NCBI GenBank assembly: GCA_030765605.1
Contig: JAVCCG010000119.1
Span: forward strand, 62,001-126,000
Length of the DNA: 64,000 nucleotides
Direction of reading: 5' to 3'
Source of the DNA: Candidatus Alcyoniella australis
GTDB lineage: Bacteria; Lernaellota; Lernaellaia; JAVCCG01; Alcyoniellaceae
Under the pieces are notes generated by a model that was given only the letters and a program-made list of their open reading frames with translations, ran no database searches and was not told the origin of the DNA. Shown here in pieces: positions 1 to 64,000 of the stretch (its first letter is position 1; every line of letters starts with the position of its first letter). The position numbers and the translations under genes are program-made.

Positions 1-1088
1 TCGCCCTGGACCCCCATCTTGCGCGAGTTGTGGCAGCCCACGCCGAGAAACAGCGCGTCGAAGCTCTGCTCGCCCAGCAGGTCGTCGATGGACAGTCCCG
101 CGCCCAGGCGTTGGCCGTATTCGATAGTCGCGCCCAAGCTGCGGATGATTTCGATCTCGCGTCCGAGCACGGTTCGCGGCAGGCGGTAATCCGGGATGCC
201 CACCGCGGCCATGCCGCCGCCCTCGGGCAGCGCCTCGAACAGCGTGGCGTCGACCCCGGCCAACTGAAGGTTGTAGGCGCAGGCCAGGCCCGCGGGTCCG
301 CAGCCGATGATCGCCGCGCGTTTGCCAAGCCTGGGCCGGGGAACCATCGGCGGAGTGCGGTGACGCTTGGTCTCGTCGTCGGCCACGTAGCGCTTGAGGA
401 AGTTTATCTGGATCGGTTCGTCGACCAGCGCGCGGCGGCAGGCCGCTTCGCAGGGCCGCACGCAGACCCGGCCCACGGTGGCGGGCAGGCAGTTGCGCTC
501 GCGGATCTTTTGCAGCGATCCGGCGAAGTCCATCTCGCCGACCCGCTCGACGTAGCAGGGGATGTCCAGGTGCGCGGGGCAGGCGTCGATGCACGGCGCG
601 GTGAGCTCGGCGTGCAATTCCAGCGGTTCCACACTCTTGCCCGCTGCCAGTTCCTCGAACGCCTCGATCTGGTGCTCGAGCATTTTCAGAATCGGGATCG
701 GCACGGTCTGTCCGACCTGGCATTTGCTGGTACGGCTGACGTTGAGCGCCAAACGCCCAAGCTCGGCGATGTCCTCGCGCGTGCCCTGACCGCTGCACAG
801 CTTGAGCAGCAGGTCAAACATCAGCCGCGTGCCCACTCGGCCGGGGAAGCACTTGCCGCAGCTCGCCGTGTCCTGGCAGCGCTTGAGGTATCCGGCGGCC
901 AAGGCCACGGGGTGCAGCTGCGGGTCGAGCAGCACGTAGCCCGCCCAGCCGATAAACGCGCGCAGCTCGCCCAACGCGGGCAGTTGCATGGGAAGCTCGA
1001 TCTCAAGGGAGGCCGACCCGTCGCCCTTACCGTCGCGGTTGTCGACGAGCTGTTCTTTCCAGATGCTGAAGACTACCTGTTGTGCCAT
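1..1088 (-). CDS. FAD-dependent oxidoreductase with NuoF-like Fe-S and DPYD_II-like domains (3' end outside window)
   Basis: Reading the minus strand from the ATG at 1088 gives 362 open codons to the window edge, so the C-terminus is missing. The N-terminal ~170 residues carry TASCGKCFPGRVG and a later SKCQVG, the four-Cys pattern of the NuoF [4Fe-4S] domain. Next comes a Cys-rich domain (CIDACPAHLDIPCY, then CVRPCEAACRR) like domain II of dihydropyrimidine dehydrogenase and GltD-type proteins. After that is an FAD-binding Rossmann start, IIGCGPAGLACAYN, and the GltD-like FDALFLGVG. By family such proteins pass electrons between NAD(P)H and Fe-S partners; the partner here is unknown. The gene diverges from the exporter cluster at 1296. 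Confidence 0.85.
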   Translation of the reverse strand, partial: MAQQVVFSIWKEQLVDNRDGKGDGSASLEIELPMQLPALGELRAFIGWAGYVLLDPQLHPVALAAGYLKRCQDTASCGKCFPGRVGTRLMFDLLLKLCSGQGTREDIAELGRLALNVSRTSKCQVGQTVPIPILKMLEHQIEAFEELAAGKSVEPLELHAELTAPCIDACPAHLDIPCYVERVGEMDFAGSLQKIRERNCLPATVGRVCVRPCEAACRRALVDEPIQINFLKRYVADDETKRHRTPPMVPRPRLGKRAAIIGCGPAGLACAYNLQLAGVDATLFEALPEGGGMAAVGIPDYRLPRTVLGREIEIIRSLGATIEYGQRLGAGLSIDDLLGEQSFDALFLGVGCHNSRKMGVQG

Positions 1089-1295
1089 GGAGGTCCCGGA
1101 TAATCCTTGCCCGCAGATAGTATCCGCCGCGACCTTGCCTTAAAAGCGTGCCGGACGGCGGGTGGGTTCGGCAAGCATTATTGGCCGTAACGACTGGACT
1201 GGCAAGGGCGGAAACTCAAGTTCCAACTCCGGAATGGGGCCAGGTGGCCTGCGCCCTTGTAGCGCCTGATACAGATCGCTTATCCTAAAATCACA

Positions 1296-2156
1296 ATGCC
1301 CGGGCTGCACAGCGTAACCTGGGATGATGATTTTGTAATCCCGGCCGGAGGACAGATACAGGTGCGTTCAGTCCTCGCTGACATCCTGCAACAGCGCTAC
1401 CTGTTGTGGAGCTTTGTGAACCAGGATCTCAAGACCCGCTACGGCGGGTCGGCGGTGGGGTTCATCTGGTCGGTAGTCAATCCGCTGCTGTTGATCGTGA
1501 TCTACACCCTGATCTTTTCCTACGTGCTGGAGGTCAAGCTCGGCGTGGGCGCGGGCACGGGCAACTACGGAATTTTCCTGTTCTGCGGGATGCTGCCCTG
1601 GATCGCGATCAACGAGGCGATCACCAAGTCGAGCACCGTGATTCTCACCAGCCGCGACCTGGTCAAGCAGGTCAACTTCCCGACGATGATGCTGCCGCTG
1701 TACGTGGTGATCTCAGCGCTGCTGCACGAGCTGATCGCGATGGTGCTGTTCGTGTTCGTACTGCTGGTCGAGGGCAGTCCGCCCTCGGTGTTTATTTTGG
1801 GAATGATCACGATTTTGCCGCTACAGGTATTGCTCACCATGGGGATCTGCCTGGTGGTCAGCAGCCTCAACGTCTACTACAAGGACGTGGCGCAGCTGGT
1901 CTACGCCGCGCTGACGATCTGGTTCTTCGCAACGCCGATCGTCTTTCCGCTCGAGGTGGTGCCGGACTGGATGCAGAAGTATTTTCTGCTCAACCCGCTG
2001 ACCCATCTGGTCAACGTCTACCGCGCGGTGCTGCTCGGCGCGGGCACGCCGGACGTGAAGGCGTTTTGCTATTTCATCCTCTGGGCCATCGGGCTGTTCG
2101 GCTTCGGCGTCAACTTCTTTAACAAGACCAGCAAGGACTTCGCCGACCTGTTATGA
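1296..2156 (+). CDS. ABC-2 type permease, polysaccharide-export (Wzm/TagG) family
   Basis: 286 residues. A cytoplasmic N-terminus with the family motif QRYLLWSFVNQDLKTRY is followed by about six hydrophobic segments, the size and layout of inner-membrane permeases exporting O-antigen or teichoic-acid-like polymers. No convincing ribosome site precedes the ATG at 1296. A possible -35/-10 (TTGTAG 1257-1262, TATCCT 1281-1286) would give an almost leaderless message, and an in-frame GTG at about residue 23 is an alternative start. The stop overlaps the next ATG (ATGA), and its ATPase partner lies one gene further on. Cargo cannot be told from the sequence. Confidence 0.88.
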   Translation: MPGLHSVTWDDDFVIPAGGQIQVRSVLADILQQRYLLWSFVNQDLKTRYGGSAVGFIWSVVNPLLLIVIYTLIFSYVLEVKLGVGAGTGNYGIFLFCGMLPWIAINEAITKSSTVILTSRDLVKQVNFPTMMLPLYVVISALLHELIAMVLFVFVLLVEGSPPSVFILGMITILPLQVLLTMGICLVVSSLNVYYKDVAQLVYAALTIWFFATPIVFPLEVVPDWMQKYFLLNPLTHLVNVYRAVLLGAGTPDVKAFCYFILWAIGLFGFGVNFFNKTSKDFADLL

Positions 2157-3466
2157 GCGGCTTTGATTTGCAACGCGCCCTGGAGCGGGCACTGACGGAC
2201 CTTGAGCCGCTCACGCGCCGCGAGCCGGGCCTTCAGCGGCTGGCCCGCGAGCTGCAACGCGAGGAGCGGCCCCTTGATCAGCGCAAACGGCTGCTGCGGC
2301 TGGCCGGGATCGTCACCGACCGCGCCTACGTCGGGCCGACGATTGTGCACCTGGACGTGGTCGGCGTGTGCAACCTCAACTGCATCTACTGCCGCGATCA
2401 CTCGCCGTACCTGGTCGGCCGCGAGAGCTGGCGCTCAATGGAGATGCCGCTGGAGCGGATCAAACTCGCGGTGGAGCAGGGGATCGAGATCGGCGTGGAA
2501 CGCTTCTCCATGGCCGGGGCGGGCGAGCCGCGGATGCACTCGCGTTTCGCGCAGATCATCGAATACATGATCGAGCGCGACGTGGAGTTCGAGATCTTCA
2601 CCAACGGTACGCTGCTTAGCGAGGACGACCTGCAACTGCTCAGCCGCGCCCAACGCTTAAAACTCTACTTCTCGATCAGCGCGGCGAGCGAACGCACCTA
2701 CAAGGCGTTCCGGCCCGAGCTCGGCGGCGAACTGCTGCCGCGCATCGAGCGCGCGATCTCGCGTTTGGCGCAACTGCGCGGCGACGCCGCGGGCCCGCGC
2801 AGCGTGATCGTCCATGTGCTTTGCTCGATGAATGTTCACGAGCTGATGCAGTTCGGCGAGCAGGCCCTGCGCACCGGAGCGGACGAGCTGCAACTCAAGC
2901 TTTGCGAGTACGAGCCGTACAACCAATCGATCATGCTCGACCGCGATCAGCTTGATCGGGTGCGCGACGCTCTGCCGCAGCTCAAGGCCGAGCTGGCGGC
3001 GCACGGCGTGACCGTGCACGACAATATCGATTATCAGCTCGAACAGATCGACGCTGAGACCGGATTGTTCTCGCGCGAGCTGTACCGGCAAATCGGCTGC
3101 TACATCGGCTTTGATTTGGTGCGCGTGCGGCGCGACGGCCGGATCGCTTTCTGCTGCGGGCTGAAGTGGGTCGGCGAGCTGGAGCGCGACGGATTGGCCG
3201 CTCACTTCTTCGGTCCGCAAATGGATCGCCTGCGCCACGCGGCCAAGCGCAGCTTCGTGGGCTGCAACGCCACGTTGCCCAACGGCGATCCGCTGCTCGC
3301 CGCGGACTGCCACCGCTGCTACAACTACATCACCAACCGCCATCTGCAACGCGACCTGGAGCGCCTCGATCTGTGGGAGCCGATAGTGCGCCTGGTCCGG
3401 TCCGACGACTGCGGGTGCGTGGCGCAATCAGCAACGCAGACCGCCGTAAATCGAGGGGCCGAGTGA
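2153..3466 (+). CDS. Radical SAM protein with C-terminal Cys-rich (SPASM-like) region
   Basis: 437 residues. The [4Fe-4S]/SAM motif CNLNCIYC lies near residue 71, followed by a TIM-barrel-like stretch with GAGEPRMH and FTNGTLL. The C-terminal third has extra cysteines (IGCYIG, FCCGL, VGCNA, DCHRCYN), as in SPASM/twitch proteins that bind auxiliary clusters. The N-terminal ~60 residues are helical and charged. It sits between the permease and ATPase genes, coupled by ATGA and GTGA overlaps, so it is probably translated with the exporter. The protein at 5701 is a paralogue, sharing the pre-motif segment (AYVGPTIVHLDV versus VFIGPLTFHLDV) and the tail pattern. Substrate unknown. Confidence 0.85.
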   Translation: MSGFDLQRALERALTDLEPLTRREPGLQRLARELQREERPLDQRKRLLRLAGIVTDRAYVGPTIVHLDVVGVCNLNCIYCRDHSPYLVGRESWRSMEMPLERIKLAVEQGIEIGVERFSMAGAGEPRMHSRFAQIIEYMIERDVEFEIFTNGTLLSEDDLQLLSRAQRLKLYFSISAASERTYKAFRPELGGELLPRIERAISRLAQLRGDAAGPRSVIVHVLCSMNVHELMQFGEQALRTGADELQLKLCEYEPYNQSIMLDRDQLDRVRDALPQLKAELAAHGVTVHDNIDYQLEQIDAETGLFSRELYRQIGCYIGFDLVRVRRDGRIAFCCGLKWVGELERDGLAAHFFGPQMDRLRHAAKRSFVGCNATLPNGDPLLAADCHRCYNYITNRHLQRDLERLDLWEPIVRLVRSDDCGCVAQSATQTAVNRGAE

Positions 3467-4683
3467 TTCGCGTCGAGAAACTGATCAAGGACTACCGGGT
3501 CTACCCCGGTCCCACCGCGCGGCTGCTCGAGGCCATGCCGTTTGCGCGCAAGAAACGCCACACCCTGCGCCGCGCCCTGGACGGCGTGAGCTTCGAGGTC
3601 GGCGGCGGCGAATGTCTGGGCGTGATCGGCGCCAACGGCTCGGGCAAGAGCACGTTGCTTAAAATTCTCGCCGGCACGACCAGCCCGACAACGGGCAAGG
3701 TCGAGCTGCACGGCGCGGTGAGCTACATCCTCGATCCTACGGCCGGGTTCAATTTCGATTTCTCGGCCCACGCCAACATCTACACCAAGTGCGCGCTGCT
3801 TGGGCTGGACCGCGATCAGACGGCCGAGCTCTACGACTCGATCGTCGACTTCAGCGGGCTGCGCGATCGGATCGAGGATCCGCTACGCACCTACTCCACG
3901 GGCATGGTGCTGCGGTTGGGCTTCGCGATCGTGATCCACGTTGACTTCGACGTGTTGCTGATCGACGAGGTGCTCAGCGTGGGCGACCTGGTGTTCCAGA
4001 CCAAGTGCGTGACGATGATCCGCCAGTTCCGCAAGGCCGGTAAGACGATCGTCGTGGCCAGTCACGCCATGGGCGAGATCTCGGAGTTCTCCGACCGCGT
4101 GCTGTATTTGCGGCAGGGCCAGGTGCATCGCCTGGGCACGGCCGAGGACGTGATCCGCGAGTACACCGAGGACTACGAGCGGCGCAAGGCCACAATCGAC
4201 CTCAGCGAGTCCGAGCGTCGGCTGCTGCGCGGATCGTTCGATCCCGGCGGCACGATCCGCATGGCCCAGGTGAGCCTGCTCGACGAACAGGGCAATCCGA
4301 TCGAGGAGCTCGAACCCGGCGATCCGCTGTTGGTGCAGATTATCTGGGAGGCGGCCAAGCCGATCCACAACCCATGCTTCAGGGTCCAGGTCTACGGCGC
4401 GGCCGGACTGTTTCTCAGCGGGACCAACACCTATCGGCACGAGATCGACCTGGGCACGCTCGAGGGTCGGGGCACGGTGGTCTGCCGTTTTCCGCAATTC
4501 CCGTTTCTCGAGGGCGAGTACTTCATCAACGTCGGAATTTGGCCCGACGAGTTCCGTTCGTTCAACACGCGCAAGCCCTACGACTTGCACGAACTGATGC
4601 ACACGGTGCGCGTGCGCAGCTCACGCCGCCACGGCGGCGGCACGGTCTACGCGCCGACGAGCTGGGAGGTCAAGGACGATTGA
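3463..4683 (+). CDS. ABC transporter ATPase with Wzt-like C-terminal domain
   Basis: I place the start at the GTG at 3463 (MIRVEKLIKDYRVYPGP), which overlaps the upstream stop as GTGA; the frame is open further upstream but that part is shadow. 406 residues. Walker A is GANGSGKST, the signature region is YSTGMVLRLGFA, and Walker B is VLLIDEVLSVGD, with the switch His in VVASHAMGE. The insertion before the signature and a ~130-residue beta-rich C-terminus (from about residue 270) match Wzt/TagH ATPases whose extra domain reads the glycan being exported. It should pair with the permease at 1296. Confidence 0.88.
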   Translation: MIRVEKLIKDYRVYPGPTARLLEAMPFARKKRHTLRRALDGVSFEVGGGECLGVIGANGSGKSTLLKILAGTTSPTTGKVELHGAVSYILDPTAGFNFDFSAHANIYTKCALLGLDRDQTAELYDSIVDFSGLRDRIEDPLRTYSTGMVLRLGFAIVIHVDFDVLLIDEVLSVGDLVFQTKCVTMIRQFRKAGKTIVVASHAMGEISEFSDRVLYLRQGQVHRLGTAEDVIREYTEDYERRKATIDLSESERRLLRGSFDPGGTIRMAQVSLLDEQGNPIEELEPGDPLLVQIIWEAAKPIHNPCFRVQVYGAAGLFLSGTNTYRHEIDLGTLEGRGTVVCRFPQFPFLEGEYFINVGIWPDEFRSFNTRKPYDLHELMHTVRVRSSRRHGGGTVYAPTSWEVKDD

Positions 4684-5696
4684 GCGACGCGCGGGCGGCC
4701 AACCGCGAGCTGTCCGACCGCGAGCGCGGCGAGGGGCTTGAGGTCTACCAATCGCTGCCGCTGCAACTCCAGCTCGAGCCGACCAACCGTTGCAACCTCA
4801 ATTGCCAAAGCTGCGCGCGGCATAGTTACGACTGCGCGATGAACCGGCCGATCGATTTCTCGCCACAACTTCTGGAACGCGTGCGGCCGCTGTTCGCCAC
4901 GGCCGAACAGGTGCTGCTCGGCGGGTACGGCGAGCCGACGTTGGCCCCGCGTCTGCTCGAGATCGCCGCGGCAATCAAATCCGTGGGCGCGCATCTGAGC
5001 ATGGTGACCAACGGCACACTACTGAGTTCCAAGCTGTGCGGCTCGCTGGCCGCGCTGCCGCTGGACGAGCTGCTGCTTTCGATCGACGCGGCGCGTCCCG
5101 AGACGCTCAAACGCCTGCGCGGCGTGAGCCTCGAGCTGTTGCAGCGCAACGTCGATAGGCTCAACAAAGCGCGCGGCGAAGGGCCGCCGCGCCTGGTGCT
5201 GCAGTGCGTGCTGCAACGCGACAACGTCGAGCAGTTGCCCGAGCTGGTGGGGCTTGCGCAACGCTGGCGCGCTTCGGGCCTGCGCGCGGTGCATCAGCGG
5301 ATCTACCAGCGTGGCCAACAGCAGCGTTCGCTGTTGCTCGATCCGCAGGCCGCGGCGGGTCCGTTCGACGAGGCGCGGAAGCTGGCTGATGATTTGGGCC
5401 TCGAGCTCGAGCTGCCGCCGCTGCAAGGCCAGGCCGATTGCGTAATGCCGCTGGAGATGCTGCTGGTGCGAGCCGAGGGCACGGTGCACGGCTGCTGCTC
5501 CGCGGTGTTCAGCGGCTCGCCGTGTACTCTCGAGCTGGGTTCGGCGCTGCAAAGCGACCTGCATGAGCTGTACAACGCCGAGCCGATGCGCCGTTTCCGC
5601 GCCGCGTTTCACGGCCGCGGCGAGTTTCCCGAACCCTGTCAAGATTGCGCCTTTCGCAACGCGGACGCGCAGTCCCACTTTCGGCCGCTGGATTAG
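4680..5696 (+). CDS. Radical SAM protein (SPASM-like C-terminus)
   Basis: 338 residues if translation starts at the TTG at 4680, which overlaps the ATPase stop as TTGA; no ATG is well placed. The cluster motif CNLNCQSC is at about residue 38, followed by GGYGEPTL and VTNGTLL, standard radical SAM strands. C-terminal cysteines (GCCSAVF, SPC, CQDCAF) suggest an auxiliary cluster site. It lacks the longer N-terminus of the other two radical SAM proteins in the unit, so it is a distinct subfamily. Co-translation with an exporter ATPase suggests it modifies the exported molecule or a precursor (inference). Confidence 0.82.
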   Translation: MSDARAANRELSDRERGEGLEVYQSLPLQLQLEPTNRCNLNCQSCARHSYDCAMNRPIDFSPQLLERVRPLFATAEQVLLGGYGEPTLAPRLLEIAAAIKSVGAHLSMVTNGTLLSSKLCGSLAALPLDELLLSIDAARPETLKRLRGVSLELLQRNVDRLNKARGEGPPRLVLQCVLQRDNVEQLPELVGLAQRWRASGLRAVHQRIYQRGQQQRSLLLDPQAAAGPFDEARKLADDLGLELELPPLQGQADCVMPLEMLLVRAEGTVHGCCSAVFSGSPCTLELGSALQSDLHELYNAEPMRRFRAAFHGRGEFPEPCQDCAFRNADAQSHFRPLD

Positions 5697-5700
5697 CCTG

Positions 5701-7323
5701 ATGGACGTTCCGCGGGCGATCTTCGACGACGATGTGCAACAGCACGACCGGCTGATCAACATCCCCGGCGCATTGGCCGCGCTCGAGAGCGGCCTGCGCG
5801 ACAATCCGGCTACAAGCGCGCGGCCGTTGCTGGTGCGCGTGCATTTGCAAAATTTTTGGAAGCTGCCGCAATTGATCGAGCACGCGGCAAAGCTTTGCGG
5901 CCTGCGCCTGCCGCAACGCCCGGCGTTGCGAGTCGAGGGGCTGGACGAGCTGCCAACGGCGTTGGAGCAGCACCTGGATCTGCTGCGCAACGATCTGCGC
6001 GGCACTGCGCTGCATTTGGACGACTCGGATCACGTGCCGCGGATGGTGATCGACAACCTGGCCCAAAGTTGCCGCGCCCGGCCCGAGGAACGCACGCACC
6101 TGCTGCGGCTGCTGGGAGTGCTGGCCGACACGGTATTCATCGGCCCGCTGACCTTCCACCTGGACGTGAGCAACCTGTGCAACACCGACTGCGTGTTCTG
6201 CGGCCTGCACTCGGGCCTGCTGCGCCCCGGAGATCAACTGCTGCACGGTCGCAGGATCACGCCGGGTTGGGAGCGCGCGCGGATCTCGCGCGAGCTGTTC
6301 CACGAGCTGATCCAGGACATCGCGCTGTGCGGCGCGGGCGAGGACCTGCTGTTCACCGGCGAGGGAGAGCCGCTGACCCATCCCGAATTTCCAACGATGG
6401 TGCGCGCGGCCAAGGCGCGCGGCGCGCATTTGACGGTGTTTACCAACGGGCTGCTGCTCGACCAGAGTTTGGCGCGGCTGCTGGTGGAGCAGCGGGTCGA
6501 CTTGCTCTATTGGTCGCTCAGCGCGGCCAGCGCCCAGACGTTTGCCCGGGTGCAGCCCTCGCAGCCCGCGGGCGCGTTCGAGCGCACCGTGGGGCAGGTG
6601 CGCAAGCTTTTAGAGCTGCGGCGGAGCAGCAATGCGCCGGGTCCGCGGGTGGTGCTGGCCCACGTGCTGGTCAAGCAAAACGTGCACGAATGCCTGCGGG
6701 TGTTTGAGCTGGCCCGCGAGCTGGGGGTCGAGATCGTGCGCTATCAGCTGGCCCACAGCTGCGGCCCGGGATTCGAGTCCAACCTGATCGGGCCGCAGGA
6801 GCTGGAACTGGCGGCCGAGCAGATCCAGCGCGCCCGCGAACTGGCCCGCGATTGCGGGATCACGGTGCTCTCCAACATCGATGCTCAGCTCGCGGCGGCC
6901 GGGCGCAGCCTGGGGCAGGGCGGCTCCTCGGATCGCTGGAGCACGGAGCTGATCAGCGAGGCCGGTTGTTTGGCCGGCTGGTTCTTCTCCCGGGCGTTCA
7001 GCGACGGCAGCCTGAGTTTCTGCTGCCACGACAAGATCGTCGGCGACCTGACCTCCGAGCGTTTTTGCGATATCTGGCGCTCGCAACGCCTGCGCGAGAT
7101 CCGGCGCGCGGCGCGGCTGTTCGACCCGCAACACGATAATCCCGAGCTGGGCGCGGGCCCTGCGGGCGGTCCGCTGATCGGGCCGGACTGCGATACCTGC
7201 GGCAACTACGAGATAATCGCGCGGGCGATGCACGACCTGACCCGCTTGGGGCTGTGGCCGATCGTGCAGCGCGAGCGCGCCGAGGCGCGGCGCTTCCATC
7301 GCCTTAACTCGGATTATTCATAA
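5701..7323 (+). CDS. Radical SAM protein with long N-terminal region
   Basis: 540 residues from the ATG at 5701, four bases after the previous stop. The first ~150 residues resemble nothing I recognise (leucine- and arginine-rich, probably helical). The radical SAM motif CNTDCVFC is at about residue 160, followed by FTGEGEPLTHPEF and FTNGLLL. The C-terminus carries AGCLAGW, FCCHDK and DCDTCGNYE, aligning with the protein at 2153. The last codons and the stop lie inside an end of the dispersed repeat (7306-7384), so the natural C-terminus may have been altered by that insertion. Last gene of the exporter/radical SAM unit. Confidence 0.83.
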   Translation: MDVPRAIFDDDVQQHDRLINIPGALAALESGLRDNPATSARPLLVRVHLQNFWKLPQLIEHAAKLCGLRLPQRPALRVEGLDELPTALEQHLDLLRNDLRGTALHLDDSDHVPRMVIDNLAQSCRARPEERTHLLRLLGVLADTVFIGPLTFHLDVSNLCNTDCVFCGLHSGLLRPGDQLLHGRRITPGWERARISRELFHELIQDIALCGAGEDLLFTGEGEPLTHPEFPTMVRAAKARGAHLTVFTNGLLLDQSLARLLVEQRVDLLYWSLSAASAQTFARVQPSQPAGAFERTVGQVRKLLELRRSSNAPGPRVVLAHVLVKQNVHECLRVFELARELGVEIVRYQLAHSCGPGFESNLIGPQELELAAEQIQRARELARDCGITVLSNIDAQLAAAGRSLGQGGSSDRWSTELISEAGCLAGWFFSRAFSDGSLSFCCHDKIVGDLTSERFCDIWRSQRLREIRRAARLFDPQHDNPELGAGPAGGPLIGPDCDTCGNYEIIARAMHDLTRLGLWPIVQRERAEARRFHRLNSDYS

Positions 7324-7384
7324 GCGTTCTACTGCGGCGCACAATTCGCTTGCCGCGGCCCAAGCTCGATCAATAATGCAGGTT
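7306..7384 (-). repeat. Internally deleted copy of the ~181-bp inverted-repeat element
   Basis: The segment GGATTATTCAT followed by TTCTACTGCGGCGCACAA matches the reverse complement of the element at 11844-12024 closely, and about 40 bases later AATAATGCAGGTT resembles the opposite terminus. The middle ~100 bases are missing. It contains the end of the radical SAM gene and lies just upstream of the tRNA-Val promoter. Confidence 0.6.
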
Positions 7385-7392
7385 AGGCAGGC

Positions 7393-7421
7393 TTGACACG
7401 CGATTGCGCTTCCACTAGATT
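7393..7421 (+). promoter_or_regulatory. Sigma-70 promoter of tRNA-Val
   Basis: TTGACA (7393-7398), a 17-base spacer and TAGATT (7416-7421), ending 17 bases before the mature tRNA. Confidence 0.65.
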
Positions 7422-7438
7422 TCTCCGGCACTGACTGT

Positions 7439-7513
7439 AGGCTCGTAGCTCAGTGGGAGAGCACTTCCTTGACGCGGAAGGGGTCGTCGGTTCAATCCCG
7501 ACCGAGCCTACCA
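7439..7513 (+). tRNA. tRNA-Val (anticodon GAC)
   Basis: Cloverleaf with acceptor arms AGGCTCG/CGAGCCT, D arm GCTC-GAGC, anticodon stem CTTCC/GGAAG with loop TTGACGC (anticodon GAC at 7471-7473), T arm GTCGG-TTCAATC-CCGAC, discriminator A and encoded CCA. It reads GUC and GUU valine codons. Confidence 0.95.
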
Positions 7514-7573
7514 TTTGTTTGTAGGCGGTGTTGCGGGTAAATCCGAGCGCTGCTTGTTATAAAAAGAAGAGGT

Positions 7574-9520
7574 ATGAGCACCATCGACGTCCGGATAAAT
7601 GGGACGGCCGGTGCGGTGCCCGCAGATATCACTATCTCCGAGGCTGCACGGCTCCTTAACGTCCCCCGTTCCGACCAGGCTGTTGTCGCAAAAGTTAATG
7701 GCGACGACGGACTGGTCGATCTGTATTCTCCTGTTCACGACCAAGACGAGGTCCAACTCTACGGCCTGGATACCCCCGAGGGCCTGGACGTGTTGCGCCA
7801 TTCGGCGAGCCATGTGATGGCCCAGGCCGTGCAGCGTGTCTATCCCGGCGCCAAGGTGACCATCGGCCCCTCGATCAAGAACGGCTTCTACTACGACTTT
7901 GACTTCGACGACACGTTCAAGCCCGAGGACTTCGAGCAAATCGAGGCCCAGATGGCGCAGGTGATCGAGGCCAAGAAGCCGTTTGAGCGCCGCGTGGTAA
8001 CCAAGCAAGAGGCGATCGAGCTGTTCGATAAAATGGGCGAGCCGTACAAGGTCGAGATCATCAACGACCTGGACGCGGACACGGTCAGCCTCTACGAGCA
8101 CGACGGCTGGGTCGACTTGTGCCGCGGCCCGCATTTGCCGCATACCGGTTTTCTCAAGGCGTACAAGGTGCTCAGCGTGGCCGGGGCCTATTGGCGCGGC
8201 GACGAGCGCAACAAGATGCTCCAGCGCGTCTACGGCACGGCCTTTCCCGACCGCAAGCAGCTGCGCAACCATCTGCAACAGATGGAAGAGGCGCGCAAGC
8301 GCGATCATCGCAAGCTCGGTCCGGCCCTGGACCTGATCTCCTTTAATGAGGAGGCGGGCGCGGGCCTGGCGATCTACCATCCCAAGGGCGCGCTGCTGCG
8401 CACGCTGCTCGAGCAGTTCATCCGCGACGAACATTTGTGCCGCGGCTACCAGGTGGTGATGGGCCCGACGATTCTCAAGCAGGAGCTGTGGGAACGTAGC
8501 GGGCACTTCGATAACTACCGCGATAACATGTATTTCACCGAGGTCGGCGGCCAGCGTTACGGCATCAAGCCGATGAACTGCCTGGCGCACATGTTGATTT
8601 ACAAGAGCCGCTTGCGCTCCTACCGCGACCTGCCGCTGCGCTACTTCGAACTGGGCACTGTGCACCGCCACGAGAAGAGCGGCGTGCTGCACGGGCTGTT
8701 CCGCCTCCGCGCCTTCACCCAGGACGACGCGCACCTGATTTGCACCCCCGACCAGCTCGACGCCGAGATCCGCGGCGTGCTGCAATTCATCATCGACGTG
8801 TTCGACCTGTTCGGCTTCCCCTATGAGATGGAAGTCTCGACGCGTCCGGCCAAGGCTATCGGCTCGGACGAGTCCTGGGAGCTGGCGACCAACGCGCTGT
8901 TCAAGGCCCTCGAGGGCATGGACATCCCCTACGATATCAACAAGGGCGAGGGCGCGTTCTACGGACCGAAGATCGACGTGCAGCTCACCGACAGCCTGGG
9001 CCGCCAGTGGCAGTGCGCCACGGTCCAGGCCGACTTCACCATGCCCGAGCGCTTCGGCCTGACCTACGTGGGCGAGGACGGCGCAGAACACCGGCCGGTG
9101 ATGATCCACCGCGTGGTGCTCGGCTCGGTCGAGCGCTTTATCGGGATCCTGATCGAGCATTACGGCGGCGCGTTCCCCACCTGGCTGGCGCCGCTGCAGG
9201 CCGTGGTGTTGACCGTGACCGACGCGGCGATCGACCACGCGCGTAGCGTGGGCAAACGGCTGATGCAGGCCGGAATCCGCGTCGAGCTCGACCTGCGCAA
9301 CGAGAAGATCGGCTACAAGATCCGCCACTGGCAGGGGCAGAAAGTGCCCTACATGCTGGTTATCGGCAAACGCGAGGCAGAGGCCGACGCGGTGGCGCCG
9401 CGCCATCGCTCGGGAAAGGACCACGGGGCGATGCCCGTGGATCAGTTTATTGAAATGATCAAAAAGGAGACCACCATCGTATTTGATCGCGAACCGATGG
9501 TCCCCGAGGGACCAAGATGA
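7574..9520 (+). CDS. thrS: Threonine--tRNA ligase
   Basis: 648 residues, full family length. An N-terminal TGS domain (1-~62) is followed by the editing domain with HSASH and CRGPHLPH, the class II catalytic core (MNCLAH zinc Cys, motif 2 RYFELGTVHRHE, zinc His in QDDAH) and the anticodon-binding domain. The start ATG at 7574 follows a GAAGAGG ribosome site. The stop overlaps infC by ATGA, beginning the conserved thrS-infC-rpmI-rplT-pheS run. No T-box-like leader is visible between the tRNA and the gene. Confidence 0.98.
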   Translation: MSTIDVRINGTAGAVPADITISEAARLLNVPRSDQAVVAKVNGDDGLVDLYSPVHDQDEVQLYGLDTPEGLDVLRHSASHVMAQAVQRVYPGAKVTIGPSIKNGFYYDFDFDDTFKPEDFEQIEAQMAQVIEAKKPFERRVVTKQEAIELFDKMGEPYKVEIINDLDADTVSLYEHDGWVDLCRGPHLPHTGFLKAYKVLSVAGAYWRGDERNKMLQRVYGTAFPDRKQLRNHLQQMEEARKRDHRKLGPALDLISFNEEAGAGLAIYHPKGALLRTLLEQFIRDEHLCRGYQVVMGPTILKQELWERSGHFDNYRDNMYFTEVGGQRYGIKPMNCLAHMLIYKSRLRSYRDLPLRYFELGTVHRHEKSGVLHGLFRLRAFTQDDAHLICTPDQLDAEIRGVLQFIIDVFDLFGFPYEMEVSTRPAKAIGSDESWELATNALFKALEGMDIPYDINKGEGAFYGPKIDVQLTDSLGRQWQCATVQADFTMPERFGLTYVGEDGAEHRPVMIHRVVLGSVERFIGILIEHYGGAFPTWLAPLQAVVLTVTDAAIDHARSVGKRLMQAGIRVELDLRNEKIGYKIRHWQGQKVPYMLVIGKREAEADAVAPRHRSGKDHGAMPVDQFIEMIKKETTIVFDREPMVPEGPR

Positions 9521-10074
9521 GGCGACGCTGGCGCCGCCGCGATTTGACGCGGCCCGTGAAGGACGAGCCCAGGATGAACGACGGTATCAGGGCCCGCAGC
9601 GTCAGAACGGTTGACCAGGACGGCGAGCAGCTGGGCATCCTCGATATCGCGGAGGCCCTGCGTATCGCAGAGCAGCGGGATTTGGACTTGGTCGAGGTCG
9701 CATCGACTTCCGATCCGCCGGTATGCCGGATCATGGATTACGGCCGTTACAAGTACCAGCAGGAGAAGAAGCAACAGGAGAGTCGCAAGCATCAGACCGT
9801 GATCCAGGTCAAGGAGATCAAGTTCCGGCCCAAGACCTCGGTGCACGACTACGAGTTCAAGGTTAAACACATCCAGACGTTCCTTGAAAAGGGCAACAAG
9901 GTCAAAGTGACGATCATGTTCCGCGGTCGCGAGATCGTGCATTCGAACATCGGACGTCAGATCTTGGAGCGGGTCGCCGAGGATGTGGCCGAACTGGGAA
10001 TAGTCGAGGCGCAGAGCAAGCTCGAAGGCCGCAACATGTCGATGATGCTCACTCCGGGTAAAGCCAAGAAATAG
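9517..10074 (+). CDS. infC: Translation initiation factor IF-3
   Basis: 185 residues from the ATG that overlaps the thrS stop. The IF3 N-domain (GIRARSVRTVDQDGEQLGI), the Lys-rich linker (YKYQQEKKQQESRK) and the C-domain (VKEIKFRPKTSVHDYEFK, IMFRGREI) are all present. A second ATG at 9574 (MNDGIRARS) also fits the usual N-terminus and would remove a basic 19-residue extension; I cannot decide between them. It keeps initiator tRNA selection accurate and prevents early subunit joining. Confidence 0.96.
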   Translation: MRRRWRRRDLTRPVKDEPRMNDGIRARSVRTVDQDGEQLGILDIAEALRIAEQRDLDLVEVASTSDPPVCRIMDYGRYKYQQEKKQQESRKHQTVIQVKEIKFRPKTSVHDYEFKVKHIQTFLEKGNKVKVTIMFRGREIVHSNIGRQILERVAEDVAELGIVEAQSKLEGRNMSMMLTPGKAKK

Positions 10075-10147
10075 CAGACTCCACTGACAGGGGGCTGTTG
10101 AGTACCAGGGGCCGGCGGCTATTTCGTCGCGGGCAGAGGAGATCGTG

Positions 10148-10351
10148 ATGCCAAAGATGAAAACCAAGCGCGCTGCCGCCAAGCGGTTGAAGATTTCCGG
10201 CAGCGGAATCCCGCGGCGTCGCATGGCAATGGCGAGCCACATTCTGACCAAGAAGAGCACCAAACGTAAGCGCAACCTGCGCAAGGCCCGCAATGTGGAC
10301 GTGGCCGACCGCAAGGCAATCGCCAGGTTGCTGCCTTACGGTAAGGCCTGA
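10148..10351 (+). CDS. rpmI: 50S ribosomal protein L35
   Basis: 67 residues, [13 protein letters not shown] start with the L35 features [16 protein letters not shown] and a C-terminal LLPYGKA. A GTG lies one codon upstream but the ATG at 10148, after GAGGAGATC, gives the family N-terminus. Lies between infC and rplT as in most bacteria. Confidence 0.97.
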
Positions 10352-10374
10352 GCGGCCGATAGGGGAGAAACGAA

Positions 10375-10734
10375 ATGTCACGCGTACGCAGAGGCTTTAA
10401 AGGCCGCAGACGCCATAATAAGTTGCTCAAGCAGGCCAAGGGCTATCGTCACGGCCGGAGCAAGATCTATCGCAGCGCCAAGGAGACCGTCGAGCGGGCG
10501 CTGGTTTACGCCTACCGCGATCGCCGCACCCGTCGGCGCGACATGCGTTCGCTGTGGATCGTGCGGATCAACGCAGCGGCCAAGCTCAACGGCCTGTCCT
10601 ACTCGCGTTTTATCCACGGGTTGAAGCTCGCCGGAGTAGGCCTGGACCGCAAGGTGTTGGCCGAATTGGCGGTGAACGACGCGGATGCGTTCCGCGAGCT
10701 GACCGAGGTCTCGAGGCAGGCGCTGGAGGCCTGA
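10375..10734 (+). CDS. rplT: 50S ribosomal protein L20
   Basis: 119 residues, full length. It has the basic N-terminal extension ([22 protein letters not shown]), [16 protein letters not shown], and the globular end with [23 protein letters not shown] precedes the ATG. The stop overlaps the pheS start (TGATG). L20 is an early assembly protein and in several bacteria represses its own operon; no control site was identified here. Confidence 0.97.
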
Positions 10735-11804
10735 TGGCCCAAGCGTCGTTCAATCCGCATCAGATCGAAGAGCTGGCCGCCGAGGCGGCGGGCCTGATTC
10801 GGGATTGCACGGAGGGTGCCGCGCTCGAGGCGTTGCGTTTGCGCTACCTGGGCAAGCGCGGCGAGTTCACCGCTCTGCTCAAAGGTCTCAAAGATGTGTT
10901 GCCCGAGGACAAGCCTTTAATCGGCAAGAGTCTCAACCTGGGCAAACGGCGGATCGAACAGGCGCTCGAGCAGGCCCTGGGGCGCATCGAGCAACAACGC
11001 GAGGCCGCCCAGCGCGCGGCCGAGGTGGTGGACGTGACCCTGCCCGGCAGGCGTCCGCGGCGCGGCAGCCTGCATCCGTTGACCCAGGTGCTGGACGAGA
11101 TCGTCTCGATCTTCGAGAACATGGGTTTCGTCTGGGAGGACGGCCCGGAGGTCGAGAGCGACTGGTACAACTTCAAGGCGCTGAACTTTCCCGACGACCA
11201 TCCGGCGCGCGACGAACAGCAGACGCTTTTTGTCGATGCGGGCGAGCACTACGGCGACGTGCTGTTGCGCACCCATACCTCGCCGGTGCAGATCAGGGTG
11301 ATGGAGCGCCAGCAGCCGCCGGTGCGCATGGTCTGCCCGGGTTGGGTCTACCGCTACGACGCCATCGACGCCACGCACTACCCGATGTTCAGCCAAGTCG
11401 AGGGGTTGTTGGTCGATCGCGACGTGACCTTCGGCGACCTCAAGGGCGTGCTCAACGAGTTCGTGCACCGCTTCTACGGCTCGCAGACCAAGACCCGGTT
11501 TCGCCCGGCGTTCTTCCCGTTTACCGAGCCCTCGGCCGAGGTCGACATCAGCTGCTTTGCCTGCAGCGGCAGCGGCGTGCTCGGGGGCAAGACTTGCCGC
11601 CTATGCCAGGGCACGGGCTGGAAAGAGATCCTCGGCTGCGGCATGGTCGATCCGGCGCTGTACCGCAACGTGGGCTACGACCCTGACCAATATTCCGGCT
11701 TCGCCTTTGGCATGGGGATCGAGCGGATCGCGATGTTCCGCTACGAGGTCGATGACATCAAGCTGTTCTTCGAGGGCGATCTGAGATTTCTCAGACAGTT
11801 TTAG
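10734..11804 (+). CDS. pheS: Phenylalanine--tRNA ligase alpha subunit
   Basis: 356 residues starting at the ATG that overlaps the rplT stop. An N-terminal coiled-coil (about 1-95) is followed by the class II core with HPLTQVLDEI, ERQQPPVRMVCPGWVYR, and the motif 3 region FGMGIERIAMFRYEVDDI. A CFACSGSG...CRLCQGTG insert with two CxxC pairs lies before LGCGMVDP, a knuckle seen in a subset of PheS proteins. Its partner pheT is separated from it by the inserted inverted-repeat element, which is unusual for this operon. Confidence 0.97.
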   Translation: MAQASFNPHQIEELAAEAAGLIRDCTEGAALEALRLRYLGKRGEFTALLKGLKDVLPEDKPLIGKSLNLGKRRIEQALEQALGRIEQQREAAQRAAEVVDVTLPGRRPRRGSLHPLTQVLDEIVSIFENMGFVWEDGPEVESDWYNFKALNFPDDHPARDEQQTLFVDAGEHYGDVLLRTHTSPVQIRVMERQQPPVRMVCPGWVYRYDAIDATHYPMFSQVEGLLVDRDVTFGDLKGVLNEFVHRFYGSQTKTRFRPAFFPFTEPSAEVDISCFACSGSGVLGGKTCRLCQGTGWKEILGCGMVDPALYRNVGYDPDQYSGFAFGMGIERIAMFRYEVDDIKLFFEGDLRFLRQF

Positions 11805-11843
11805 CGAACGACTTACGCCGGACGCCCCGCCCTCGGGACGGAT

Positions 11844-12024
11844 AGCCCGCATTCTTCATGTGGGTTCGTAGCGAGGCGTGCAAGATGCCGCAAGAACAAG
11901 GAAGCCGAGCTGATACTCCACAGGCGTACCCGCTGCGGTACGCCGAGGACGGATCGGCGAGGATGACACGGTTGTTGCGAGCAGATTGTGCGCCGCAGTA
12001 GAAGCTTCATGAATAATGCGGGCT
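11844..12024 (+). mobile_element. MITE-like inverted-repeat element, copy 1 (between pheS and pheT)
   Basis: 181 bases bounded by 17-base terminal inverted repeats (AGCCCGCATTCTTCATG and the complement of CATGAATAATGCGGGCT) with one mismatch. The flanks read TA at both ends, as a TA target duplication would. An internal perfect stem GGCGTACC-CGCTGC-GGTACGCC lies near the centre. No open frame of note. A second copy at 49811-49992, inverted, is about 80-85% identical by hand alignment. Confidence 0.75.
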
Positions 12025-12039
12025 AGCTAGGGGGATCAA

Positions 12040-14430
12040 GTGCGCGTCTCATACCGTTGGTTAAAAGATTACGTAGAACTTAACGCCGAACCGCTCAAGC
12101 TCGGCGAGGCCCTGACCATGGTCGGATTCGAGCTGGAACTGCTCGAACGCCTGGGCGAGGACCTGGACAATGTTGTGGCCGCGCGCATCGAGCGCGTCGA
12201 GCCGCATCCCAAGGCCGACCGGCTGTCGATTTGCACGATCAACGAGGGTTCGCAGAGTCACCAGGTGGTCTGCGGCGCGCCGGGCCTCGAGCCGGGTCAG
12301 GTCGCGGCCTGGGCCCGTCCGGGGGCGCAGCTGCCCAACGGGATGCAGATCAAGGAGGCCAAGCTGCGCGGGGTCCAGAGCGAGGGCATGCTCTGCGCGG
12401 CCGACGAGCTGGGACTTTTCGCCGACCACAGCGCGCTGTACTACCTGGCGCCCGACGCACCGCTGGGCGTAGGGATCATCGAGGCGGCGCAGCTCGACGA
12501 CTGGGTGCTCGAGCTGGGCGTGACTCCCAACCGTCCCGACGTGCTGAGCATGATCGGCGTGGCGCGCGAGGTCGCGGCGATCTACGGCCAGCGTTCCGAA
12601 CGTCCCGCGCTGGAGTTCCAGCCCGTGGGCGGCGCGGTGGAGCAGGCGGTGAGCGTCGAGATCCTCGACCCCGAGCGCTGCCCGCGCTACTGCGGCATGT
12701 TGGTGCGCAATGTTACGATCGGACCCTCGCCGCAGTGGATGATCGCGCGGCTCAACGCCGCGGGCCTGCGCTCGATCAACAACGTTGTCGACATCACCAA
12801 TTTCGTGCTGCTCGAATGCGGCCAGCCGCTGCATGCCTTTGACCTGGCCCAGCTTGGCGACAGCCGGATCGTGGTGCGCCGCGCCGCGGACGGCGAAAAG
12901 ATCGTGACCCTCGACGAGGTCGAGCGCACGCTGAGCGACGACGACCTGCTGATCTGCGACGGCAGCGGCCCGGTGGCCCTAGCCGGCATCATGGGCGGGC
13001 AGGGCAGCATGATCAACGACCAGACCACGGACGTATTCATCGAGAGCGCCTATTTCGAGCCCACGGGCATCCGCCGCACCAGTCACCGCCTGGGTCTGAG
13101 TTCCGACTCGAGCTTCCGCTTCGAGCGCGGAATCGACTACGACTCGGTGCCCTGGGGACTGCATCGCGCCGCGACCCTGGTGGCCGAATTTGCCGGCGGA
13201 ACGATCGTTGAGGGTTACATCGACAACCGGCCGCGCGACATCGAACGCAAGGCGATCGAGCTGCGCGTGGGGCGCGCCAACCAGGTGCTGGGCATCGAGC
13301 TGAGCGCCGCGCAGATGGCCGGGCTGCTCGAGTCGGTCGAGCTTACGACCGAACCTGTGGGCGAGAACCTGCTGGTCAAGGTGCCGGCGTTTCGCGTGGA
13401 CATCTTCGGCGAGGCCGATTTGCACGAAGAGGTCGCGCGGCTCTACGGCTACGACAAGATCCCCGAGACGTTGCACGCCGGCAGCCCCGGCGCATCGCTA
13501 GGTTTTGCCCTGCGCAAGCCGTTCGTGCGCTTCCGCCAGGCCCTGGCCGGCTGCGGCTTCACCGAGGCGGTGACGATCAGCTTCATTGCTCCGCGGCTGC
13601 TCGACACGATGCGCGCCGAACCCGGGCAGTACGTGCGGTTGGGCAACCCGCTGTCCGAGGATCTCTGCGTACTGCGCGATACGCTGCTGCCCAGCCTGCT
13701 GATCTGCGTGGCGCGCAACAACGCGCGCGGCATCGACGATTGCTCGCTGTTCGAGCTGCGCCGGGTGTTCAAGCCGGTTGAAGGAGAGCAACTTCCCGAC
13801 GAACACTACGAGCTGGCGCTGGTGCTCGGCGGCAATCGCAGTGCGCCGCACTGGTCGGGCAAGCCCGAGCCCGTCGACTTGTTCGACCTCAAGGGAGCGG
13901 TGGAGGAGCTGCTGGCCGTACTCAAGATTGAGAACGTCGGCTGGCGTCCGGCCGAGCGGCACGCTTTTTTGCCCGGAGTTTGCGCCGAGCTGATCATCGA
14001 TGATCGGCCGGTAGGAGTGGTGGGCAAGCTCGCGCGACGCGTGCTCTCCGAGTTCAAGCTTGAGCGCGATGTGTTCGCCGCACAGATCGACGCCGAGGCC
14101 CTGGCCGCCGCCTCAAGGACATCCTTCATATTTCATCGGGTTAGCCGCCACCCGGCAATCCAGCGCGATTTGGCGGTGGTGGTTGACGAGAAGGTCGCGG
14201 CCGCCAGACTGCTCGAGCTGGTGCGCGGCGTGGGCTCGGATCTGTTGATACACTCCGAAGTCTTTGACCTCTACCGCGGCGCGCCCCTGGAGTCGGGGAA
14301 GAAGAGCATCGCCATATCATGTACTTATCAGGCAATGGACCGTACGTTGACCGACGAGCAGATCGATCGGATTCATGCGGCGATAGTTGAGGAATTGGCT
14401 ATAAAAGTCGGCGCTCATTTAAGACAATAG
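12040..14430 (+). CDS. pheT: Phenylalanine--tRNA ligase beta subunit
   Basis: 796 residues starting with GTG at 12040 after AGGGGGATCAA. Domains in order: an OB-fold tRNA-binding domain (about 40-150, with HPKADRLSICTI and VVCGAPGL), B3/B4 editing domain (about 210-380, RYCGMLVRN, NNVVDITNFVLLECGQPLHAFD), B5 (about 405-475), the catalytic-like module and the C-terminal ferredoxin-fold anticodon domain (HPAIQRDLAVVVDEKV). Its ribosome site lies just outside the repeat element's right terminus, so expression depends on read-through of the element or on a promoter within it. Confidence 0.97.
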   Translation: MRVSYRWLKDYVELNAEPLKLGEALTMVGFELELLERLGEDLDNVVAARIERVEPHPKADRLSICTINEGSQSHQVVCGAPGLEPGQVAAWARPGAQLPNGMQIKEAKLRGVQSEGMLCAADELGLFADHSALYYLAPDAPLGVGIIEAAQLDDWVLELGVTPNRPDVLSMIGVAREVAAIYGQRSERPALEFQPVGGAVEQAVSVEILDPERCPRYCGMLVRNVTIGPSPQWMIARLNAAGLRSINNVVDITNFVLLECGQPLHAFDLAQLGDSRIVVRRAADGEKIVTLDEVERTLSDDDLLICDGSGPVALAGIMGGQGSMINDQTTDVFIESAYFEPTGIRRTSHRLGLSSDSSFRFERGIDYDSVPWGLHRAATLVAEFAGGTIVEGYIDNRPRDIERKAIELRVGRANQVLGIELSAAQMAGLLESVELTTEPVGENLLVKVPAFRVDIFGEADLHEEVARLYGYDKIPETLHAGSPGASLGFALRKPFVRFRQALAGCGFTEAVTISFIAPRLLDTMRAEPGQYVRLGNPLSEDLCVLRDTLLPSLLICVARNNARGIDDCSLFELRRVFKPVEGEQLPDEHYELALVLGGNRSAPHWSGKPEPVDLFDLKGAVEELLAVLKIENVGWRPAERHAFLPGVCAELIIDDRPVGVVGKLARRVLSEFKLERDVFAAQIDAEALAAASRTSFIFHRVSRHPAIQRDLAVVVDEKVAAARLLELVRGVGSDLLIHSEVFDLYRGAPLESGKKSIAISCTYQAMDRTLTDEQIDRIHAAIVEELAIKVGAHLRQ

Positions 14431-14484
14431 ATCCGGCTTGAGAGCTAAACGCTTAAAACAATTGGCCTTGCTCGAAAAAATAAC

Positions 14485-14514
14485 TTGCAAACACCCTAAT
14501 TCGTCTGCTATAGA
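14485..14514 (+). promoter_or_regulatory. Probable promoter for ihfA
   Basis: TTGCAA (14485-14490), an 18-base spacer and TATAGA (14509-14514), in an AT-rich 160-base gap after pheT. A leader of about 70 bases would precede the GGAGGG ribosome site of ihfA. Confidence 0.5.
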
Positions 14515-14592
14515 GATGCGGAAAAGGGATTTTTTACTGTAGCTTCAATGCTTAACAGGCGGAACCCGCGGAATGCAGGAGGGAAATAAATA

Positions 14593-14901
14593 ATGACCAA
14601 AGCCGATCTGGTGAATTGCATTTATGAACGAGTGGGATTTTCAAAAAAGGAGTCGGCCAAGATCGTCGAGATGGTGTTCGACATCATCAAGGAAACCCTG
14701 GAAAAGGGCGAGAAGATCAAGATCTCCGGCTTTGGAAATTTCGTTGTGCGCGAGAAGAGATCCAGGATCGGTCGCAATCCGCAGACCGGAGAAGAGATCG
14801 AGATCACCGCGCGTCGCGTGTTGACGTTCAAGCCTTCTCAGGTCTTGCGCAACGCGCTGAAGGATCCTACGGCAACAAAGGCCGAGGGAGCGGACGAATA
14901 G
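14593..14901 (+). CDS. ihfA: Integration host factor alpha subunit (HU/IHF family)
   Basis: 102 residues. MTKADLVNCIYERVGFSKKES and the beta-arm region GNFVVREKRSRIGRNPQTGEE are IHF-alpha features; the arm proline that intercalates in DNA is in GRNPQTGE. Strong AGGAGGG ribosome site. Location after pheT and before a MerR gene is the usual proteobacterial arrangement. It bends DNA for transcription, replication and recombination. Confidence 0.93.
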   Translation: MTKADLVNCIYERVGFSKKESAKIVEMVFDIIKETLEKGEKIKISGFGNFVVREKRSRIGRNPQTGEEIEITARRVLTFKPSQVLRNALKDPTATKAEGADE

Positions 14902-14951
14902 CAGTCCTTAGGGCTGCCCCGTCCCCGTGGACGCGTACCTGAAGGGGTCGC

Positions 14952-15320
14952 ATGGCTCGTCAGATAGAGATACCCGATAAGCTCTACTTCAAGATCGGCG
15001 AGGTCAGCGATCTGACCGGGATCAAGCCGTACGTCTTGAGGTATTGGGAATCTGAATTCAATATCGTCAAACCCTCTAAGACCAAGACGAACCAGCGTCT
15101 GTACAAGCGTAAAGAAGTCGAGATGATTCTCGAAATTAAGAAGCTGCTTTACGAGGACAAGTTCACCATCGCCGGTGCGAAGAAAATCCTCCAGGAACGG
15201 CACCGCGGTCGCTCGACCACACAGCTCACTTTGGGTTTCGAGGACGCTAAAACCAAACAGGTTTTGGCCAAGATCAAGGAAGAGCTGATCGAGATCAAGG
15301 GGCTGATTGCCAAGGGTTGA
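14952..15320 (+). CDS. MerR-family transcriptional regulator
   Basis: 122 residues. The N-terminal winged helix reads [27 protein letters not shown], followed by the wing [14 protein letters not shown] and a short helical tail ([11 protein letters not shown]) with no metal-binding cysteines. This small MerR protein sits directly after ihfA in many deltaproteobacteria; its target is not known to me. The tRNA-Pro promoter overlaps its 3' end. Confidence 0.9.
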
Positions 15321-15335
15321 GCCGGTCGCTATACT
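15307..15335 (+). promoter_or_regulatory. Sigma-70 promoter of tRNA-Pro
   Basis: TTGCCA (15307-15312), a 17-base spacer and TATACT (15330-15335), 16 bases before the tRNA. The -35 box lies inside the last codons of the MerR gene. Confidence 0.65.
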
Positions 15336-15351
15336 ACCGCGAAATTCGGGC

Positions 15352-15428
15352 CGGGGCGTAGCGCAGTCTGGTAGCGCACCTGAATGGGGTTCAGGTGGTC
15401 GCTGGTTCAAATCCAGTCGCCCCGACCA
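15352..15428 (+). tRNA. tRNA-Pro (anticodon GGG)
   Basis: Acceptor arms CGGGGCG/CGCCCCG, D arm GCGC-GCGC, anticodon stem CCTGA/TCAGG with loop ATGGGGT (anticodon GGG at 15386-15388), T loop TTCAAAT, discriminator A and encoded CCA. Confidence 0.95.
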
Positions 15429-15541
15429 GTTTCATCTCCCGCCCGCCGTTTGGACTTCTCGCTGATCGCCGTGACGATGTGTTGCTTGTTGCACGCCGCG
15501 TGCGGCAAAGTATGGTTTTACCAGCTTAAGGAGCTGCGCGG

Positions 15542-16282
15542 ATGATCCTGGTCTCCAACGACGACGGCATTGATGCGGCGGGCATTAAGGCCCTGAGCGA
15601 GGCGCTGGCGTCCCTGGACCGCGTGATCGTGGTCGCGCCGGATCGCGAGCGAAGCGCCGCCAGTCACGCGCTGACCCTACACCATCCGCTGCGCTACACC
15701 GAGGTCGGCCCGGGACGCTTCATGGTCGACGGCACTCCCACGGACTGCGTGCACCTGGCGGTCAACGGACTGCTCGACGAGCGTCCGCAGCTGTTGGTCA
15801 GCGGGATCAACCGCGGGGGCAATTTGGGCGACGACATCACCTATTCGGGTACGGTCGCCGCGGCAATGGAGGGGACGCTGCTCAAGGTGCCCTCGATCGC
15901 CATCAGCCTCGACGGGTTCGAGCGCTTCGACTATCAGGACGCCGCGCATTTTGCGGTGCGCATCGCGCGCAAGGTGATCCAGCGCGGCCTGCCCCCGGAT
16001 CATCTGCTCAACGTCAACGTCCCCGAGCGGCACAACGGCGTGCCGCGCGGCGTGATGATCACCCGCCAGGGCAAACGTTTTTACGGCGAGCCGGTGGTCG
16101 AGAAGCTCGATCCGCGCGGCCGCAAGTACTACTGGATCGGTGCCGAGGGCGACCAGCATCCGCAGCCGGAAAAGGGCACCGATCTGTGGGCCGTGCAAAA
16201 CGGCTACATCTCGGTCACGCCGCTGTGGCTCGATCTCACCGGCCAGGAACTGCTGGGCGAGTTGGAGTCGTGGGAGCTGTGA
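15542..16282 (+). CDS. surE: 5'/3'-nucleotidase SurE
   Basis: 246 residues. The metal site DD in [15 protein letters not shown], the conserved [16 protein letters not shown] and [25 protein letters not shown] are all present. SurE dephosphorylates nucleoside monophosphates and is linked to stress survival. An AAGGAG ribosome site precedes the ATG, and the stop overlaps pcm by GTGA, the usual surE-pcm pairing. Confidence 0.97.
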
Positions 16283-16971
16283 GCAGGCCGAGCAAGTCCT
16301 TCAAACAGCGCCTGACCGAGTTCGAGCCCGATTTGCGCGGCCGCGAGCGCAGCAGGATGGTCCGCGAGCATATAGCGGCGCGCGGCGTGTCCGACCCGCG
16401 GGTGATCGAGGCGATGGAGGCGTTGCCGCGCGAGCTGTTCGTGCCCGAGGCGTTGCGTTTGCGCGCCTACGACGACAACCCGCTGCCCATCGGCCACGAG
16501 CAGACGATCAGCCAGCCGTACATCGTGGCGCTGATGACCGAGGCGCTTAAGTTGCGCGGCGGCGAGAAGGTGCTCGAGCTGGGCACGGGCTGCGGCTATC
16601 AGACCGCGATCCTCGCGCTGCTGGCCGGCCAGGTATTCTCCATCGAGCGCGTGGGCGATTTGGCGCGGGACGCGGAGAAGACGCTGGAGCGCCTCAAGCT
16701 CTACAACGTATCGATCTGGATCAAGGACGGCACCTACGGCTGGAAAGAGCAGGCGCCGTTCGACGGAATCATCGTCACCGCGGGCGCGCCGGATGTGCCG
16801 CAGACCCTGGTGGAGCAGTTGGCAGTGGGCGGTCGGCTGGTGATTCCCGTGGGCGATACGTTTACACAAGACTTGGTGGTCGTGCGCCGTACTGCAGACG
16901 GAATCAAGCGCACCAGCCTCGGCGGCTGCCGATTCGTCAAGCTGGTGGGCAAGCATGGTTGGAAGGAGTGA
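16279..16971 (+). CDS. pcm: Protein-L-isoaspartate O-methyltransferase
   Basis: 230 residues from the GTG at 16279 ([10 protein letters not shown]). The substrate loop region [22 protein letters not shown] and SAM motif [16 protein letters not shown] identify PCMT, followed by [11 protein letters not shown] and GGRLVIPVG. It repairs isoaspartyl residues in ageing proteins. The open frame extends upstream inside surE, but the overlapping GTG is the natural coupled start. Confidence 0.95.
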
Positions 16972-16972
16972 C

Positions 16973-17626
16973 GTGGCGAGCCAGGAACTGAAACAGACGA
17001 TCGAGGGAAACCTCGCGCCCGGGCCGCCGCAAAAACGCGGCCTGATGCGGCGGCTCTACGACTGGGTTTTGCATTGGGCTGAGACGCCCTACGGCTCGTG
17101 GGCCCTGGGGCTGCTCGCGGTGGCCGAGTCGAGCTTCTTCCCGATTCCACCCGATCCGCTGCTGATCGTGCTCGTGCTGGGCAAGCGCAGCAAGGCGATG
17201 TTCTTCGCCGCGCTGACCACTCTGGGCTCGGTGATCGGCGGCGTGGGCGGCTGGCTGATCGGGATGTTCCTGATGCAGGCCGTGGGGCAGTCGATCATCG
17301 ACTTCTACGGCGCGCAGGAACAGTTCAACTACGTCGAGAAGATGTACAACGAATGGGGCGTGATCTTCCTGTTCACCGCGGCGCTGACGCCGATCCCCTA
17401 CAAGGTCTTCACCATCGCCAGCGGCGCCTTTGGCATGAGCCTACTGCCCTTCGTGCTGATCAGCCTGATCGGTCGCGGGCTGCGCTTCTTCGCGGTCTCG
17501 GGTTTGATCTATCTGTTCGGGCCGCCGATTCAGCGCTTTATCGACAAATATTTCAACCTGCTGGCGATCCTGTTCGTGGTGCTGCTCGTGGCCGGCTTCG
17601 TGTTGATCAAGTATTTCTTCCATTGA
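16973..17626 (+). CDS. YqaA-family (DedA/SNARE-associated-like) membrane protein
   Basis: 217 residues from the GTG at 16973, which follows GGAAGGAG by four bases; an ATG at 16955 inside pcm would add six residues. A cytoplasmic N-terminus of ~40 residues is followed by the motif ESSFFPIPPDPLL, several membrane helices and the re-entrant-type TPIPYKVFTIASGAFGM. DedA-superfamily proteins are implicated in lipid-carrier translocation; the YqaA branch is uncharacterised. Confidence 0.85.
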   Translation: MASQELKQTIEGNLAPGPPQKRGLMRRLYDWVLHWAETPYGSWALGLLAVAESSFFPIPPDPLLIVLVLGKRSKAMFFAALTTLGSVIGGVGGWLIGMFLMQAVGQSIIDFYGAQEQFNYVEKMYNEWGVIFLFTAALTPIPYKVFTIASGAFGMSLLPFVLISLIGRGLRFFAVSGLIYLFGPPIQRFIDKYFNLLAILFVVLLVAGFVLIKYFFH

Positions 17627-17639
17627 GCGAGGCTGTTGC

Positions 17640-18092
17640 ATGCGCAAGGTGATCGGAGTGATCGGAGCGGGCTCGGCCGATGCTCAGACGCTCGACCTTG
17701 CGCGCGCAGTGGGCGCGGCGATCGCCCGCGCGGGATGCGACCTGGTCTGCGGCGGATTGGGCGGCGTGATGCAGGCCGCCTGCCAAGGCGCGCGCGAGGC
17801 GGGTGGATTGACCATCGGCGTGCTGCCCGGGTCCTCGCGGCACGATGCCAACCCTTACGTGGACGTGGCGATCGTCACAGACATGGGGTATGCGCGCAAT
17901 GTGATCATCGCCCAGACCGCGCAGGCCTTGATCGCGATCAGCGGCGGACCGGGCACGCTCTCCGAGATCGCCATCGGTCTGAAGCTGGGCAAACCGGTGA
18001 TCAGCCTGGGCTCGTGGGATGTCGATCCGCGGATACGCCGTGCGAGCGACCCGCAAAATGCGGTAGAATGCGCGCTGGAGTCGATTAAGTGA
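17640..18092 (+). CDS. LOG/TIGR00725-type protein (Rossmann, possible lysine decarboxylase-like)
   Basis: 150 residues. Rossmann start VIGVIGAG, then LVCGGLGGVMQAACQGAREAGG and the LOG-like SGGPGTLSEIAIGLKLGKPV, which replaces the PGGxGTxxE motif of cytokinin-activating phosphoribohydrolases. Family members bind nucleotide-like ligands; the role of this short subfamily is not established. Its stop overlaps the next gene (GTGA). Confidence 0.85.
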   Translation: MRKVIGVIGAGSADAQTLDLARAVGAAIARAGCDLVCGGLGGVMQAACQGAREAGGLTIGVLPGSSRHDANPYVDVAIVTDMGYARNVIIAQTAQALIAISGGPGTLSEIAIGLKLGKPVISLGSWDVDPRIRRASDPQNAVECALESIK

Positions 18093-18871
18093 GAACTATT
18101 CGAGCGCTGTGGATCTGTTCGGCGATGCTGTTGCTCGCCGCGTTGGCGCTCGCCTGCGGCTCGACCTTCGGCGTGTATCACACGGTGCAACGCGGCCAAA
18201 CGTTGTACTCGATCGCCAAGAGCTACAACATCCCGATGGACGAGCTGGTGCGGCTCAACCGGATCAAGGACCCGGACAAAATCCAGGCCGGCCAAAAGCT
18301 GTTTATCCCCGGCACCCTGGAACACCGCAGCGTCAAGCCGACCTGCGGCCCCAATATTTCTAATCCTGCAACGACTCCGCGACCGAACGTCACGTCCGAT
18401 CCGTCCGCCCAGGTCTCCCGGCCCGACGGCGCCAATCCGTTTGTCGAGGAGGGCAAGCCCGCGCCCGATCTGACGACCTTCGGCCCGGGCTGTGGTCTGA
18501 AGCTGATCTGGCCGGTCAACGGCACGATCTATTCGCGCTTCGGCATGCGCGGCTCGCGCTTCCACGAGGGGGTCGATATCGCGGCGCCCGAGGGTACGGC
18601 GATCGTCGCGGCCGAGGAAGGCACTGTTGTCTACGAGGGCAGCAAGTTCGCGGGCTACGGCAAGATCGTGGTCATCAAACATGCGTGCAACGCGGTCACG
18701 GTCTACGCCCACAATCAACGCAACTTGGTCAGCGAGGGCGACCGCGTGCGCAAGGGGCAGCTGATCGCGCGCGTGGGCCAGACCGGCCGCGCCTCGGGCC
18801 CGCACTGCCACTTCGAGGTGCGGATCAACCGCGTGCCGGCCAACCCCGAGAATTTTTTACCTAAGCGATAG
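18089..18871 (+). CDS. NlpD-like lipoprotein: LysM plus M23 peptidase domain
   Basis: 260 residues starting with GTG. A signal peptide ends in the lipobox LALAC (Cys at about residue 23). A LysM domain follows ([30 protein letters not shown]), then a Pro/Ser linker, then an M23 domain (about 145-255) with [29 protein letters not shown] and GPHCHFEV. The zinc ligands appear present (H in RFHEGVD, HCHFE), so it may be catalytically active, unlike E. coli NlpD. It should act on peptidoglycan from the outer membrane or activate amidases. Context surE-pcm-nlpD supports the name. Confidence 0.88.
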
Positions 18872-18894
18872 CCTGGATAAGGGAGATAAAACAG

Positions 18895-19410
18895 ATGAAA
18901 CAACTCGCCGAATCGATCCGTGACATCCCGGACTTTCCCAAAGAAGGGATCATCTTCAAGGACATCACCACGCTGCTGGCCGACGCCGAGGCCTTTCACA
19001 AATCGATCGATACCTTTATCGAGCGCTACCGCGCGATAGACATCGACGTGGTGCTCGGGGTGGAGGCGCGCGGGTTCATCTTCGGCGCGGCCCTGGCCTA
19101 CGGCCTGGAGACCGGGCTGGTGATCGTGCGCAAACCCGGCAAGCTGCCCTGGAAGACCCATCAAGTTTCCTACGAGCTCGAGTACGGCAGCGACACCCTG
19201 GAGATCCACCAGGACGCGATCAAACCCGGACAGCGCGTGCTGGTCATCGACGACCTGCTGGCCACCGGCGGCACCACCGCGGCGGTGGTCGAGCTGGTGC
19301 GCAAGATGGGCGGCGAGGTCGTGGAGTGCGCGTTCGTGATCGAGCTCGACTTTCTCAAGGGGCGCGACAAGATCGACGACGCACCGGTGTTCAGCCTGCT
19401 GCATTTCTAA
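18895..19410 (+). CDS. apt: Adenine phosphoribosyltransferase
   Basis: 171 residues, family length. [19 protein letters not shown] and the PRPP-binding loop [14 protein letters not shown] are diagnostic. It salvages adenine to AMP. AGGGAGATAAAACAG precedes the ATG; its TAA overlaps the queE start (TAATG). Confidence 0.97.
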
Positions 19411-20045
19411 TGATCGAGGTTTGCGAGCTGTTCGCCGGCCTGGCGGGAGAGGGCGTCTGGAGCGGCCGTGCCGCGGCCTTCGTGCGCCTGTCGGGCTGCA
19501 ACCTGCGCTGTTGCTGGTGCGACACGAGCTACGCCTGGGAGGGCGGCGAACGCATGCGCCGCGCGAGCGTGGTCGTCGCTATACGACGCATGGCGCTTAA
19601 GCGCGTGGTGGTCACTGGCGGCGAGCCGCTGTTGCAGCGCGAGACTCCGCGACTGCTCGCGGACCTGCTCGATCGCGGATTGCACACGGCGCTGGAGACC
19701 AACGGCACGTTTGCGCTGGACCAGGTGCCCCAGGGCGTGCACATCGCGATGGACCTCAAGCCGCCCTCGTCGGGCCACGCTGATAGCGTGCGCTGGTCCA
19801 ACCTCGAACGGCTGGGCCCCAACGACGAGCTAAAGGTAGTGATTGCCGACCGCGCGGATTTGGACTGGCTGGTGCGCGTGCTCCACGAGCGGGCCGATCA
19901 GCTCAACGCGCCGGTCTACGTGCAGCCGGCACACGGCAGGCTCGCGGCGCGCAGGCTGGCCGACTGGTTGGTCGAGCAGCGGCTGGACCTGCGTCTGGGA
20001 ATTCAGCTCCACAAGCTGCTGTGGGGCACGGAGCGCGGTCGATGA
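19410..20045 (+). CDS. queE: 7-carboxy-7-deazaguanine synthase
   Basis: 211 residues from the ATG overlapping the apt stop. Short radical SAM protein with the cluster motif CNLRCCWC and GLAGEGVWSGRAAAFVRLSGC at the substrate site, then VVVTGGEPLLQ. QueE makes 7-carboxy-7-deazaguanine, the ring contraction step toward queuosine. It couples to queC by ATGA. No queD or queF lies in the window. Confidence 0.94.
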   Translation: MIEVCELFAGLAGEGVWSGRAAAFVRLSGCNLRCCWCDTSYAWEGGERMRRASVVVAIRRMALKRVVVTGGEPLLQRETPRLLADLLDRGLHTALETNGTFALDQVPQGVHIAMDLKPPSSGHADSVRWSNLERLGPNDELKVVIADRADLDWLVRVLHERADQLNAPVYVQPAHGRLAARRLADWLVEQRLDLRLGIQLHKLLWGTERGR

Positions 20046-20731
20046 GCGGCGCGGTGCTGCTGCTCTCCGGCGGGCTGGACTCGTCGACCTGCGCTGCCTG
20101 GGCCCGCGACCAAGGGCGCGAGCTGTACTGCCTGACGGTCTCCTACGGCCAGCGCCACTCGCGCGAGCTGCTCTCGGCAAAGCGCGTGGCCCACGAGTTC
20201 GGTGCGGTCGAACACCTGCTGGTCGACGCGCCGCTGGACCGCTTCGGCCACAGTGCATTGACCGACCGCATCGACGTGCCCAAAGATCGCGACCTACAAC
20301 AAATCGGCGCGGACATTCCGATCACCTACGTTCCGGCACGCAACACGGTGCTGCTCTCGCTGGCGTTGGCCTACGCCGAGTCGCGCGGGCTGTTCGAGTT
20401 GGTTATCGGCGCCAACCGCCTGGACCACTCGGGCTACCCCGACTGCCGTCCGGAGTTCGTGGCCGCGTTCGAGGCGCTGGCCGCCACGGCCACGGCCGAC
20501 GCGGTCCAGGGCCGGGGCCGTTATCGCGTTCACGCGCCGCTGATGGATCTGGACAAGGCGCAGATCATCCGCCTGGGCAGCGGCCTGGGCCTGGACTACG
20601 GCCTGACCTGGAGCTGCTACGATCCGCAGGGCGAGGGCGCGCGCGCACGCCCCTGCGGCCGTTGCGACTCGTGCATCCTGCGCGCCAAGGGGTTCAAACA
20701 AGCGGGCCTTGTTGATCCGCTTTTATCCTGA
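20042..20731 (+). CDS. queC: 7-cyano-7-deazaguanine synthase
   Basis: 229 residues from the ATG at 20042. PP-loop motif LLSGGLDSSTC, then YVPARNTVLLSLALAYAE and GANRLDHSGYPDCRPEF, and four zinc cysteines near the C-terminus (C in WSCY, CGRCDSC). It converts the QueE product to preQ0 using ATP and ammonia. Confidence 0.96.
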   Translation: MSGAVLLLSGGLDSSTCAAWARDQGRELYCLTVSYGQRHSRELLSAKRVAHEFGAVEHLLVDAPLDRFGHSALTDRIDVPKDRDLQQIGADIPITYVPARNTVLLSLALAYAESRGLFELVIGANRLDHSGYPDCRPEFVAAFEALAATATADAVQGRGRYRVHAPLMDLDKAQIIRLGSGLGLDYGLTWSCYDPQGEGARARPCGRCDSCILRAKGFKQAGLVDPLLS

Positions 20732-20806
20732 CAAAGCTCATAATCAGGACTCGATCGGTGGTGTATCGTCTGAATTATTGCGATGGACCATCGGGAGGAG
20801 TGAAAC

Positions 20807-21361
20807 ATGGGCAACAAGGTTGTCGAACTTTTAAACTCACGATTCGCCGGACGCTCGATTACCAGCGAGCCGTTGGAAAAGGCGATTGTCGCCGAGCTGA
20901 TCCAGGCCGCGCGCCTCACGCCCTCGTGCTTCAATAATCAGCCCTGGCGGTTTTTATTTCTGCAAAGCGCGGACGCGATCGCCAAGGGGACCGAGGCGCT
21001 CAGCGCGGGCAACAAGCCCTGGGCCGGACGCGCGCCGCTGCTGATCGTGGGCTACACCCGTGCGACGGATGATTGCCAACTGCCCGACGGCCGCGAGTAC
21101 CACCAGTTCGATCTGGGGATGTCGGTGATGAACATCCTGCTCGCGGCCACGCACCACGGTCTGGCCGCGCGGCCCATGGCCGGGTTCGATCCGGCCAAAA
21201 TTAAGCAGCTGTTCAAGCTCGAAGAGGACTGCCAGCCGCTGGTGATGATATCCGTAGGACACACGTCCACGGACGAGAGCCATCTGCCCAAGCACTACCT
21301 GGGCAAGGCGCACTCGCCTCGCGAGCGCAAGGATGCCGACGAGATCGTAACCAAGCTATAG
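20807..21361 (+). CDS. Nitroreductase-family flavoprotein
   Basis: 184 residues. The FMN-binding start RFAGRSITSEPLEKAIVAELIQAARLTPSCFNNQPWRF and LGMSVMNILLAATHHGLAARPMAGF fit the NADPH-dependent nitroreductase fold. Substrate unknown. A GGGAGGAG site precedes the ATG. It converges on the SGNH gene, their ends overlapping by six bases. Confidence 0.9.
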   Translation: MGNKVVELLNSRFAGRSITSEPLEKAIVAELIQAARLTPSCFNNQPWRFLFLQSADAIAKGTEALSAGNKPWAGRAPLLIVGYTRATDDCQLPDGREYHQFDLGMSVMNILLAATHHGLAARPMAGFDPAKIKQLFKLEEDCQPLVMISVGHTSTDESHLPKHYLGKAHSPRERKDADEIVTKL

Positions 21362-22807
21362 CCCGTAGCGGGCGGGAATCAACGGCAGGGGGATGCGCCG
21401 CGTTAGTTGGCCCAGGGCGGTGAATCCAGGGCGCTGAGCGCGTAGCTCGTCGAGTGTCGGCTTGGCCCAGTCGGCCGGGGGCGAGTGTTGCGCGGCCAGC
21501 TTGCAGATCTGTTCGACGATCTGAAACTGCTCGAAGACCCGCGGCAGTTCCAGGGCGCTCTGCAGACCGCCGAGCACATTTCCGCAGCTTTTTCCCGCGA
21601 ATTCCTCAAGCTCGGTTGCGATGCCCATCTCCTCGATCTGCTGGGCCGCAATGCCTTGGACCAGCCCCAGATCGCTGATGCCGCGCAGCATTTCCCGCGC
21701 GATCCACATTGCGCCGGGCAGAGTGTAGTGCACCAGATCCAGGAAGATCTCGTCCTCGATCCGTCCGGCTGCCAACTGGTCGTAGTACTGTCCGGCCAAA
21801 TCCAGCGACGGGACGTCCAGCTGGTGAGCCTTGGCCAATAGGCCGCGCCACAGGGAGGGCGTGCCGCGGAAACGGTTGACGTCGCGATCCAGCGCCTCGA
21901 GCAACAGCGACGTTGCGCGCGACAGCTCTCCTTGGTCCCAGGCCGCGATTCCCGCTGATTGCAACAGCAGCGGCTCATTGAATTTCTGCAACGCCTGCTC
22001 CGCGATGGAACCCGCCTGGGCCGCGTGTCCGTCGGCCAGCGCTGAGCAGGTCTGCAGCAGTTGGTCCGCCCATTGCGGGGCCGATTGCGGGTCGCTGACA
22101 AACGGCAGCCAGCTGAGCACGTTCACCGGCTGGGTCGCCACCAGCATCGGCGTGCCCAGTTCGTTGCAACGCTGGCTGATCAGGCCCACGGCGTCGGTGA
22201 GGCGCTTGATCAACCGCTGCGGATCGACCTCGCGTTGATATTGCAAAAAGCGCGGCAGCAGTCCGCTGATCCCTATTTCGGGCGCGTCGATGAACCGCAG
22301 CACCTGGCGCACTTTGCGCGGCGCGTTGGGGAGCAACAGCAGGCTGCGTTGCACCTCTCCGTGATCGATGCGCAGCCCGGGGAAGAACGTCGCCTCGAGA
22401 AACTCGCGGTAGAAGGTGTTGTTCCCGGCGAAAACGATCAGCAGGTCGGCTTGGAAATTGCCGCCCTGATCGAGAATGCGCAGCATGTCGGAGGAATCGG
22501 CTCCGGCTACCCCGGCGTTGAGCACCTGCCACTCGCGCTGGGGAGCGAGGCGATGTAGCAAATGTTCGAGCATCGCGGGCCAGGCCAACTCGTTGCCCCA
22601 GGGCGTGCCGTAGGTGGTGGACTCGCCCAGGCAGACGATGCGTGTGACGTTGGGGCCCTTGGGCATCGGCGGCCATTGGGCGAGCTCGATCGTCGGGTGG
22701 CCGAGGACGTAACGCCAGGCGTGGCAGCCGCCCTCGAGAGCGCCCAACGTGCCCGCGCCGCAAAGCAGCGCAAGAAACGATCGGCGTTTGACGTACGAGC
22801 TGAGCAT
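21356..22807 (-). CDS. SGNH/GDSL-like hydrolase with helical insertion, exported
   Basis: 483 residues. The N-terminus VKRRSFLALLCGAGTLGAL is a signal sequence with a twin-arginine pair, and a following GGC might be lipidated, though not in a canonical lipobox. SGNH blocks are visible: IVCLGEST (Ser in place of the usual GDS as GES), NAGVAGAD, the Asn in FAGNNTFY, and DLVHYT matching the late DxxH pair. Between blocks III and V lies about 230 residues of helical, TPR-like sequence. Probably an extracytoplasmic esterase or acyl-transfer protein acting on a glycan or lipid (inference). Its ATG overlaps the pgeF stop. Confidence 0.72.
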   Translation of the reverse strand: MLSSYVKRRSFLALLCGAGTLGALEGGCHAWRYVLGHPTIELAQWPPMPKGPNVTRIVCLGESTTYGTPWGNELAWPAMLEHLLHRLAPQREWQVLNAGVAGADSSDMLRILDQGGNFQADLLIVFAGNNTFYREFLEATFFPGLRIDHGEVQRSLLLLPNAPRKVRQVLRFIDAPEIGISGLLPRFLQYQREVDPQRLIKRLTDAVGLISQRCNELGTPMLVATQPVNVLSWLPFVSDPQSAPQWADQLLQTCSALADGHAAQAGSIAEQALQKFNEPLLLQSAGIAAWDQGELSRATSLLLEALDRDVNRFRGTPSLWRGLLAKAHQLDVPSLDLAGQYYDQLAAGRIEDEIFLDLVHYTLPGAMWIAREMLRGISDLGLVQGIAAQQIEEMGIATELEEFAGKSCGNVLGGLQSALELPRVFEQFQIVEQICKLAAQHSPPADWAKPTLDELRAQRPGFTALGQLTRRIPLPLIPARYGL

Positions 22808-23571
22808 CAGCGGCGAGGCAGAATGAAGCTGCCCTGTCGACCGGTATTAGGGTCGCGGCGATGGGAGAAAAAGCGCTCGGGCTGTGCAAAGCTGTCCTCT
22901 GCCAAGACTTTGATCCGCTGCGGGTCGAGGCCGGCGCGACACAGGTTGAGCACGTTGGCGCGCCACAGATCGAGGCGCGGAGCCGTGCCGTGGTCAACCA
23001 CGTTGCTGCCGAAGCGCCCGATGAATTGTCGTGCCAGGTCGGGCGACACCGCGTAGGATGCCGGGCCGATGGAGGGGCCCAGGGCGGCCAGAATTTGGCC
23101 GGGCTTTGCTCCGAATTCATCGCACAAGCTGCGAACCGCAGCGCCCGGCGCATCGTCGAACGTGCCGCGCCAGCCCGCGTGGATCGCGGCCACTGCCCCG
23201 GAACACGGGTCCGCGAGCAGGATCGGCACGCAATCGGCGGTCAGCACGCCGATTGCAACGCCGGGCACGGAGCAGACTAGGGCGTCGGCCTCGGGCGGCT
23301 GTTCGCTGATCGAGCGCGTCTGCTGTTGGTCGGCGATTACGATCACCCGCGTGCCGTGCACCTGCCCAACCAGCAGCAGCGTCTGCGCGTCAAGGGAAGT
23401 ACGCACCAGCTCGCGATTGCGCTCGACGTTGCGCGCCTCGTCGCCCTGTGTGAACGAGAGGTTGAGCGACGCAAGTGCGCCCTGGCTCACGCCGCCGAGC
23501 CTGGTGAAAAATCCGTGGACGAACCCGGCGCGTTCCAGCAGGTCCGAGTGCATGAGGACGGGATCGCTCAT
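22807..23571 (-). CDS. pgeF: Purine nucleoside/polyphenol oxidase family protein YfiH (PgeF)
   Basis: 254 residues from the ATG at 23571. Family motifs: FTRLGGVSQGALASLNL, GQVHGTRV (metal His), LTADCVPILLADP (metal Cys), and AAIHAGWRGT (second His). YfiH proteins act as purine nucleoside phosphorylase/adenosine deaminase or in peptidoglycan proofreading. Located between rluD-type synthase and the SGNH gene with 4-base overlaps on both sides; rluD-yfiH is a common pair. Confidence 0.93.
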   Translation of the reverse strand: MSDPVLMHSDLLERAGFVHGFFTRLGGVSQGALASLNLSFTQGDEARNVERNRELVRTSLDAQTLLLVGQVHGTRVIVIADQQQTRSISEQPPEADALVCSVPGVAIGVLTADCVPILLADPCSGAVAAIHAGWRGTFDDAPGAAVRSLCDEFGAKPGQILAALGPSIGPASYAVSPDLARQFIGRFGSNVVDHGTAPRLDLWRANVLNLCRAGLDPQRIKVLAEDSFAQPERFFSHRRDPNTGRQGSFILPRR

Positions 23572-24563
23572 CGCCCCTCGCGCAACAGCTCGAGCACGCG
23601 CTGCATCTGATCGGGCAGCGGCGCCTCGAAGCTCATCGACTCGCCCGTGCCCGGGTGCTTTAGGCTCAGGGCGGCCGCGTGCAGCAACGGCCGGTCCGCC
23701 TGGCGCACGGCCTGGGCCGCGGATTGGTTTTTCAAATGCGAGGTCTTGCGTGCGCCGCCGTAGAGCTCGTCGCCCAGAACCGGGCAGTCCAGCCAGGCCA
23801 GGTGTACGCGGATCTGGTGCGTGCGGCCGGTGTGGATCACCAGTTCGAGCAGCGAAGTCTGGGCGTGGCGCTCGAGCACGCGGAAGTCGGTGTGCGCGAA
23901 CCGGCCCTTTCCCGGCTCGAGCACGGCCATCCGCTGGCGGTCGACCGGGTGCCTGCCGATTGGCTGAATGACGCTCCCGCGATCGTCGCGCGGTGCGCTC
24001 CAGCACAGCGCCAAATAGCGTTTGCCGACCTCGCGCTCCTTGAATTGCAATGAGAGCTTGTTGTGCGCAAAGTCGTTCTTGGCCACGACCATCACGCCGG
24101 AAGTGCCCTTGTCCAGCCGGTGGACGATCCCCGGCCGCAGCTTGCCGCCGATGCCCGAGAGATCCTCGCAGTGATGCAGCAGAGCGTTGACCAACGTGCC
24201 CGAGCTGTGGCCCGCCGCCGGGTGCACGACCATGCCCGCGGCCTTGTTGACCACGATCATTTGACAATCCTCGAACAGGACGTTGATCTCGATCTGCTCG
24301 GGCTGGGGCTCGATCGGCTCGGGCTGGGCGTATTGCACGGCCACGCGCTGGCCGGTGCGCAACGATTGGGCCGGTTTGACTGTCTGGCCATCGACCGTGA
24401 TCAGCCCCTCGTTGATCAGCCGTTTGAACTCGCTGCGGCTGTGCTCGGGCAGCCGCTGTTGTACGAAGCGGTCCAGCCGCAGGCCCTGTTCAGCGTCCGA
24501 GACCACGAACTGCTCTTCGACCGGCAGTTCGCTTGCGTGCTCCAGGATCGGCTCGTCGGGCAA
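23568..24563 (-). CDS. rluD: RluA/RluD-family 23S rRNA pseudouridine synthase
   Basis: 331 residues starting at a TTG (24563) preceded by GGAG eight bases upstream. An N-terminal S4 domain (about 30-90: LRLDRFVQQRLPEHSRSEFKRL) is followed by the catalytic domain with HRLDKGTSG (catalytic Asp) and HTGRTHQIRVHLAWLDCPVLGDELYGG. The length and S4 domain fit RluD, which modifies helix 69 of 23S rRNA, but RluC-like specificity is not excluded. Confidence 0.9.
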   Translation of the reverse strand: MPDEPILEHASELPVEEQFVVSDAEQGLRLDRFVQQRLPEHSRSEFKRLINEGLITVDGQTVKPAQSLRTGQRVAVQYAQPEPIEPQPEQIEINVLFEDCQMIVVNKAAGMVVHPAAGHSSGTLVNALLHHCEDLSGIGGKLRPGIVHRLDKGTSGVMVVAKNDFAHNKLSLQFKEREVGKRYLALCWSAPRDDRGSVIQPIGRHPVDRQRMAVLEPGKGRFAHTDFRVLERHAQTSLLELVIHTGRTHQIRVHLAWLDCPVLGDELYGGARKTSHLKNQSAAQAVRQADRPLLHAAALSLKHPGTGESMSFEAPLPDQMQRVLELLREGR

Positions 24564-24590
24564 AATACTCGCTCCATCGAAGTTGAAGTG

Positions 24591-24619
24591 TAGCCTGGAT
24601 TATACATGGTGGTTCGTCA
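24591..24619 (+). repeat. Short end-remnant of the inverted-repeat element
   Basis: TAGCCTGGATTATACATGG then TGGTTCGT follows the left end of the element at 11843-11871 at about 20 of 28 positions. The first 13 bases recur on the complement at 34731-34743. Lies in the gap between the divergent rluD and larC genes. Confidence 0.35.
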
Positions 24620-24700
24620 ATTCAGGTTTTCAGCGATCGCCCGCGCGTTGACCGCCTCGCGCACGGCGCGCTAATCTGCCCCACAGCCGATGGAGGAGCG

Positions 24701-25882
24701 ATGAGAATTGCCTATATCGATCCGCTGGCCGGCCTGGCCGGCGACATGCTGCTATCAGCGCTGGTACACGCCGGGCTCGATCCCAAGCTGGTGCGCGAAT
24801 TGCCGCAACGGCTGGGGCTCGATGGAGTCAAGGTCAGCGTGGGCCGCACCCACCGCGGCGCGATCAGCGCCCGGACGATCAAGGTGCGGCTGGCCTCGCA
24901 ACGAAAGCACCGCAACCTGGAGCAGTTAAACGCGATCATCCGTTCCGCGGACCTGCCGCGTCCTGTGGAGCGCAAGGCGCTGGCTGTTTTCAACAATCTG
25001 GCGCGGGCCGAGGCCGCGGTGCACGGCGAAAAGCTCAGCCGTGTGCACTTCCACGAGGTCGGCATGGACGACGCGCTGATCGACGTGGTCGGAGTCTGCC
25101 TGGGTTTGCATGAGCTTGGCGTGCGACGCATCTGGTGCGGCAGCCTGCCGCTGGGATCGGGCAGCGTGAACTGCCAACACGGCGAGCTGCCGATGCCTGC
25201 TCCGGCCGCGGCGAAGTTGCTGTGCGGCCTGCCGGTGATCATGCGCGAGGACCTGCCCGGCGAACGCGTGACTCCCACGGGCGCGGCCCTGGCGCAGACC
25301 CTGGTCGACTCGTTCGAACGCTTGCCGCGAATGCGTCTGGAGTCGGTGGGCTACGGCGCTGGCTCGCGCGACGAGGGCGGCCTGCCCAACGTGGTGCGGG
25401 TGATGATCGGCGAGGCGCTGGACGAGCAGTTTCCCCAGGCCGCGGTGGCGATCGAGACCAACCTGGACGACATGAATCCCCAGCTGTGCCAAACGCTCAC
25501 CCAGCGGCTGCTCGAAGCGGGCGCCTACGACGTGATCTACGCGCCGGTGACCATGAAGAAGGGACGGCCCGGGCTGTGGGTTCAGGTGATCTGTCCCGAG
25601 GCTGTGGCCGACCAAGCGCGCGAGCTGTTACTGCGCGAGACCACCGCCCTGGGAGTACGTTCGTACGCGGTGGAGCGCAATGTACTGGCCCGCAGCAGCG
25701 TCGAGGTGCACACGGCCTATGGCACGCTGCGGGTTAAGCTCGGGATCACCCGTTCGGGCGAGGTGCTCAACGCCCACCCGGAGTTCGACGACTGTTGCCG
25801 CGCTGCGGACGAACACTCGGTCCCGGTCAAAGAGGTGATCCAAGCCGCGCTGACCGCCTACAGATTGTCGAATAGCAGGTAG
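24701..25882 (+). CDS. larC: Nickel pincer cofactor biosynthesis protein LarC
   Basis: 393 residues as one continuous frame. The family start AYIDPLAGLAGDMLLSALVHAGLD, RVHFHEVGMDDALIDVVG, GAALAQTLV and TNLDDMNPQLCQTLTQRLLEAGAYDVIYAPVTMKKGRPG are characteristic. LarC is a CTP-dependent nickel insertase that completes the cofactor of lactate racemase and relatives. Neither larB, larE nor a LarA-type enzyme is in the window. GGAGGAG precedes the ATG. Confidence 0.93.
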   Translation: MRIAYIDPLAGLAGDMLLSALVHAGLDPKLVRELPQRLGLDGVKVSVGRTHRGAISARTIKVRLASQRKHRNLEQLNAIIRSADLPRPVERKALAVFNNLARAEAAVHGEKLSRVHFHEVGMDDALIDVVGVCLGLHELGVRRIWCGSLPLGSGSVNCQHGELPMPAPAAAKLLCGLPVIMREDLPGERVTPTGAALAQTLVDSFERLPRMRLESVGYGAGSRDEGGLPNVVRVMIGEALDEQFPQAAVAIETNLDDMNPQLCQTLTQRLLEAGAYDVIYAPVTMKKGRPGLWVQVICPEAVADQARELLLRETTALGVRSYAVERNVLARSSVEVHTAYGTLRVKLGITRSGEVLNAHPEFDDCCRAADEHSVPVKEVIQAALTAYRLSNSR

Positions 25883-26026
25883 GCCTTGTTACGTCCGAGC
25901 GTTTGGTAAGACCGTAATGTCGGCGTTTGACAGCCCAGTTCGCCGGAGAGACAATAAAGATAGGCGGCCTAGACGACTAAATGGCGGGGAGACGGGCCCA
26001 ATCGCGGCCTGTCGAGGAGTGAAGAG

Positions 26027-27889
26027 ATGAGACGCATTTCATTTATCTTCTTGTGTCTGTTGCTGACGTTGGCGCTGGCCTCCTGCGGATCGGACGATAA
26101 AGATGACGACCGCGGCGGCGATAGAGGCGACGACGACGACGATGACGACGACGATGATGATGACGATGACGACGATGACGATGATTATCTCGAGAACCTG
26201 CCGGTAGTCACGATTCTCACTCCGGCCGACGGCGCGTTTATCGACGAGCTGACCGTGCACGTCACGGGCGAGGTCGGAAATTTCGAGGGCGACCAGGTGA
26301 CGCTCAACGGCGAGACCTACCCGCTGGTCGAGGGCAACTTCGCGGCCACGCTGGACACGCCGGCAAACCACGGGTTCATGCCGATCCTCGCCGAGGCGGG
26401 CGTAAAGCGGATTGGCCGCGACCGGATTACCGCGATCATCGGCGGCCAACACGCGATCGACGCGGTGGTCGACGAGGCGGCTCTGGCGCGGGTCAACGAC
26501 ACGGGCTTCGACGCGCTGGAGCAGATGATTGAGCAGTTCATCGAGGATATGGACCTCGAGGCCCTGGCGTTCGCGCAGAATCCGATCTGGAATTACCACA
26601 TCAACCTCTGGCTGCTGGAGTGCGACGCCGAGGCCAACATCACCGAGCCGACCACGATCCCCGTGCCCGAGATCGACATCGACTCCACGACCTCGGGGCT
26701 GGTGCTCAGCGCGGTGCTCTACAATCCGCAGATCTCGGTGGGCCTGGATATCTCCTGTTCGGACACCGACGATTTCATCACCGCCACGGTCACGGCCGAC
26801 GCCATCACCGCCACGATCGAGCCGCAGATCACGATCTCGGAATCGGGCATCCAGGTGGTGATCGAAGATAGCGACGTTGATATCCAAATCGACAACCTCT
26901 CGATCTCGGGGCTGGGCGCGTTCACCTGGATCATCGATCCGTTCAGCGACATGATCGCCGATTGGCTCATCGACTACGTCAAGCCGATCCTGATCGACGC
27001 CATCGAGCCGATTCTCGACGATTTCCTCGGGGACCTGGAACTGAGCTTCTCGTTCGACGATTTCAACATCGAGCTGCCGGCCGGCGAATTGATCACCGAC
27101 AGCGCGGGCACCAGCTTGGTGCTGGCCGGATCGTTCACCACCAGCGTGGTCGATCCCGAGGCGCCGCTGCTGCCGCAGTTTCTGTTTACCGACGGAACGC
27201 TGCCCGACCTGACCGGTACGATGCCCGGCGGCGGAGCATTCGACGCCGCGGTCTGCCTGACCGACGATATTTTCAACCAGGCGCTGGCCCAGGTCGTGCG
27301 CAATGGTTTGTTCAACTACGAGTTCACCGATCGAATCGATTTCGGCAGCGGGCTGTACATCGACCTTACGGCCGGCGGGCTCGAGCCGTTGATCGAGGGC
27401 TTCGACTACTACGACCCGGATACGCCGATTACGCTGGTGCTCACGCCGACAGTGTCGCCGATCGCCCGGCCCGGCAGCGAGAAGCTCAAGGAAGACCTGC
27501 TGTCCGTACAGCTGTTCGGCTATCACGTCGAGTTCATCGCGCAGCCTGAGGGAGAGGACCCCGAGGTGGCGATGATCGTTGTGTTGGACGCCTCAATCGC
27601 CGCGGGACTCGACGTTGTCAGCGGCGAGCTGTCGGTCGAATTCGGCGAGGTGGGCATCGAGCTGGTAACGATCCAGAATCGGGTCGAGGCCGAACTCGAC
27701 GAGATCGGCACGGTGGTGGGCTACCTGATCGAGGAATTGTTGCCGGTGATCAACGACGCCATCGGCAGTTTCCCGATTCCCGACTTCGGCGGGCTGGTGC
27801 TGGGCGAGGTCACGGCGCTGCCCTGCGGACAGGACGACGAGACGTTCTGCCTGTTTACCGACCTAAGCTACAGCGCGACGATCGACTGA
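26027..27889 (+). CDS. Large lipoprotein with 19-Asp linker, function unknown
   Basis: 620 residues. A signal peptide ends in the lipobox LASC (Cys20), followed by GSDDKDDDRGG and an uninterrupted run of 19 Asp (26129-26185, mixed GAC/GAT). Then an Ig-like stretch begins at VTILTPADGAFIDELTVHV, followed by long beta-rich regions and a helical segment (about 305-345) of alternating acidic and aliphatic residues. The later half looks like an elongated lipid-binding fold, but I cannot assign a family. It should sit at an outer or inner membrane surface via the lipid, held off by the acidic linker (inference). Good ribosome site GAGGAGTGAAGAG. Confidence 0.82.
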   Translation: MRRISFIFLCLLLTLALASCGSDDKDDDRGGDRGDDDDDDDDDDDDDDDDDDDYLENLPVVTILTPADGAFIDELTVHVTGEVGNFEGDQVTLNGETYPLVEGNFAATLDTPANHGFMPILAEAGVKRIGRDRITAIIGGQHAIDAVVDEAALARVNDTGFDALEQMIEQFIEDMDLEALAFAQNPIWNYHINLWLLECDAEANITEPTTIPVPEIDIDSTTSGLVLSAVLYNPQISVGLDISCSDTDDFITATVTADAITATIEPQITISESGIQVVIEDSDVDIQIDNLSISGLGAFTWIIDPFSDMIADWLIDYVKPILIDAIEPILDDFLGDLELSFSFDDFNIELPAGELITDSAGTSLVLAGSFTTSVVDPEAPLLPQFLFTDGTLPDLTGTMPGGGAFDAAVCLTDDIFNQALAQVVRNGLFNYEFTDRIDFGSGLYIDLTAGGLEPLIEGFDYYDPDTPITLVLTPTVSPIARPGSEKLKEDLLSVQLFGYHVEFIAQPEGEDPEVAMIVVLDASIAAGLDVVSGELSVEFGEVGIELVTIQNRVEAELDEIGTVVGYLIEELLPVINDAIGSFPIPDFGGLVLGEVTALPCGQDDETFCLFTDLSYSATID

Positions 27890-27973
27890 TATTGAACGCG
27901 GGAGTTCTCCCGACTTGAGTTAAGGGCCGCGTTCTGCTATATAGTTTGCCCTCTTGAAGACCGAGGGTAAGCG

Positions 27974-28186
27974 ATGAAAAAGGACATACATCCCGAGTAC
28001 GAAAAGTGCCAGGTGACCTGCGTCTGCGGCAACAGCTTTACGACCCGTTCGACGATCAAAGAGATTAAGCTCGACATCTGCTCCGAGTGCCATCCGTTTT
28101 TCACCGGCAAGCAGAAATTGATCGACTCGGCCGGACGAGTGGAGCGCTTCCAGCGCAAGTACGGCAAAGACTACGTCAAGAGGTAG
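27974..28186 (+). CDS. rpmE: 50S ribosomal protein L31 (zinc type)
   Basis: 70 residues, [22 protein letters not shown] with the zinc cysteines C12/C16-C18 area and [13 protein letters not shown]. The presence of the cysteines makes this the zinc-containing form. Upstream of prfA, as in many bacteria. Confidence 0.97.
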
Positions 28187-28200
28187 ATAGCCTCCTTCAG

Positions 28201-28236
28201 CCCCGCCCGATCCGCGATCGCGGCGGGGTTGGTTTA
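28201..28236 (+). terminator. Hairpin after rpmE, possible weak terminator
   Basis: CCCCGCC (28201-28207) pairs with GGCGGGG (28222-28228), followed only by TTGGTTTAT, so the U-tract is poor. The next gene's ribosome site follows immediately. Confidence 0.4.
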
Positions 28237-28249
28237 TCTGGAGGGTTGG

Positions 28250-29341
28250 ATGCCACAGTCTCCCTGTGACGCAGTCGCGGGCAAGAAGATCAAGGTCGGC
28301 GGCCAGGCGATCATCGAGGGCGTGATGATGCGCTCTCCCGGATCGTTGGCCATGGCCGTGCGCCGTCCGGACGGCAAGATCGTCGTGCGCGAACAACAGT
28401 GGATCGGGATTTCTCACAAGTACAAATTCCTGCGCTGGCCGTTTCTACGCGGAACGGTGGTGCTGATCGAATCGATGACCAACGGCGTATCCGCGTTGAC
28501 CTTCTCGGCCAACCAGGCGGCGATCGCCGAGGCCGAGGCCGAGGCCCAGCGCAAGGGCGACGCGGCGGACCTTGGCGAAAAGCAGCCCGACGGCGCGCTG
28601 AGCACCTTGGCGCTGATTGGAACGGTGGCGTTCTCGTTGGGCCTGGCGATCTTGTTGTTCATGGTGCTGCCGCACGTGATAACCGCGCTGCTCGGTCGAT
28701 TGGGCGGCGGGGCGTTCGACGTGGACAGCGGCTGGTTTCATCTGGTTGACGGTCTGATCAAGTTCGTCTTTTTCCTGGCCTACGTCTGGGGGATCAGCTT
28801 CCTCAAGGACATTCGCCGCGTGTTCGAGTATCACGGCGCGGAGCACAAGTCGATCTTCACCTACGAGGCGGGACGGCCGCTGACGCCGCACAGTGCGCAC
28901 GACTACGGCACCTTGCACCCGCGCTGCGGCACGAGTTTTCTGATGCTTGTGCTTTCGGTGTCGATCATTCTTTTTTCGGCCTCGTTCGTGCTGCTGCCCA
29001 AACTGCCCGAGATGCACCAGGTACTGCGCCACCTGATCTACATTCTGATCAAGCTGCCGCTGTTGATCCCGATCGCCGGGATCGCCTACGAGGTGACTCA
29101 GCTCGCGGGCAAGCATGAGGACAACCGGCTGCTGCGGTTGCTGGTGCTGCCCGGGATCTGGTTCCAGCACCTCACGACCCGCGAGCCGACCGACGATCAG
29201 GTCGAGATCGCACTGATCGCCTTACGCAAGGTGCTGTGGCGCGAGCAGGTCGGCGAGTCCGGCGGCGAGAAATCCGAGCAGACTTTCGATGATTATCAGC
29301 AGGCGCTCTCCGGCGTCGCCGGCGAGCCGGCCGGGGGCTGA
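28250..29341 (+). CDS. DUF1385 (YqhQ-like) membrane protein
   Basis: 363 residues from the ATG at 28250, which follows GGAGGG; a TTG at 28229 is in frame but lies in the hairpin. The N-terminal motif [15 protein letters not shown], then [17 protein letters not shown], and the family hallmark [13 protein letters not shown], with two or three membrane-spanning blocks. The function of DUF1385 is unknown; it is conserved beside rpmE and prfA, suggesting a role linked to translation or membrane quality control (inference). The C-terminus is 1 base from prfA. Confidence 0.87.
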
Positions 29342-29342
29342 G

Positions 29343-30410
29343 ATGCTATCCAAGCTGCACGAGGTCGAACAGCGCTACGAGGAGGTCAACCAGCAGTTGT
29401 CCGACCCGGCGGTGATCTCCGATCTCAAGGAGCTGCGGCGGCTGGGCAAGGAGCACTCCGACCTCGAGCCGATCGTTCAGGGCTTCCGCGTCTGGAAGCA
29501 GGTCGATGCCCGCCTGGCGGAGGCCGAGGTGCTGCGCGAGGATTCCGATCCGGAGATCCGCGAGCTGGCCCAGGAAGAGGTCGAGCAACTCAAAGAGCAG
29601 CGCACCAAGGTCGAGCACGATTTACGAATGCTGCTGCTGCCCACAGATCCGCTGGACGAGAAGGACGTGATCCTCGAGATCCGCGCGGGCACCGGAGGCG
29701 GGGAGGCGGCGTTGTTCGCGGCGGACCTGCTGCGGATGTACACGCGTTACTCCGAAGAGCGCCGCTGGAAGATCGAGGTGCTCTCGGCCAACGAAACGGG
29801 CATCGGCGGCCTCAAAGAGGTGATCTGTCAGATGCACGGCAAGCGGGTCTACTCGCGGATGAAGTACGAGTCGGGTGTGCATCGGGTACAGCGCGTCCCG
29901 GAGACCGAGTCGCAGGGTCGCATCCACACCTCGGCCTGTACCGTGGCGATTCTGCCCGAGGCCGACGAGGTCGACGTCAAGATTGCCGAGGGCGACCTGC
30001 GCTTCGACGTCTACCGCTCGTCCGGGCCCGGAGGGCAGAGCGTCAACACCACCGACTCGGCGGTGCGCGTCACGCATTTGCCCAGCGGGTTGGTTGTTAC
30101 CTGCCAGGACGAGAAAAGCCAACACAAGAACAAGGCGCGGGCGCTGAAGATCCTGCGTTCCAGATTGTTCGACCGCGCGGCGCAGGAGCAGCATCAAGAG
30201 ATCGCCGCAAACCGCCGCAGCCAGGTCGGCAGCGGCGACCGCTCGGAGCGGATCCGCACCTACAACTTCCCCCAAAATCGACTGACCGATCATCGCATCG
30301 GTCTGACCCTCTATCGCCTGGGCGAAGTAATGGAGGGGAGACTGGACCAGGTGATCGATCCGCTGATCACCTATTTCCAGGCCGAGGCGCTCAAGGCCAA
30401 CCAGGGTTGA
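29343..30410 (+). CDS. prfA: Peptide chain release factor 1
   Basis: 355 residues from the ATG at 29343. The stop-codon reading loop is VPETESQGR (PxT class, so UAA/UAG) and the catalytic GGQ is in [17 protein letters not shown]. An RF1, not RF2, assignment matters here because UGA is used for selenocysteine in fdhA. The open frame continues upstream into the DUF1385 gene but the natural N-terminus is [12 protein letters not shown]. Confidence 0.97.
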
Positions 30411-30431
30411 GCCCGGCGGGCTGAACGTATT

Positions 30432-31475
30432 ATGAAACCAGACGACACATCGGCTTCGGCCGCGCGCACCTGCCTGGCGTTGTTCTCCGGCGGGCTGGAC
30501 AGCGTGGTCGCGGTCAAGCTGATGCTCGACCAGGGGATCAACGTAATCGCCCTGCACTTTGTTACGCCGTTCTTCAGCGGCCGCTATCGCGCTGATCGGG
30601 CCGAGCCCACGATCGAGAAGCTCTGCGGCACGCTGGGCGTGGAGCTGCGGGTGGTCGCCTTCGGTCTGGAGTACCTCGAGATCCTGCGCAATCCGCGTCA
30701 CGGGATGGGCAAGAACTTCAACCCCTGCCTGGATTGCCGGATCGCGTTTTTGCGCCGTGCGGCGGAGCTGATGGGGCCGCTGGGCGCGGACTGGTTGATC
30801 ACCGGCGAGGTGCTCGGGCAGCGGCCGATGAGCCAACGCCGCGATGCAATGCACATTGTGGAGCGCGAGTCGGGGCTACGCGGATACCTGCTGCGCCCGC
30901 TGTGCGCCGCTCTGCTTGAGCCCACCGTGCCCGAGCAACGCGGCTGGGTCGACCGCTCGCGGCTGCTCTCGATCACGGGCAGGGGGCGCAAGCAGCAGTT
31001 CGAGCTCACCGGACAATGGGGCATCGAGGGGTTTGCCAACCCGGCGGGCGGCTGCCTGCTGACCGATCCCAACCACGCGCGCAAAACGCGCTACCTACTG
31101 GAGCATCAGCAGCGGATCACCCTGGACGACCTGGAACTGCTCAAGCGCGGTCGGCACTTCATGTTGGGAGCGGGCGTGCACCTGGTCGTGGCGCGCAACG
31201 ACCGCGAGAACCAGATGATCGAGGCGCTGGAGCAGGCCGCGGATTGGGAGCTGGACCCGCAGAACTTCCCCGGTCCGCTGGCCGTAATCAGGGGCGAGCC
31301 CTCGGCCGAACAGCTCGAGCTGGCCGCGCAGATCGTGTTGCGCTACGGCAACGCCGGCCGTTCCACGGGCCCGCCGCGCGTTCTGGCGTGCAACGTCGGG
31401 GGCGAGCGCCGCGAGCTCGATCCCGGTGCGTTGCCCGAGGATCTGGACGATCTGCTCGAACCTCTCAGGCTTTAA
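30432..31475 (+). CDS. PP-loop ATPase, MnmA/ThiI-like tRNA-thiolation family
   Basis: 347 residues. The ATP-binding PP-loop LALFSGGLDSVVAVKLM is followed by NPCLDCRIAFLRRAAELM and GADWLITGEVLGQRPMSQ, with a further Cys in GGCLLTDP, as in the ThiI/MnmA-like sulfurtransferases of deltaproteobacteria. The C-terminal ~100 residues (GVHLVVARNDRENQMIEAL) resemble the NFACT-R RNA-binding module. It probably modifies tRNA, but target base and sulfur donor are unknown. Directly follows prfA. Confidence 0.78.
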   Translation: MKPDDTSASAARTCLALFSGGLDSVVAVKLMLDQGINVIALHFVTPFFSGRYRADRAEPTIEKLCGTLGVELRVVAFGLEYLEILRNPRHGMGKNFNPCLDCRIAFLRRAAELMGPLGADWLITGEVLGQRPMSQRRDAMHIVERESGLRGYLLRPLCAALLEPTVPEQRGWVDRSRLLSITGRGRKQQFELTGQWGIEGFANPAGGCLLTDPNHARKTRYLLEHQQRITLDDLELLKRGRHFMLGAGVHLVVARNDRENQMIEALEQAADWELDPQNFPGPLAVIRGEPSAEQLELAAQIVLRYGNAGRSTGPPRVLACNVGGERRELDPGALPEDLDDLLEPLRL

Positions 31476-31522
31476 TCCTTATAATTATCCAGAGTAAGCC
31501 GACACGCAGGTTCGCTTTCTCA

Positions 31523-31552
31523 TTGAATGCTTACGCAATACGAGGGTACAAT
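31523..31552 (+). promoter_or_regulatory. Probable promoter for the HD-GYP gene
   Basis: TTGAAT (31523-31528), an 18-base spacer and TACAAT (31547-31552), 23 bases before the ATG. Confidence 0.5.
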
Positions 31553-31574
31553 CGTAGGTTGAGAGGCCAATACG

Positions 31575-32654
31575 ATGGTAATGCCCGGCGACGAACAAAA
31601 GATCAAGCATCCTGATGAATTCCTGAGCGGATCGTCGGAGAGCATTCTGGTCATCGACGAGGAGAGCGAGGTTCGCGAGAGCCTGGTGGCGATCCTCGAG
31701 TCCGAGGGTTACGAGGTGATCGAGGCTGTCGGCGGCCCGGAGGCGGTCGATCTGTTCGCCAGCCAGCCGACCTCGGTGGTGATCAGCGCGGTGAAGATGA
31801 AGGGGATCGACGGATTTGAGATCCTCTCCAAAGTAAAGTCCCTCGACGAGAGCGTTGACGTGATTTTGGTCACCGCCTATCCCAGTGTCGAGGTGGCCAA
31901 TCGGGCGCTGGAGCTCGGCGCATTCGATTACATCCAAAAGCCGTTCCACTATTGGGACATCCTGCTGTCGGTAAAGCGGGCGCTGGAGAAACGGCGCATC
32001 AACCAGCGCTACTTCGACCTGCGGCGCGATTTCAAGAAGAGCATCCGCAACCGCACCCTGGCCGTGCATTTGCGCACCCAGGAGAAGCAGCAGCTGCTGG
32101 TCAACGTGATCCAGAGCCTGGTATACAGCCTCGAGGCCAAGGACAAGTACACCGAGGGCCACAGCCGCCGCGTGGCCGAGGATTCGCTGGCCGTGGCGCA
32201 GATCATCGGGCTTTCCGAACGCGAGCAGGTCGAGATCCACCTCGCCGGACTGCTGCACGACATCGGTAAGATCGGCATCAAGGAATCGATCCTCAACAAG
32301 CCCAGCGGCCTGACCCGCGAGGAGTACGAGGTCATCAAGTCGCACCCGCTGATCAGCCAGAAGATCGTCGAGCCGATCTCGCAGTTCAAGCGCGTTTCGT
32401 TGATCATCCGCCACCACCACGAGCTGTTCGACGGCTCGGGTTATCCCGACGGGCTGTCCATGGAGGATATCCCGCTGGGCGCGCGGATACTCTCGATCTG
32501 CGACGCCTTCGACGCAATGACTTCCGATCGGCCCTATCGTGCGGCGCTGTCCACAGAGCAGTCGCTGACCATCCTGCGCCGCAACGCCGCGACCCAATTC
32601 GACCCTCAATTGGTAGAGCCCTTCATCAGGACCAAGGGCTTCGGCTCCGGCTGA
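31575..32654 (+). CDS. Receiver-like/HD-GYP protein with missing phospho-Asp
   Basis: 359 residues. A response-regulator fold (about 22-135) is followed by a coiled linker and an HD-GYP domain (about 180-350) with HLAGLLHDIGKIGI, IIRHHHELFDGSGYPDGL and DAFDAMTSDRPYR, typical of c-di-GMP phosphodiesterases. In the receiver the acidic pair, Thr100 and Lys122 are kept, but the site expected to be phosphorylated reads VVISAVKMKGIDG, with Ala72 in place of Asp and Lys in place of the usual Pro. It probably cannot be switched by phosphorylation and may be constitutively active or ligand-controlled (inference). Confidence 0.9.
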   Translation: MVMPGDEQKIKHPDEFLSGSSESILVIDEESEVRESLVAILESEGYEVIEAVGGPEAVDLFASQPTSVVISAVKMKGIDGFEILSKVKSLDESVDVILVTAYPSVEVANRALELGAFDYIQKPFHYWDILLSVKRALEKRRINQRYFDLRRDFKKSIRNRTLAVHLRTQEKQQLLVNVIQSLVYSLEAKDKYTEGHSRRVAEDSLAVAQIIGLSEREQVEIHLAGLLHDIGKIGIKESILNKPSGLTREEYEVIKSHPLISQKIVEPISQFKRVSLIIRHHHELFDGSGYPDGLSMEDIPLGARILSICDAFDAMTSDRPYRAALSTEQSLTILRRNAATQFDPQLVEPFIRTKGFGSG

Positions 32655-32664
32655 TTTTCATTCA

Positions 32665-34116
32665 ATGAACGGTATTATCTTCGTTAAGCCCGACCAGGCT
32701 TTCGGTATCGACGTCTCTCCGCCCCTGGGCGTGTTCTATCTCGCGGCGGTGCTGCGCGAGCACGGCTGGGACGATATCGCGGTCGTGGACCTGCGGCTCA
32801 AAGGGCAGAGCGAGGCCGCGTTGATCCAGCGCGTGGGGCGCGAAAAGCCGCAGTTCGTCGGGTTCTCCGGCCTGAGCTACGAGTCCGAGGCGATCCACCG
32901 TTTGGCCGCGGCCGTCAAAGACGGATCGCCGCAAACCAAGGTGTTGATCGGCGGTTCCTACGCCTCGATCCTGCCCCAGCAGGCCCTGGCCGACGAGCGG
33001 GTCGACGCGCTGGTGCTCGGCGAGGGCGAGCTGGTGCTGCCCGAGCTGCTCGATCGGCTGCGCAACGACCGGCCGCTGGACGATCTGGCCGGGGTCGCCT
33101 TCCGTCGTGACGGCGAGCCGCAAATCAACCCCCACGGCCCTTTTGTGGAGCAGCTCGACGAGCTGCCGTACCCGGCCTGGGACCTGGCCCGGATTCCGGA
33201 CTACTGGCAAGAGAAGCGCCAGGGTTTCATCTGCAAGTACCCCGAGTACTTCGTGATGTTCAGCAGCCGCGGCTGCCCCTATCGCTGCATCTACTGCCAC
33301 AACATGTTCGGCAAGCGCTTCCGCGCGCGCAGCGCGCCCAACGTGCTGGGCGAGATCGAGCGGCTGATCACCGATCACGGCGTGCGCGAGTTGCAATTCA
33401 TCGACGACATTTTCAACCTCGACCGCGAGCGCGCAGCCGCGATCTACCAGGGGATCATCGACCGCGGCTGGAAAATCGCGATGAACTACTCCAACGGCCT
33501 GCGCGGCGATTTGCTGACCCCGGAGCTGATCAAGCTGATGGCGCGCGCCGGGGTCTACAAGGTCTCGGTGGCCATCGAGAGCGGCGATGCGCAGATGCAA
33601 CGCTTCATCGGCAAGAACCTGCAACTGGAGCGAGCCCGCGAGAACGTCGAGCTGCTGGTGCGCCACGGGATCATGACCCACCTGTTTTTCATGCTCGGGT
33701 TTCCCGACGAGACCCGTGAGCAGATGCAGCGTACTCTGGACTTCGCGCGAAAAAGCAGCGCGCACTCGGCGAGTTTTTTCATCGTGCACCCGTTCCACGG
33801 CACGCGGCTGGCCGAAATCCTGCGCGAGCGGGGACGCGGCGAACTGATCAGCCTCGAGGCCAGCAACTACTTCGACCCTAAGATGGCCGACTTTCAGCTC
33901 AGCGAGGTCGAGCCCGACGAGCTGCGCGGCCTGGTTAAGGGTGCGTTTCGCAGCTTCTACCTCAACCCTGCGCGTTGGTGGCGCATCGTGCGCCACATCC
34001 CGCGCAAGCGCCAACTGTTTTTCCTAGGATTCCTGGTGCTCACCCGCACCTTTGCCCAGGGACTGGTGCGTTTCGAGCGTCTGCTGTTTCACCGCGAGGG
34101 CCGGTCCGAGGCTTAA
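32665..34116 (+). CDS. B12-binding-domain radical SAM protein
   Basis: 483 residues. A cobalamin-binding-like N-terminal domain (about 1-130, SPPLGVFYLAAVLREHG and LIGGSYAS) precedes the radical SAM domain with CPYRCIYC near residue 209, then ELQFIDDIFNLDRE, SVAIESGD and HLFFMLGFPDETREQM. The classical DxHxxG cobalamin motif is not clear, so base-off B12 binding is uncertain. The C-terminal ~70 residues are basic and hydrophobic. Such proteins methylate or rearrange lipids, antibiotics or hopanoids; substrate unknown. Starts 10 bases after the HD-GYP stop. Confidence 0.84.
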   Translation: MNGIIFVKPDQAFGIDVSPPLGVFYLAAVLREHGWDDIAVVDLRLKGQSEAALIQRVGREKPQFVGFSGLSYESEAIHRLAAAVKDGSPQTKVLIGGSYASILPQQALADERVDALVLGEGELVLPELLDRLRNDRPLDDLAGVAFRRDGEPQINPHGPFVEQLDELPYPAWDLARIPDYWQEKRQGFICKYPEYFVMFSSRGCPYRCIYCHNMFGKRFRARSAPNVLGEIERLITDHGVRELQFIDDIFNLDRERAAAIYQGIIDRGWKIAMNYSNGLRGDLLTPELIKLMARAGVYKVSVAIESGDAQMQRFIGKNLQLERARENVELLVRHGIMTHLFFMLGFPDETREQMQRTLDFARKSSAHSASFFIVHPFHGTRLAEILRERGRGELISLEASNYFDPKMADFQLSEVEPDELRGLVKGAFRSFYLNPARWWRIVRHIPRKRQLFFLGFLVLTRTFAQGLVRFERLLFHREGRSEA

Positions 34117-34123
34117 GTCGACC

Positions 34124-34152
34124 TTGACAGCCCGGCCGCGAATCGATGTATT
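34124..34152 (+). promoter_or_regulatory. Possible promoter before the 182-residue membrane protein
   Basis: A perfect -35 TTGACA (34124-34129) with a 17-base spacer to a poor -10 TGTATT (34147-34152). Confidence 0.35.
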
Positions 34153-34184
34153 GACTTAATCGGACTGACCGCAGTGAGGATCTG

Positions 34185-34733
34185 ATGTCGCTTAGGCTGG
34201 CGAAAAAACGGATGGCCGAGATCAAAGACGACATCCAGCGCGATCAGGACGCCCAGGAACAAGCGTTCCAAGCGGCGATCAAATGGTGGCTGCGCAAGGT
34301 CGGGTTCTACGCGACGATCGGCGCGGTCGCCGTCGTGGCGATCATGCTGCTGCTGCTGATCCCGCCCGCGTTACGCAGCGCTTTCCCGGTGGACATCGAG
34401 CGCTTCGACGAGGCGGACCGCGTCTACATCGACGGCTTCGCGATGGAGGACGACGGCAACATAGCGGTCTACGTCGGCGTCCATAACCATGTGGGGCAGT
34501 TGGGCGTCTTCTCCGGCGAGGATTGCACCGTGGTGGTCAAAGACAACATCAGCGGAGCGCTGATCGAGAAGCCGGCCGTGCTGATCGACCAACCCGACGG
34601 CCGGCGGCTGATCGAGGTCCGCGATCCGTTTCTCAAGGTGCTGCACGAGGGACCGGCCGACGTCAGCGTGCAGCTGGTCGGCCCGCAGATCAAAAGCAAT
34701 CTTGCCCGCTGCTACGAGATCGTCTTTGGATAA
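34185..34733 (+). CDS. Hypothetical single-pass membrane protein
   Basis: 182 residues. A charged N-terminal helix (MSLRLAKKRMAEIKDDIQRD) precedes one membrane helix (about 42-66, GAVAVVAIMLLLLIPPAL) and a beta-rich domain that should lie outside the cytoplasm (VYIDGFAMEDDGNIAVYVGV). I recognise no family. Codon bias matches its neighbours. It converges with fdhE; six bases separate the stops. Confidence 0.75.
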   Translation: MSLRLAKKRMAEIKDDIQRDQDAQEQAFQAAIKWWLRKVGFYATIGAVAVVAIMLLLLIPPALRSAFPVDIERFDEADRVYIDGFAMEDDGNIAVYVGVHNHVGQLGVFSGEDCTVVVKDNISGALIEKPAVLIDQPDGRRLIEVRDPFLKVLHEGPADVSVQLVGPQIKSNLARCYEIVFG

Positions 34734-34739
34734 TCCAGG

Positions 34740-35663
34740 CTAAAGCCGTTCGTATCCCTCCTGTCGGGCCAGCAGGTCCAGGTAGATCGTGGCCGCGTCC
34801 TCGACCTCGGGGAACCACAACACGTCCTGCCGCGCTTTACGATAATCGAGCACCTTAACGTAGCTGCGGCACTCGTCGCAGGCGTGGATGCGGTGCGGTG
34901 AGTCGTTCTCGGCCGTGAGGTATTTCAGTTTCTTGTGATCCTCGTTGTCGCAGGCCGGGCAGAGGATGCGCTGGAAGTTCCAGACGAAGCGACAGTGCGA
35001 GCAGCGCAGCACAAGCGCCCCCTCCTCGGGGTTGAGCGCGCCCAGTCCCGGGGCGTTGCCGCAGATCGGGCAGGTGCCGCGCAGCCAGACCTTGAGGTCG
35101 ACCAGATCGGCCAGCCTGCGGGCGCAAGCCAGCAGCGCGGGTCGCGCGAGGTGATCGCCTAGGAACATGACCATCTCCTCGGGCAGGTACAGTTCGGCCG
35201 CGCGGCGCTCCAGCGCCGTGTGGTCCAGCGGCGTCTGTTCGTACAGCCAGGGCAGGACCGGCTCGGTGCCGTTTTCCAACCTCTCGGTCAAGGCGGTGAG
35301 CATGTGTGCGCGATCCGGGTCGCGCTTTGCAAAGAACTTCGCCAGACGCAACATGTGTTCGCCAAGCAGCTTCTCGTCCCACTCGACCTTACGCGGGTCG
35401 AGCAAATGGAATCCCTCGTCGAGCCTGAGGCGGGCCTGCTCGAGCGGCAACTCAAAGGCCTCGCCGCCCTTTACCGGATCGCCGAGCTGCTCGTAGAGCT
35501 GCTCGATGGCCACCAGGGTGTCCAGCAGGTCGTCCGAGGCGTAGGCCGTGCCGCGGTGCGCCTCGCAGGCCTGCTGCATGCCCGACGGATCAAAGCAATG
35601 CGCTCCGGGCTCGAGGATCTGCTTGTCAATGCTGTCGGCCGTGAGGCCGTTATCTTCTTTCAC
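34740..35663 (-). CDS. fdhE: Formate dehydrogenase accessory protein FdhE
   Basis: 307 residues from the GTG at 35663, overlapping the stop of the thioredoxin-fold gene (GTGA). Four CxxC pairs in the C-terminal half (CPICG, CSHC, CPAC, CDEC) are the rubredoxin-like iron-binding cysteines of FdhE, within LRGTCPICGNAPGLGAL and LRCSHCRFVWNFQRILCPAC. FdhE is needed for assembly or redox maturation of Tat-exported formate dehydrogenases, consistent with fdhAB upstream. Confidence 0.94.
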   Translation of the reverse strand: MKEDNGLTADSIDKQILEPGAHCFDPSGMQQACEAHRGTAYASDDLLDTLVAIEQLYEQLGDPVKGGEAFELPLEQARLRLDEGFHLLDPRKVEWDEKLLGEHMLRLAKFFAKRDPDRAHMLTALTERLENGTEPVLPWLYEQTPLDHTALERRAAELYLPEEMVMFLGDHLARPALLACARRLADLVDLKVWLRGTCPICGNAPGLGALNPEEGALVLRCSHCRFVWNFQRILCPACDNEDHKKLKYLTAENDSPHRIHACDECRSYVKVLDYRKARQDVLWFPEVEDAATIYLDLLARQEGYERL

Positions 35664-36307
35664 TTGTCGATCCCTTTCTGTTGACGATAGGCGATCAGGT
35701 TGTTCAGCGTTTGGACTACGACGGCGGGTAGCTCGTCGCCCTGGCATTTACACGTTCCTGAGTTGATCTGCAACACCTGCTCGACCCAGATGCTCGGGGT
35801 GCGCTCGACCAGCAGTTTCTCGGATAGGTCCTTGGCCTCTTCCAGGCGCTGCTCAACGTACGGTGCGTTGCGCTGGCTTGCGTACTGTTGTTGCAAACCG
35901 CATTGCTCGGCGATCAGGTTAAGGATCTCGCGGTCGTCGATATCGACCTGGGAGACGAACCTGGCTTTAAACAGCCGCTCCAGGGCTTCCTGCTCCTTGC
36001 CGTGCTGCGCGGCGACCAGCACCAGCCGGATCGCCTCCAGACCTTCGCTGCCGTGGACGTAGGGCACCCACGAAAACTCGACGCGGCCGGCGAACTGCTC
36101 GAACGCGCCGTGGGAATACTTGTGAAACAGGTGGCAGTTGCTGCACGTCGGGTTGTAGAAAATCTGCACGTGCAACACGCCGGGATTCAGCAGCTGGGCT
36201 TGCGAACCCACGAGCAGGTACTGCCCCTCGAACGGATGCTCGGCAGCCGAGGCGGCCGTGCACGCGATCAGCGACAGGACCACGATCAACGATATTCTGT
36301 ACAGCAT
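35660..36307 (-). CDS. Exported thioredoxin-fold protein with CSNC motif
   Basis: 215 residues from the ATG at 36307, which follows GGGAGG; the frame is open upstream but without coding character. A signal peptide (LVVLSLIACTAASA region) is followed by VLHVQIFYNPTCSNCHLFHKYS, a CxxC redox site at the start of a thioredoxin/DsbA-like fold, a helical insert, and the cis-Pro loop ERTPSIWVEQ. Two further Cys form a CKC near the C-terminus. Being coupled to fdhE it may act in periplasmic or membrane disulfide/haem chemistry for the formate dehydrogenase (inference). Confidence 0.75.
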   Translation of the reverse strand: MLYRISLIVVLSLIACTAASAAEHPFEGQYLLVGSQAQLLNPGVLHVQIFYNPTCSNCHLFHKYSHGAFEQFAGRVEFSWVPYVHGSEGLEAIRLVLVAAQHGKEQEALERLFKARFVSQVDIDDREILNLIAEQCGLQQQYASQRNAPYVEQRLEEAKDLSEKLLVERTPSIWVEQVLQINSGTCKCQGDELPAVVVQTLNNLIAYRQQKGIDK

Positions 36308-36408
36308 TGCGCGCCTCCCTGAGAAACTTGTATCAGATCGCAATCGCTTAGTCAGGCCCCGACTCGACGGACCGATCTGCGAACGGCCTCGGGGTAGCTC
36401 CAAGTTGC

Positions 36409-36435
36409 AAAAAGGGCCCCGGTCGCCCGGGGCCC
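36409..36435 (-). terminator. Rho-independent terminator after fdhB
   Basis: On the minus strand GGGCCCCGG-GCGA-CCGGGGCCC is a perfect 9-bp stem followed by TTTTT (36413-36409). It separates fdhAB from the thioredoxin-fold/fdhE pair; the plus strand has AATTTT after the same stem. Confidence 0.85.
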
Positions 36436-36461
36436 AATTTTAATCGTCGCTCGTCGCCGAC

Positions 36462-37103
36462 CTAGGAAAAATGGTCGGACTCGTCTGAGACTAAAATCCA
36501 TTTAACGTGCGTGTCGTCGTCCGGATAGAGCTTGGCCTTGGGGTACTGGGCCTTGACTTTCGCCAGACGTGCCTTGGCCTTGGCCAGCATCGCGTCTTTG
36601 TCGCCGAAGGTCAGCGTACCCGTGGGGCAGGCCTGCACGCAGGCAGGCAACAAGCCGTCGCTGATCCGGTCGATGCACAGGTTGCACTTGACCAGCGTGC
36701 CGTCTTTGCGCGCCGTGGGGATGCCGTAGGGGCAGCTGCCGAACACGCTCTCGAGGCTCTCGCCCTTGCTCTTGTCGGTGAACAAGATCGCGCCGGTCGC
36801 CTCGTCTTTGATGATCGACTCGGAACTCGCGTCGCCGGCCTTGGTGCCGTAACGGCAGTAGGGATCGGCGCAGTGTCGACACTGTTGCTTGGTGAAGATC
36901 CAGTTGATGCCGTAGTCGGCGCCGTTGGGGACCTCCTTGAAGTTGACCATCGTCCAGGTGTCGCCGTCGACCTTGGGCGGATTTTGGTAGGTGCCGGTGA
37001 AGGTGGTCTTCACGGCTTTGTTTTGGTTCCACTGCTTGCATGCGACTTGGCAGCCGCGGCACGCCGTGCACTTACTGGTGTCGATGAGCATCATTTTGGC
37101 CAT
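36462..37103 (-). CDS. fdhB: Formate dehydrogenase iron-sulfur (beta) subunit
   Basis: 213 residues. Cysteine groups CTACRGCQVAC, CRHCADPYC, SCPYG, and CNLC...CVQAC make twelve cysteines, enough for three [4Fe-4S] clusters, as in the Desulfovibrio two-subunit enzymes. The start MAKMMLIDTSKCTACRGC fits that family. No signal peptide is visible, so it should be carried across with the Tat-targeted alpha subunit. There is no C-terminal membrane helix, so the pair looks soluble and periplasmic. Strong GGGGGGAG ribosome site, 13 bases after fdhA. Confidence 0.93.
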   Translation of the reverse strand: MAKMMLIDTSKCTACRGCQVACKQWNQNKAVKTTFTGTYQNPPKVDGDTWTMVNFKEVPNGADYGINWIFTKQQCRHCADPYCRYGTKAGDASSESIIKDEATGAILFTDKSKGESLESVFGSCPYGIPTARKDGTLVKCNLCIDRISDGLLPACVQACPTGTLTFGDKDAMLAKAKARLAKVKAQYPKAKLYPDDDTHVKWILVSDESDHFS

Positions 37104-37116
37104 TGTAACTCCCCCC

Positions 37117-40100
37117 TCATACCTTTTTGAGGTCGACGAGGAACGTCTTGAACTCAGGTATGCGCGTGTTTACGTCGCCCACGTGCGGAGTCAAGACATT
37201 GGCCGAGTCGCCGCTACATACGCCGCAGAAGCCCCAATGCCAGGGAATCCCGACTTGCTCGACCATATTGCCGTCGATGTTTAACGGTTTGAAGCGGCTG
37301 GTCACGCAGGCTTTGGCGATCATCGATCCTCGCGGATTCCAGATTTTCACCAGCTCTCCGTTTTCGATTCCCTTGACCTTGGCCAGCTCCTGGCTCATCT
37401 CGACGAAGACCTCGGGCATCAGCTCGGCCAGCCACGGCAGGTGGCGGGTCATCGCGCCGGCTTGCCAGTGCTCGGAGACGCGGTAGGTTGTCGCCACGTA
37501 CGGGAAATCTTTGGGGTCGGCGAACTTGCCGGAGCCTCCGGCATAGACGTAGACCGCCGGGCTGTTTTGCACGTTGGGGTGCAGCTTATTGATGGCCGGG
37601 CTTTCCATTGCCTCGTAGAACTCGGGGAACGGTCCATCGGCCAGGCCCATGCCGAACAGTCGGGCCACGCCCTCGTTCTTCATGATGAACGGATAGCGCG
37701 TGTTGTCCTGATTCATCGGCGGCCAACCGCCGTCGGGCACGTCTCCGACCCACTTCTTGGTATCGGGGTTCCAGCTGATGACTGCTTTGTCCGGATCCCA
37801 CGGTTTGCCGTCCAGATCGACTGATGCGCGGTTGTAGATGATCCGGCGGTTGATCGGCCAGCACCAGGTCCAATCGGGGTAGAGCCCGATGCCGCTGGGA
37901 TCTTTTTTACCGCGGCGGGCCATCATATTGCCCTTCTCGGTGTACGAGCCGCAATACAGCCAGTTGCCCGAGGCGGTGGAACCGTCGGCCTTGAGTTTGC
38001 CGAAGCTGGAGAACTGCTCGCCCGTGGCCACGTCGTAGCCGTTGATCTCTTTGGCTACGCGGTGGATGTCCACGTGGCCGTGGTCGTCGCCGTAGGGCCA
38101 GTAGAGGTTGATGATCGGATCGGCGAACGGACCCTTGTCCGCGGTGTAGAGCTTCTTGATCTCGCCGTAGAGCCGGTGCACGATCCAGGCGTCGTCCATG
38201 GCGTCGCCCAGGGCGTCGCCTGCTTTGTAACGCCACTGCACCCAGCGTCCGGAGTTGGAGATCGAACCCTCTTTCTCCATGCTCGCCACTGCCGGCAGCC
38301 TGAAGACCTCGGTCTTGATCTCGCGCGGGTTGACGCCCTCGCGCTTCCAGAACACGGACGTTTCGGTCTCCCAGAGGTCGACCGCCACCATCCAATCGAG
38401 TTTGGAAAGCGCGTTGCGCTCCAGCTCGGCGTTGGGGCCGCCGACCGCGGGGTTCTGACCGAAGAAGAAAGCGCCCTTGATCTTGCCTTCGTCCATCGCC
38501 TCGAACAGGCTGATGTGCGAGTAGTTGCCGCCGCGCTTGGGCAGCCAGGAATATCCGAATTGGTTGTCAGCGGTGGCATTGGGGCCGTAGAACGCCTTGA
38601 GCATGCTGACCGTGTATTTGCGGCCGTTGCTCCACCAGTCGGCGCTCTTGGGATCGAAGTTTTTCCCCTCGTAGTAGGTCTTGCAATAGCCGTCGAGGGT
38701 CTGGTCCGCTTCCTGCGGGCACTTGAGGTAGCCGGGCAGGATGTGGAACAGCAGGCACATGTCGGTCGAACCCTGGACGTTGCTCTCGCCTCGCAGAGCG
38801 TTGATACCGCCGCCGGCGCGTCCGATGTTGCCCAACAGCAGTTGCAGGATCACGTAGGAACGAATGTTCTGCGTGCCGTAGGTGTGCTGGGTAGCGCCCA
38901 TGGCGTACATGATCGTGGCCACCTTGTCGGACTTGCCGGTGGAGGCGAAGGTCTTGCACACCTCGACGTAGGTGTCCTGGGGGCAGCCGGTGATCGCGCT
39001 GACCGTGGCCGCGTCGTAGCGGCTGAAGTGCTCCTTGAGCAGGTTCCAGACGCAGTTGGGATCGCTGAGCGTCATGTCGCGCTTGGGTACGCCGTTGGCG
39101 TCGAGCTGGTACTGCCAGCTGGCCTTGTCGTTGTAGCTGCGCTTGGACTCGTCAAAGCCCGAGAAGATGCCCTCGTCGAACGAGTACTTGGGATCGATCA
39201 GGTACGATGCGTTGGTGTAGTGCTTGACGTAGTCCCCGTGTTGCAGGTTGTTCTGCAGCACGTAGTTGATCATGCCGCCGACAAAGGCGACGTCGGTGCC
39301 CGAACGCAGCGGTGCGTAGATATCGGATCTAGCGCTGGTCCTGGTGAAACGGGGATCGACGTTGATCAGCTTAGCGCCCTTTTCCATGGCGCGGGTGATC
39401 CACTTAAAACTGATCGGATGGTTTTCCGCGGCATTGCTGCCGATGATCAATACGACGTCCGAATGCTGGAGGTCGATCCAGTGATTCGTCATCGCGCCTC
39501 TTCCGAATGACTCCGCCAAACTGGCGACAGTGGAAGAGTGTCATATTCGGGCCTGATGTTCTAAGTAGACGACTCCCAGCGCGCGCATGAACTTGGAGAG
39601 CAGGAAGCACTCCTCGTTGTCCAGCGACGCGCCGCCGAGGCTGGCGATCGCCTCGGTGCGGTTGATCACCTGGCCCTTGTCGTTGTGCGTCTTCCACGAT
39701 TCGTCGCGCGTCTTTTTAACGCGCTGGGCGATCTGCGAAAGTGCCCAGTCCCAGCTGACCTTCTTGAACTTGGTCGCGCCCGGAGCGCGATACTCGACCT
39801 TTTCAAGTCGGGCCCGATTGGGGTTGTTGGCGATCTGGTAGATCGCGGAGCCTTTGCTGCACAGCGAGCCTTCGTTGATCGGATGGTCGGGGTCGCCCTC
39901 GACGTTGATCACCGTAAGCCTGCCGTTGACCGCGCGCGAATGCACGATCAGGCCGCAGCCGACTCCGCAATAGGGGCAGATCGACGTGCTCTCAGTGGTG
40001 CCGGCGAGCTTGCCCATTTTGGCGCTGTAGGCGTAGACGTTCGAGACGTTGACGCCAGGCATCCCGGCGAGGACCAAGACACTGGCCGCGCCCGATACCG

Positions 40101-40128
40101 TGATGAATTTTCTGCGGGTAACTTTCAT
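37117..40128 (-). CDS. fdhA: Formate dehydrogenase alpha subunit, selenocysteine-containing, Tat-exported
   Basis: 1003 residues if the UGA at codon 196 is read as selenocysteine. It begins with a Tat signal (TRRKFITVSGAASVLVLAG), then CPYCGVGC (51-58) and a later SLCSKG for one [4Fe-4S] cluster. The catalytic segment reads EHQARI-Sec-HSSTVA followed by FGRGAMTNHWIDL, exactly where other formate dehydrogenases carry Sec or Cys. After the UGA the same frame continues for 801 codons through molybdopterin/tungstopterin-binding domains to the C-terminal dinucleotide-binding domain. A GGAGGAG ribosome site precedes the ATG. It oxidises formate, or reduces CO2, in the periplasm with fdhB. No selA, selB, selC or cytochrome subunit is nearby. 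Confidence 0.95.
39498..39538 (-). promoter_or_regulatory. Bacterial SECIS hairpin of fdhA
   Basis: Two bases after the UGA, CTCTTCC (39538-39532) pairs perfectly with GGAAGAG (39504-39498). Within it CGCCA-GTT-TGGCG (39526-39514) makes a 5-bp apical stem with a GU in the loop, the feature SelB recognises in E. coli fdhF-type elements. Distance and size match bacterial SECIS elements inside the coding region. Confidence 0.88.
39541..39543 (-). other. In-frame UGA selenocysteine codon (residue 196 of FdhA)
   Basis: TGA on the minus strand between codons for RI and HSSTV, at the residue that ligates Mo/W in this family. Confidence 0.93.
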
Positions 40129-40298
40129 GTTAAGTCACTCCTCCTTCTTATTTGAGGCGTGCCTGAGACTCTATTTGTTAAATTTTTGCCGCTGGTCGCC
40201 GTGCTTGTTGACCCCCTTTTAAGGCGACGACGAATTGCTGCTTTATTCTTTTGGTAAATAGTCTTCGCAGGGTTTTCCCGACAAACGATTGAATGTAC

Positions 40299-40328
40299 TT
40301 ATTAGCGGACCCAGCAGGGGGATGTCAA
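40299..40328 (-). promoter_or_regulatory. Possible promoter of the fdhAB operon
   Basis: Minus-strand TTGACA (40328-40323), an 18-base spacer and TAATAA (40304-40299). The leader to the fdhA ATG would be about 165 bases and AT-rich. The -35 is perfect, the -10 is weak. Confidence 0.4.
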
Positions 40329-40365
40329 TATGCTTTATTAGACATGTTGCTGTGAAATAACTGGA

Positions 40366-41463
40366 TTATTTTGATTTCAAGCCGCTCTTGCCGCGTCCGC
40401 TGGATCGGGCCTGCGAGCGTTCGCAGAGGAAGTCGGCGATGCGGTCCCAAACCAGCACCGGCGCCTCGCTTCCCGCGACCATCCCGATGTGCCCCAGGGG
40501 CACCTGTTCGAGGATAATCTGCGCGGCCTCGGGCAGCATCGTGCGTACCGCCTCGACGCTGGCCCGCGGCGCGATCTTGTCCTTGGTCCCCGAGAAGACC
40601 TGGACCGAACTGGGGATATGGCCCAGGTCGACGATCCGGCCGCCGATCTTCAGCCGCTTGCCGCGCAGCTTGTCCTCGATGATGAAGTCCTGGACGAACT
40701 GCTTGAACGCCTCTGCCGGGTAGGGGATGAAGCTCCCGACCCAGTCGTTGATCGACTCGTAGCCCGCGACCCACTCGCGGTCCCAGTAGTTCAGCGCCAG
40801 CTCCACGTAGCGCCAAACGGTGGTCGCCGGCGAGATCAGCCGGAAGCCGTTGATCGTCAGAATCGGCGGGATGTTGCCCACGACGTCGACGAAGATTTGC
40901 AGCGGCAGCTGTCCGAGGGTCGCCAGAATGTTGAACGGAAACATCTGCGAGAAGTCGACCGGACTGCCCAGGGTCACCAGGTTGCGCACGCGATTCTCAT
41001 CGGCGTACAGCGCGCAGGCCAGGTAGCTCATGATCCCGCCCATGCTCCAGCCGACCAGGCTCAGCTCGCTGCTGCCCGAGAGCTCGGCAATCCGCCGCAT
41101 GGCGCTGGGGATGAAGTCGGTGACGTAGTCGTCGACCGTGATCGTGCGGTCCTCGGGCTTGGGAATGCCGAAGTCGATCAGGTAGACGTCGAGGCCGGCC
41201 TCCATCAGGTACTGGATCATCGAGTGTCCGGCGCGTAAATCGAAGATCGTCGGCTGGACCATCAAGGGCGGCACGATCAGCACCGGCAGCGGCAGCACCT
41301 CGCGGATCGGCTGGTAGTGGCGCAGCGAGGCCTTTTCCCACATCTGGACGATGCTGCTGGGCGTACGCAGTCTGGGCGTCAACGGCCCCAGGAGTACTCG
41401 TTCGCCCAGGTGCATTCCGCGCAACAGTGCGCGCGTGGTCTCGCGTGCCAGCAGGTTCATCAT
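40366..41463 (-). CDS. PHA synthase-like alpha/beta hydrolase with Ser nucleophile
   Basis: 365 residues (an ATG one codon later is equally possible). It follows class III PhaC along its length: VLIVPPLMVQPTIFDL, VYLIDFGIP, DDYVTDFIPSAM, and LGHIGMVAG for the catalytic His, with Asp in SGTKDKIAP. The lipase box is GWSMGG (Ser140), where polymerising PhaC has Cys. It may therefore be a hydrolase or acyltransferase rather than a polyester synthase, or a PhaC variant using Ser. No phaE partner is adjacent; a PHB-type regulator is at 59113. Confidence 0.8.
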   Translation of the reverse strand: MMNLLARETTRALLRGMHLGERVLLGPLTPRLRTPSSIVQMWEKASLRHYQPIREVLPLPVLIVPPLMVQPTIFDLRAGHSMIQYLMEAGLDVYLIDFGIPKPEDRTITVDDYVTDFIPSAMRRIAELSGSSELSLVGWSMGGIMSYLACALYADENRVRNLVTLGSPVDFSQMFPFNILATLGQLPLQIFVDVVGNIPPILTINGFRLISPATTVWRYVELALNYWDREWVAGYESINDWVGSFIPYPAEAFKQFVQDFIIEDKLRGKRLKIGGRIVDLGHIPSSVQVFSGTKDKIAPRASVEAVRTMLPEAAQIILEQVPLGHIGMVAGSEAPVLVWDRIADFLCERSQARSSGRGKSGLKSK

Positions 41464-41532
41464 TTCGTCGTGCGCATTTGGACCCGAATTTTACACGCCG
41501 CAACGGCTTGGGCCAACAGCTACGGCGATTGG

Positions 41533-43143
41533 TCAGGCCTGCAGGGTCTCGCGCAGCTGCTCAAACAGCTTGTCGATCTGCCAGGGGTAGGGGATCTCGC
41601 CCTTGATCGTGGAGGGGTCGAGGTCCAACGTTGCGTCGTCGCCGTTCGACCGTTCGTTTTGCAGCAGCAGACACGGTCGGCTGAAGATGGTCCGCTGCGC
41701 CTCGGAGCCCTGGGCCAGGTGCTCGTCGTTGATCAAGCCCTTTTCGATCAACGCCAGGTCGAAACCGCCGCGCAGGGCCGAAATGGCGGCCTTATCAAGA
41801 TCGTCGGCCGCGAGCACCCGGTATCCGGCCGATCGTAGGCAGTCGTACAGCGCTGCCGAGCGTTGGTTCGCCGCGGCCACCAGCAACAGCTTGGTTTGGG
41901 CGACCCGCGCCCCGGCGAGCACGCGCCGCAAGCGCTCGAGTTCGATCAACGGGGCGTCGTCGCGCAGCCGCAGGCCCGGCTGTTGCGGCAGGATCGCGCT
42001 GAAGGTCGAGCCGCTGCCGGGCAGCGAGTCTACGAGGATCGCGCCGCCCGCGCGTTCCATGATCCGGGCGGCCACGGTCAGACCCAGCCCGCCCGCCGCG
42101 GCAGAGCGCTTGGTGCTGAACATCGGCTCGAAGATCCGTTCCAGATCCTGCTCCTCGATCCCCATGCCCGCGTCGCGCACGCTGATGATGGTCAGCGGCG
42201 GCGCGGAGGATTCGAGCGACTCCAGCCGTTCGAGCATCGCGGCCGCGGTGGGAGTAGGGCGATGGGACGCGACGATTCCCAGCGCCTCTTGGCGGCTCAC
42301 GCTGCGCGCCTCAAGGTGGACCTGCTCGCCCTCCTGCGAGGCCTCCAGCGCGTTGCGCAGCAGGTGCAGTAGGACCGTTGTCAGCAGCTCGTCGGGCAGC
42401 AGGCTGCACGCCTCGGGCTCGACCAAAGTCCTGACGGCGATCCTGCTGCGCGAGATTTCTTTGTCCAAATCGCCCAAGGCAGAGGTTACGGCGTTGTTCA
42501 CCGGCAGTGGTTCTGCGGACGGTTCGACCTCTGCGGACAGAACCTTGAGGCTGCCGAGGATCTGGCGCACGCGCAACAATTGGTGCCGCGCGACCTGGGC
42601 GCAACGTTTGTAGGCGTCCGCGCTCTTGGTGACCAACGCCAGGCCGGCGTGGCTCAACACGTCGCCGATCATCTCCGAGAGCGTCGTCAGCTGGTTGCTG
42701 CAAATGCGGTCGAGCAGCGCCAGGCGGTCGGACTGTATCAGCCGCCGGATCAGTGCCAGATGCTCGGTGTTGTCACGGATGCTGATCAGCACGTGCCGGT
42801 CGGTCCAGTCATCGACAGGGCTCATCTCGCACTTTGCCGAGAACAGCCGCCCCTGTTTGGACAGAAAGACCTCTTTGGCGCAGTTTCCCGGACGCTCCGC
42901 GTATTCCGACAGTCCGTGCCCCTGCAACTCGTTCAAGTCGTCGAACAGCTCGGGCAGCAGGCTGCTCAGGTCGGCCCCCTGGAGCCTGGCTGATCCGATC
43001 AGCTCGCGCAGCCCGCGATTGGCCAATACGATCGTGCAGTCGTTGTCGCAGATCGCCAACGCCTGCGGCAGACTATCGAGCAGCGCCTGGACTGCCGGAT
43101 TGTTCAGCTCGATCAAGTTCTGCATCGAGGTCACCTTCAACAC
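41533..43143 (-). CDS. PAS/HATPase sensor protein with degenerate H-box and receiver
   Basis: 536 residues (start ATG 43143; a second ATG six codons later is possible). A PAS-like domain (about 18-130, ALAICDNDCTIVLANRGLREL) precedes a helical dimerisation region and a HATPase domain with LLHLLRNALEAS, VRDAGMGIEEQDLERIFEPMFSTK and GGLGLTVAARIMERAGG. The expected H-box, normally AHEINNPL after DRLALLG, reads DRLALLDRICSNQLTTLSEM with no His. The C-terminal ~110 residues look like a receiver (KLLLVAAANQRSAAL) but lack the acidic pair, and the phospho-site reads LIEKG. Signalling without phosphotransfer, or ATP-binding only, is likely (inference). Confidence 0.8.
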   Translation of the reverse strand: MLKVTSMQNLIELNNPAVQALLDSLPQALAICDNDCTIVLANRGLRELIGSARLQGADLSSLLPELFDDLNELQGHGLSEYAERPGNCAKEVFLSKQGRLFSAKCEMSPVDDWTDRHVLISIRDNTEHLALIRRLIQSDRLALLDRICSNQLTTLSEMIGDVLSHAGLALVTKSADAYKRCAQVARHQLLRVRQILGSLKVLSAEVEPSAEPLPVNNAVTSALGDLDKEISRSRIAVRTLVEPEACSLLPDELLTTVLLHLLRNALEASQEGEQVHLEARSVSRQEALGIVASHRPTPTAAAMLERLESLESSAPPLTIISVRDAGMGIEEQDLERIFEPMFSTKRSAAAGGLGLTVAARIMERAGGAILVDSLPGSGSTFSAILPQQPGLRLRDDAPLIELERLRRVLAGARVAQTKLLLVAAANQRSAALYDCLRSAGYRVLAADDLDKAAISALRGGFDLALIEKGLINDEHLAQGSEAQRTIFSRPCLLLQNERSNGDDATLDLDPSTIKGEIPYPWQIDKLFEQLRETLQA

Positions 43144-43462
43144 CCCAGGCTTAAGTGACGCGACCCCTCGATATCCGGCCTATCTCGCCCGATTCGAGAT
43201 CACTTCACAACTCACGTTAAACATTTGATGCATCTGTGATGCCAATCACTAGATGTAATTATCGTCATGAAAGTGAAGGGCAATAGCAACATTATCAATT
43301 AAATAGGCTTTATTAGGACAGGAAATAAACCCAAGCCGGATTACGTTTCGTAACATCGGGAGTCACGGTCGGCATGCAAAAGCAAGTACTTTAATATTTT
43401 TGCTCGCGTGACCTATACTGTGCCTTGGTGCTCAATCCGAGGTGCTCAATTCGAGGTGGCTG
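43144..43462. other. Intergenic region, no gene (319 bases)
   Basis: AT-rich gap between divergent genes. No open frame with coding bias or RNA gene seen. Just before the next ATG the 14-base unit GGTGCTCAATYCGA occurs twice in tandem (from about 43427), followed by a partial third unit GGTGGC that contributes to the ribosome site. A -10-like TATACT lies upstream of it, without a clear -35. Confidence 0.6.
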
Positions 43463-45469
43463 ATGAAGATTGTCCGGCCGATGTTTCTATGTTTGATCCT
43501 GGTGCTGATCTGCGTTGTCGCGCTGTCCGCCTGCGAATCCAAGGACGGCGATGACGACGACGATGCGGCTGACGACGATGCAGCCGATGGCGACGACGAC
43601 GCTGTCGACGACGATGACGACGACGACGATCTGGGGCCGCTGGAGCACGTGGGCTGGATCATGCTCGACGCTGATCCGCAGAACATCGAGGAGACGTTGG
43701 ACCGCGTGCTCGAGTTCGGCGTGACCGACGTTCAACTGAGCCACGAGCTGATCATGGACATCGACGAACTCACCGAAGACCCCTGGCGCCCCGAGCTGCT
43801 CAACGGGATCATCGACCAGGCCCACGAGCTGGGGCTGGGCGCGACCATCTGGTCGCACGAGCTGGCGCGGCCGCCGCTGCTGGTCTGCTTCGACCCCGAG
43901 GACTCCTATTGGGACGAGCGGACCATGGCCTACCGCGACGGCCTGGACCTGGTCCCGGACGCTGACGGCGTGATGCTGATGTTCGGCAGCTCGGATCTGG
44001 AGTTGTGGTACGCGCCGTGCTTCTGCCAATGGTGCCTCGACCTGGAGCCGCTGGGCAATCCGCTGCTGGACCTACTGCACTCGCGACCCGTGGATCGCAT
44101 CGGGTTCGTCACCGCGCTGGTGCGGCAGGTGGTAATCGCCGAGCGCGGCAAGAGTCTGCGCATCCGGACCTTCATGCACAATCCCGACGAGCTGCAATGG
44201 CTGGGCGATGCGTTGCGCGCCTATCCCGATCTCGACGTGGGAGTGATGACCAAGGACGTGCCCCAGGACTGGGAGCCGTACTACCCGCACAATCCGTTGA
44301 TCGGCAACGTGGGCGAGCGCGACCAGATCGTCGAGTTCGATCTGGCGGGCGAATATTGGGGCCAGTCGAAAATCCCCTTTGCCCTGCCGGACTATTTGCA
44401 ATACCGCATTCGCCACGCCGCGCGCATGGGATGCTCGGGCGCTGCCGGACGCATCAGCCGCGGCTCGAACAGCGCCCTGGGCACGCCCAACGAGATCAAC
44501 GTCTATGCCTTTTCCAAACTGCTGGCCGACCCGGACTACTCCACGGACCAGATCTGGTCCGAGTGGATCGAGCAGACCTATGGATTAGACCAAGGCGGAA
44601 CGCAGTCCGCGACGCTGATCAGCGCCCTGCGCCGCAGCTTTGATATCGGCCGCAAGATGTACTACGTCAAGGGCTTCTGGGCCCTGGAGAAGGGCTCGGA
44701 CGTGCCGGATAGCTGCAAGTCGCCCGGCCTGCTGCTGGGCCGCGCGATCAGCCTCTACGACCCGGACTACCAGGGCTGGCTGGACGAGCTGTTCAGCCCC
44801 GGCGAGCAGACCCTATCCGATATTTGGCAGGAGGGGGCCGAGTCGATCGAGCTGTGCGCGCGCAGCCTGGCCGAACTCGAGTCGATCCAGACCGACCTCG
44901 ACCCGGTTGTGTACGCCGACCTGCACTCGCGGCTGGAGCATCAGTGCCTGTGCACCGGAGTTTGGCAGCTGGTGGACGACGCGGTGTTCCGCTATCAGCG
45001 CTACGTGCGCACCTTTGACGCGCAGCAGGGGCGCTACCTCGAGGGGACGCTGCAACAGCTCGCGGGCCTAGCCGACCAGATCGAGGCTGAGCACGGCTCG
45101 ATCTCGCCGGGCAACCCGGGTCGCATCCGCGCCTGCGTGCAGGACATCCGCGGCCTGTTCCCCAATAGCTACGAGGCAGAGCAATTCGACCAGACCGCGC
45201 TGAGCCTGATCGAGTTTGACAAGGGCGAGGACGGGCTGATCAGCGTCAGCTGGCTTTCGAGCAACCTGGGCGATTCCCAAGTCGAATTCGGGTTCGAGCT
45301 GCCCGATTACGGCTGGAGCACTGCGGTCGATCCGGCCTCGACCCTGGAGCACGAGGTCGAGTTGATAAATCCCGACCCCAACCAGCGCCTGGTCTTCCGC
45401 GTTAAAACCCGCGACGAGTCCGGCAGCCTGATCGTCAGCTCCGACTACTGGGTGCGGCCCGAGGATTGA
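43463..45469 (+). CDS. Lipoprotein with Asp-rich linker and barrel-like domain
   Basis: 668 residues from the ATG at 43463 after GAGGTGGCTG. The signal peptide ends in LSAC (about residue 23), followed by ~35 residues nearly all Asp/Ala. From about residue 62 (GWIMLDADPQNIEETLDRVLEFGV) alternating strands and helices suggest a TIM barrel, with SHELIMDIDEL, YAPCFCQWC and FDLAGEYWGQSKIP. The layout resembles glycoside hydrolases acting on uronic-acid glycans, but no diagnostic catalytic pair was identified. A helical middle and a C-terminal beta domain follow. Surface-anchored, possibly carbohydrate-active (inference). Confidence 0.78.
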   Translation: MKIVRPMFLCLILVLICVVALSACESKDGDDDDDAADDDAADGDDDAVDDDDDDDDLGPLEHVGWIMLDADPQNIEETLDRVLEFGVTDVQLSHELIMDIDELTEDPWRPELLNGIIDQAHELGLGATIWSHELARPPLLVCFDPEDSYWDERTMAYRDGLDLVPDADGVMLMFGSSDLELWYAPCFCQWCLDLEPLGNPLLDLLHSRPVDRIGFVTALVRQVVIAERGKSLRIRTFMHNPDELQWLGDALRAYPDLDVGVMTKDVPQDWEPYYPHNPLIGNVGERDQIVEFDLAGEYWGQSKIPFALPDYLQYRIRHAARMGCSGAAGRISRGSNSALGTPNEINVYAFSKLLADPDYSTDQIWSEWIEQTYGLDQGGTQSATLISALRRSFDIGRKMYYVKGFWALEKGSDVPDSCKSPGLLLGRAISLYDPDYQGWLDELFSPGEQTLSDIWQEGAESIELCARSLAELESIQTDLDPVVYADLHSRLEHQCLCTGVWQLVDDAVFRYQRYVRTFDAQQGRYLEGTLQQLAGLADQIEAEHGSISPGNPGRIRACVQDIRGLFPNSYEAEQFDQTALSLIEFDKGEDGLISVSWLSSNLGDSQVEFGFELPDYGWSTAVDPASTLEHEVELINPDPNQRLVFRVKTRDESGSLIVSSDYWVRPED

Positions 45470-45473
45470 ATCA

Positions 45474-45541
45474 GCGGAGTTATGGGGACGCGGAGTTATG
45501 GGTGTCCCCCGATTACCTAGTGGTGTCCCCCGATTACCTAG
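45474..45541. repeat. Two short direct repeats and GGGGAC/GTCCCC hairpin
   Basis: GCGGAGTTATGGG occurs at 45474 and 45490. The 20-base unit GGTGTCCCCCGATTACCTAG is present at 45501-45520 and again at 45522-45541. GGGGAC and GTCCCC flank the second GCGGAGTTATGGG and could pair. The stop codon of the next gene (45538-45540) lies inside the second unit. Confidence 0.8.
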
Positions 45542-46983
45542 GTATCATTAGGAGGAGAGAGCTTTAGTGCATTCAAAGGATGGATTTCAATTTTCCCAGT
45601 TGCGTGGGAATAGGCCGCTTGATAAAAGCTGAAGTCATAGCATTTATTTTCGTCGCATTTCCTTTCGATGATTTTCATCAAGCGGAGTTTACTTTCGAGT
45701 GGCGTCTTGATGCCGAAAACAATTCCAGCTAAGTCCGAGAAATTATATCGCAACATACGGTCTTCAATATCTGTCAAATCGCTAAGCACACTAGTTAGTA
45801 TGAGACGATGCTCTGTTTCATATTCCCACTCTTTTAGTTTTACGGGAATACTCTTATAGAAATTGTCCCAATAGTTTTTTCTCCATTCATCCTTATTCGT
45901 CATCATGGCTGCGGAACAAGTGCTGACTCTACCACTTTCGTCGGAATACCATGTTTTTTGCAGATCTTTAAAAGATAAATGACCGATCGATCTGAAGAAG
46001 TCAATCTCAGGATACTTAGAGTCATAGGTTATTTTACAGAAAGGGAAAAAGCGTTGCCCTCTTTGCTTTTTCATCCCATCTTCACCTCGCTTTGAGCTGT
46101 ATCCAGTGATGCAATCCAAGTGTAGACCGATACTTTGCTTATGCCCTGGAGACACACGGAATTTAAGACAAACAGCGGTATGGCCTCTTCCGTAATGTCC
46201 CCATAAGGCTGAATTTTCAATATTTTCAACGAAACAGGCTGCATACCATGGGGGATAAATAAGTCGTTCTAGTTGCTCGATATACAGACGTGGGAAGTCG
46301 AATAATATGAATCGGCGATTATCGTCCTCTGAAAGAGGGATGTTGTTATATATTCGGATCAATCCCATCTGATTTTGCATGCTCTCGCCAATTTGGAAAA
46401 CAATATCGGCTTCACTATCACTAATGGATGTAACCGCATTATAAAAATTATCCTTTAAAGACGTGGAAAGGGCCTGACGCAGTTTTTGTATCTTTAGCTT
46501 GCGTTCTGGAGAAGCTCCTTGCTCATCAAAAGAGAGAATAGCGGAGAGTGCTTCCTTGTGATATAGACTTAAATAGAAGCACAATTCGTCTCTTCTGACG
46601 ACTCTCCCGAGGCTCCCCAAGGTGTTGATTAACTTGGCAATGGGTTCAGCGCTTAGGACAATGCTGAAGAGATTAGAGACTCGGTCCTTGTATTGTTGGG
46701 TTGGCAGATTGTCATAAGAAAGAAAGACCTGAATATCATCCGAATTGAGGTGTATCTTGTTGCCGCCAATCATCGCTAGAGTGTGGACATGGTCAAGACA
46801 TAGTAAGTAGTTTTTAAATAGGTTTCTCCAAACAATTGAATCACCTTGCCAAAATATATCTAAGTATCCCTCAAGTGGATCGTTTAGCGTGGATGGCGCT
46901 GCGAAAAAGATAGTCTGATGCTCCAATTCGTTATCGTCAAGAAGTCGTTCAAGTGGACGAAACCTATATAGGAACTCAGGCAT
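45538..46983 (-). CDS. DUF2971-like protein, AT-rich, probably acquired
   Basis: 481 residues. The start FLYRFRPLERLLDDNELEHQTIFFAAPSTLNDPLEG and ALWGHYGRGHTAVCLKF match the DUF2971 pattern (YRY...FAsP..fNDPfEg and WshYa..H.GvCl.F). The middle (about 100-230) is a helical insertion I do not recognise. Codons favour A/T third positions, unlike every neighbouring gene. DUF2971 proteins are scattered in genomic islands and near defence genes, with no established biochemistry. It has no ribosome site of note and no partner gene in its strand. Confidence 0.75.
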   Translation of the reverse strand: MPEFLYRFRPLERLLDDNELEHQTIFFAAPSTLNDPLEGYLDIFWQGDSIVWRNLFKNYLLCLDHVHTLAMIGGNKIHLNSDDIQVFLSYDNLPTQQYKDRVSNLFSIVLSAEPIAKLINTLGSLGRVVRRDELCFYLSLYHKEALSAILSFDEQGASPERKLKIQKLRQALSTSLKDNFYNAVTSISDSEADIVFQIGESMQNQMGLIRIYNNIPLSEDDNRRFILFDFPRLYIEQLERLIYPPWYAACFVENIENSALWGHYGRGHTAVCLKFRVSPGHKQSIGLHLDCITGYSSKRGEDGMKKQRGQRFFPFCKITYDSKYPEIDFFRSIGHLSFKDLQKTWYSDESGRVSTCSAAMMTNKDEWRKNYWDNFYKSIPVKLKEWEYETEHRLILTSVLSDLTDIEDRMLRYNFSDLAGIVFGIKTPLESKLRLMKIIERKCDENKCYDFSFYQAAYSHATGKIEIHPLNALKLSPPNDT

Positions 46984-47434
46984 TCGAGAGTTCCCGACTT
47001 GGGTTGCTAAAAAGTAGCAATTCTGGGGGCAAAAAACTTAATTGTACGACCGTGTATCGCATCGGCAGGCCTCAAGCATGTGTGGTACGCTTCGTTGGTT
47101 CCCGTGAATTGAGTATCACTGGCGCTATTGTATGTCAATAACAATCACTATGGATCGTATCTAGTCGATATGTTGGTTGTGTTGTTCTGCTTGTCGGGCG
47201 CTGGTTGTTCGCTTCGCATTGGTGAAATTAAATGTTACGGGAGTAGATCCTTCACTTTGTTCAGGATGACAGCCTGCGCTCTATTTAACTGATATCGTAT
47301 GAAATAATGTCCTCCTGAGTCCGCAGGAGGAAGGTTCTACGTCCGCGAAATTATGTTTTACGAGCATCGAAGCCTGGCAAAGCACTTCTTGTTTTTAGTA
47401 TAATCCTGTACATGCGAAAGTGGGGAGAGGGCGG
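46984..47434. other. Intergenic region, AT-rich, no gene (451 bases)
   Basis: Contains a small hairpin TTGCTA-AAAAG-TAGCAA, a second stem CCTCCTG-AGTCCG-CAGGAGG near 47311-47330, and the segment AGATCCTTCACTTTGTTCAGG (about 47243-47263) resembling dispersed GGATC-type repeats seen in many genomes (recollection, not checked). No coding-like frame. Confidence 0.55.
47375..47404 (+). promoter_or_regulatory. Probable promoter of the DUF218 lipoprotein
   Basis: A perfect -10 TATAAT (47399-47404) with a weak -35 TGGCAA (47375-47380) at 18 bases, 31 bases before the ATG. Confidence 0.5.
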
Positions 47435-48829
47435 ATGAGACTAAACAGCCAATGGCTGATTCTGTTCGTGCTGGTCGCCTTGGTCGCGGGGATGGGCCTT
47501 GCGTGCGACAAAGATTCGGGGGATGGCGATGGTGATGGTGATGACGACCTTGATGACGATGTGGGCGATGATGACGATAACTTAGATGACGATGATGACG
47601 ACGTTGTAGATGACGACGATGATGATGACGATCTGCAATTTCCCGAGTTGGATCCCACGGTCTGTTTATCCGGCGATCCGGTCGACCTTCAGGGTTTCAA
47701 CGTGGATTATGAACTCGTTGACAGCGGTTTATGGGTGCAAAACAAGAACTATTATTTGCTGACGCTTTTCTCTGAACTTGCAGGGGCTCAGGCGATAATC
47801 GAGAACAATCCGGAGCTTGCCGGGATATCCGCGCAGCGGGATGCGGCAATCCGCCAAGCTGCGATCAATTGCGTGGGCGATGTCGCTTGCTATACCAATG
47901 CGTTGATCTGGTCCGACAGTGAAGCTCGGGACGCGGCCGATGCCCTTGTAGATGCGTTTTTCCACGGCATAATTCCATTCAATCTGGCGGACGCACACCT
48001 GCGGCCAAGCGGCATGTTTCAAATGCATGCTTCCTTGTCCGACGAGGAGCTGTTGTACAACGCCTGGATCGATGCAGTAAACGGCATGCACGAGGCGTTC
48101 TATTCATATGCCGCGCATCTTCCTGCCGACCAACTGGATGCGATAGTGGCCGATATCATTGATTCAAATCCGAACACCATGCTGCTGTTCCAGCCGCTGA
48201 TGGATGTCGCGTTGGCGGCAATGGATTACTTTGGTCGAGATGAAGCAGGGCGTTACGAACCCTTGGCAGAGGGTGAAAATCGGGCGGCGTTGGCGCGCAT
48301 CGATTCAATCGATTGGGACCAATACCGCTTTTCGATCATATTGGTTCCAGGTTGGGGACCGGATGATGTTCAGACCCCTCTTCATCCCAACGGCAAGCTC
48401 CATTGCGACCTGGCTGCCGCACGTTACTATGCGAATGTTGCACCGCTGATCGTGCTTTCCGGCGGCCATGTTCATCCCGACCAGACCCCGTACTGTGAAG
48501 CCATTGAGATGAAAAAATATCTGATGGAGCAGCACCTCGTACCCGAAGAGGCGATTTTCGTAGACCCCCATGCACGTCACACCACAACCAACCTGCGGAA
48601 CGTTTCGCGGTTGGTTTTCAGATACGGCATTGAGTCGGATAAACCAGCCCTGATTACTACAGATAGCTTTCAGAATATTTACATTGCTTATCTGCTGAAT
48701 GAACGATGCCGTGACGAGCTTGGGTATCTTCCCTGGCGCAAGGTCAGACGTTTGGATAAGAACGATTCTTGTTTATTGCCGACCCCGATCGTGTTGTATG
48801 CTGATCCGCGCGATCCTTTGGACCCGTGA
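47435..48829 (+). CDS. Lipoprotein with Asp-rich linker and YdcF/DUF218-like domain
   Basis: 464 residues from the ATG at 47435 (an in-frame GTG at 47420 overlaps the GGGGAGAGGGCGG ribosome site). The lipobox region reads GMGLAC, followed by ~45 Asp-dominated residues. The middle is helical with CVGDVACYTNALIW. The C-terminal ~140 residues carry LVPGWGPDD, LIVLSGGHVHPDQTPYCEAIEMKKYL, FVDPHARHTTTNLRNVSR, the DUF218/YdcF fold of envelope-associated proteins. GC content is intermediate between the acquired gene upstream and the backbone. Function unknown; cell-envelope carbohydrate chemistry is plausible for this family. Confidence 0.8.
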   Translation: MRLNSQWLILFVLVALVAGMGLACDKDSGDGDGDGDDDLDDDVGDDDDNLDDDDDDVVDDDDDDDDLQFPELDPTVCLSGDPVDLQGFNVDYELVDSGLWVQNKNYYLLTLFSELAGAQAIIENNPELAGISAQRDAAIRQAAINCVGDVACYTNALIWSDSEARDAADALVDAFFHGIIPFNLADAHLRPSGMFQMHASLSDEELLYNAWIDAVNGMHEAFYSYAAHLPADQLDAIVADIIDSNPNTMLLFQPLMDVALAAMDYFGRDEAGRYEPLAEGENRAALARIDSIDWDQYRFSIILVPGWGPDDVQTPLHPNGKLHCDLAAARYYANVAPLIVLSGGHVHPDQTPYCEAIEMKKYLMEQHLVPEEAIFVDPHARHTTTNLRNVSRLVFRYGIESDKPALITTDSFQNIYIAYLLNERCRDELGYLPWRKVRRLDKNDSCLLPTPIVLYADPRDPLDP

Positions 48830-48957
48830 TCCCTCTGAATCCTCCGGTCTCAGGCATGCTAATTGCTTAATATTTCAGGTGAGGGAGCAGGTTCTTTGCA
48901 CTGATGGGGAACGCAGCTGAGGTAGCTGTTGTTCAAACGGTTGAAAGGATTGGGAAG

Positions 48958-49812
48958 ATGTCCTTCGATAACATAACTTCGTACAAGATTTTAGATGTTG
49001 TGCAGGGTGCATCGGAGCGCGAGATTCGCGTTACGTTTCTTCGTCACGTGAAGAATCTACACCCCGATGCTCCCGACGTTCCCCATCGTTCTGATGTCAA
49101 CGGACTTAAATTGCGCAATATCCAGGTGGCCTACGACTACCTGATGGCAAAACATTACTGTGAGCTCTACGACGGCGACAGTTCCGAGGAACGCAAGCAG
49201 ATGCGCTCGCAGATCAAGTATTCCCGCGCCGAGGGCAACGGGCTTGAGCCCTTTAAGCAGTTGGTCAGGCGGCTGGTGCTGGAGCTGAACTACCACGAAC
49301 TGCAACTGATGCTCAGGCAGGGCCGATATGCCGATGCGATCGTCCGTCTGAACAAGATGTTGGTCCACCGCAGCCGCAACTGGGTGTTGCAGCTACGGCT
49401 GGCCGAGGCCTGCTTGGGCAGCGGGTCGCTCAATCCGGCGATCACCGCGGCTCAGCGCGCCCAGAGCCTTGGAGGCGATCAGGCCTGGTGTCACCTGCTG
49501 TTCGGCCGGGCGCGCGAGCGGATGGGCAATTTGCGCGAGGCCGAGATGCACTACCGGCTGGCCTATGGGCTCAATCCCGACGATTCGCAAATTCAAATCG
49601 AGTTCCAACGCGGCTCGCTGGTCGCCGAGGCTGCGAACAAGCACCTGAAGCGGGTGGCGCGCAATTTCCTACCCACGTCCGAGGCCGAGAGCTTCCGCTA
49701 CTACCCGGGACTGCTTAAGCTCGAGGACATGCTGCGCGTCTCGGCCTGCATGCTCAGCAGGGTGAAGCCCGATTCCAACGCGCGCAGTTTCCGGCTCAGC
49801 GCCATCTACTAG
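48958..49812 (+). CDS. J-domain protein with TPR-like repeats
   Basis: 284 residues from the ATG at 48958; an ATG at 48904 in frame would add 18 residues of poor codon bias. The N-terminal J-domain (about 5-75) is SYKILDVVQGASEREIRVTFLRHVKNLHPDAP, with the HPD tripeptide that activates DnaK. After a charged linker come two or three TPR-like repeats (about 125-235). A DnaK co-chaperone tied to a protein complex by the TPRs is likely. The TAG stop falls on the left terminus of the inverted-repeat element. Confidence 0.82.
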   Translation: MSFDNITSYKILDVVQGASEREIRVTFLRHVKNLHPDAPDVPHRSDVNGLKLRNIQVAYDYLMAKHYCELYDGDSSEERKQMRSQIKYSRAEGNGLEPFKQLVRRLVLELNYHELQLMLRQGRYADAIVRLNKMLVHRSRNWVLQLRLAEACLGSGSLNPAITAAQRAQSLGGDQAWCHLLFGRARERMGNLREAEMHYRLAYGLNPDDSQIQIEFQRGSLVAEAANKHLKRVARNFLPTSEAESFRYYPGLLKLEDMLRVSACMLSRVKPDSNARSFRLSAIY

Positions 49813-49992
49813 CCCGGACTATTCATGGGGCTTCTACTGCGATGCACAATCTGCTCGCAATAACTGCGTCATCCTCGACGATCCGTCCTCGACGTACTGC
49901 AGAGAGTACGCCTCCGGGGTATCGCCTCGGCTTCCTTGTTCTTGCGGCAGCTTGCACATCTCGTATACGAACCCTCATGACTAGTCAGGGCT
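49811..49992 (-). mobile_element. MITE-like inverted-repeat element, copy 2
   Basis: 182 bases, inverted relative to copy 1 at 11844. Termini AGCCCGGACTATTCATG and the complement of CATGACTAGTCAGGGCT match at 15 of 17. GCAAGAACAAGGAAGCCGAG and GCGAGCAGATTGTGC are identical to copy 1 in the same order. Differences in the terminal and central stems are mostly paired, so the stems persist. Fills the gap between the J-domain gene and mreB. Confidence 0.75.
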
Positions 49993-50018
49993 TAAGCGCA
50001 ACGAGTTACAGTTAAGTT

Positions 50019-51197
<1,179 letters not shown>

Positions 51198-51203
51198 TTA
51201 CCA

Positions 51204-53171
51204 ATGGTAATGAGCGTTTTAAGAAGAAAGAAAAACCACCCGATCCTGATCGCGTTGCTCGGCGCCGTGGCGCTGTCGTTCGTGATTTTCTTCGGTACTG
51301 GCATATCCGGCGGCGGCAGCGGAGGCAGCGGCAGCGGCAAAGTCAGCTCGAACTCCGTGGCCAGCGTTAACGGGATACAGATCTCTATCGATCAGTACCG
51401 TAACGAAATGCGCCAGATGCGCGACCAGGTGGACCAGCAGCTGGAACAGCTACGGCTGTACATCCAGGACGAGGACGTGCTCGAGCAACAGCGCGAGCAG
51501 CTGCTCGAGGCGGCCAAGCGCCAGGCGCTGGAGCGGCTGGTGACCACCACCTTGATCCAAAGCTACGCGCAAAAGCACGAACTGCTCGGCTCCGACGCCG
51601 AGGTGCGCGCCGCGATCACCAGCATCCCGTATTTCCAGAGCGGCGGCCGCTTCGATCCCCAGAGCTATCGCGCCTGGCTGCAGGCCAAACGCATGTCGGC
51701 CGAAAGCTTCGAGGACAACTACCGCGCCTACAGCGCTTTCAGTCGGCTGCACGCGGTGATCGCCGGCTCGGCCTACGTCAGCGACAGCGAGGTGCGCGAC
51801 GAATATTTGCGCCGCAACGAGCGTCTGCGCGTCGAATACATCTCCCTGGATACGACCAAGCTGGCCCAGGACGCCCAGGTCAGCGATGAAGAGGCGCGCA
51901 GCTACTACGAGGCGCACCCCGAGCAGTTCATCTGGCCCGAGCGACGCGAGGCCGACTTCCTGACCTTCGAGGCCTTTAGCTACAAGGACCAGGTCGAGGT
52001 TCTCGACCAGGAGGTCGAGGAGTACTACAACGCCAACTTGGTGACGATGTTCACCGATCCCGAGAAGGTGCGCGCATCCCACGTACTGGTCCAGGTGCCC
52101 CAGCAAAGCTCCGATGAGGTGCGCCAGGCCGCGTTGGAAAAGGCCGAGCTGGTGCTCAAGCGTGCTCAGGCCGCTGACGCCGATTTCGCCGAGCTGGCGC
52201 GTAAATACTCGGACGACCCGGGCACGCGCGAGAACGGCGGAGATCTGGGATTGGTCGGCCGCGGCCAGTTCGTGCCGCAGTTCGAGGACGCGGCCTTTTC
52301 CGTGGAACCCGGTGAGCTGGTCGGCCCGGTGCAGACGCCGTTTGGCTACCACGTAATCCGCGTCACTCAGAAGGTTCCCGAGCGGATCGTACCGCTGGAA
52401 GAGGCCCAGATCGAGATTAGGTTCAGCCTGATCCAGCAGCGCGCCAACGAGCTGGCCCAACAGAGGGCCCAGGAACTGTCAACCCAGATCGCCCCCGGCG
52501 ACAGTCTGCGCGAGTTCGCGCGCGTCCACGATCTGTCGGTGCGCTCGACCGGACAGTTCGCGGCCACCGACCCGATCCCCGAGGTGCAGCAGTCGCAGAC
52601 GATCACGCCGCAGCTCTTCGAGCTGGCCGTCGATGAGATCAGCGCGCCGCTCAGTGGCGGCAACGTCCACTACCTGTTCCAGTTGACCCGGACCCACGAG
52701 GCGCGGACCAAAGAATTCAGCGAGTGCCGCAACCAGGCCAAGACCCTGGCGCTGGAGGATAAGCGCCGCAACGCGGCCACGGAAATGGCGCGCGGACTGC
52801 TCGATCAGTTAAAGGACGGCCGCGAGCTGGGGCTGCTGGCGCGTGAGCAGGGGCTCGAGATCGGCGACAGCGGTTGGATCACCCGCGGATCGCGCTCGAT
52901 TCCCGGTTTGGGCGTTGCGGGCGAGCTGATCAGCGGAGCGTTCGAGCTCAACGCGGAAAACCCACTGCCCGACGAGCCGGTCGAGGTCGGCCAGCGAGTG
53001 GCGATCTATCGGCTGATCGAGCGTGAGGAGTTCGACCAAGCGCAGTTCGCGACCCAGGCTACGCCGATCCACGAGCAATTGCTGGATCAGAAACGGAACG
53101 TGCTGCTCAACGCTTGGCAGGACTACCTGCGCGGCAGCGCCGAGGTTTTCTACGACCTAGAGAAGCTCTAA
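51204..53171 (+). CDS. ppiD: PpiD-like periplasmic folding factor with PpiC/parvulin domain
   Basis: 655 residues from the ATG at 51204, eight bases after GGAGG (an ATG two codons later is possible). A cytoplasmic N-terminus and one membrane helix (about 17-33) precede a Gly/Ser linker. A SurA_N-type helical region (about 50-270) follows, then a parvulin domain (about 300-400) with VRASHVLVQVPQ, YSDDPGTRENGGDLGLVGRGQFVPQFEDAAF and PFGYHVIRV. The C-terminal helical part completes the PpiD layout. An envelope chaperone/prolyl isomerase near the translocon. Confidence 0.9.
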   Translation: MVMSVLRRKKNHPILIALLGAVALSFVIFFGTGISGGGSGGSGSGKVSSNSVASVNGIQISIDQYRNEMRQMRDQVDQQLEQLRLYIQDEDVLEQQREQLLEAAKRQALERLVTTTLIQSYAQKHELLGSDAEVRAAITSIPYFQSGGRFDPQSYRAWLQAKRMSAESFEDNYRAYSAFSRLHAVIAGSAYVSDSEVRDEYLRRNERLRVEYISLDTTKLAQDAQVSDEEARSYYEAHPEQFIWPERREADFLTFEAFSYKDQVEVLDQEVEEYYNANLVTMFTDPEKVRASHVLVQVPQQSSDEVRQAALEKAELVLKRAQAADADFAELARKYSDDPGTRENGGDLGLVGRGQFVPQFEDAAFSVEPGELVGPVQTPFGYHVIRVTQKVPERIVPLEEAQIEIRFSLIQQRANELAQQRAQELSTQIAPGDSLREFARVHDLSVRSTGQFAATDPIPEVQQSQTITPQLFELAVDEISAPLSGGNVHYLFQLTRTHEARTKEFSECRNQAKTLALEDKRRNAATEMARGLLDQLKDGRELGLLAREQGLEIGDSGWITRGSRSIPGLGVAGELISGAFELNAENPLPDEPVEVGQRVAIYRLIEREEFDQAQFATQATPIHEQLLDQKRNVLLNAWQDYLRGSAEVFYDLEKL

Positions 53172-54843
53172 GCAGCGCCAGCAGGGCCGCTGCCGCAACC
53201 AGCGGCGCGAGCCCGCCGCTGCCCTGGATTCCGCAGAACAACGGCGGCTTCTCTCCGTTGCCGCCGATCACCCGACCCTCCGTGTCGTGGTCGGTGTCGA
53301 TGGTGGCGACCACGGTTCCGACGCGCCCCCGGTCGTCGTGAACGACCAGCGCCAGGCTGACCACCCCCTCGACCTTGACCTCGACCTGAGCCTGCTCCGA
53401 GGTCGATCCGTCGGACAGCACCCACAGCACCGACTCGACGCTGCTTTCGTGGCCATAGCTCGCCGTGCTGTCTAGAAACAGCGTCAGCGGCCGCGCTGTT
53501 CCGCGGATCTCGTAGTCGAACACCGCGATCGGCTTGATCGGTCCGCTGCCCGGTCGGTAGGAATCCAGGGCCGCGTCCGCGTCGAGCTCGCCATGCCCGG
53601 TTTCTAAATCGTAGCCCCCATCGCCCAGGTCCTGGGCCGTAGCGTTGAGTGCCTGGCGGACTTGTTCGGCGTTGACCCTGCCGCGCAACGAGATCATCAG
53701 CGCGGCTGTGGCCGAGACGTGGGGAGTGGCCGAGGACGTGCCGCTGGCCAGGTAGTAGGCCGAGCCGTGCTCCGCGCTCCACGATTCCTGCAAGATCCGC
53801 TCGCCCGGGGCCAGCAGGTCCAGGCCCGCGCCGTAGTTGGAGAACTCGGAGCGGCTGCCGCCCAGTCCCGGCTCGTGGGGCGTGACGCTGCCCACGGCGA
53901 TCACCTCATCGTAGGCCGCGGGATAGAGCAGTTCCTGGGCACCGTCGTTGCCCGCCGCGGCGACCAGCACCACGTCGGCCTGGTAGGCGCGCTGGAGGGC
54001 CAGGCGTGTGGGCTGGTCCTCGCCATCGCCGCCCAGACTCATGTTGATCACGTCGGCCCCGGCGTCGATCGCATAGTCAATGGCGTCGGCAATGTCGTCG
54101 GACGAGGCGACCTCGTCGTTGTCGGGAAAGACTTTGAGCGGAAGCAGCAGGGCGTCGAAGGCAATGCCCGCCGCGCCCACGCCGTTGTCCGTCGACTCGA
54201 GAATCGTGTTCGAAATGTGGGTGCCGTGCCCCATCGGGTCGAGCACGTCCTGGTCGTTATCGGCGAAATCGTAGCCGGGCATAATCACCGCCGGCTCGTC
54301 GGACATCCCGCTGGTGCGGTAGCCGGTGTCGATCACGGCCACGAGCACGCCGCTGCCCGTGGATTGCTCCCAGGCGCGGTCCACGTAGGACTGGCGCAGG
54401 TTGACCTGGTACTCGTCGAAGTACGGGTCGTCGGGCACGAACTGCGGTCGGCGCAAATAGATCGGATAGGCCGCGGCTACTGCGTCCTGTTGTTCGAGCA
54501 AGTCCAGGGCCGCATCGATCGGCGTGCCGTCAAGCTTGATCCGCGCGCGCAAAGCGGCTTGGCTCAGCTCGGGCCGTTGCGCGACCATCGAGCGCCAGAG
54601 AGCAAAGGGATGGGCGCGTCCTGTTTGGTCGGACACGCGCACCACGCTGCCAAACGCGGCCGCGGCCGCGACCTGCATCTGCGCAACGTCGGTCCCGGGC
54701 TGGAACAGCACGCAGACCGCGTCGGCGCGCACCTCAATGCCGTCCAGATAGCTGATCGGGACCTTGGCCGCCGCAATCGTGGAAGTTAACAACAGCGCTG
54801 CGCAGAGCAGCACGACGATTGTCAGACAGTGCTCAATCTTCAT
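53107..54843 (-). CDS. Subtilisin-like (S8) secreted protease with C-terminal anchor
   Basis: 578 residues from the ATG at 54843 (the frame is open 27 codons further). Signal peptide, then an inhibitor-like propeptide (about 30-130). The catalytic triad is visible: Asp172 in VAVIDTGYRT, His206 in MGHGTHISN, Ser370 in ASGTSSATPHVSA, with the oxyanion Asn in AAAGNDG. After the protease domain comes a beta domain (about 435-520) and a tail FCGIQGSGG, hydrophobic stretch, then RRKPRR, resembling MYXO-CTERM/GlyGly-CTERM sorting tags. The last 22 codons are antisense to the end of ppiD. Confidence 0.88.
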   Translation of the reverse strand: MKIEHCLTIVVLLCAALLLTSTIAAAKVPISYLDGIEVRADAVCVLFQPGTDVAQMQVAAAAAFGSVVRVSDQTGRAHPFALWRSMVAQRPELSQAALRARIKLDGTPIDAALDLLEQQDAVAAAYPIYLRRPQFVPDDPYFDEYQVNLRQSYVDRAWEQSTGSGVLVAVIDTGYRTSGMSDEPAVIMPGYDFADNDQDVLDPMGHGTHISNTILESTDNGVGAAGIAFDALLLPLKVFPDNDEVASSDDIADAIDYAIDAGADVINMSLGGDGEDQPTRLALQRAYQADVVLVAAAGNDGAQELLYPAAYDEVIAVGSVTPHEPGLGGSRSEFSNYGAGLDLLAPGERILQESWSAEHGSAYYLASGTSSATPHVSATAALMISLRGRVNAEQVRQALNATAQDLGDGGYDLETGHGELDADAALDSYRPGSGPIKPIAVFDYEIRGTARPLTLFLDSTASYGHESSVESVLWVLSDGSTSEQAQVEVKVEGVVSLALVVHDDRGRVGTVVATIDTDHDTEGRVIGGNGEKPPLFCGIQGSGGLAPLVAAAALLALLRASLGRRKPRRCRAGSPAKR

Positions 54844-55054
54844 AAACGATAATTGTACACTGCTTCTGCGACTTGGGTTTGTATGTAAATAGTGTGTAGA
54901 CAATATTTGAGCGAGCACTCGCACTCGGCTTTGAGCCGGAGCATGCCTCGCGTATTACACTAGTCGTTGACCAACGATGCTCGCCGCGACGCGGGGCTTG
55001 GCGTTGCACAATGATGGTCGTGCTGCGCGAGTTTTGCGGGCACCTCAAATGTGC

Positions 55055-56224
55055 CTAGAGGTTTTCCTGCCAGATCCCTTTGGGGTTGTACTTGCGATCC
55101 AGCCAGCCAGCGTCGCGGAACCACTCGATAGTGTCGCGCATTCCCTCGTTGACGTCGGGGTAGAGGTACTTGTAGTCCGTGGTGGTTCTGATCTTGCGGT
55201 TGGTGATCCAGTAGCTCGATGACATGTAGGTCGCGCTCTGCACCTCGAACACCCGCAGGCGCGGCACTTTGTACTTCTGCTCGAGCCACAGCCAGAGCTT
55301 GGCAGCGCCGATCATGAACGGCCGCAGCAGCGGCATGTACAGCAGCGGCACGCGCCACATTCGGCGGCCCAGCAGCAGCGCCAGATATTGCAGGAAATCG
55401 GCGTAGGAGATCACGCTGTCGTCGACCACGTTGTAATCTTCGCCCAGGCCGTAGTCCTTGTCCGAGATGTGGTAGGCGAAGCCAGCCATGTCGTCGACGT
55501 GGATCGAGGTGGTGATGTAGTTGCGCGAGTCCGCGGGGATGATCGGCACCATGCCGCGGTTGATCGTGAGCACGATTCCGCCGTGTCCGTAGTCGCTGCC
55601 CGGGCCGTAGAGCGGGGCAGGGCGCACGACTGTCAGCGGCAGTCCCTTTTCGCGGTGATACTTCCAGGCGATCTGCTCCTGCTTCCACTTGGTCACCGAG
55701 TAGTCGTTAACCAGGTGCGAGCCCGTGGGCTGATCCTGCTCGAACGGCGTATTGCGCGGCGAGGAGCATTCCTCGGAGAACGGCACGTTGCACTTCTTGC
55801 CATCGCGGGCCGTGTAGGGCTTGCCGAAGATGCCGCAGGTCGACCAGTGGATGAATCGCTCGAGCTTTTTATGCTTGACCGCCAGATCGAACAGGTTGAC
55901 CGAGCCCTCGATGTTGATCTTGCGCAGGATCTCCATTGACGCCGAATAGTCGTAGAGCGAGGCGGTGTGGAAGATGTGGGTCAGGTTTTTCTTGAACAGC
56001 GGCTTAAGGGTCTTGGGCTCGAGCAGGTTGGCCGGGATCACCTTGCAGTTCGGATGGTTGAAGTCCAGGCCGATGCGTTCAAAGATGAATTTGTTTTTCG
56101 GGTGCTCAAAGGCCTTTGCCAGGTCCGTGGCGATGACTTTCTCGCCGTTGTCCAGCAGCAGCTTGACCAGGTGACTTCCGCAGAATCCGCAGGCTCCGGT
56201 GACCAGATTCAGTCTCTCGCCCAT
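55055..56224 (-). CDS. NAD-dependent epimerase/dehydratase (extended SDR)
   Basis: 389 residues. Cofactor loop LVTGACGFCGSHLVKLLL, STCGIFGKP, and the catalytic YSVTK (Tyr-Lys pair) after SHLVND; VVRPAPLYGPGSDYG for substrate binding. The C-terminal ~90 residues extend beyond simple sugar epimerases and are aromatic-rich, as in 3-beta-hydroxysteroid or sterol/hopanoid-type SDRs. Substrate (nucleotide sugar or isoprenoid lipid) is open. Confidence 0.85.
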   Translation of the reverse strand: MGERLNLVTGACGFCGSHLVKLLLDNGEKVIATDLAKAFEHPKNKFIFERIGLDFNHPNCKVIPANLLEPKTLKPLFKKNLTHIFHTASLYDYSASMEILRKINIEGSVNLFDLAVKHKKLERFIHWSTCGIFGKPYTARDGKKCNVPFSEECSSPRNTPFEQDQPTGSHLVNDYSVTKWKQEQIAWKYHREKGLPLTVVRPAPLYGPGSDYGHGGIVLTINRGMVPIIPADSRNYITTSIHVDDMAGFAYHISDKDYGLGEDYNVVDDSVISYADFLQYLALLLGRRMWRVPLLYMPLLRPFMIGAAKLWLWLEQKYKVPRLRVFEVQSATYMSSSYWITNRKIRTTTDYKYLYPDVNEGMRDTIEWFRDAGWLDRKYNPKGIWQENL

Positions 56225-56364
56225 GACTCGTCCTCCACGCTGAGAAAGATTGATCTCCCAAAAGGTAATGTAGCGTCAGCCTAGCACTAAGCAATAAATG
56301 ACGCAATGCGCCATATCCGGTATGTCAGCCCTCGGGCGGCGAGCCTGTTTGATAGAAGATGCGG

Positions 56365-57339
56365 CTATTGACAGAGCGATTCGTTGAATTCGATCAGCTG
56401 CGCGGCATGGTCGGTCTGCACCTGATCCAGCCCCCATTGCAGGGGTTGCAGCCAGGCGTCCTCCAGCCCGAGCACGAACAGTACGTCGCGCACTCCGAGC
56501 AGATCCATGTGCGCCAACGAGCCGTAGGAGTGGATCAGCTCGATGTTCTCGATGCTCGCCGAGCGCTCGGTGAGCTCGAACAGCTCGGGGTCGGGCTCGA
56601 AGAGTTCGATCAGTTCCAGGGTGCGCGCGACCCCGTCGCTCAGCGGCTGGATGCGCAGCCCCGAGTCCACGGCGCGGATGCGCGCCAGCTTATCGGCGCT
56701 GCTGGCGTAGAAGAAGACCATGTCCTGCATGTTGCGATCGACCACGATTTGGGCCGCGTCCTGGACCTGGTCGGTCTTGGTGTCGATGTAGATCTCTTTG
56801 TCGTACTGCTGGGCGAGGTCCAGCGCTTCTTCAAAGGTAGGTACGCGCAGTCCGGGGAAGCGTCCGCCGTAGAACAGGTCGTCGACCTCGAGCTGTCTGA
56901 TCTGCTCCAGGGTCATCTGGTCGACGCGGCCCGAGCCGTTGGTGGTGCGGTCGACATCGTCGTCGTGCATCAGCACGTAGTAGCCGTCGGCAGTGTGACG
57001 CAGGTCGATCTCGGCCGCGATTACGCCGATCTGATAGGCGTGCTCCAACGCCGGCAGCGTGTTCTCCGGCGCGTACTCGGTGTCGCCGCGGTGGGCCACG
57101 ATGCGCAGGTCGGGGTAGAGCGGGATGCACTGATAGGGCGCGTTGGGAATCGCGTCGGGGCCCACGGCGTCGTCGTCGTCGACAAGGTCGTCATCGTCGG
57201 CAAGGTCGTCGTCGCCCTGGTCGTCATCGGACGATTGCGGCGGCTGATAGCCATGGCCGTCCGATCGTTCCTCAACGCAGCCCAGGCAGAGCAGGGTGAC
57301 GATCAGCAGCAGGGTCAACAGTCGGAGAGAGCGCATCAT
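56365..57339 (-). CDS. Glycerophosphodiester phosphodiesterase lipoprotein with Asp-rich linker
   Basis: 324 residues from the ATG at 57339, seven bases after GGAGAG. Lipobox LCLGC, then a 40-residue linker rich in Asp. The GDPD domain begins at RIVAHRGDTEYAPENTLPAL (catalytic HR and E), continues AAEIDLRHTADGYYVLMHDDDVDRTTNG (E, D, second His) and IYIDTKTD. It cleaves glycerophosphodiesters to glycerol-3-phosphate and alcohol. It is the last gene of a run of four overlapping minus-strand genes with a lipid/phosphate theme. Confidence 0.9.
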   Translation of the reverse strand: MMRSLRLLTLLLIVTLLCLGCVEERSDGHGYQPPQSSDDDQGDDDLADDDDLVDDDDAVGPDAIPNAPYQCIPLYPDLRIVAHRGDTEYAPENTLPALEHAYQIGVIAAEIDLRHTADGYYVLMHDDDVDRTTNGSGRVDQMTLEQIRQLEVDDLFYGGRFPGLRVPTFEEALDLAQQYDKEIYIDTKTDQVQDAAQIVVDRNMQDMVFFYASSADKLARIRAVDSGLRIQPLSDGVARTLELIELFEPDPELFELTERSASIENIELIHSYGSLAHMDLLGVRDVLFVLGLEDAWLQPLQWGLDQVQTDHAAQLIEFNESLCQ

Positions 57340-58040
57340 GATTGCTCTCCTTGTTTCTCCAGGGCGCGCTTGCGCTCGAGCTTTGCGATGTGCCGCTTGG
57401 AGTAGAGCATGCGCTCCAACGCCTCGGGGGGCAGGCGCATGAACGGGTTGCCCTTGCGCTCGGCCTCGATCGTGGTCTTGGGCCCGTGGCCGGGGTAGAG
57501 CTTGATGTCGTCGCTGAGCACGAAGATCCGCTCGTGGATCGAATTGAACAGTACGCGCATATCCTCGGCGCGGCCGAAGGCCCCGGCGAAAATCAGGTCG
57601 CCGCAGAACAGCGCCTTGGCGTGCTTGAGACACATGCTGCCCGCGCTGTGGCCGGGGGTGTGGATCACGCGGAAGCTCAACCCGCCGACTTTGAGCATGT
57701 CGCCGTCGTCCAGCAGCAGGTCGGGCGGCGGACTGAGCCGTGTGCGGCCGGCCAGCGGCAGCATGTACCAGCGCGACTTGTTCAGCAGCGGCGCGTCGAG
57801 TCTGTGGACCGCGATCTTGGCGCCGGTGGCCTCTTGCAGCTCGAGGTTGCGCCGGATGTGATCCACGTGGCCGTGGGTGTTGACGATCCACTCGACGTTC
57901 AGGTCGTGCTCGCGCGCCTTGGAGAGGATCAGCTCGACCTTGCCCGCCGGATCGATCACAACCGCGCGTTTGGAGACCAGGTCGCCCACGAGGTAGGTGT
58001 TGGTCTCCAGAAACCCCGCGACAATGGTCTCGACGATCAT
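57336..58040 (-). CDS. Metallo-beta-lactamase-fold hydrolase (glyoxalase II-like)
   Basis: 234 residues from the ATG at 58040. Metal motif VNTHGHVDHIRRN (HxHxDH), then RVIHTPGHSAGSMCL, LFCGDLIFAGAFGR and LYPGHGPKTTIEAE. Family members hydrolyse thioesters such as S-lactoylglutathione. Its stop and start overlap both neighbours by four bases. Not a true beta-lactamase by layout. Confidence 0.88.
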   Translation of the reverse strand: MIVETIVAGFLETNTYLVGDLVSKRAVVIDPAGKVELILSKAREHDLNVEWIVNTHGHVDHIRRNLELQEATGAKIAVHRLDAPLLNKSRWYMLPLAGRTRLSPPPDLLLDDGDMLKVGGLSFRVIHTPGHSAGSMCLKHAKALFCGDLIFAGAFGRAEDMRVLFNSIHERIFVLSDDIKLYPGHGPKTTIEAERKGNPFMRLPPEALERMLYSKRHIAKLERKRALEKQGEQS

Positions 58041-58831
58041 CGCTCGTCCTGCGAATCCTTGCCCGATCGCGATTTCAGCTTGCGCTCCACGATACGTTCG
58101 ATCCGCTCGTCCAGCGTGCGTTCCACTGCCCGGGTGATTCGCTCGTCGATGGCGGTACCGATCGCGCCCTCGAGTTGGCGATAGCGATGGGGCAGGGCGT
58201 CGATGATCCGCTGTTTGAAGTAGACGTAGTAGACCAGCATCGCCAGGGCGTAGCCCACGAAAATATCGGCGATGAAATGTTGCTTGGTCATCAGGGTTGA
58301 GGCGCCGATGGCGAAGCAGGCAAACAGCCCCAATACGCCGTAGCGCCAATGGATCTCCCACAGCGTCAGGGCCGAGATCAGGCTCAGCGAGGCGTGCATG
58401 CTCGGGAAGCAGTTGTAGGGCGTGTCGTTGTGGTAGACCAGGCGCAACACGTAGTGCGAGAAGTCGTCCACCGAATACAGCACCTGTTCGCTGACCCGGA
58501 AGCCCTCGCTGGTCACCGGCAGAAACAGGTAGACCAAATAGCACGAGAGCATCACGGTCAGATAGGCCGAGCCAAACGCCGTGAAGAACTTGCGGTCGAC
58601 GATGATCATGAACGGCACCAGGAACAGCGGGAAGACCGTGAGGTAGATGAAGACGAACTGCGGCACAAAGGGAATCAGCCCATCGATCGGCGTCATCATC
58701 GAGGTCGGTTCTTTGCCCACGGCCAGCGCGCCGGTGGCGTAATAGCCGCCTGCCCACAACCCGAAAAGGAACAGGCCGTAGAGCACGATGCGGTACTTGG
58801 TCCACGCCGTGTTGAGCAGAGTTTTAATCAT
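58037..58831 (-). CDS. PAP2-superfamily membrane phosphatase
   Basis: 264 residues from the ATG at 58831. About six membrane helices. The last two PAP2 motifs are CFPSMHAS and STLMTKQHFIADIFVG (catalytic His in SMH and KQH); the first KxxxxxxRP motif is not clear, so it belongs to the inositolphosphotransferase-like branch (aureobasidin-resistance type). The C-terminus is a charged helix. Likely dephosphorylates or transfers a lipid phosphate. Overlaps the small gene upstream (ATGA). Confidence 0.83.
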   Translation of the reverse strand: MIKTLLNTAWTKYRIVLYGLFLFGLWAGGYYATGALAVGKEPTSMMTPIDGLIPFVPQFVFIYLTVFPLFLVPFMIIVDRKFFTAFGSAYLTVMLSCYLVYLFLPVTSEGFRVSEQVLYSVDDFSHYVLRLVYHNDTPYNCFPSMHASLSLISALTLWEIHWRYGVLGLFACFAIGASTLMTKQHFIADIFVGYALAMLVYYVYFKQRIIDALPHRYRQLEGAIGTAIDERITRAVERTLDERIERIVERKLKSRSGKDSQDER

Positions 58832-59058
58832 CGGTTTTTCAGCTTGAGGCGCGCTGCTGCGATCAGCGACGAGATTACGATGGTCATCAGCGGGATAAGC
58901 ACGGTGACCGAGAGCACCTTGAAGCGCGCCATGGTCGGCGTATCGAACGTCAGCTCGTAGAAGAACATCGAGTAGCAGCCGATGATCGTGCCCAACACGT
59001 AGAACAACAAGACCCAACGGATCTTGTTTTCCCGCCAACTGAGGATCGTATTTTTCAT
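58828..59058 (-). CDS. Small membrane protein (76 residues)
   Basis: Two hydrophobic helices (about 14-33 and 46-68) with basic ends. No family recognised. Its ATGA overlap with the PAP2 gene and matching codon use make it a real gene rather than noise; it may be a partner or topology subunit for the phosphatase (inference). Confidence 0.65.
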   Translation of the reverse strand: MKNTILSWRENKIRWVLLFYVLGTIIGCYSMFFYELTFDTPTMARFKVLSVTVLIPLMTIVISSLIAAARLKLKNR

Positions 59059-59112
59059 CGGATTGAGATTTTGGGGCCGTTGAGCGGCATGGTTAAAACG
59101 GCCCGGGCCGTG

Positions 59113-59940
59113 CTAACGCTTTCTCGCGCGCGGGGTCTTCTTGGCCGGCTTCTTAGCCACAACTTTCTTGGTCGCCTTGGGCTTGGCTGCTTTGGCCGCC
59201 GCCTTGGGTTTGGCCTTGGCCGCGACTGGTTTCTTTTTGGCGACCACTTTCTTTTTAACGGCGGCCGGTTTTTTCTTTGCGACCGTTTGCTTCTTGGCCG
59301 CGGGCTTGGCCTTGACCGACCGCTTTTTGGCGGACACCTTTTTTACGACTTTTCTTGCGCTCTTGGCCGCACTCTTGACTCCGCCGGTGAGCTGCGTCTC
59401 GAGCTGGTCGACCTTGGACTCCAGGTCTTCGACCTCCTGCTGCAGCGAGACCAGCGCGTTGAGCCGCTTGAGCGCGGCCTTGCTGCGCTGCTCGATCCGG
59501 TGTTGGACCTCGTCGATCCCCTTCTGTCCGGAGTTGACGAAGTCCTTGACGATCCGCAGCCCGTCGTCGCGCGACACGTGACCTTTGGCCACCAGCTTTT
59601 CGATATATTTTTCGAATTCGGCGCGGGCCGTGGACAGGCTGCTCAGGCCCGGGGCGATCCGCTTGTCAAAGAAGTCCTGCATCGATTCCCCGCCCGATTG
59701 GATGAAGCGCGTCAGCAGTCCCTGGGGTAGGAAGTTCTGCGTCTTCTTTTCCTGGTCGAAAATGATTTGTGTCAGCGTCAGGGTCGTCAGATCCTGCTTG
59801 CTGCTGTTGTCGATGACCTTGATGTCCTCGCCCGCACGGATCATCTGGGCGATATCTTCCAGAGTGACGTAACGGCTGCTTCGCGTATCGTATAGTTTGC
59901 GGTTTTGATAGCGCTTGATCACCTTGACGTCTTCAGGCAT
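59113..59940 (-). CDS. PHB/PHA accumulation regulator-like DNA-binding protein with Lys/Ala tail
   Basis: 275 residues from the ATG at 59940 after GGAGCTCCCG; a TTG 12 bases upstream is less likely. The N-terminal PHB_acc_N domain (about 5-65) is VIKRYQNRKLYDTRSSRYVTLEDIAQMI, the PhaR-type DNA- and polymer-binding domain. A helical middle (about 65-190) is phasin-like. The last ~85 residues are Lys/Ala/Pro/Val repeats (KKKPAAV, KPKAAAK) like histone H1 or AlgP tails, so this may also compact DNA. A near-palindrome lies upstream at 60143-60162. Confidence 0.82.
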   Translation of the reverse strand: MPEDVKVIKRYQNRKLYDTRSSRYVTLEDIAQMIRAGEDIKVIDNSSKQDLTTLTLTQIIFDQEKKTQNFLPQGLLTRFIQSGGESMQDFFDKRIAPGLSSLSTARAEFEKYIEKLVAKGHVSRDDGLRIVKDFVNSGQKGIDEVQHRIEQRSKAALKRLNALVSLQQEVEDLESKVDQLETQLTGGVKSAAKSARKVVKKVSAKKRSVKAKPAAKKQTVAKKKPAAVKKKVVAKKKPVAAKAKPKAAAKAAKPKATKKVVAKKPAKKTPRARKR

Positions 59941-60142
59941 CGGGAGCTCCAATCAGATTCCGATGAGGGGGTTGGATTCGCCCTGGAGTAACACGCTGCG
60001 TCATGAAAATCAAGGATCGGCGCATCTACGGCATAACGCGAACCAACGTTGATTTGACCAGTCGGTGCAGCGATCTTTACACCGCTTGGCTGGTCGCGCA
60101 TCCCGGGCCAGGGGAGGTTTTCGAGAATCGACTTCAACTTTG

Positions 60143-60162
60143 CAATACAACATGTCGTATTG
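60143..60162. promoter_or_regulatory. Operator-like 20-base dyad
   Basis: CAATACAACATGTCGTATTG agrees with its own reverse complement at 18 of 20 positions. It lies upstream of both the PHB-type regulator and the lipoprotein promoter, a position suited to autoregulation. Confidence 0.45.
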
Positions 60163-60198
60163 ATTAATTAAAGCTATATCCCTTGTTGTATTTTGTCC

Positions 60199-60228
60199 TT
60201 GACAGCGCGAACGAACGGCCGCTAGACT
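60199..60228 (+). promoter_or_regulatory. Sigma-70 promoter of the 181-residue lipoprotein
   Basis: TTGACA (60199-60204), an 18-base spacer and TAGACT (60223-60228), about 65 bases before the ATG. Confidence 0.6.
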
Positions 60229-60293
60229 CTTATCAAATAGCGACTCTATCGGGCGGATTTTGCCCCCAGGCGGCCGCCCTTTGAGGAGGAATA

Positions 60294-60839
60294 ATGAGAC
60301 GCTGGATTATGTTTGCCCTGCTGATCGCCGCCCTGGCGGCCACGCCGGCGCTGATCGGCGCAGGTTGCGGCGGCGATGACGACGATGGGCAGGATGAGGA
60401 CGACGATGACGACGATTGCCAAGCAGAGGCGATCGGGGGCACCTACCAGGTGACCCAGGTTACGGTGGGCGATACCTGCGATCCGGAAAACGTCGGCGCA
60501 ACACTCGAGGGATTGATCATCATCGAGCAGGAGGGGACCGTTCCCTCGGCAGCGGTCTATTGGCAGGACATCGGTCCCGGCGGCCAGGAACGGCTGATCT
60601 TTTTCGGTACGATCTGCGGCACGAACATCATCGGCACGTCCTACGAGGAGATCCCGCAGGCCGCCTACGACTGTTCGTTGACCAAGACCTATACCTATTC
60701 GCTGAGCGTCAATCTGACCTCGGGCGAACTGAGCGGCAACTACACGGCGGACATCCGCTGGTCGGGCGAGCAGTGCGACGAGGCCGTGGTCAATCCCGAG
60801 GACTGCCACTGGAATATCGAGGTGCAACCCAGAGACTGA
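60294..60839 (+). CDS. Small lipoprotein with Asp-rich linker
   Basis: 181 residues. Signal peptide ending GAGC, then GGDDDDGQDEDDDDDD before a beta-rich domain of ~140 residues (GGTYQVTQVTVGDTC). Six cysteines in the mature part could form disulfides. Same construction as the larger lipoproteins at 26027, 43463, 47435 and 56365. GAGGAGGAATA ribosome site; it is followed by a strong terminator, so it is a single-gene unit. Confidence 0.85.
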   Translation: MRRWIMFALLIAALAATPALIGAGCGGDDDDGQDEDDDDDDCQAEAIGGTYQVTQVTVGDTCDPENVGATLEGLIIIEQEGTVPSAAVYWQDIGPGGQERLIFFGTICGTNIIGTSYEEIPQAAYDCSLTKTYTYSLSVNLTSGELSGNYTADIRWSGEQCDEAVVNPEDCHWNIEVQPRD

Positions 60840-60882
60840 TGACAACAACGGCGTAAAGCAATCACATATCCTGAGCATGATC

Positions 60883-60919
60883 GGCGGGAAGGTAAATGGG
60901 GCTTCCCGCCATTTTTTTA
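60883..60919 (+). terminator. Rho-independent terminator
   Basis: GGCGGGAAG (60883-60891) and CTTCCCGCC (60902-60910) form a perfect 9-bp stem followed by ATTTTTTTA. Confidence 0.9.
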
Positions 60920-61019
60920 ACGGTGCATTGGGCTCTGAGGCTTGGGACGCAACCGCTGATGCGTGGTATGTTTTTGCGCGATGAACGCAGGGGCGCACAC
61001 GTCGGGAGTTCGGTGAACA

Positions 61020-62861
61020 ATGCGGGCTAGGCTGATCGACCTGCCGTTCGTGCTGCTGGCGTTGGTGTTGGGGCTGATCGCCTATTGGCCGGCGCTGCAC
61101 GGCGAACTGGTCTACGACGACATTCTGGTTTACGGCGAGAACAGCATGATCGCCGATGGCGACAACCTGTCGCAATTGTTCAGCCCGCAATACTTCAGCG
61201 CGGCCGGGGAGAGCACCTACCGACCGCTGCTCACGCTGAGCTATTTTTGCGACTACGCGATCTGGGGCAACGCGGCGTTCGGGCCGCGTCTGACCAACCT
61301 GTTGCTGCACCTGCTGGCCGCCACGCTGGTGGTCGCCACCCTGCGCCGGGTCGGGTATCTGGGCCGCGCCGCGGCCTGGTGCGGCGGACTGTTGTTTCTG
61401 CTGCATCCGCTGGCCGTGGAGAGCGTGGCCAGCGTGGGCAACCGCGACGAGGCGCTGATCTGCTGCATCTATCTGCTGGCGGTGCTGCTCTTCCAGTCCC
61501 AGGCGCACAGCCCGGCGGCCCGGGCTGCCAAATATTTCGGCGTGGTAGCGCTGTTTCTGGCCGGTCTGTTCGTAATGGAGATCATCGTCACACTGCCCGC
61601 GGCCCTGGTTTTGATCAGCCTGCTTGATCGGCGGCAGGAGCGCCGCGCGGCGGACGCCTGGCAGCGGGCGCTGATCGACAGCATGGCGCTGTGGATCGTG
61701 GCTTTGATCTACCTGCTGGGCATTCGCTCGATGCTTACCCAGGACATCGGCGGCGACCCGCTGCTGGACCGTGGCGGGAGCCTGGGGCTGCTGGCGACAA
61801 TGCCCGGTGTGTTTCTAAGCTACGTGCGGATGGTGTTTTGGCCCACGGGGCTGGCGGCCGATTATTTTCGTCCGATCCTCAGTCTGGGCGACGTGCGCGC
61901 CTGGGGACCGCTGCTTTGCTGGCTGGCGCTGGCGGCCTGGACCGTGCGCGCGGTGCTGCGTCGCGATCGACGGGCGCTGGTCCCGGCGTTGTTCGCGGTG
62001 ACCATTGCTCCGGTCTCGCAGATCGTGCCGTTCTGGGTGCTGATGGCCGACCGCTATCTTTATCTGCCGATGATCCCGCTGATCGGCCTGGCGGTTTGGC
62101 TGGCGCAGCAGCTCACTGCGCTGGTGAGTCTGCCGCGGGCGCGCTTTCGTCTGCGCCTGGCCCTGGTCGTCGTGGCGCTGATCGCATTGGGCTCGCTGAC
62201 CTTTGTGCGCGCCGGGCTGTGGGGCGACAACCAGAAGCTGTGGGCCGACACCGTGAGCAAGCAGCCGCAGAGCGCCAAGGCACGCTTTAATTACGCCTAC
62301 GGCCTGCGCGTCCAGGGAAAGCTCGATCGCGCGTCCGAGCAGTACCTGGTGGCATTGGGGCTCGGCGGCCCGGACTCCAACGAGCTGGCGCATTTGGCCG
62401 ATACCTTGTCCCAATTGGGCGAGCAGCAGCGCGCCGCACAGCTGATCCGCGACGGGCTGGCGCTGTGGCCCGCGAACGAAAAGCTGCGGGTGATGCTGGC
62501 GTTGAACCTGCTCAACTCCGGTCAAATTCAGCAGGCCCGGCTGCTGCTCAATCCCGAGGCCCGGCGGCCGACGCGCTCGGTCAAGCTGCTCGAGGTGCTG
62601 CTGCTGTGGGCGATGCTCGAACGCGAGCCGGAGTACCTGGCGGACTACTCCCGGCGTCTGCTCGAGCTCGATCCGGGCAACAGCATGTATCACCAGGTGT
62701 TCGGCCATCTGCATCAACGTGCCGGACAAAATGCGCAGGCGGCGCTGGACTACTTTCTGGCCTACCGTAACGCCGAGACCGACACCGTGCGCCAGCAGGC
62801 CTGCAACCGGCTGATGAACCTGCGCTCCGACCGCGGGACAATCCATGGCTGCGACCCCTAA
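61020..62861 (+). CDS. GT-C-like membrane protein with TPR C-terminus (TMTC-like)
   Basis: 613 residues. About ten membrane helices (1-~400). The first periplasmic loop carries ELVYDDILVYGENSMI, with the acidic pair used by GT-C polyprenyl-phosphate sugar transferases, and YRPLLTLSYFCDYAIWG, as in the TMTC/DUF1736-like proteins. Then about five TPR-like repeats (420-600). Such proteins are proposed to mannosylate secreted proteins. It overlaps the next gene by 17 bases. The ATG region has only a weak ribosome site. Confidence 0.8.
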   Translation: MRARLIDLPFVLLALVLGLIAYWPALHGELVYDDILVYGENSMIADGDNLSQLFSPQYFSAAGESTYRPLLTLSYFCDYAIWGNAAFGPRLTNLLLHLLAATLVVATLRRVGYLGRAAAWCGGLLFLLHPLAVESVASVGNRDEALICCIYLLAVLLFQSQAHSPAARAAKYFGVVALFLAGLFVMEIIVTLPAALVLISLLDRRQERRAADAWQRALIDSMALWIVALIYLLGIRSMLTQDIGGDPLLDRGGSLGLLATMPGVFLSYVRMVFWPTGLAADYFRPILSLGDVRAWGPLLCWLALAAWTVRAVLRRDRRALVPALFAVTIAPVSQIVPFWVLMADRYLYLPMIPLIGLAVWLAQQLTALVSLPRARFRLRLALVVVALIALGSLTFVRAGLWGDNQKLWADTVSKQPQSAKARFNYAYGLRVQGKLDRASEQYLVALGLGGPDSNELAHLADTLSQLGEQQRAAQLIRDGLALWPANEKLRVMLALNLLNSGQIQQARLLLNPEARRPTRSVKLLEVLLLWAMLEREPEYLADYSRRLLELDPGNSMYHQVFGHLHQRAGQNAQAALDYFLAYRNAETDTVRQQACNRLMNLRSDRGTIHGCDP

Positions 62862-64000
62862 CCGCGGCCGGACCCTCGTTGCGACGCTGTTCTGCGTCCT
62901 GGTCTGCGCGGCGACGCTGCTGGCCTACTCCGAGAAGCCGCTGCACCCGTTTCAGTTCGACGACGAGGTGTTCATTCTCGGCGAACCCTCGATCCGCAGC
63001 CTTTCCAACGTGCCGCGAATGTTCGCGGTCGACGCGCACCTGCTCTATCGGCCGTTGCGCCAGACGCTCTATGCGCTGACCGTGCATTGGGCCGGGTTCG
63101 AGCCGGCCGCGTTTCACTGGGTCGGATTGGCCCTGCATTTGCTGGCCTGCCTGGCGCTGGCGCCGATCGGCAACAGCCTGCTGGGATCGAGGCGCGCCGG
63201 GCTTTACGCCGCGGCCCTGGCCGCGTTGCACCCGGTGCGTAGCGACCGCGTGGCCAACATCACCGGCAGCTTCGATTTGCTGGCCCCGGTTCTGGCGCTG
63301 TGGGGGCTGGCCTTTTGGCTGGCCGCGTTGCGCGATCCCGAACGCTCGAACCGGCTGCGCGCCGTGGCGTTGCCGCTGCTGGGCTGCGGGCTGCTCGCCG
63401 GCGAGGAGGCGCTGGCCGTGGTGCTGGTCGCCGCGCTCGCCTGGTGGTGGCTTGCGCCGCGAAGCGATCAGGGCCGCGACACCCTGCGTCGCCTCGAAGA
63501 TGTGCTGCCCTTGGCGCTGCTGCTCGCCGCGTACCTCGCCCTGCGCACCGTTGTGTTGGGCCAGGTCGGCCGGGCGCCGCTACCGGCCCAGGGCCCCGCG
63601 CCGATCTGGTCGTTCGGCGTCTACTTCTGGCGCTACGTGCGGCTGATCCTCGTTCCCAGCGGCCTGAGCGTGGCCTATCCCGAGCGGGCGCTGGCCTTGA
63701 ACGAGCCGTGGGTGATGATCGGTTGGTCCGCGATGCTGGCGGCGGCGCTGGCCTGGATTTTATGGCTGCGCCAACGGGCTGTGGCCGTGGTGCTGATGCT
63801 CTGGGGCCTGCTGGCCATAGCGCCGTTTTGCCAACTGCTGCCCTCGGGCACGCCGTTCGCCGAACGCTACGTCTACAACGCGCTGGCGCCCGCGGCGCTG
63901 GCCGCGGGCTGGGTCCTGGCGCGGTTGACCCGGCATGGCGGGGCGCGTCGCGTCCTGGGCCTATTGCTGTTTTTTACGCTGTTGCTGGTCTACGGCCTGG
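62845..64000 (+). CDS. Second GT-C-like membrane protein (3' end outside window)
   Basis: Open from the ATG at 62845 to the window edge, 385 codons. The layout repeats the preceding protein: signal-anchor helix, loop with HPFQFDDEVFILGEPSI and LYRPLRQTLYALTVHWAGFEP, then many membrane helices and FAERYVYNALAP, matching MADRYLYLPMIP upstream. A tandem paralogue, probably acting with it on the same carrier-linked sugar pathway. The C-terminus, possibly with TPRs, lies outside the window. Confidence 0.78.
   Translation, partial: MAATPNRGRTLVATLFCVLVCAATLLAYSEKPLHPFQFDDEVFILGEPSIRSLSNVPRMFAVDAHLLYRPLRQTLYALTVHWAGFEPAAFHWVGLALHLLACLALAPIGNSLLGSRRAGLYAAALAALHPVRSDRVANITGSFDLLAPVLALWGLAFWLAALRDPERSNRLRAVALPLLGCGLLAGEEALAVVLVAALAWWWLAPRSDQGRDTLRRLEDVLPLALLLAAYLALRTVVLGQVGRAPLPAQGPAPIWSFGVYFWRYVRLILVPSGLSVAYPERALALNEPWVMIGWSAMLAAALAWILWLRQRAVAVVLMLWGLLAIAPFCQLLPSGTPFAERYVYNALAPAALAAGWVLARLTRHGGARRVLGLLLFFTLLLVYGL

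Follow-up and report, generated by a model that had tools for sequence, protein, structure and literature searches.

Radical SAM genes interleaved with a Wzm/Wzt-type exporter in Candidatus Lernaellota: a probable system for modifying and exporting a surface glycan

Introduction

The O-antigen exporters of Aquifex aeolicus and E. coli O9a pair an ABC-2 permease (Wzm) with an ATPase (Wzt) in which an NBD is followed by a C-terminal carbohydrate-binding domain (CBD). The export caps known from Wzm/Wzt systems are methyl, (methyl)phosphate or Kdo groups, and in the Aquifex CBD the contacts that serve here as reference are Leu300, Asn313, Thr346, Ala348 and His350 (PMC9445017). A second set of relatives is formed by the SPASM/Twitch radical SAM (rSAM) enzymes PqqE, SkfB, BtrN and BlsE, which combine a CX3CX2C motif with a C-terminal SPASM-type Fe-S domain. 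Radical SAM enzymes are oxygen-sensitive. We take BlsE and BtrN to be sugar or aminocyclitol enzymes, SkfB to be a RiPP maturase, and DesII, which is also compared below, to be the nucleotide-sugar enzyme TDP-4-amino-4,6-dideoxyglucose ammonia-lyase. A pairing of this type of pump with radical SAM enzymes was not found in the literature searched, in which radical SAM and Wzt occur together in only a handful of papers, at unrelated places. The operon considered here spans positions 1296-7323 of the window (the whole stretch of 64,000 nucleotides that was analysed) and comes from a genome of the little-known phylum Candidatus Lernaellota (GTDB FEN-1099).

Results

Operon organisation

Read from the sequence, the operon consists of five coupled genes, for a permease, rSAM_A, a Wzt-like ATPase with a CBD, rSAM_B and rSAM_C (Table 1). 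The strict coupling described in an earlier, sequence-only reading of this DNA was confirmed, with overlaps of ATGA between permease and rSAM_A (2153-2156), GTGA between rSAM_A and the ATPase (3463-3466) and TTGA between the ATPase and rSAM_B (4680-4683), and a 4-base gap between rSAM_B and rSAM_C (5697-5700). A codon-usage gene finder recovered the same five genes, which is a consistency check only because the finder was trained partly on them. NuoF/G-like genes lie upstream of the operon and tRNA-Val and thrS downstream. No glycosyltransferase is present in the operon, in the two upstream genes scanned or in the downstream housekeeping genes, and none of the five operon proteins is a methyltransferase, kinase or Kdo transferase of the kind known to form caps.

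Table 1. Features of the operon, with positions in the window
Feature	Position	Strand	Basis
Wzm-like ABC-2 permease, 286 aa	1296..2156	+	PF01061 4e-17; NCBIfam Wzm/KpsM; orthologues
rSAM_A, radical SAM enzyme, 437 aa	2153..3466	+	PF04055; invariant Cys
Wzt-like ATPase, NBD + C-terminal carbohydrate-binding domain, 406 aa	3463..4683	+	PF00005 + PF14524 (Wzt_C)
Wzt CBD with predicted cap-pocket residues	4246..4680	+	mapping on Aquifex contacts
rSAM_B, radical SAM/SPASM enzyme, 338 aa	4680..5696	+	PF04055 + PF13186
rSAM_C, radical SAM/SPASM enzyme, ~140-aa N-terminal domain, 540 aa	5701..7323	+	PF04055 + PF13186

The exporter and its CBD pocket

Judged by their domains, with Pfam matches counted above gathering cut-offs, the permease and the ATPase fit the Wzm/Wzt class of polysaccharide ABC exporters of the CBD type, and they share the domain order of the Aquifex and O9a proteins. 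The best solved relative of the ATPase is Aquifex aeolicus WzmWzt (8dku, 5e-74) and its NBD motifs are intact; the best NCBIfam relatives of the permease are galactan and capsule Wzm/KpsM proteins, which score below cut-off. Orthologues of both are present in all seven genomes of the phylum that made up the comparison set, those of the permease at ~50% identity. The operon differs from the Aquifex and O9a systems in that three rSAM genes are interleaved with the exporter and a WbdD-like kinase/methyltransferase is absent.

A further difference concerns the pocket. The predicted cap-pocket residues are Q309 (codon at 4387), N322 (4426), N356 (4528), G358 (4534) and W360 (4540), with a predicted trap-loop, PDE, at 361-363. 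All five are invariant in the seven genomes (P = 1.4e-4), and although the pocket Asn of the Aquifex exporter is retained, the Leu, Thr, Ala and His are replaced throughout the phylum by Gln, Asn, Gly and Trp. The Aquifex CBD match on which this mapping is based is weak (2e-4) and its alignment stops one residue short of His350, so that W360 was placed by ungapped extension.

The radical SAM enzymes

The radical SAM domain was matched in all three enzymes and the SPASM domain in rSAM_B and rSAM_C but not in rSAM_A. It had been proposed that the first and third of these enzymes are paralogues and that the second differs, and this is borne out by the comparison of rSAM_A with rSAM_C (30% identity, 4e-49) and of either with the more distant rSAM_B (1e-13 to 1e-16). 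Common to the three, and invariant in their orthologues, are CX3CX2C and a later set of cysteines, C...CC...CxxC; in rSAM_A the former starts at codon 2369 and the latter comprises C316, CC334-335 and CxxC386-389. With five conserved later cysteines, rSAM_A, rSAM_B and rSAM_C lack the full seven-cysteine SPASM motif with its two auxiliary clusters, and they differ further from the SPASM/Twitch enzymes in being co-transcribed with an exporter and in having no peptide partner that we could find.

By sequence, the best solved relatives of rSAM_B are PqqE, BtrN and BlsE, and its best NCBIfam matches, far below cut-off, are maturases of metalloenzymes and tungsten oxidoreductases. The AF2 model of rSAM_C (pLDDT 86, pTM 0.88) gave a near-full-length Foldseek match to DesII (8e-14) over ~500 columns that include the N-terminal domain, at a TM-score of 0.49/0.55 and an rmsd of 11 A; against the DesII model TIGR04426, however, rSAM_C scored 23 bits where the cut-off is 450, which is no equivalog match, and desosamine genes are absent near the operon. 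For both models, rSAM_B and rSAM_C, Foldseek placed SkfB first and ranked SuiB and PqqE high as well. Since SkfB ranks first and PqqE is high for rSAM_B, the fold leaves the class of substrate, peptide or sugar, unsettled.

Conservation and gene neighbourhoods

Orthologues of Wzt and rSAM_B (~40-48% identity) are adjacent in 7/7 genomes, and their pairing is therefore not due to chance. rSAM_A lies directly upstream of the ATPase in five of the seven, rSAM_C adjoins rSAM_B in four and is located elsewhere in one (G005), the permease gene lies apart from the operon in four, and in two (G001 and G003) a bare cassette of Wzt and rSAM_B is found. The five-gene order is not unique to this genome, as it is found again, together with a fourth rSAM gene (rSAM_D), in two other genera; an order confined to this genome, which the earlier reading had named as a refuting result, was thus not what we observed. 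Searches of the genome contigs gave no match with rSAM_A alone, and with an rSAM_C alignment they gave matches only in two members of the phylum.

In three sister genera the operon genes adjoin those for a GT4 (WecA/MraY type), a MurG-MurJ-HEAT fusion, a GT1, a Wzy_C/O-antigen ligase and a Wzx-like flippase/methyltransferase, and in three others, of one family, a UDP-GlcNAc 2-epimerase (Pfam-confirmed in one) lies near the permease. The fusion is confined to a single family and was rejected as a core part of the system. Recurrence of glycosyltransferases beside the operon in other genomes had been suggested as a point to follow, and the GT4 and GT1 genes of the sister genera, with GT2 genes outside the phylum, supply it; the earlier statement that there is no glycosyltransferase thus stands for the immediate neighbourhood in this genome and fails for the relatives. 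The same reading had seen no precursor peptide, which agrees with our searches: across the genomes of the phylum, small ORFs near the operon gave only marginal matches of <=25 aa at unrelated positions and none was recurrent, although a precursor that is short and not conserved might escape such a search; Pfam matched no PqqD/RRE peptide-recognition domain, and in the rSAM_C model the three-strand layout of an RRE is missing from the N-terminal domain. It was also considered that leaderless starts might be general in the phylum; this found no support, the -10-like motif not being concentrated at leading genes overall.

Discussion

The operon probably encodes a Wzm/Wzt exporter whose cargo is a lipid-linked surface glycan, and with it a dedicated set of rSAM enzymes that modify this glycan, or its building or capping sugar, in the cytoplasm. 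The cargo would be a glycan on which the rSAMs act. This reading is supported by the exporter class of the Pfam and PDB relatives, the coupling of the genes and their phylum-wide conservation, the glycan genes beside relatives and the repeated recruitment discussed below, and further by a CBD pocket that is invariant yet altered, by the pocket signature of a genome outside the phylum (G193) and by the matches to DesII, BlsE and BtrN. Counted against it are the lack of an adjoining glycosyltransferase or ligase in the present genome, the structural match to SkfB, the unlinked Wzm genes, the weak Aquifex CBD match and the chance, taken up below, that G193 is a near relative. Of the earlier proposal of a modify-and-export system whose cargo is neither O-antigen nor RiPP, the dedicated module is upheld by conserved order and coupling and by Wzt-rSAM pairs elsewhere, and an obvious RiPP is likewise not indicated; a cargo outside the world of surface glycans is not supported, in view of the GT4, GT1, ligase, flippase, epimerase and GT2 genes that lie beside the related genes of other genomes.

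The strongest alternative, although an unlikely one, is that of an ordinary ABC-dependent O-antigen system. The rSAMs would then supply a nucleotide-sugar precursor, such as a deoxy or amino sugar of the DesII type, and the CBD would recognise some other feature. The predicted fold of rSAM_C, which may resemble DesII over most of its length, and the O-antigen ligase and flippase of the sister genera would suit such a system, but the genes seen next to the operon include neither a nucleotide-sugar aminotransferase nor a dehydratase, the linkage is to Wzt and not to sugar-nucleotide genes, and rSAM_B, the tightest partner, does not have DesII among its best matches. It is less probable still that the rSAMs are a cassette for some other pathway, for example that of a cofactor or metalloenzyme, which merely shares the operon. 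This genome is extremely rich in rSAM domains (114), and the maturase matches of rSAM_B and the mobility of the permease would also accord with such an arrangement; against it, Wzt and rSAM_B stay adjacent while all else moves, down to the bare pair, and rSAMs were separately recruited beside Wzt elsewhere. That the rSAMs are RiPP maturases, with the ABC pair exporting a ribosomal or small peptide, is improbable, for while SPASM rSAMs often mature peptides and SkfB, SuiB and PqqE rank high, neither a recurrent small ORF nor an RRE was found, the ATPase has a carbohydrate-binding domain and the operons of relatives are surrounded by glycan genes.

If the cargo is a modified surface glycan, its chain would be assembled on an undecaprenyl-type lipid by glycosyltransferases whose genes lie at other sites in the genome, and rSAM_B, with rSAM_A, rSAM_C and (in relatives) rSAM_D, would catalyse a radical reaction of a sugar, for which epimerisation, dehydrogenation, deoxygenation/deamination and decarboxylation are candidates. 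The non-reducing end so modified would then be bound by the Wzt CBD, and this binding would allow the chain to pass through Wzm. That the rSAM product would be the cap read by the CBD is the least certain part. We therefore suggest only tentatively that a radical-SAM-made mark on the glycan end could be the export licence read by Wzt, a radical counterpart of methyl/phosphate capping by WbdD, and that such pairs of cap-writer and cap-reader might have been assembled independently in several phyla. A radical-made cap, if true, would widen the range of chemistry found in the surface glycans of bacteria, and would give a function to a group of unassigned SPASM rSAMs. Since its pocket residues are defined, the Wzt-rSAM_B pair allows the idea of a writer and a reader to be tested, and it ties anaerobic radical chemistry to the envelope of cells from a phylum that has been little studied.

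Wzt-type ATPases adjoin rSAM/SPASM genes in four genomes outside the phylum. rSAM_B forms its own clade in the rSAM tree, and G193 is the only outside genome with a protein of this clade; its Wzt is the best match outside the phylum (3e-109) and has a near-identical pocket signature. In G193 these two genes lie on separate contigs, and the gene of the rSAM_B clade has a GT2 beside it. This genome may simply be a close relative of the phylum; PheT, searched for as a control of closeness, gave no match in it. The clusters of G045 and G190 (Wzm-Wzt-rSAM-GT2-B12-rSAM-rSAM) resemble the operon in having an rSAM/SPASM gene directly after Wzt, and differ from it in that this rSAM is of another clade and is followed directly by a GT2, with B12-binding rSAMs also in the cluster. 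The rSAM tree requires separate recruitments of rSAM/SPASM genes beside Wzt, and among bacteria the pairing of pump and rSAM thus seems to have been recruited on more than one occasion. In G190 the contig ends upstream of Wzt, and in G045 Wzm precedes Wzt and an ATGA-type overlap is present, as in the operon described here.

The Wzm/Wzt operon and its radical SAM partners

The operon is best read as a glycan exporter of the Wzm/Wzt type to which radical SAM (rSAM) enzymes are dedicated; it is conserved across the phylum and has parallels in other phyla. Sequence reading and domain scan bore out the five genes as the sequence-only reading had described them, and a gene finder trained partly on these genes is consistent with this: a permease (PF01061), rSAM_A, a Wzt-like ATPase (PF00005 and PF14524), rSAM_B and rSAM_C. 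PF04055 was found in each rSAM and a SPASM domain in rSAM_B and rSAM_C; among the best matches listed, none of the five proteins reached an NCBIfam equivalog cut-off. Two of the rSAMs had been read as paralogues and the third as distinct, and sequence comparison agrees, pairing rSAM_A with rSAM_C and placing rSAM_B in another subfamily. In orthologues of all three the cysteines of CX3CX2C and of a later C...CC...CxxC set never vary, and so these look like active enzymes.

Coordinates of operon junctions and associated features
Feature	Location	Observation
Junction permease/rSAM_A	window 2153	ATGA overlap
Junction rSAM_A/ATPase	window 3463	GTGA overlap
Junction ATPase/rSAM_B	window 4680	TTGA overlap
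Junction rSAM_B/rSAM_C	window 5697-5700	4-base gap
Two more radical SAM domains	window 19491 and 33262	both outside the operon
TATAAT	L033 (upstream of 9949), L034 (8956), L035 (11420)	begins ~12 bases ahead of the start codon of rSAM_A; three genera
FecCD/BtuCD-type importer genes	L035:11523-14277; L036:5109-6967	two families, adjoining the operon; L035 by domain scan, L036 by homology
rSAM/B12-rSAM arrays with GT2	L187:1400-9192; L188	behind Wzt in two genomes; L187 also with a 65-aa DUF6485 protein
2014-aa protein	G000:C119:31952-37996(-) = L039:3952-9996	four radical SAM domains, B12-binding domains, one SPASM; ~24 kb upstream of the window, same contig
2358-aa open frame	G000:C110, L046:12211-19287(+)	five radical SAM and four B12-binding domains, one SPASM; forms a run with other rSAM genes
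Two-rSAM fusions of the A/C family	L040:2-3397; L041; L042; L043; L044; L045	six phylum genomes

Conservation within the phylum

GTDB phylum FEN-1099 corresponds to Candidatus Lernaellota/Podoxiota (PMC11382960), and relatives of the window's genome include the MAGs fen_1099 and FR-FEN-1099-1, which are labelled 'Deltaproteobacteria' and belong to this phylum. Our comparison covered the window's genome and G001-G006, the only six others of the same class in the collection. Orthologues of Wzt and rSAM_B are neighbours in all seven, and the start/stop overlaps recur in relatives. The permease has an orthologue of about 50% identity in every genome, but G002, G006 and the window's genome are the only ones in which it adjoins the operon. 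rSAM_A lies directly upstream of the ATPase in five of the seven and rSAM_C follows rSAM_B in four (in G005 it is ~27 kb away), with a fourth enzyme, rSAM_D, behind rSAM_C in G002, G004 and G006. In G001 and G003 no more than a bare Wzt-rSAM_B cassette was found, the G001 contig stopping ~0.8 kb upstream of Wzt. The split frames of the G005 permease and rSAM_B may be assembly errors or decay, since they appear in a MAG that is 77% complete. Vertical inheritance explains much of this conservation, and its informative part is which pair, Wzt and rSAM_B, never separates. The TATAAT element suggests a conserved near-leaderless operon promoter in the three genera concerned.

The sequence-only reading had found no glycosyltransferase. 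This holds for the window's genome, where the operon has no glycan-gene neighbour, but not for G002, G004 and G006, where neighbours include a GT4 (WecA/MraY type), a GT1, a Wzy_C/O-antigen ligase, a Wzx-like flippase/methyltransferase and a 1312-aa MurG-MurJ-HEAT fusion (for each of these the domain scan used a single genome's copy, the others being homologues by sequence). In G004 the permease is ~78 kb away from the operon and still has the fusion at its side. A UDP-GlcNAc 2-epimerase lies near the permease in one family of genomes (f2), assigned by Pfam in locus L102 and from sequence similarity at L103 and L104. The importer genes that adjoin the operon possibly serve iron or cobalamin supply.

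Wzt-rSAM pairs in other phyla

When rSAM_B and Wzt profiles were run on 386 genomes and the match coordinates joined, neighbouring pairs were found in G045, G190, G134 and G271, none of the same phylum as far as kinship data tell. An rSAM was adjacent at 3 of the 23 nearest outside Wzt loci with flanks fetched; pairing is therefore a minority trait among Wzt genes. The order in G045 is Wzm-Wzt-rSAM-GT2-DUF6485-B12-rSAM-rSAM-rSAM-rSAM, plus another B12-rSAM-like gene, and it is kept from Wzt onward in G190, without a DUF6485 call (domains were scanned in G045 only, G190 genes being assigned by sequence likeness). In a maximum-likelihood rSAM tree the Lernaellota rSAM_B proteins and one from G193 form a supported clade, while the Wzt-adjacent rSAMs of other phyla occupy three other positions, the starred branches forcing at least three changes. 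The pairing thus evolved more than once, a point in favour of a functional connection between Wzt and rSAM.

The Wzt pocket and the substrate of the radical enzymes

In the Wzt carbohydrate-binding domain (CBD) of Aquifex aeolicus a 3-O-methyl cap is contacted by Leu300, Asn313, Thr346, Ala348, His350 and Trp362 (PMC9445017). By profile alignment, with a PDB numbering offset of one, five of these contacts, all but Trp362, map to Q309, N322, N356, G358 and W360, the last lying one residue past the aligned block. All five are invariant in the seven orthologues, against a background of 26 of 144 CBD columns (P = 1.4e-4). Four of the five differ from Aquifex, whose methyl pocket is hydrophobic whereas that of the Lernaellota Wzt is predicted to be polar. 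Of the 23 outside Wzts, that of G193 alone comes close to the Lernaellota signature (RQ, N, G, W-x-DE, S), and G193 is also alone among outside genomes in having a protein of the rSAM_B clade, encoded on a different contig from its Wzt. This is one independent instance of the two together, although G193 may be close kin of the phylum; the PheT control found no match in that genome and is uninformative on this point.

An attractive, if unproven, idea that fits the CBD data is that the product of the radical enzymes serves as the export cap. The nearest solved relatives by sequence are PqqE, BtrN and BlsE for rSAM_B, BlsE for rSAM_C, and SkfB and BlsE for the A/C/D profile. The predicted model of rSAM_C (pLDDT 86) matches SkfB and also, over nearly its full length, DesII; the poorer model of rSAM_B (pLDDT 67) matches SkfB and PqqE. 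These relatives fit a peptide as well as a sugar and do not decide between them. No recurring precursor peptide was found among small ORFs beside the operon in genomes of the phylum, and no RiPP recognition element (RRE) in a Pfam scan of the five proteins.

Other multi-rSAM proteins

In its 4.3 Mb the window's genome encodes 114 radical SAM domains. A literature search on tandem rSAM fusions found nothing relevant. The 2014-aa protein has colinear homologues (41-49% identity) in five other phylum genomes, one of them with three domains. In G002 and G006 the two-rSAM fusion is followed by an rSAM_B relative.
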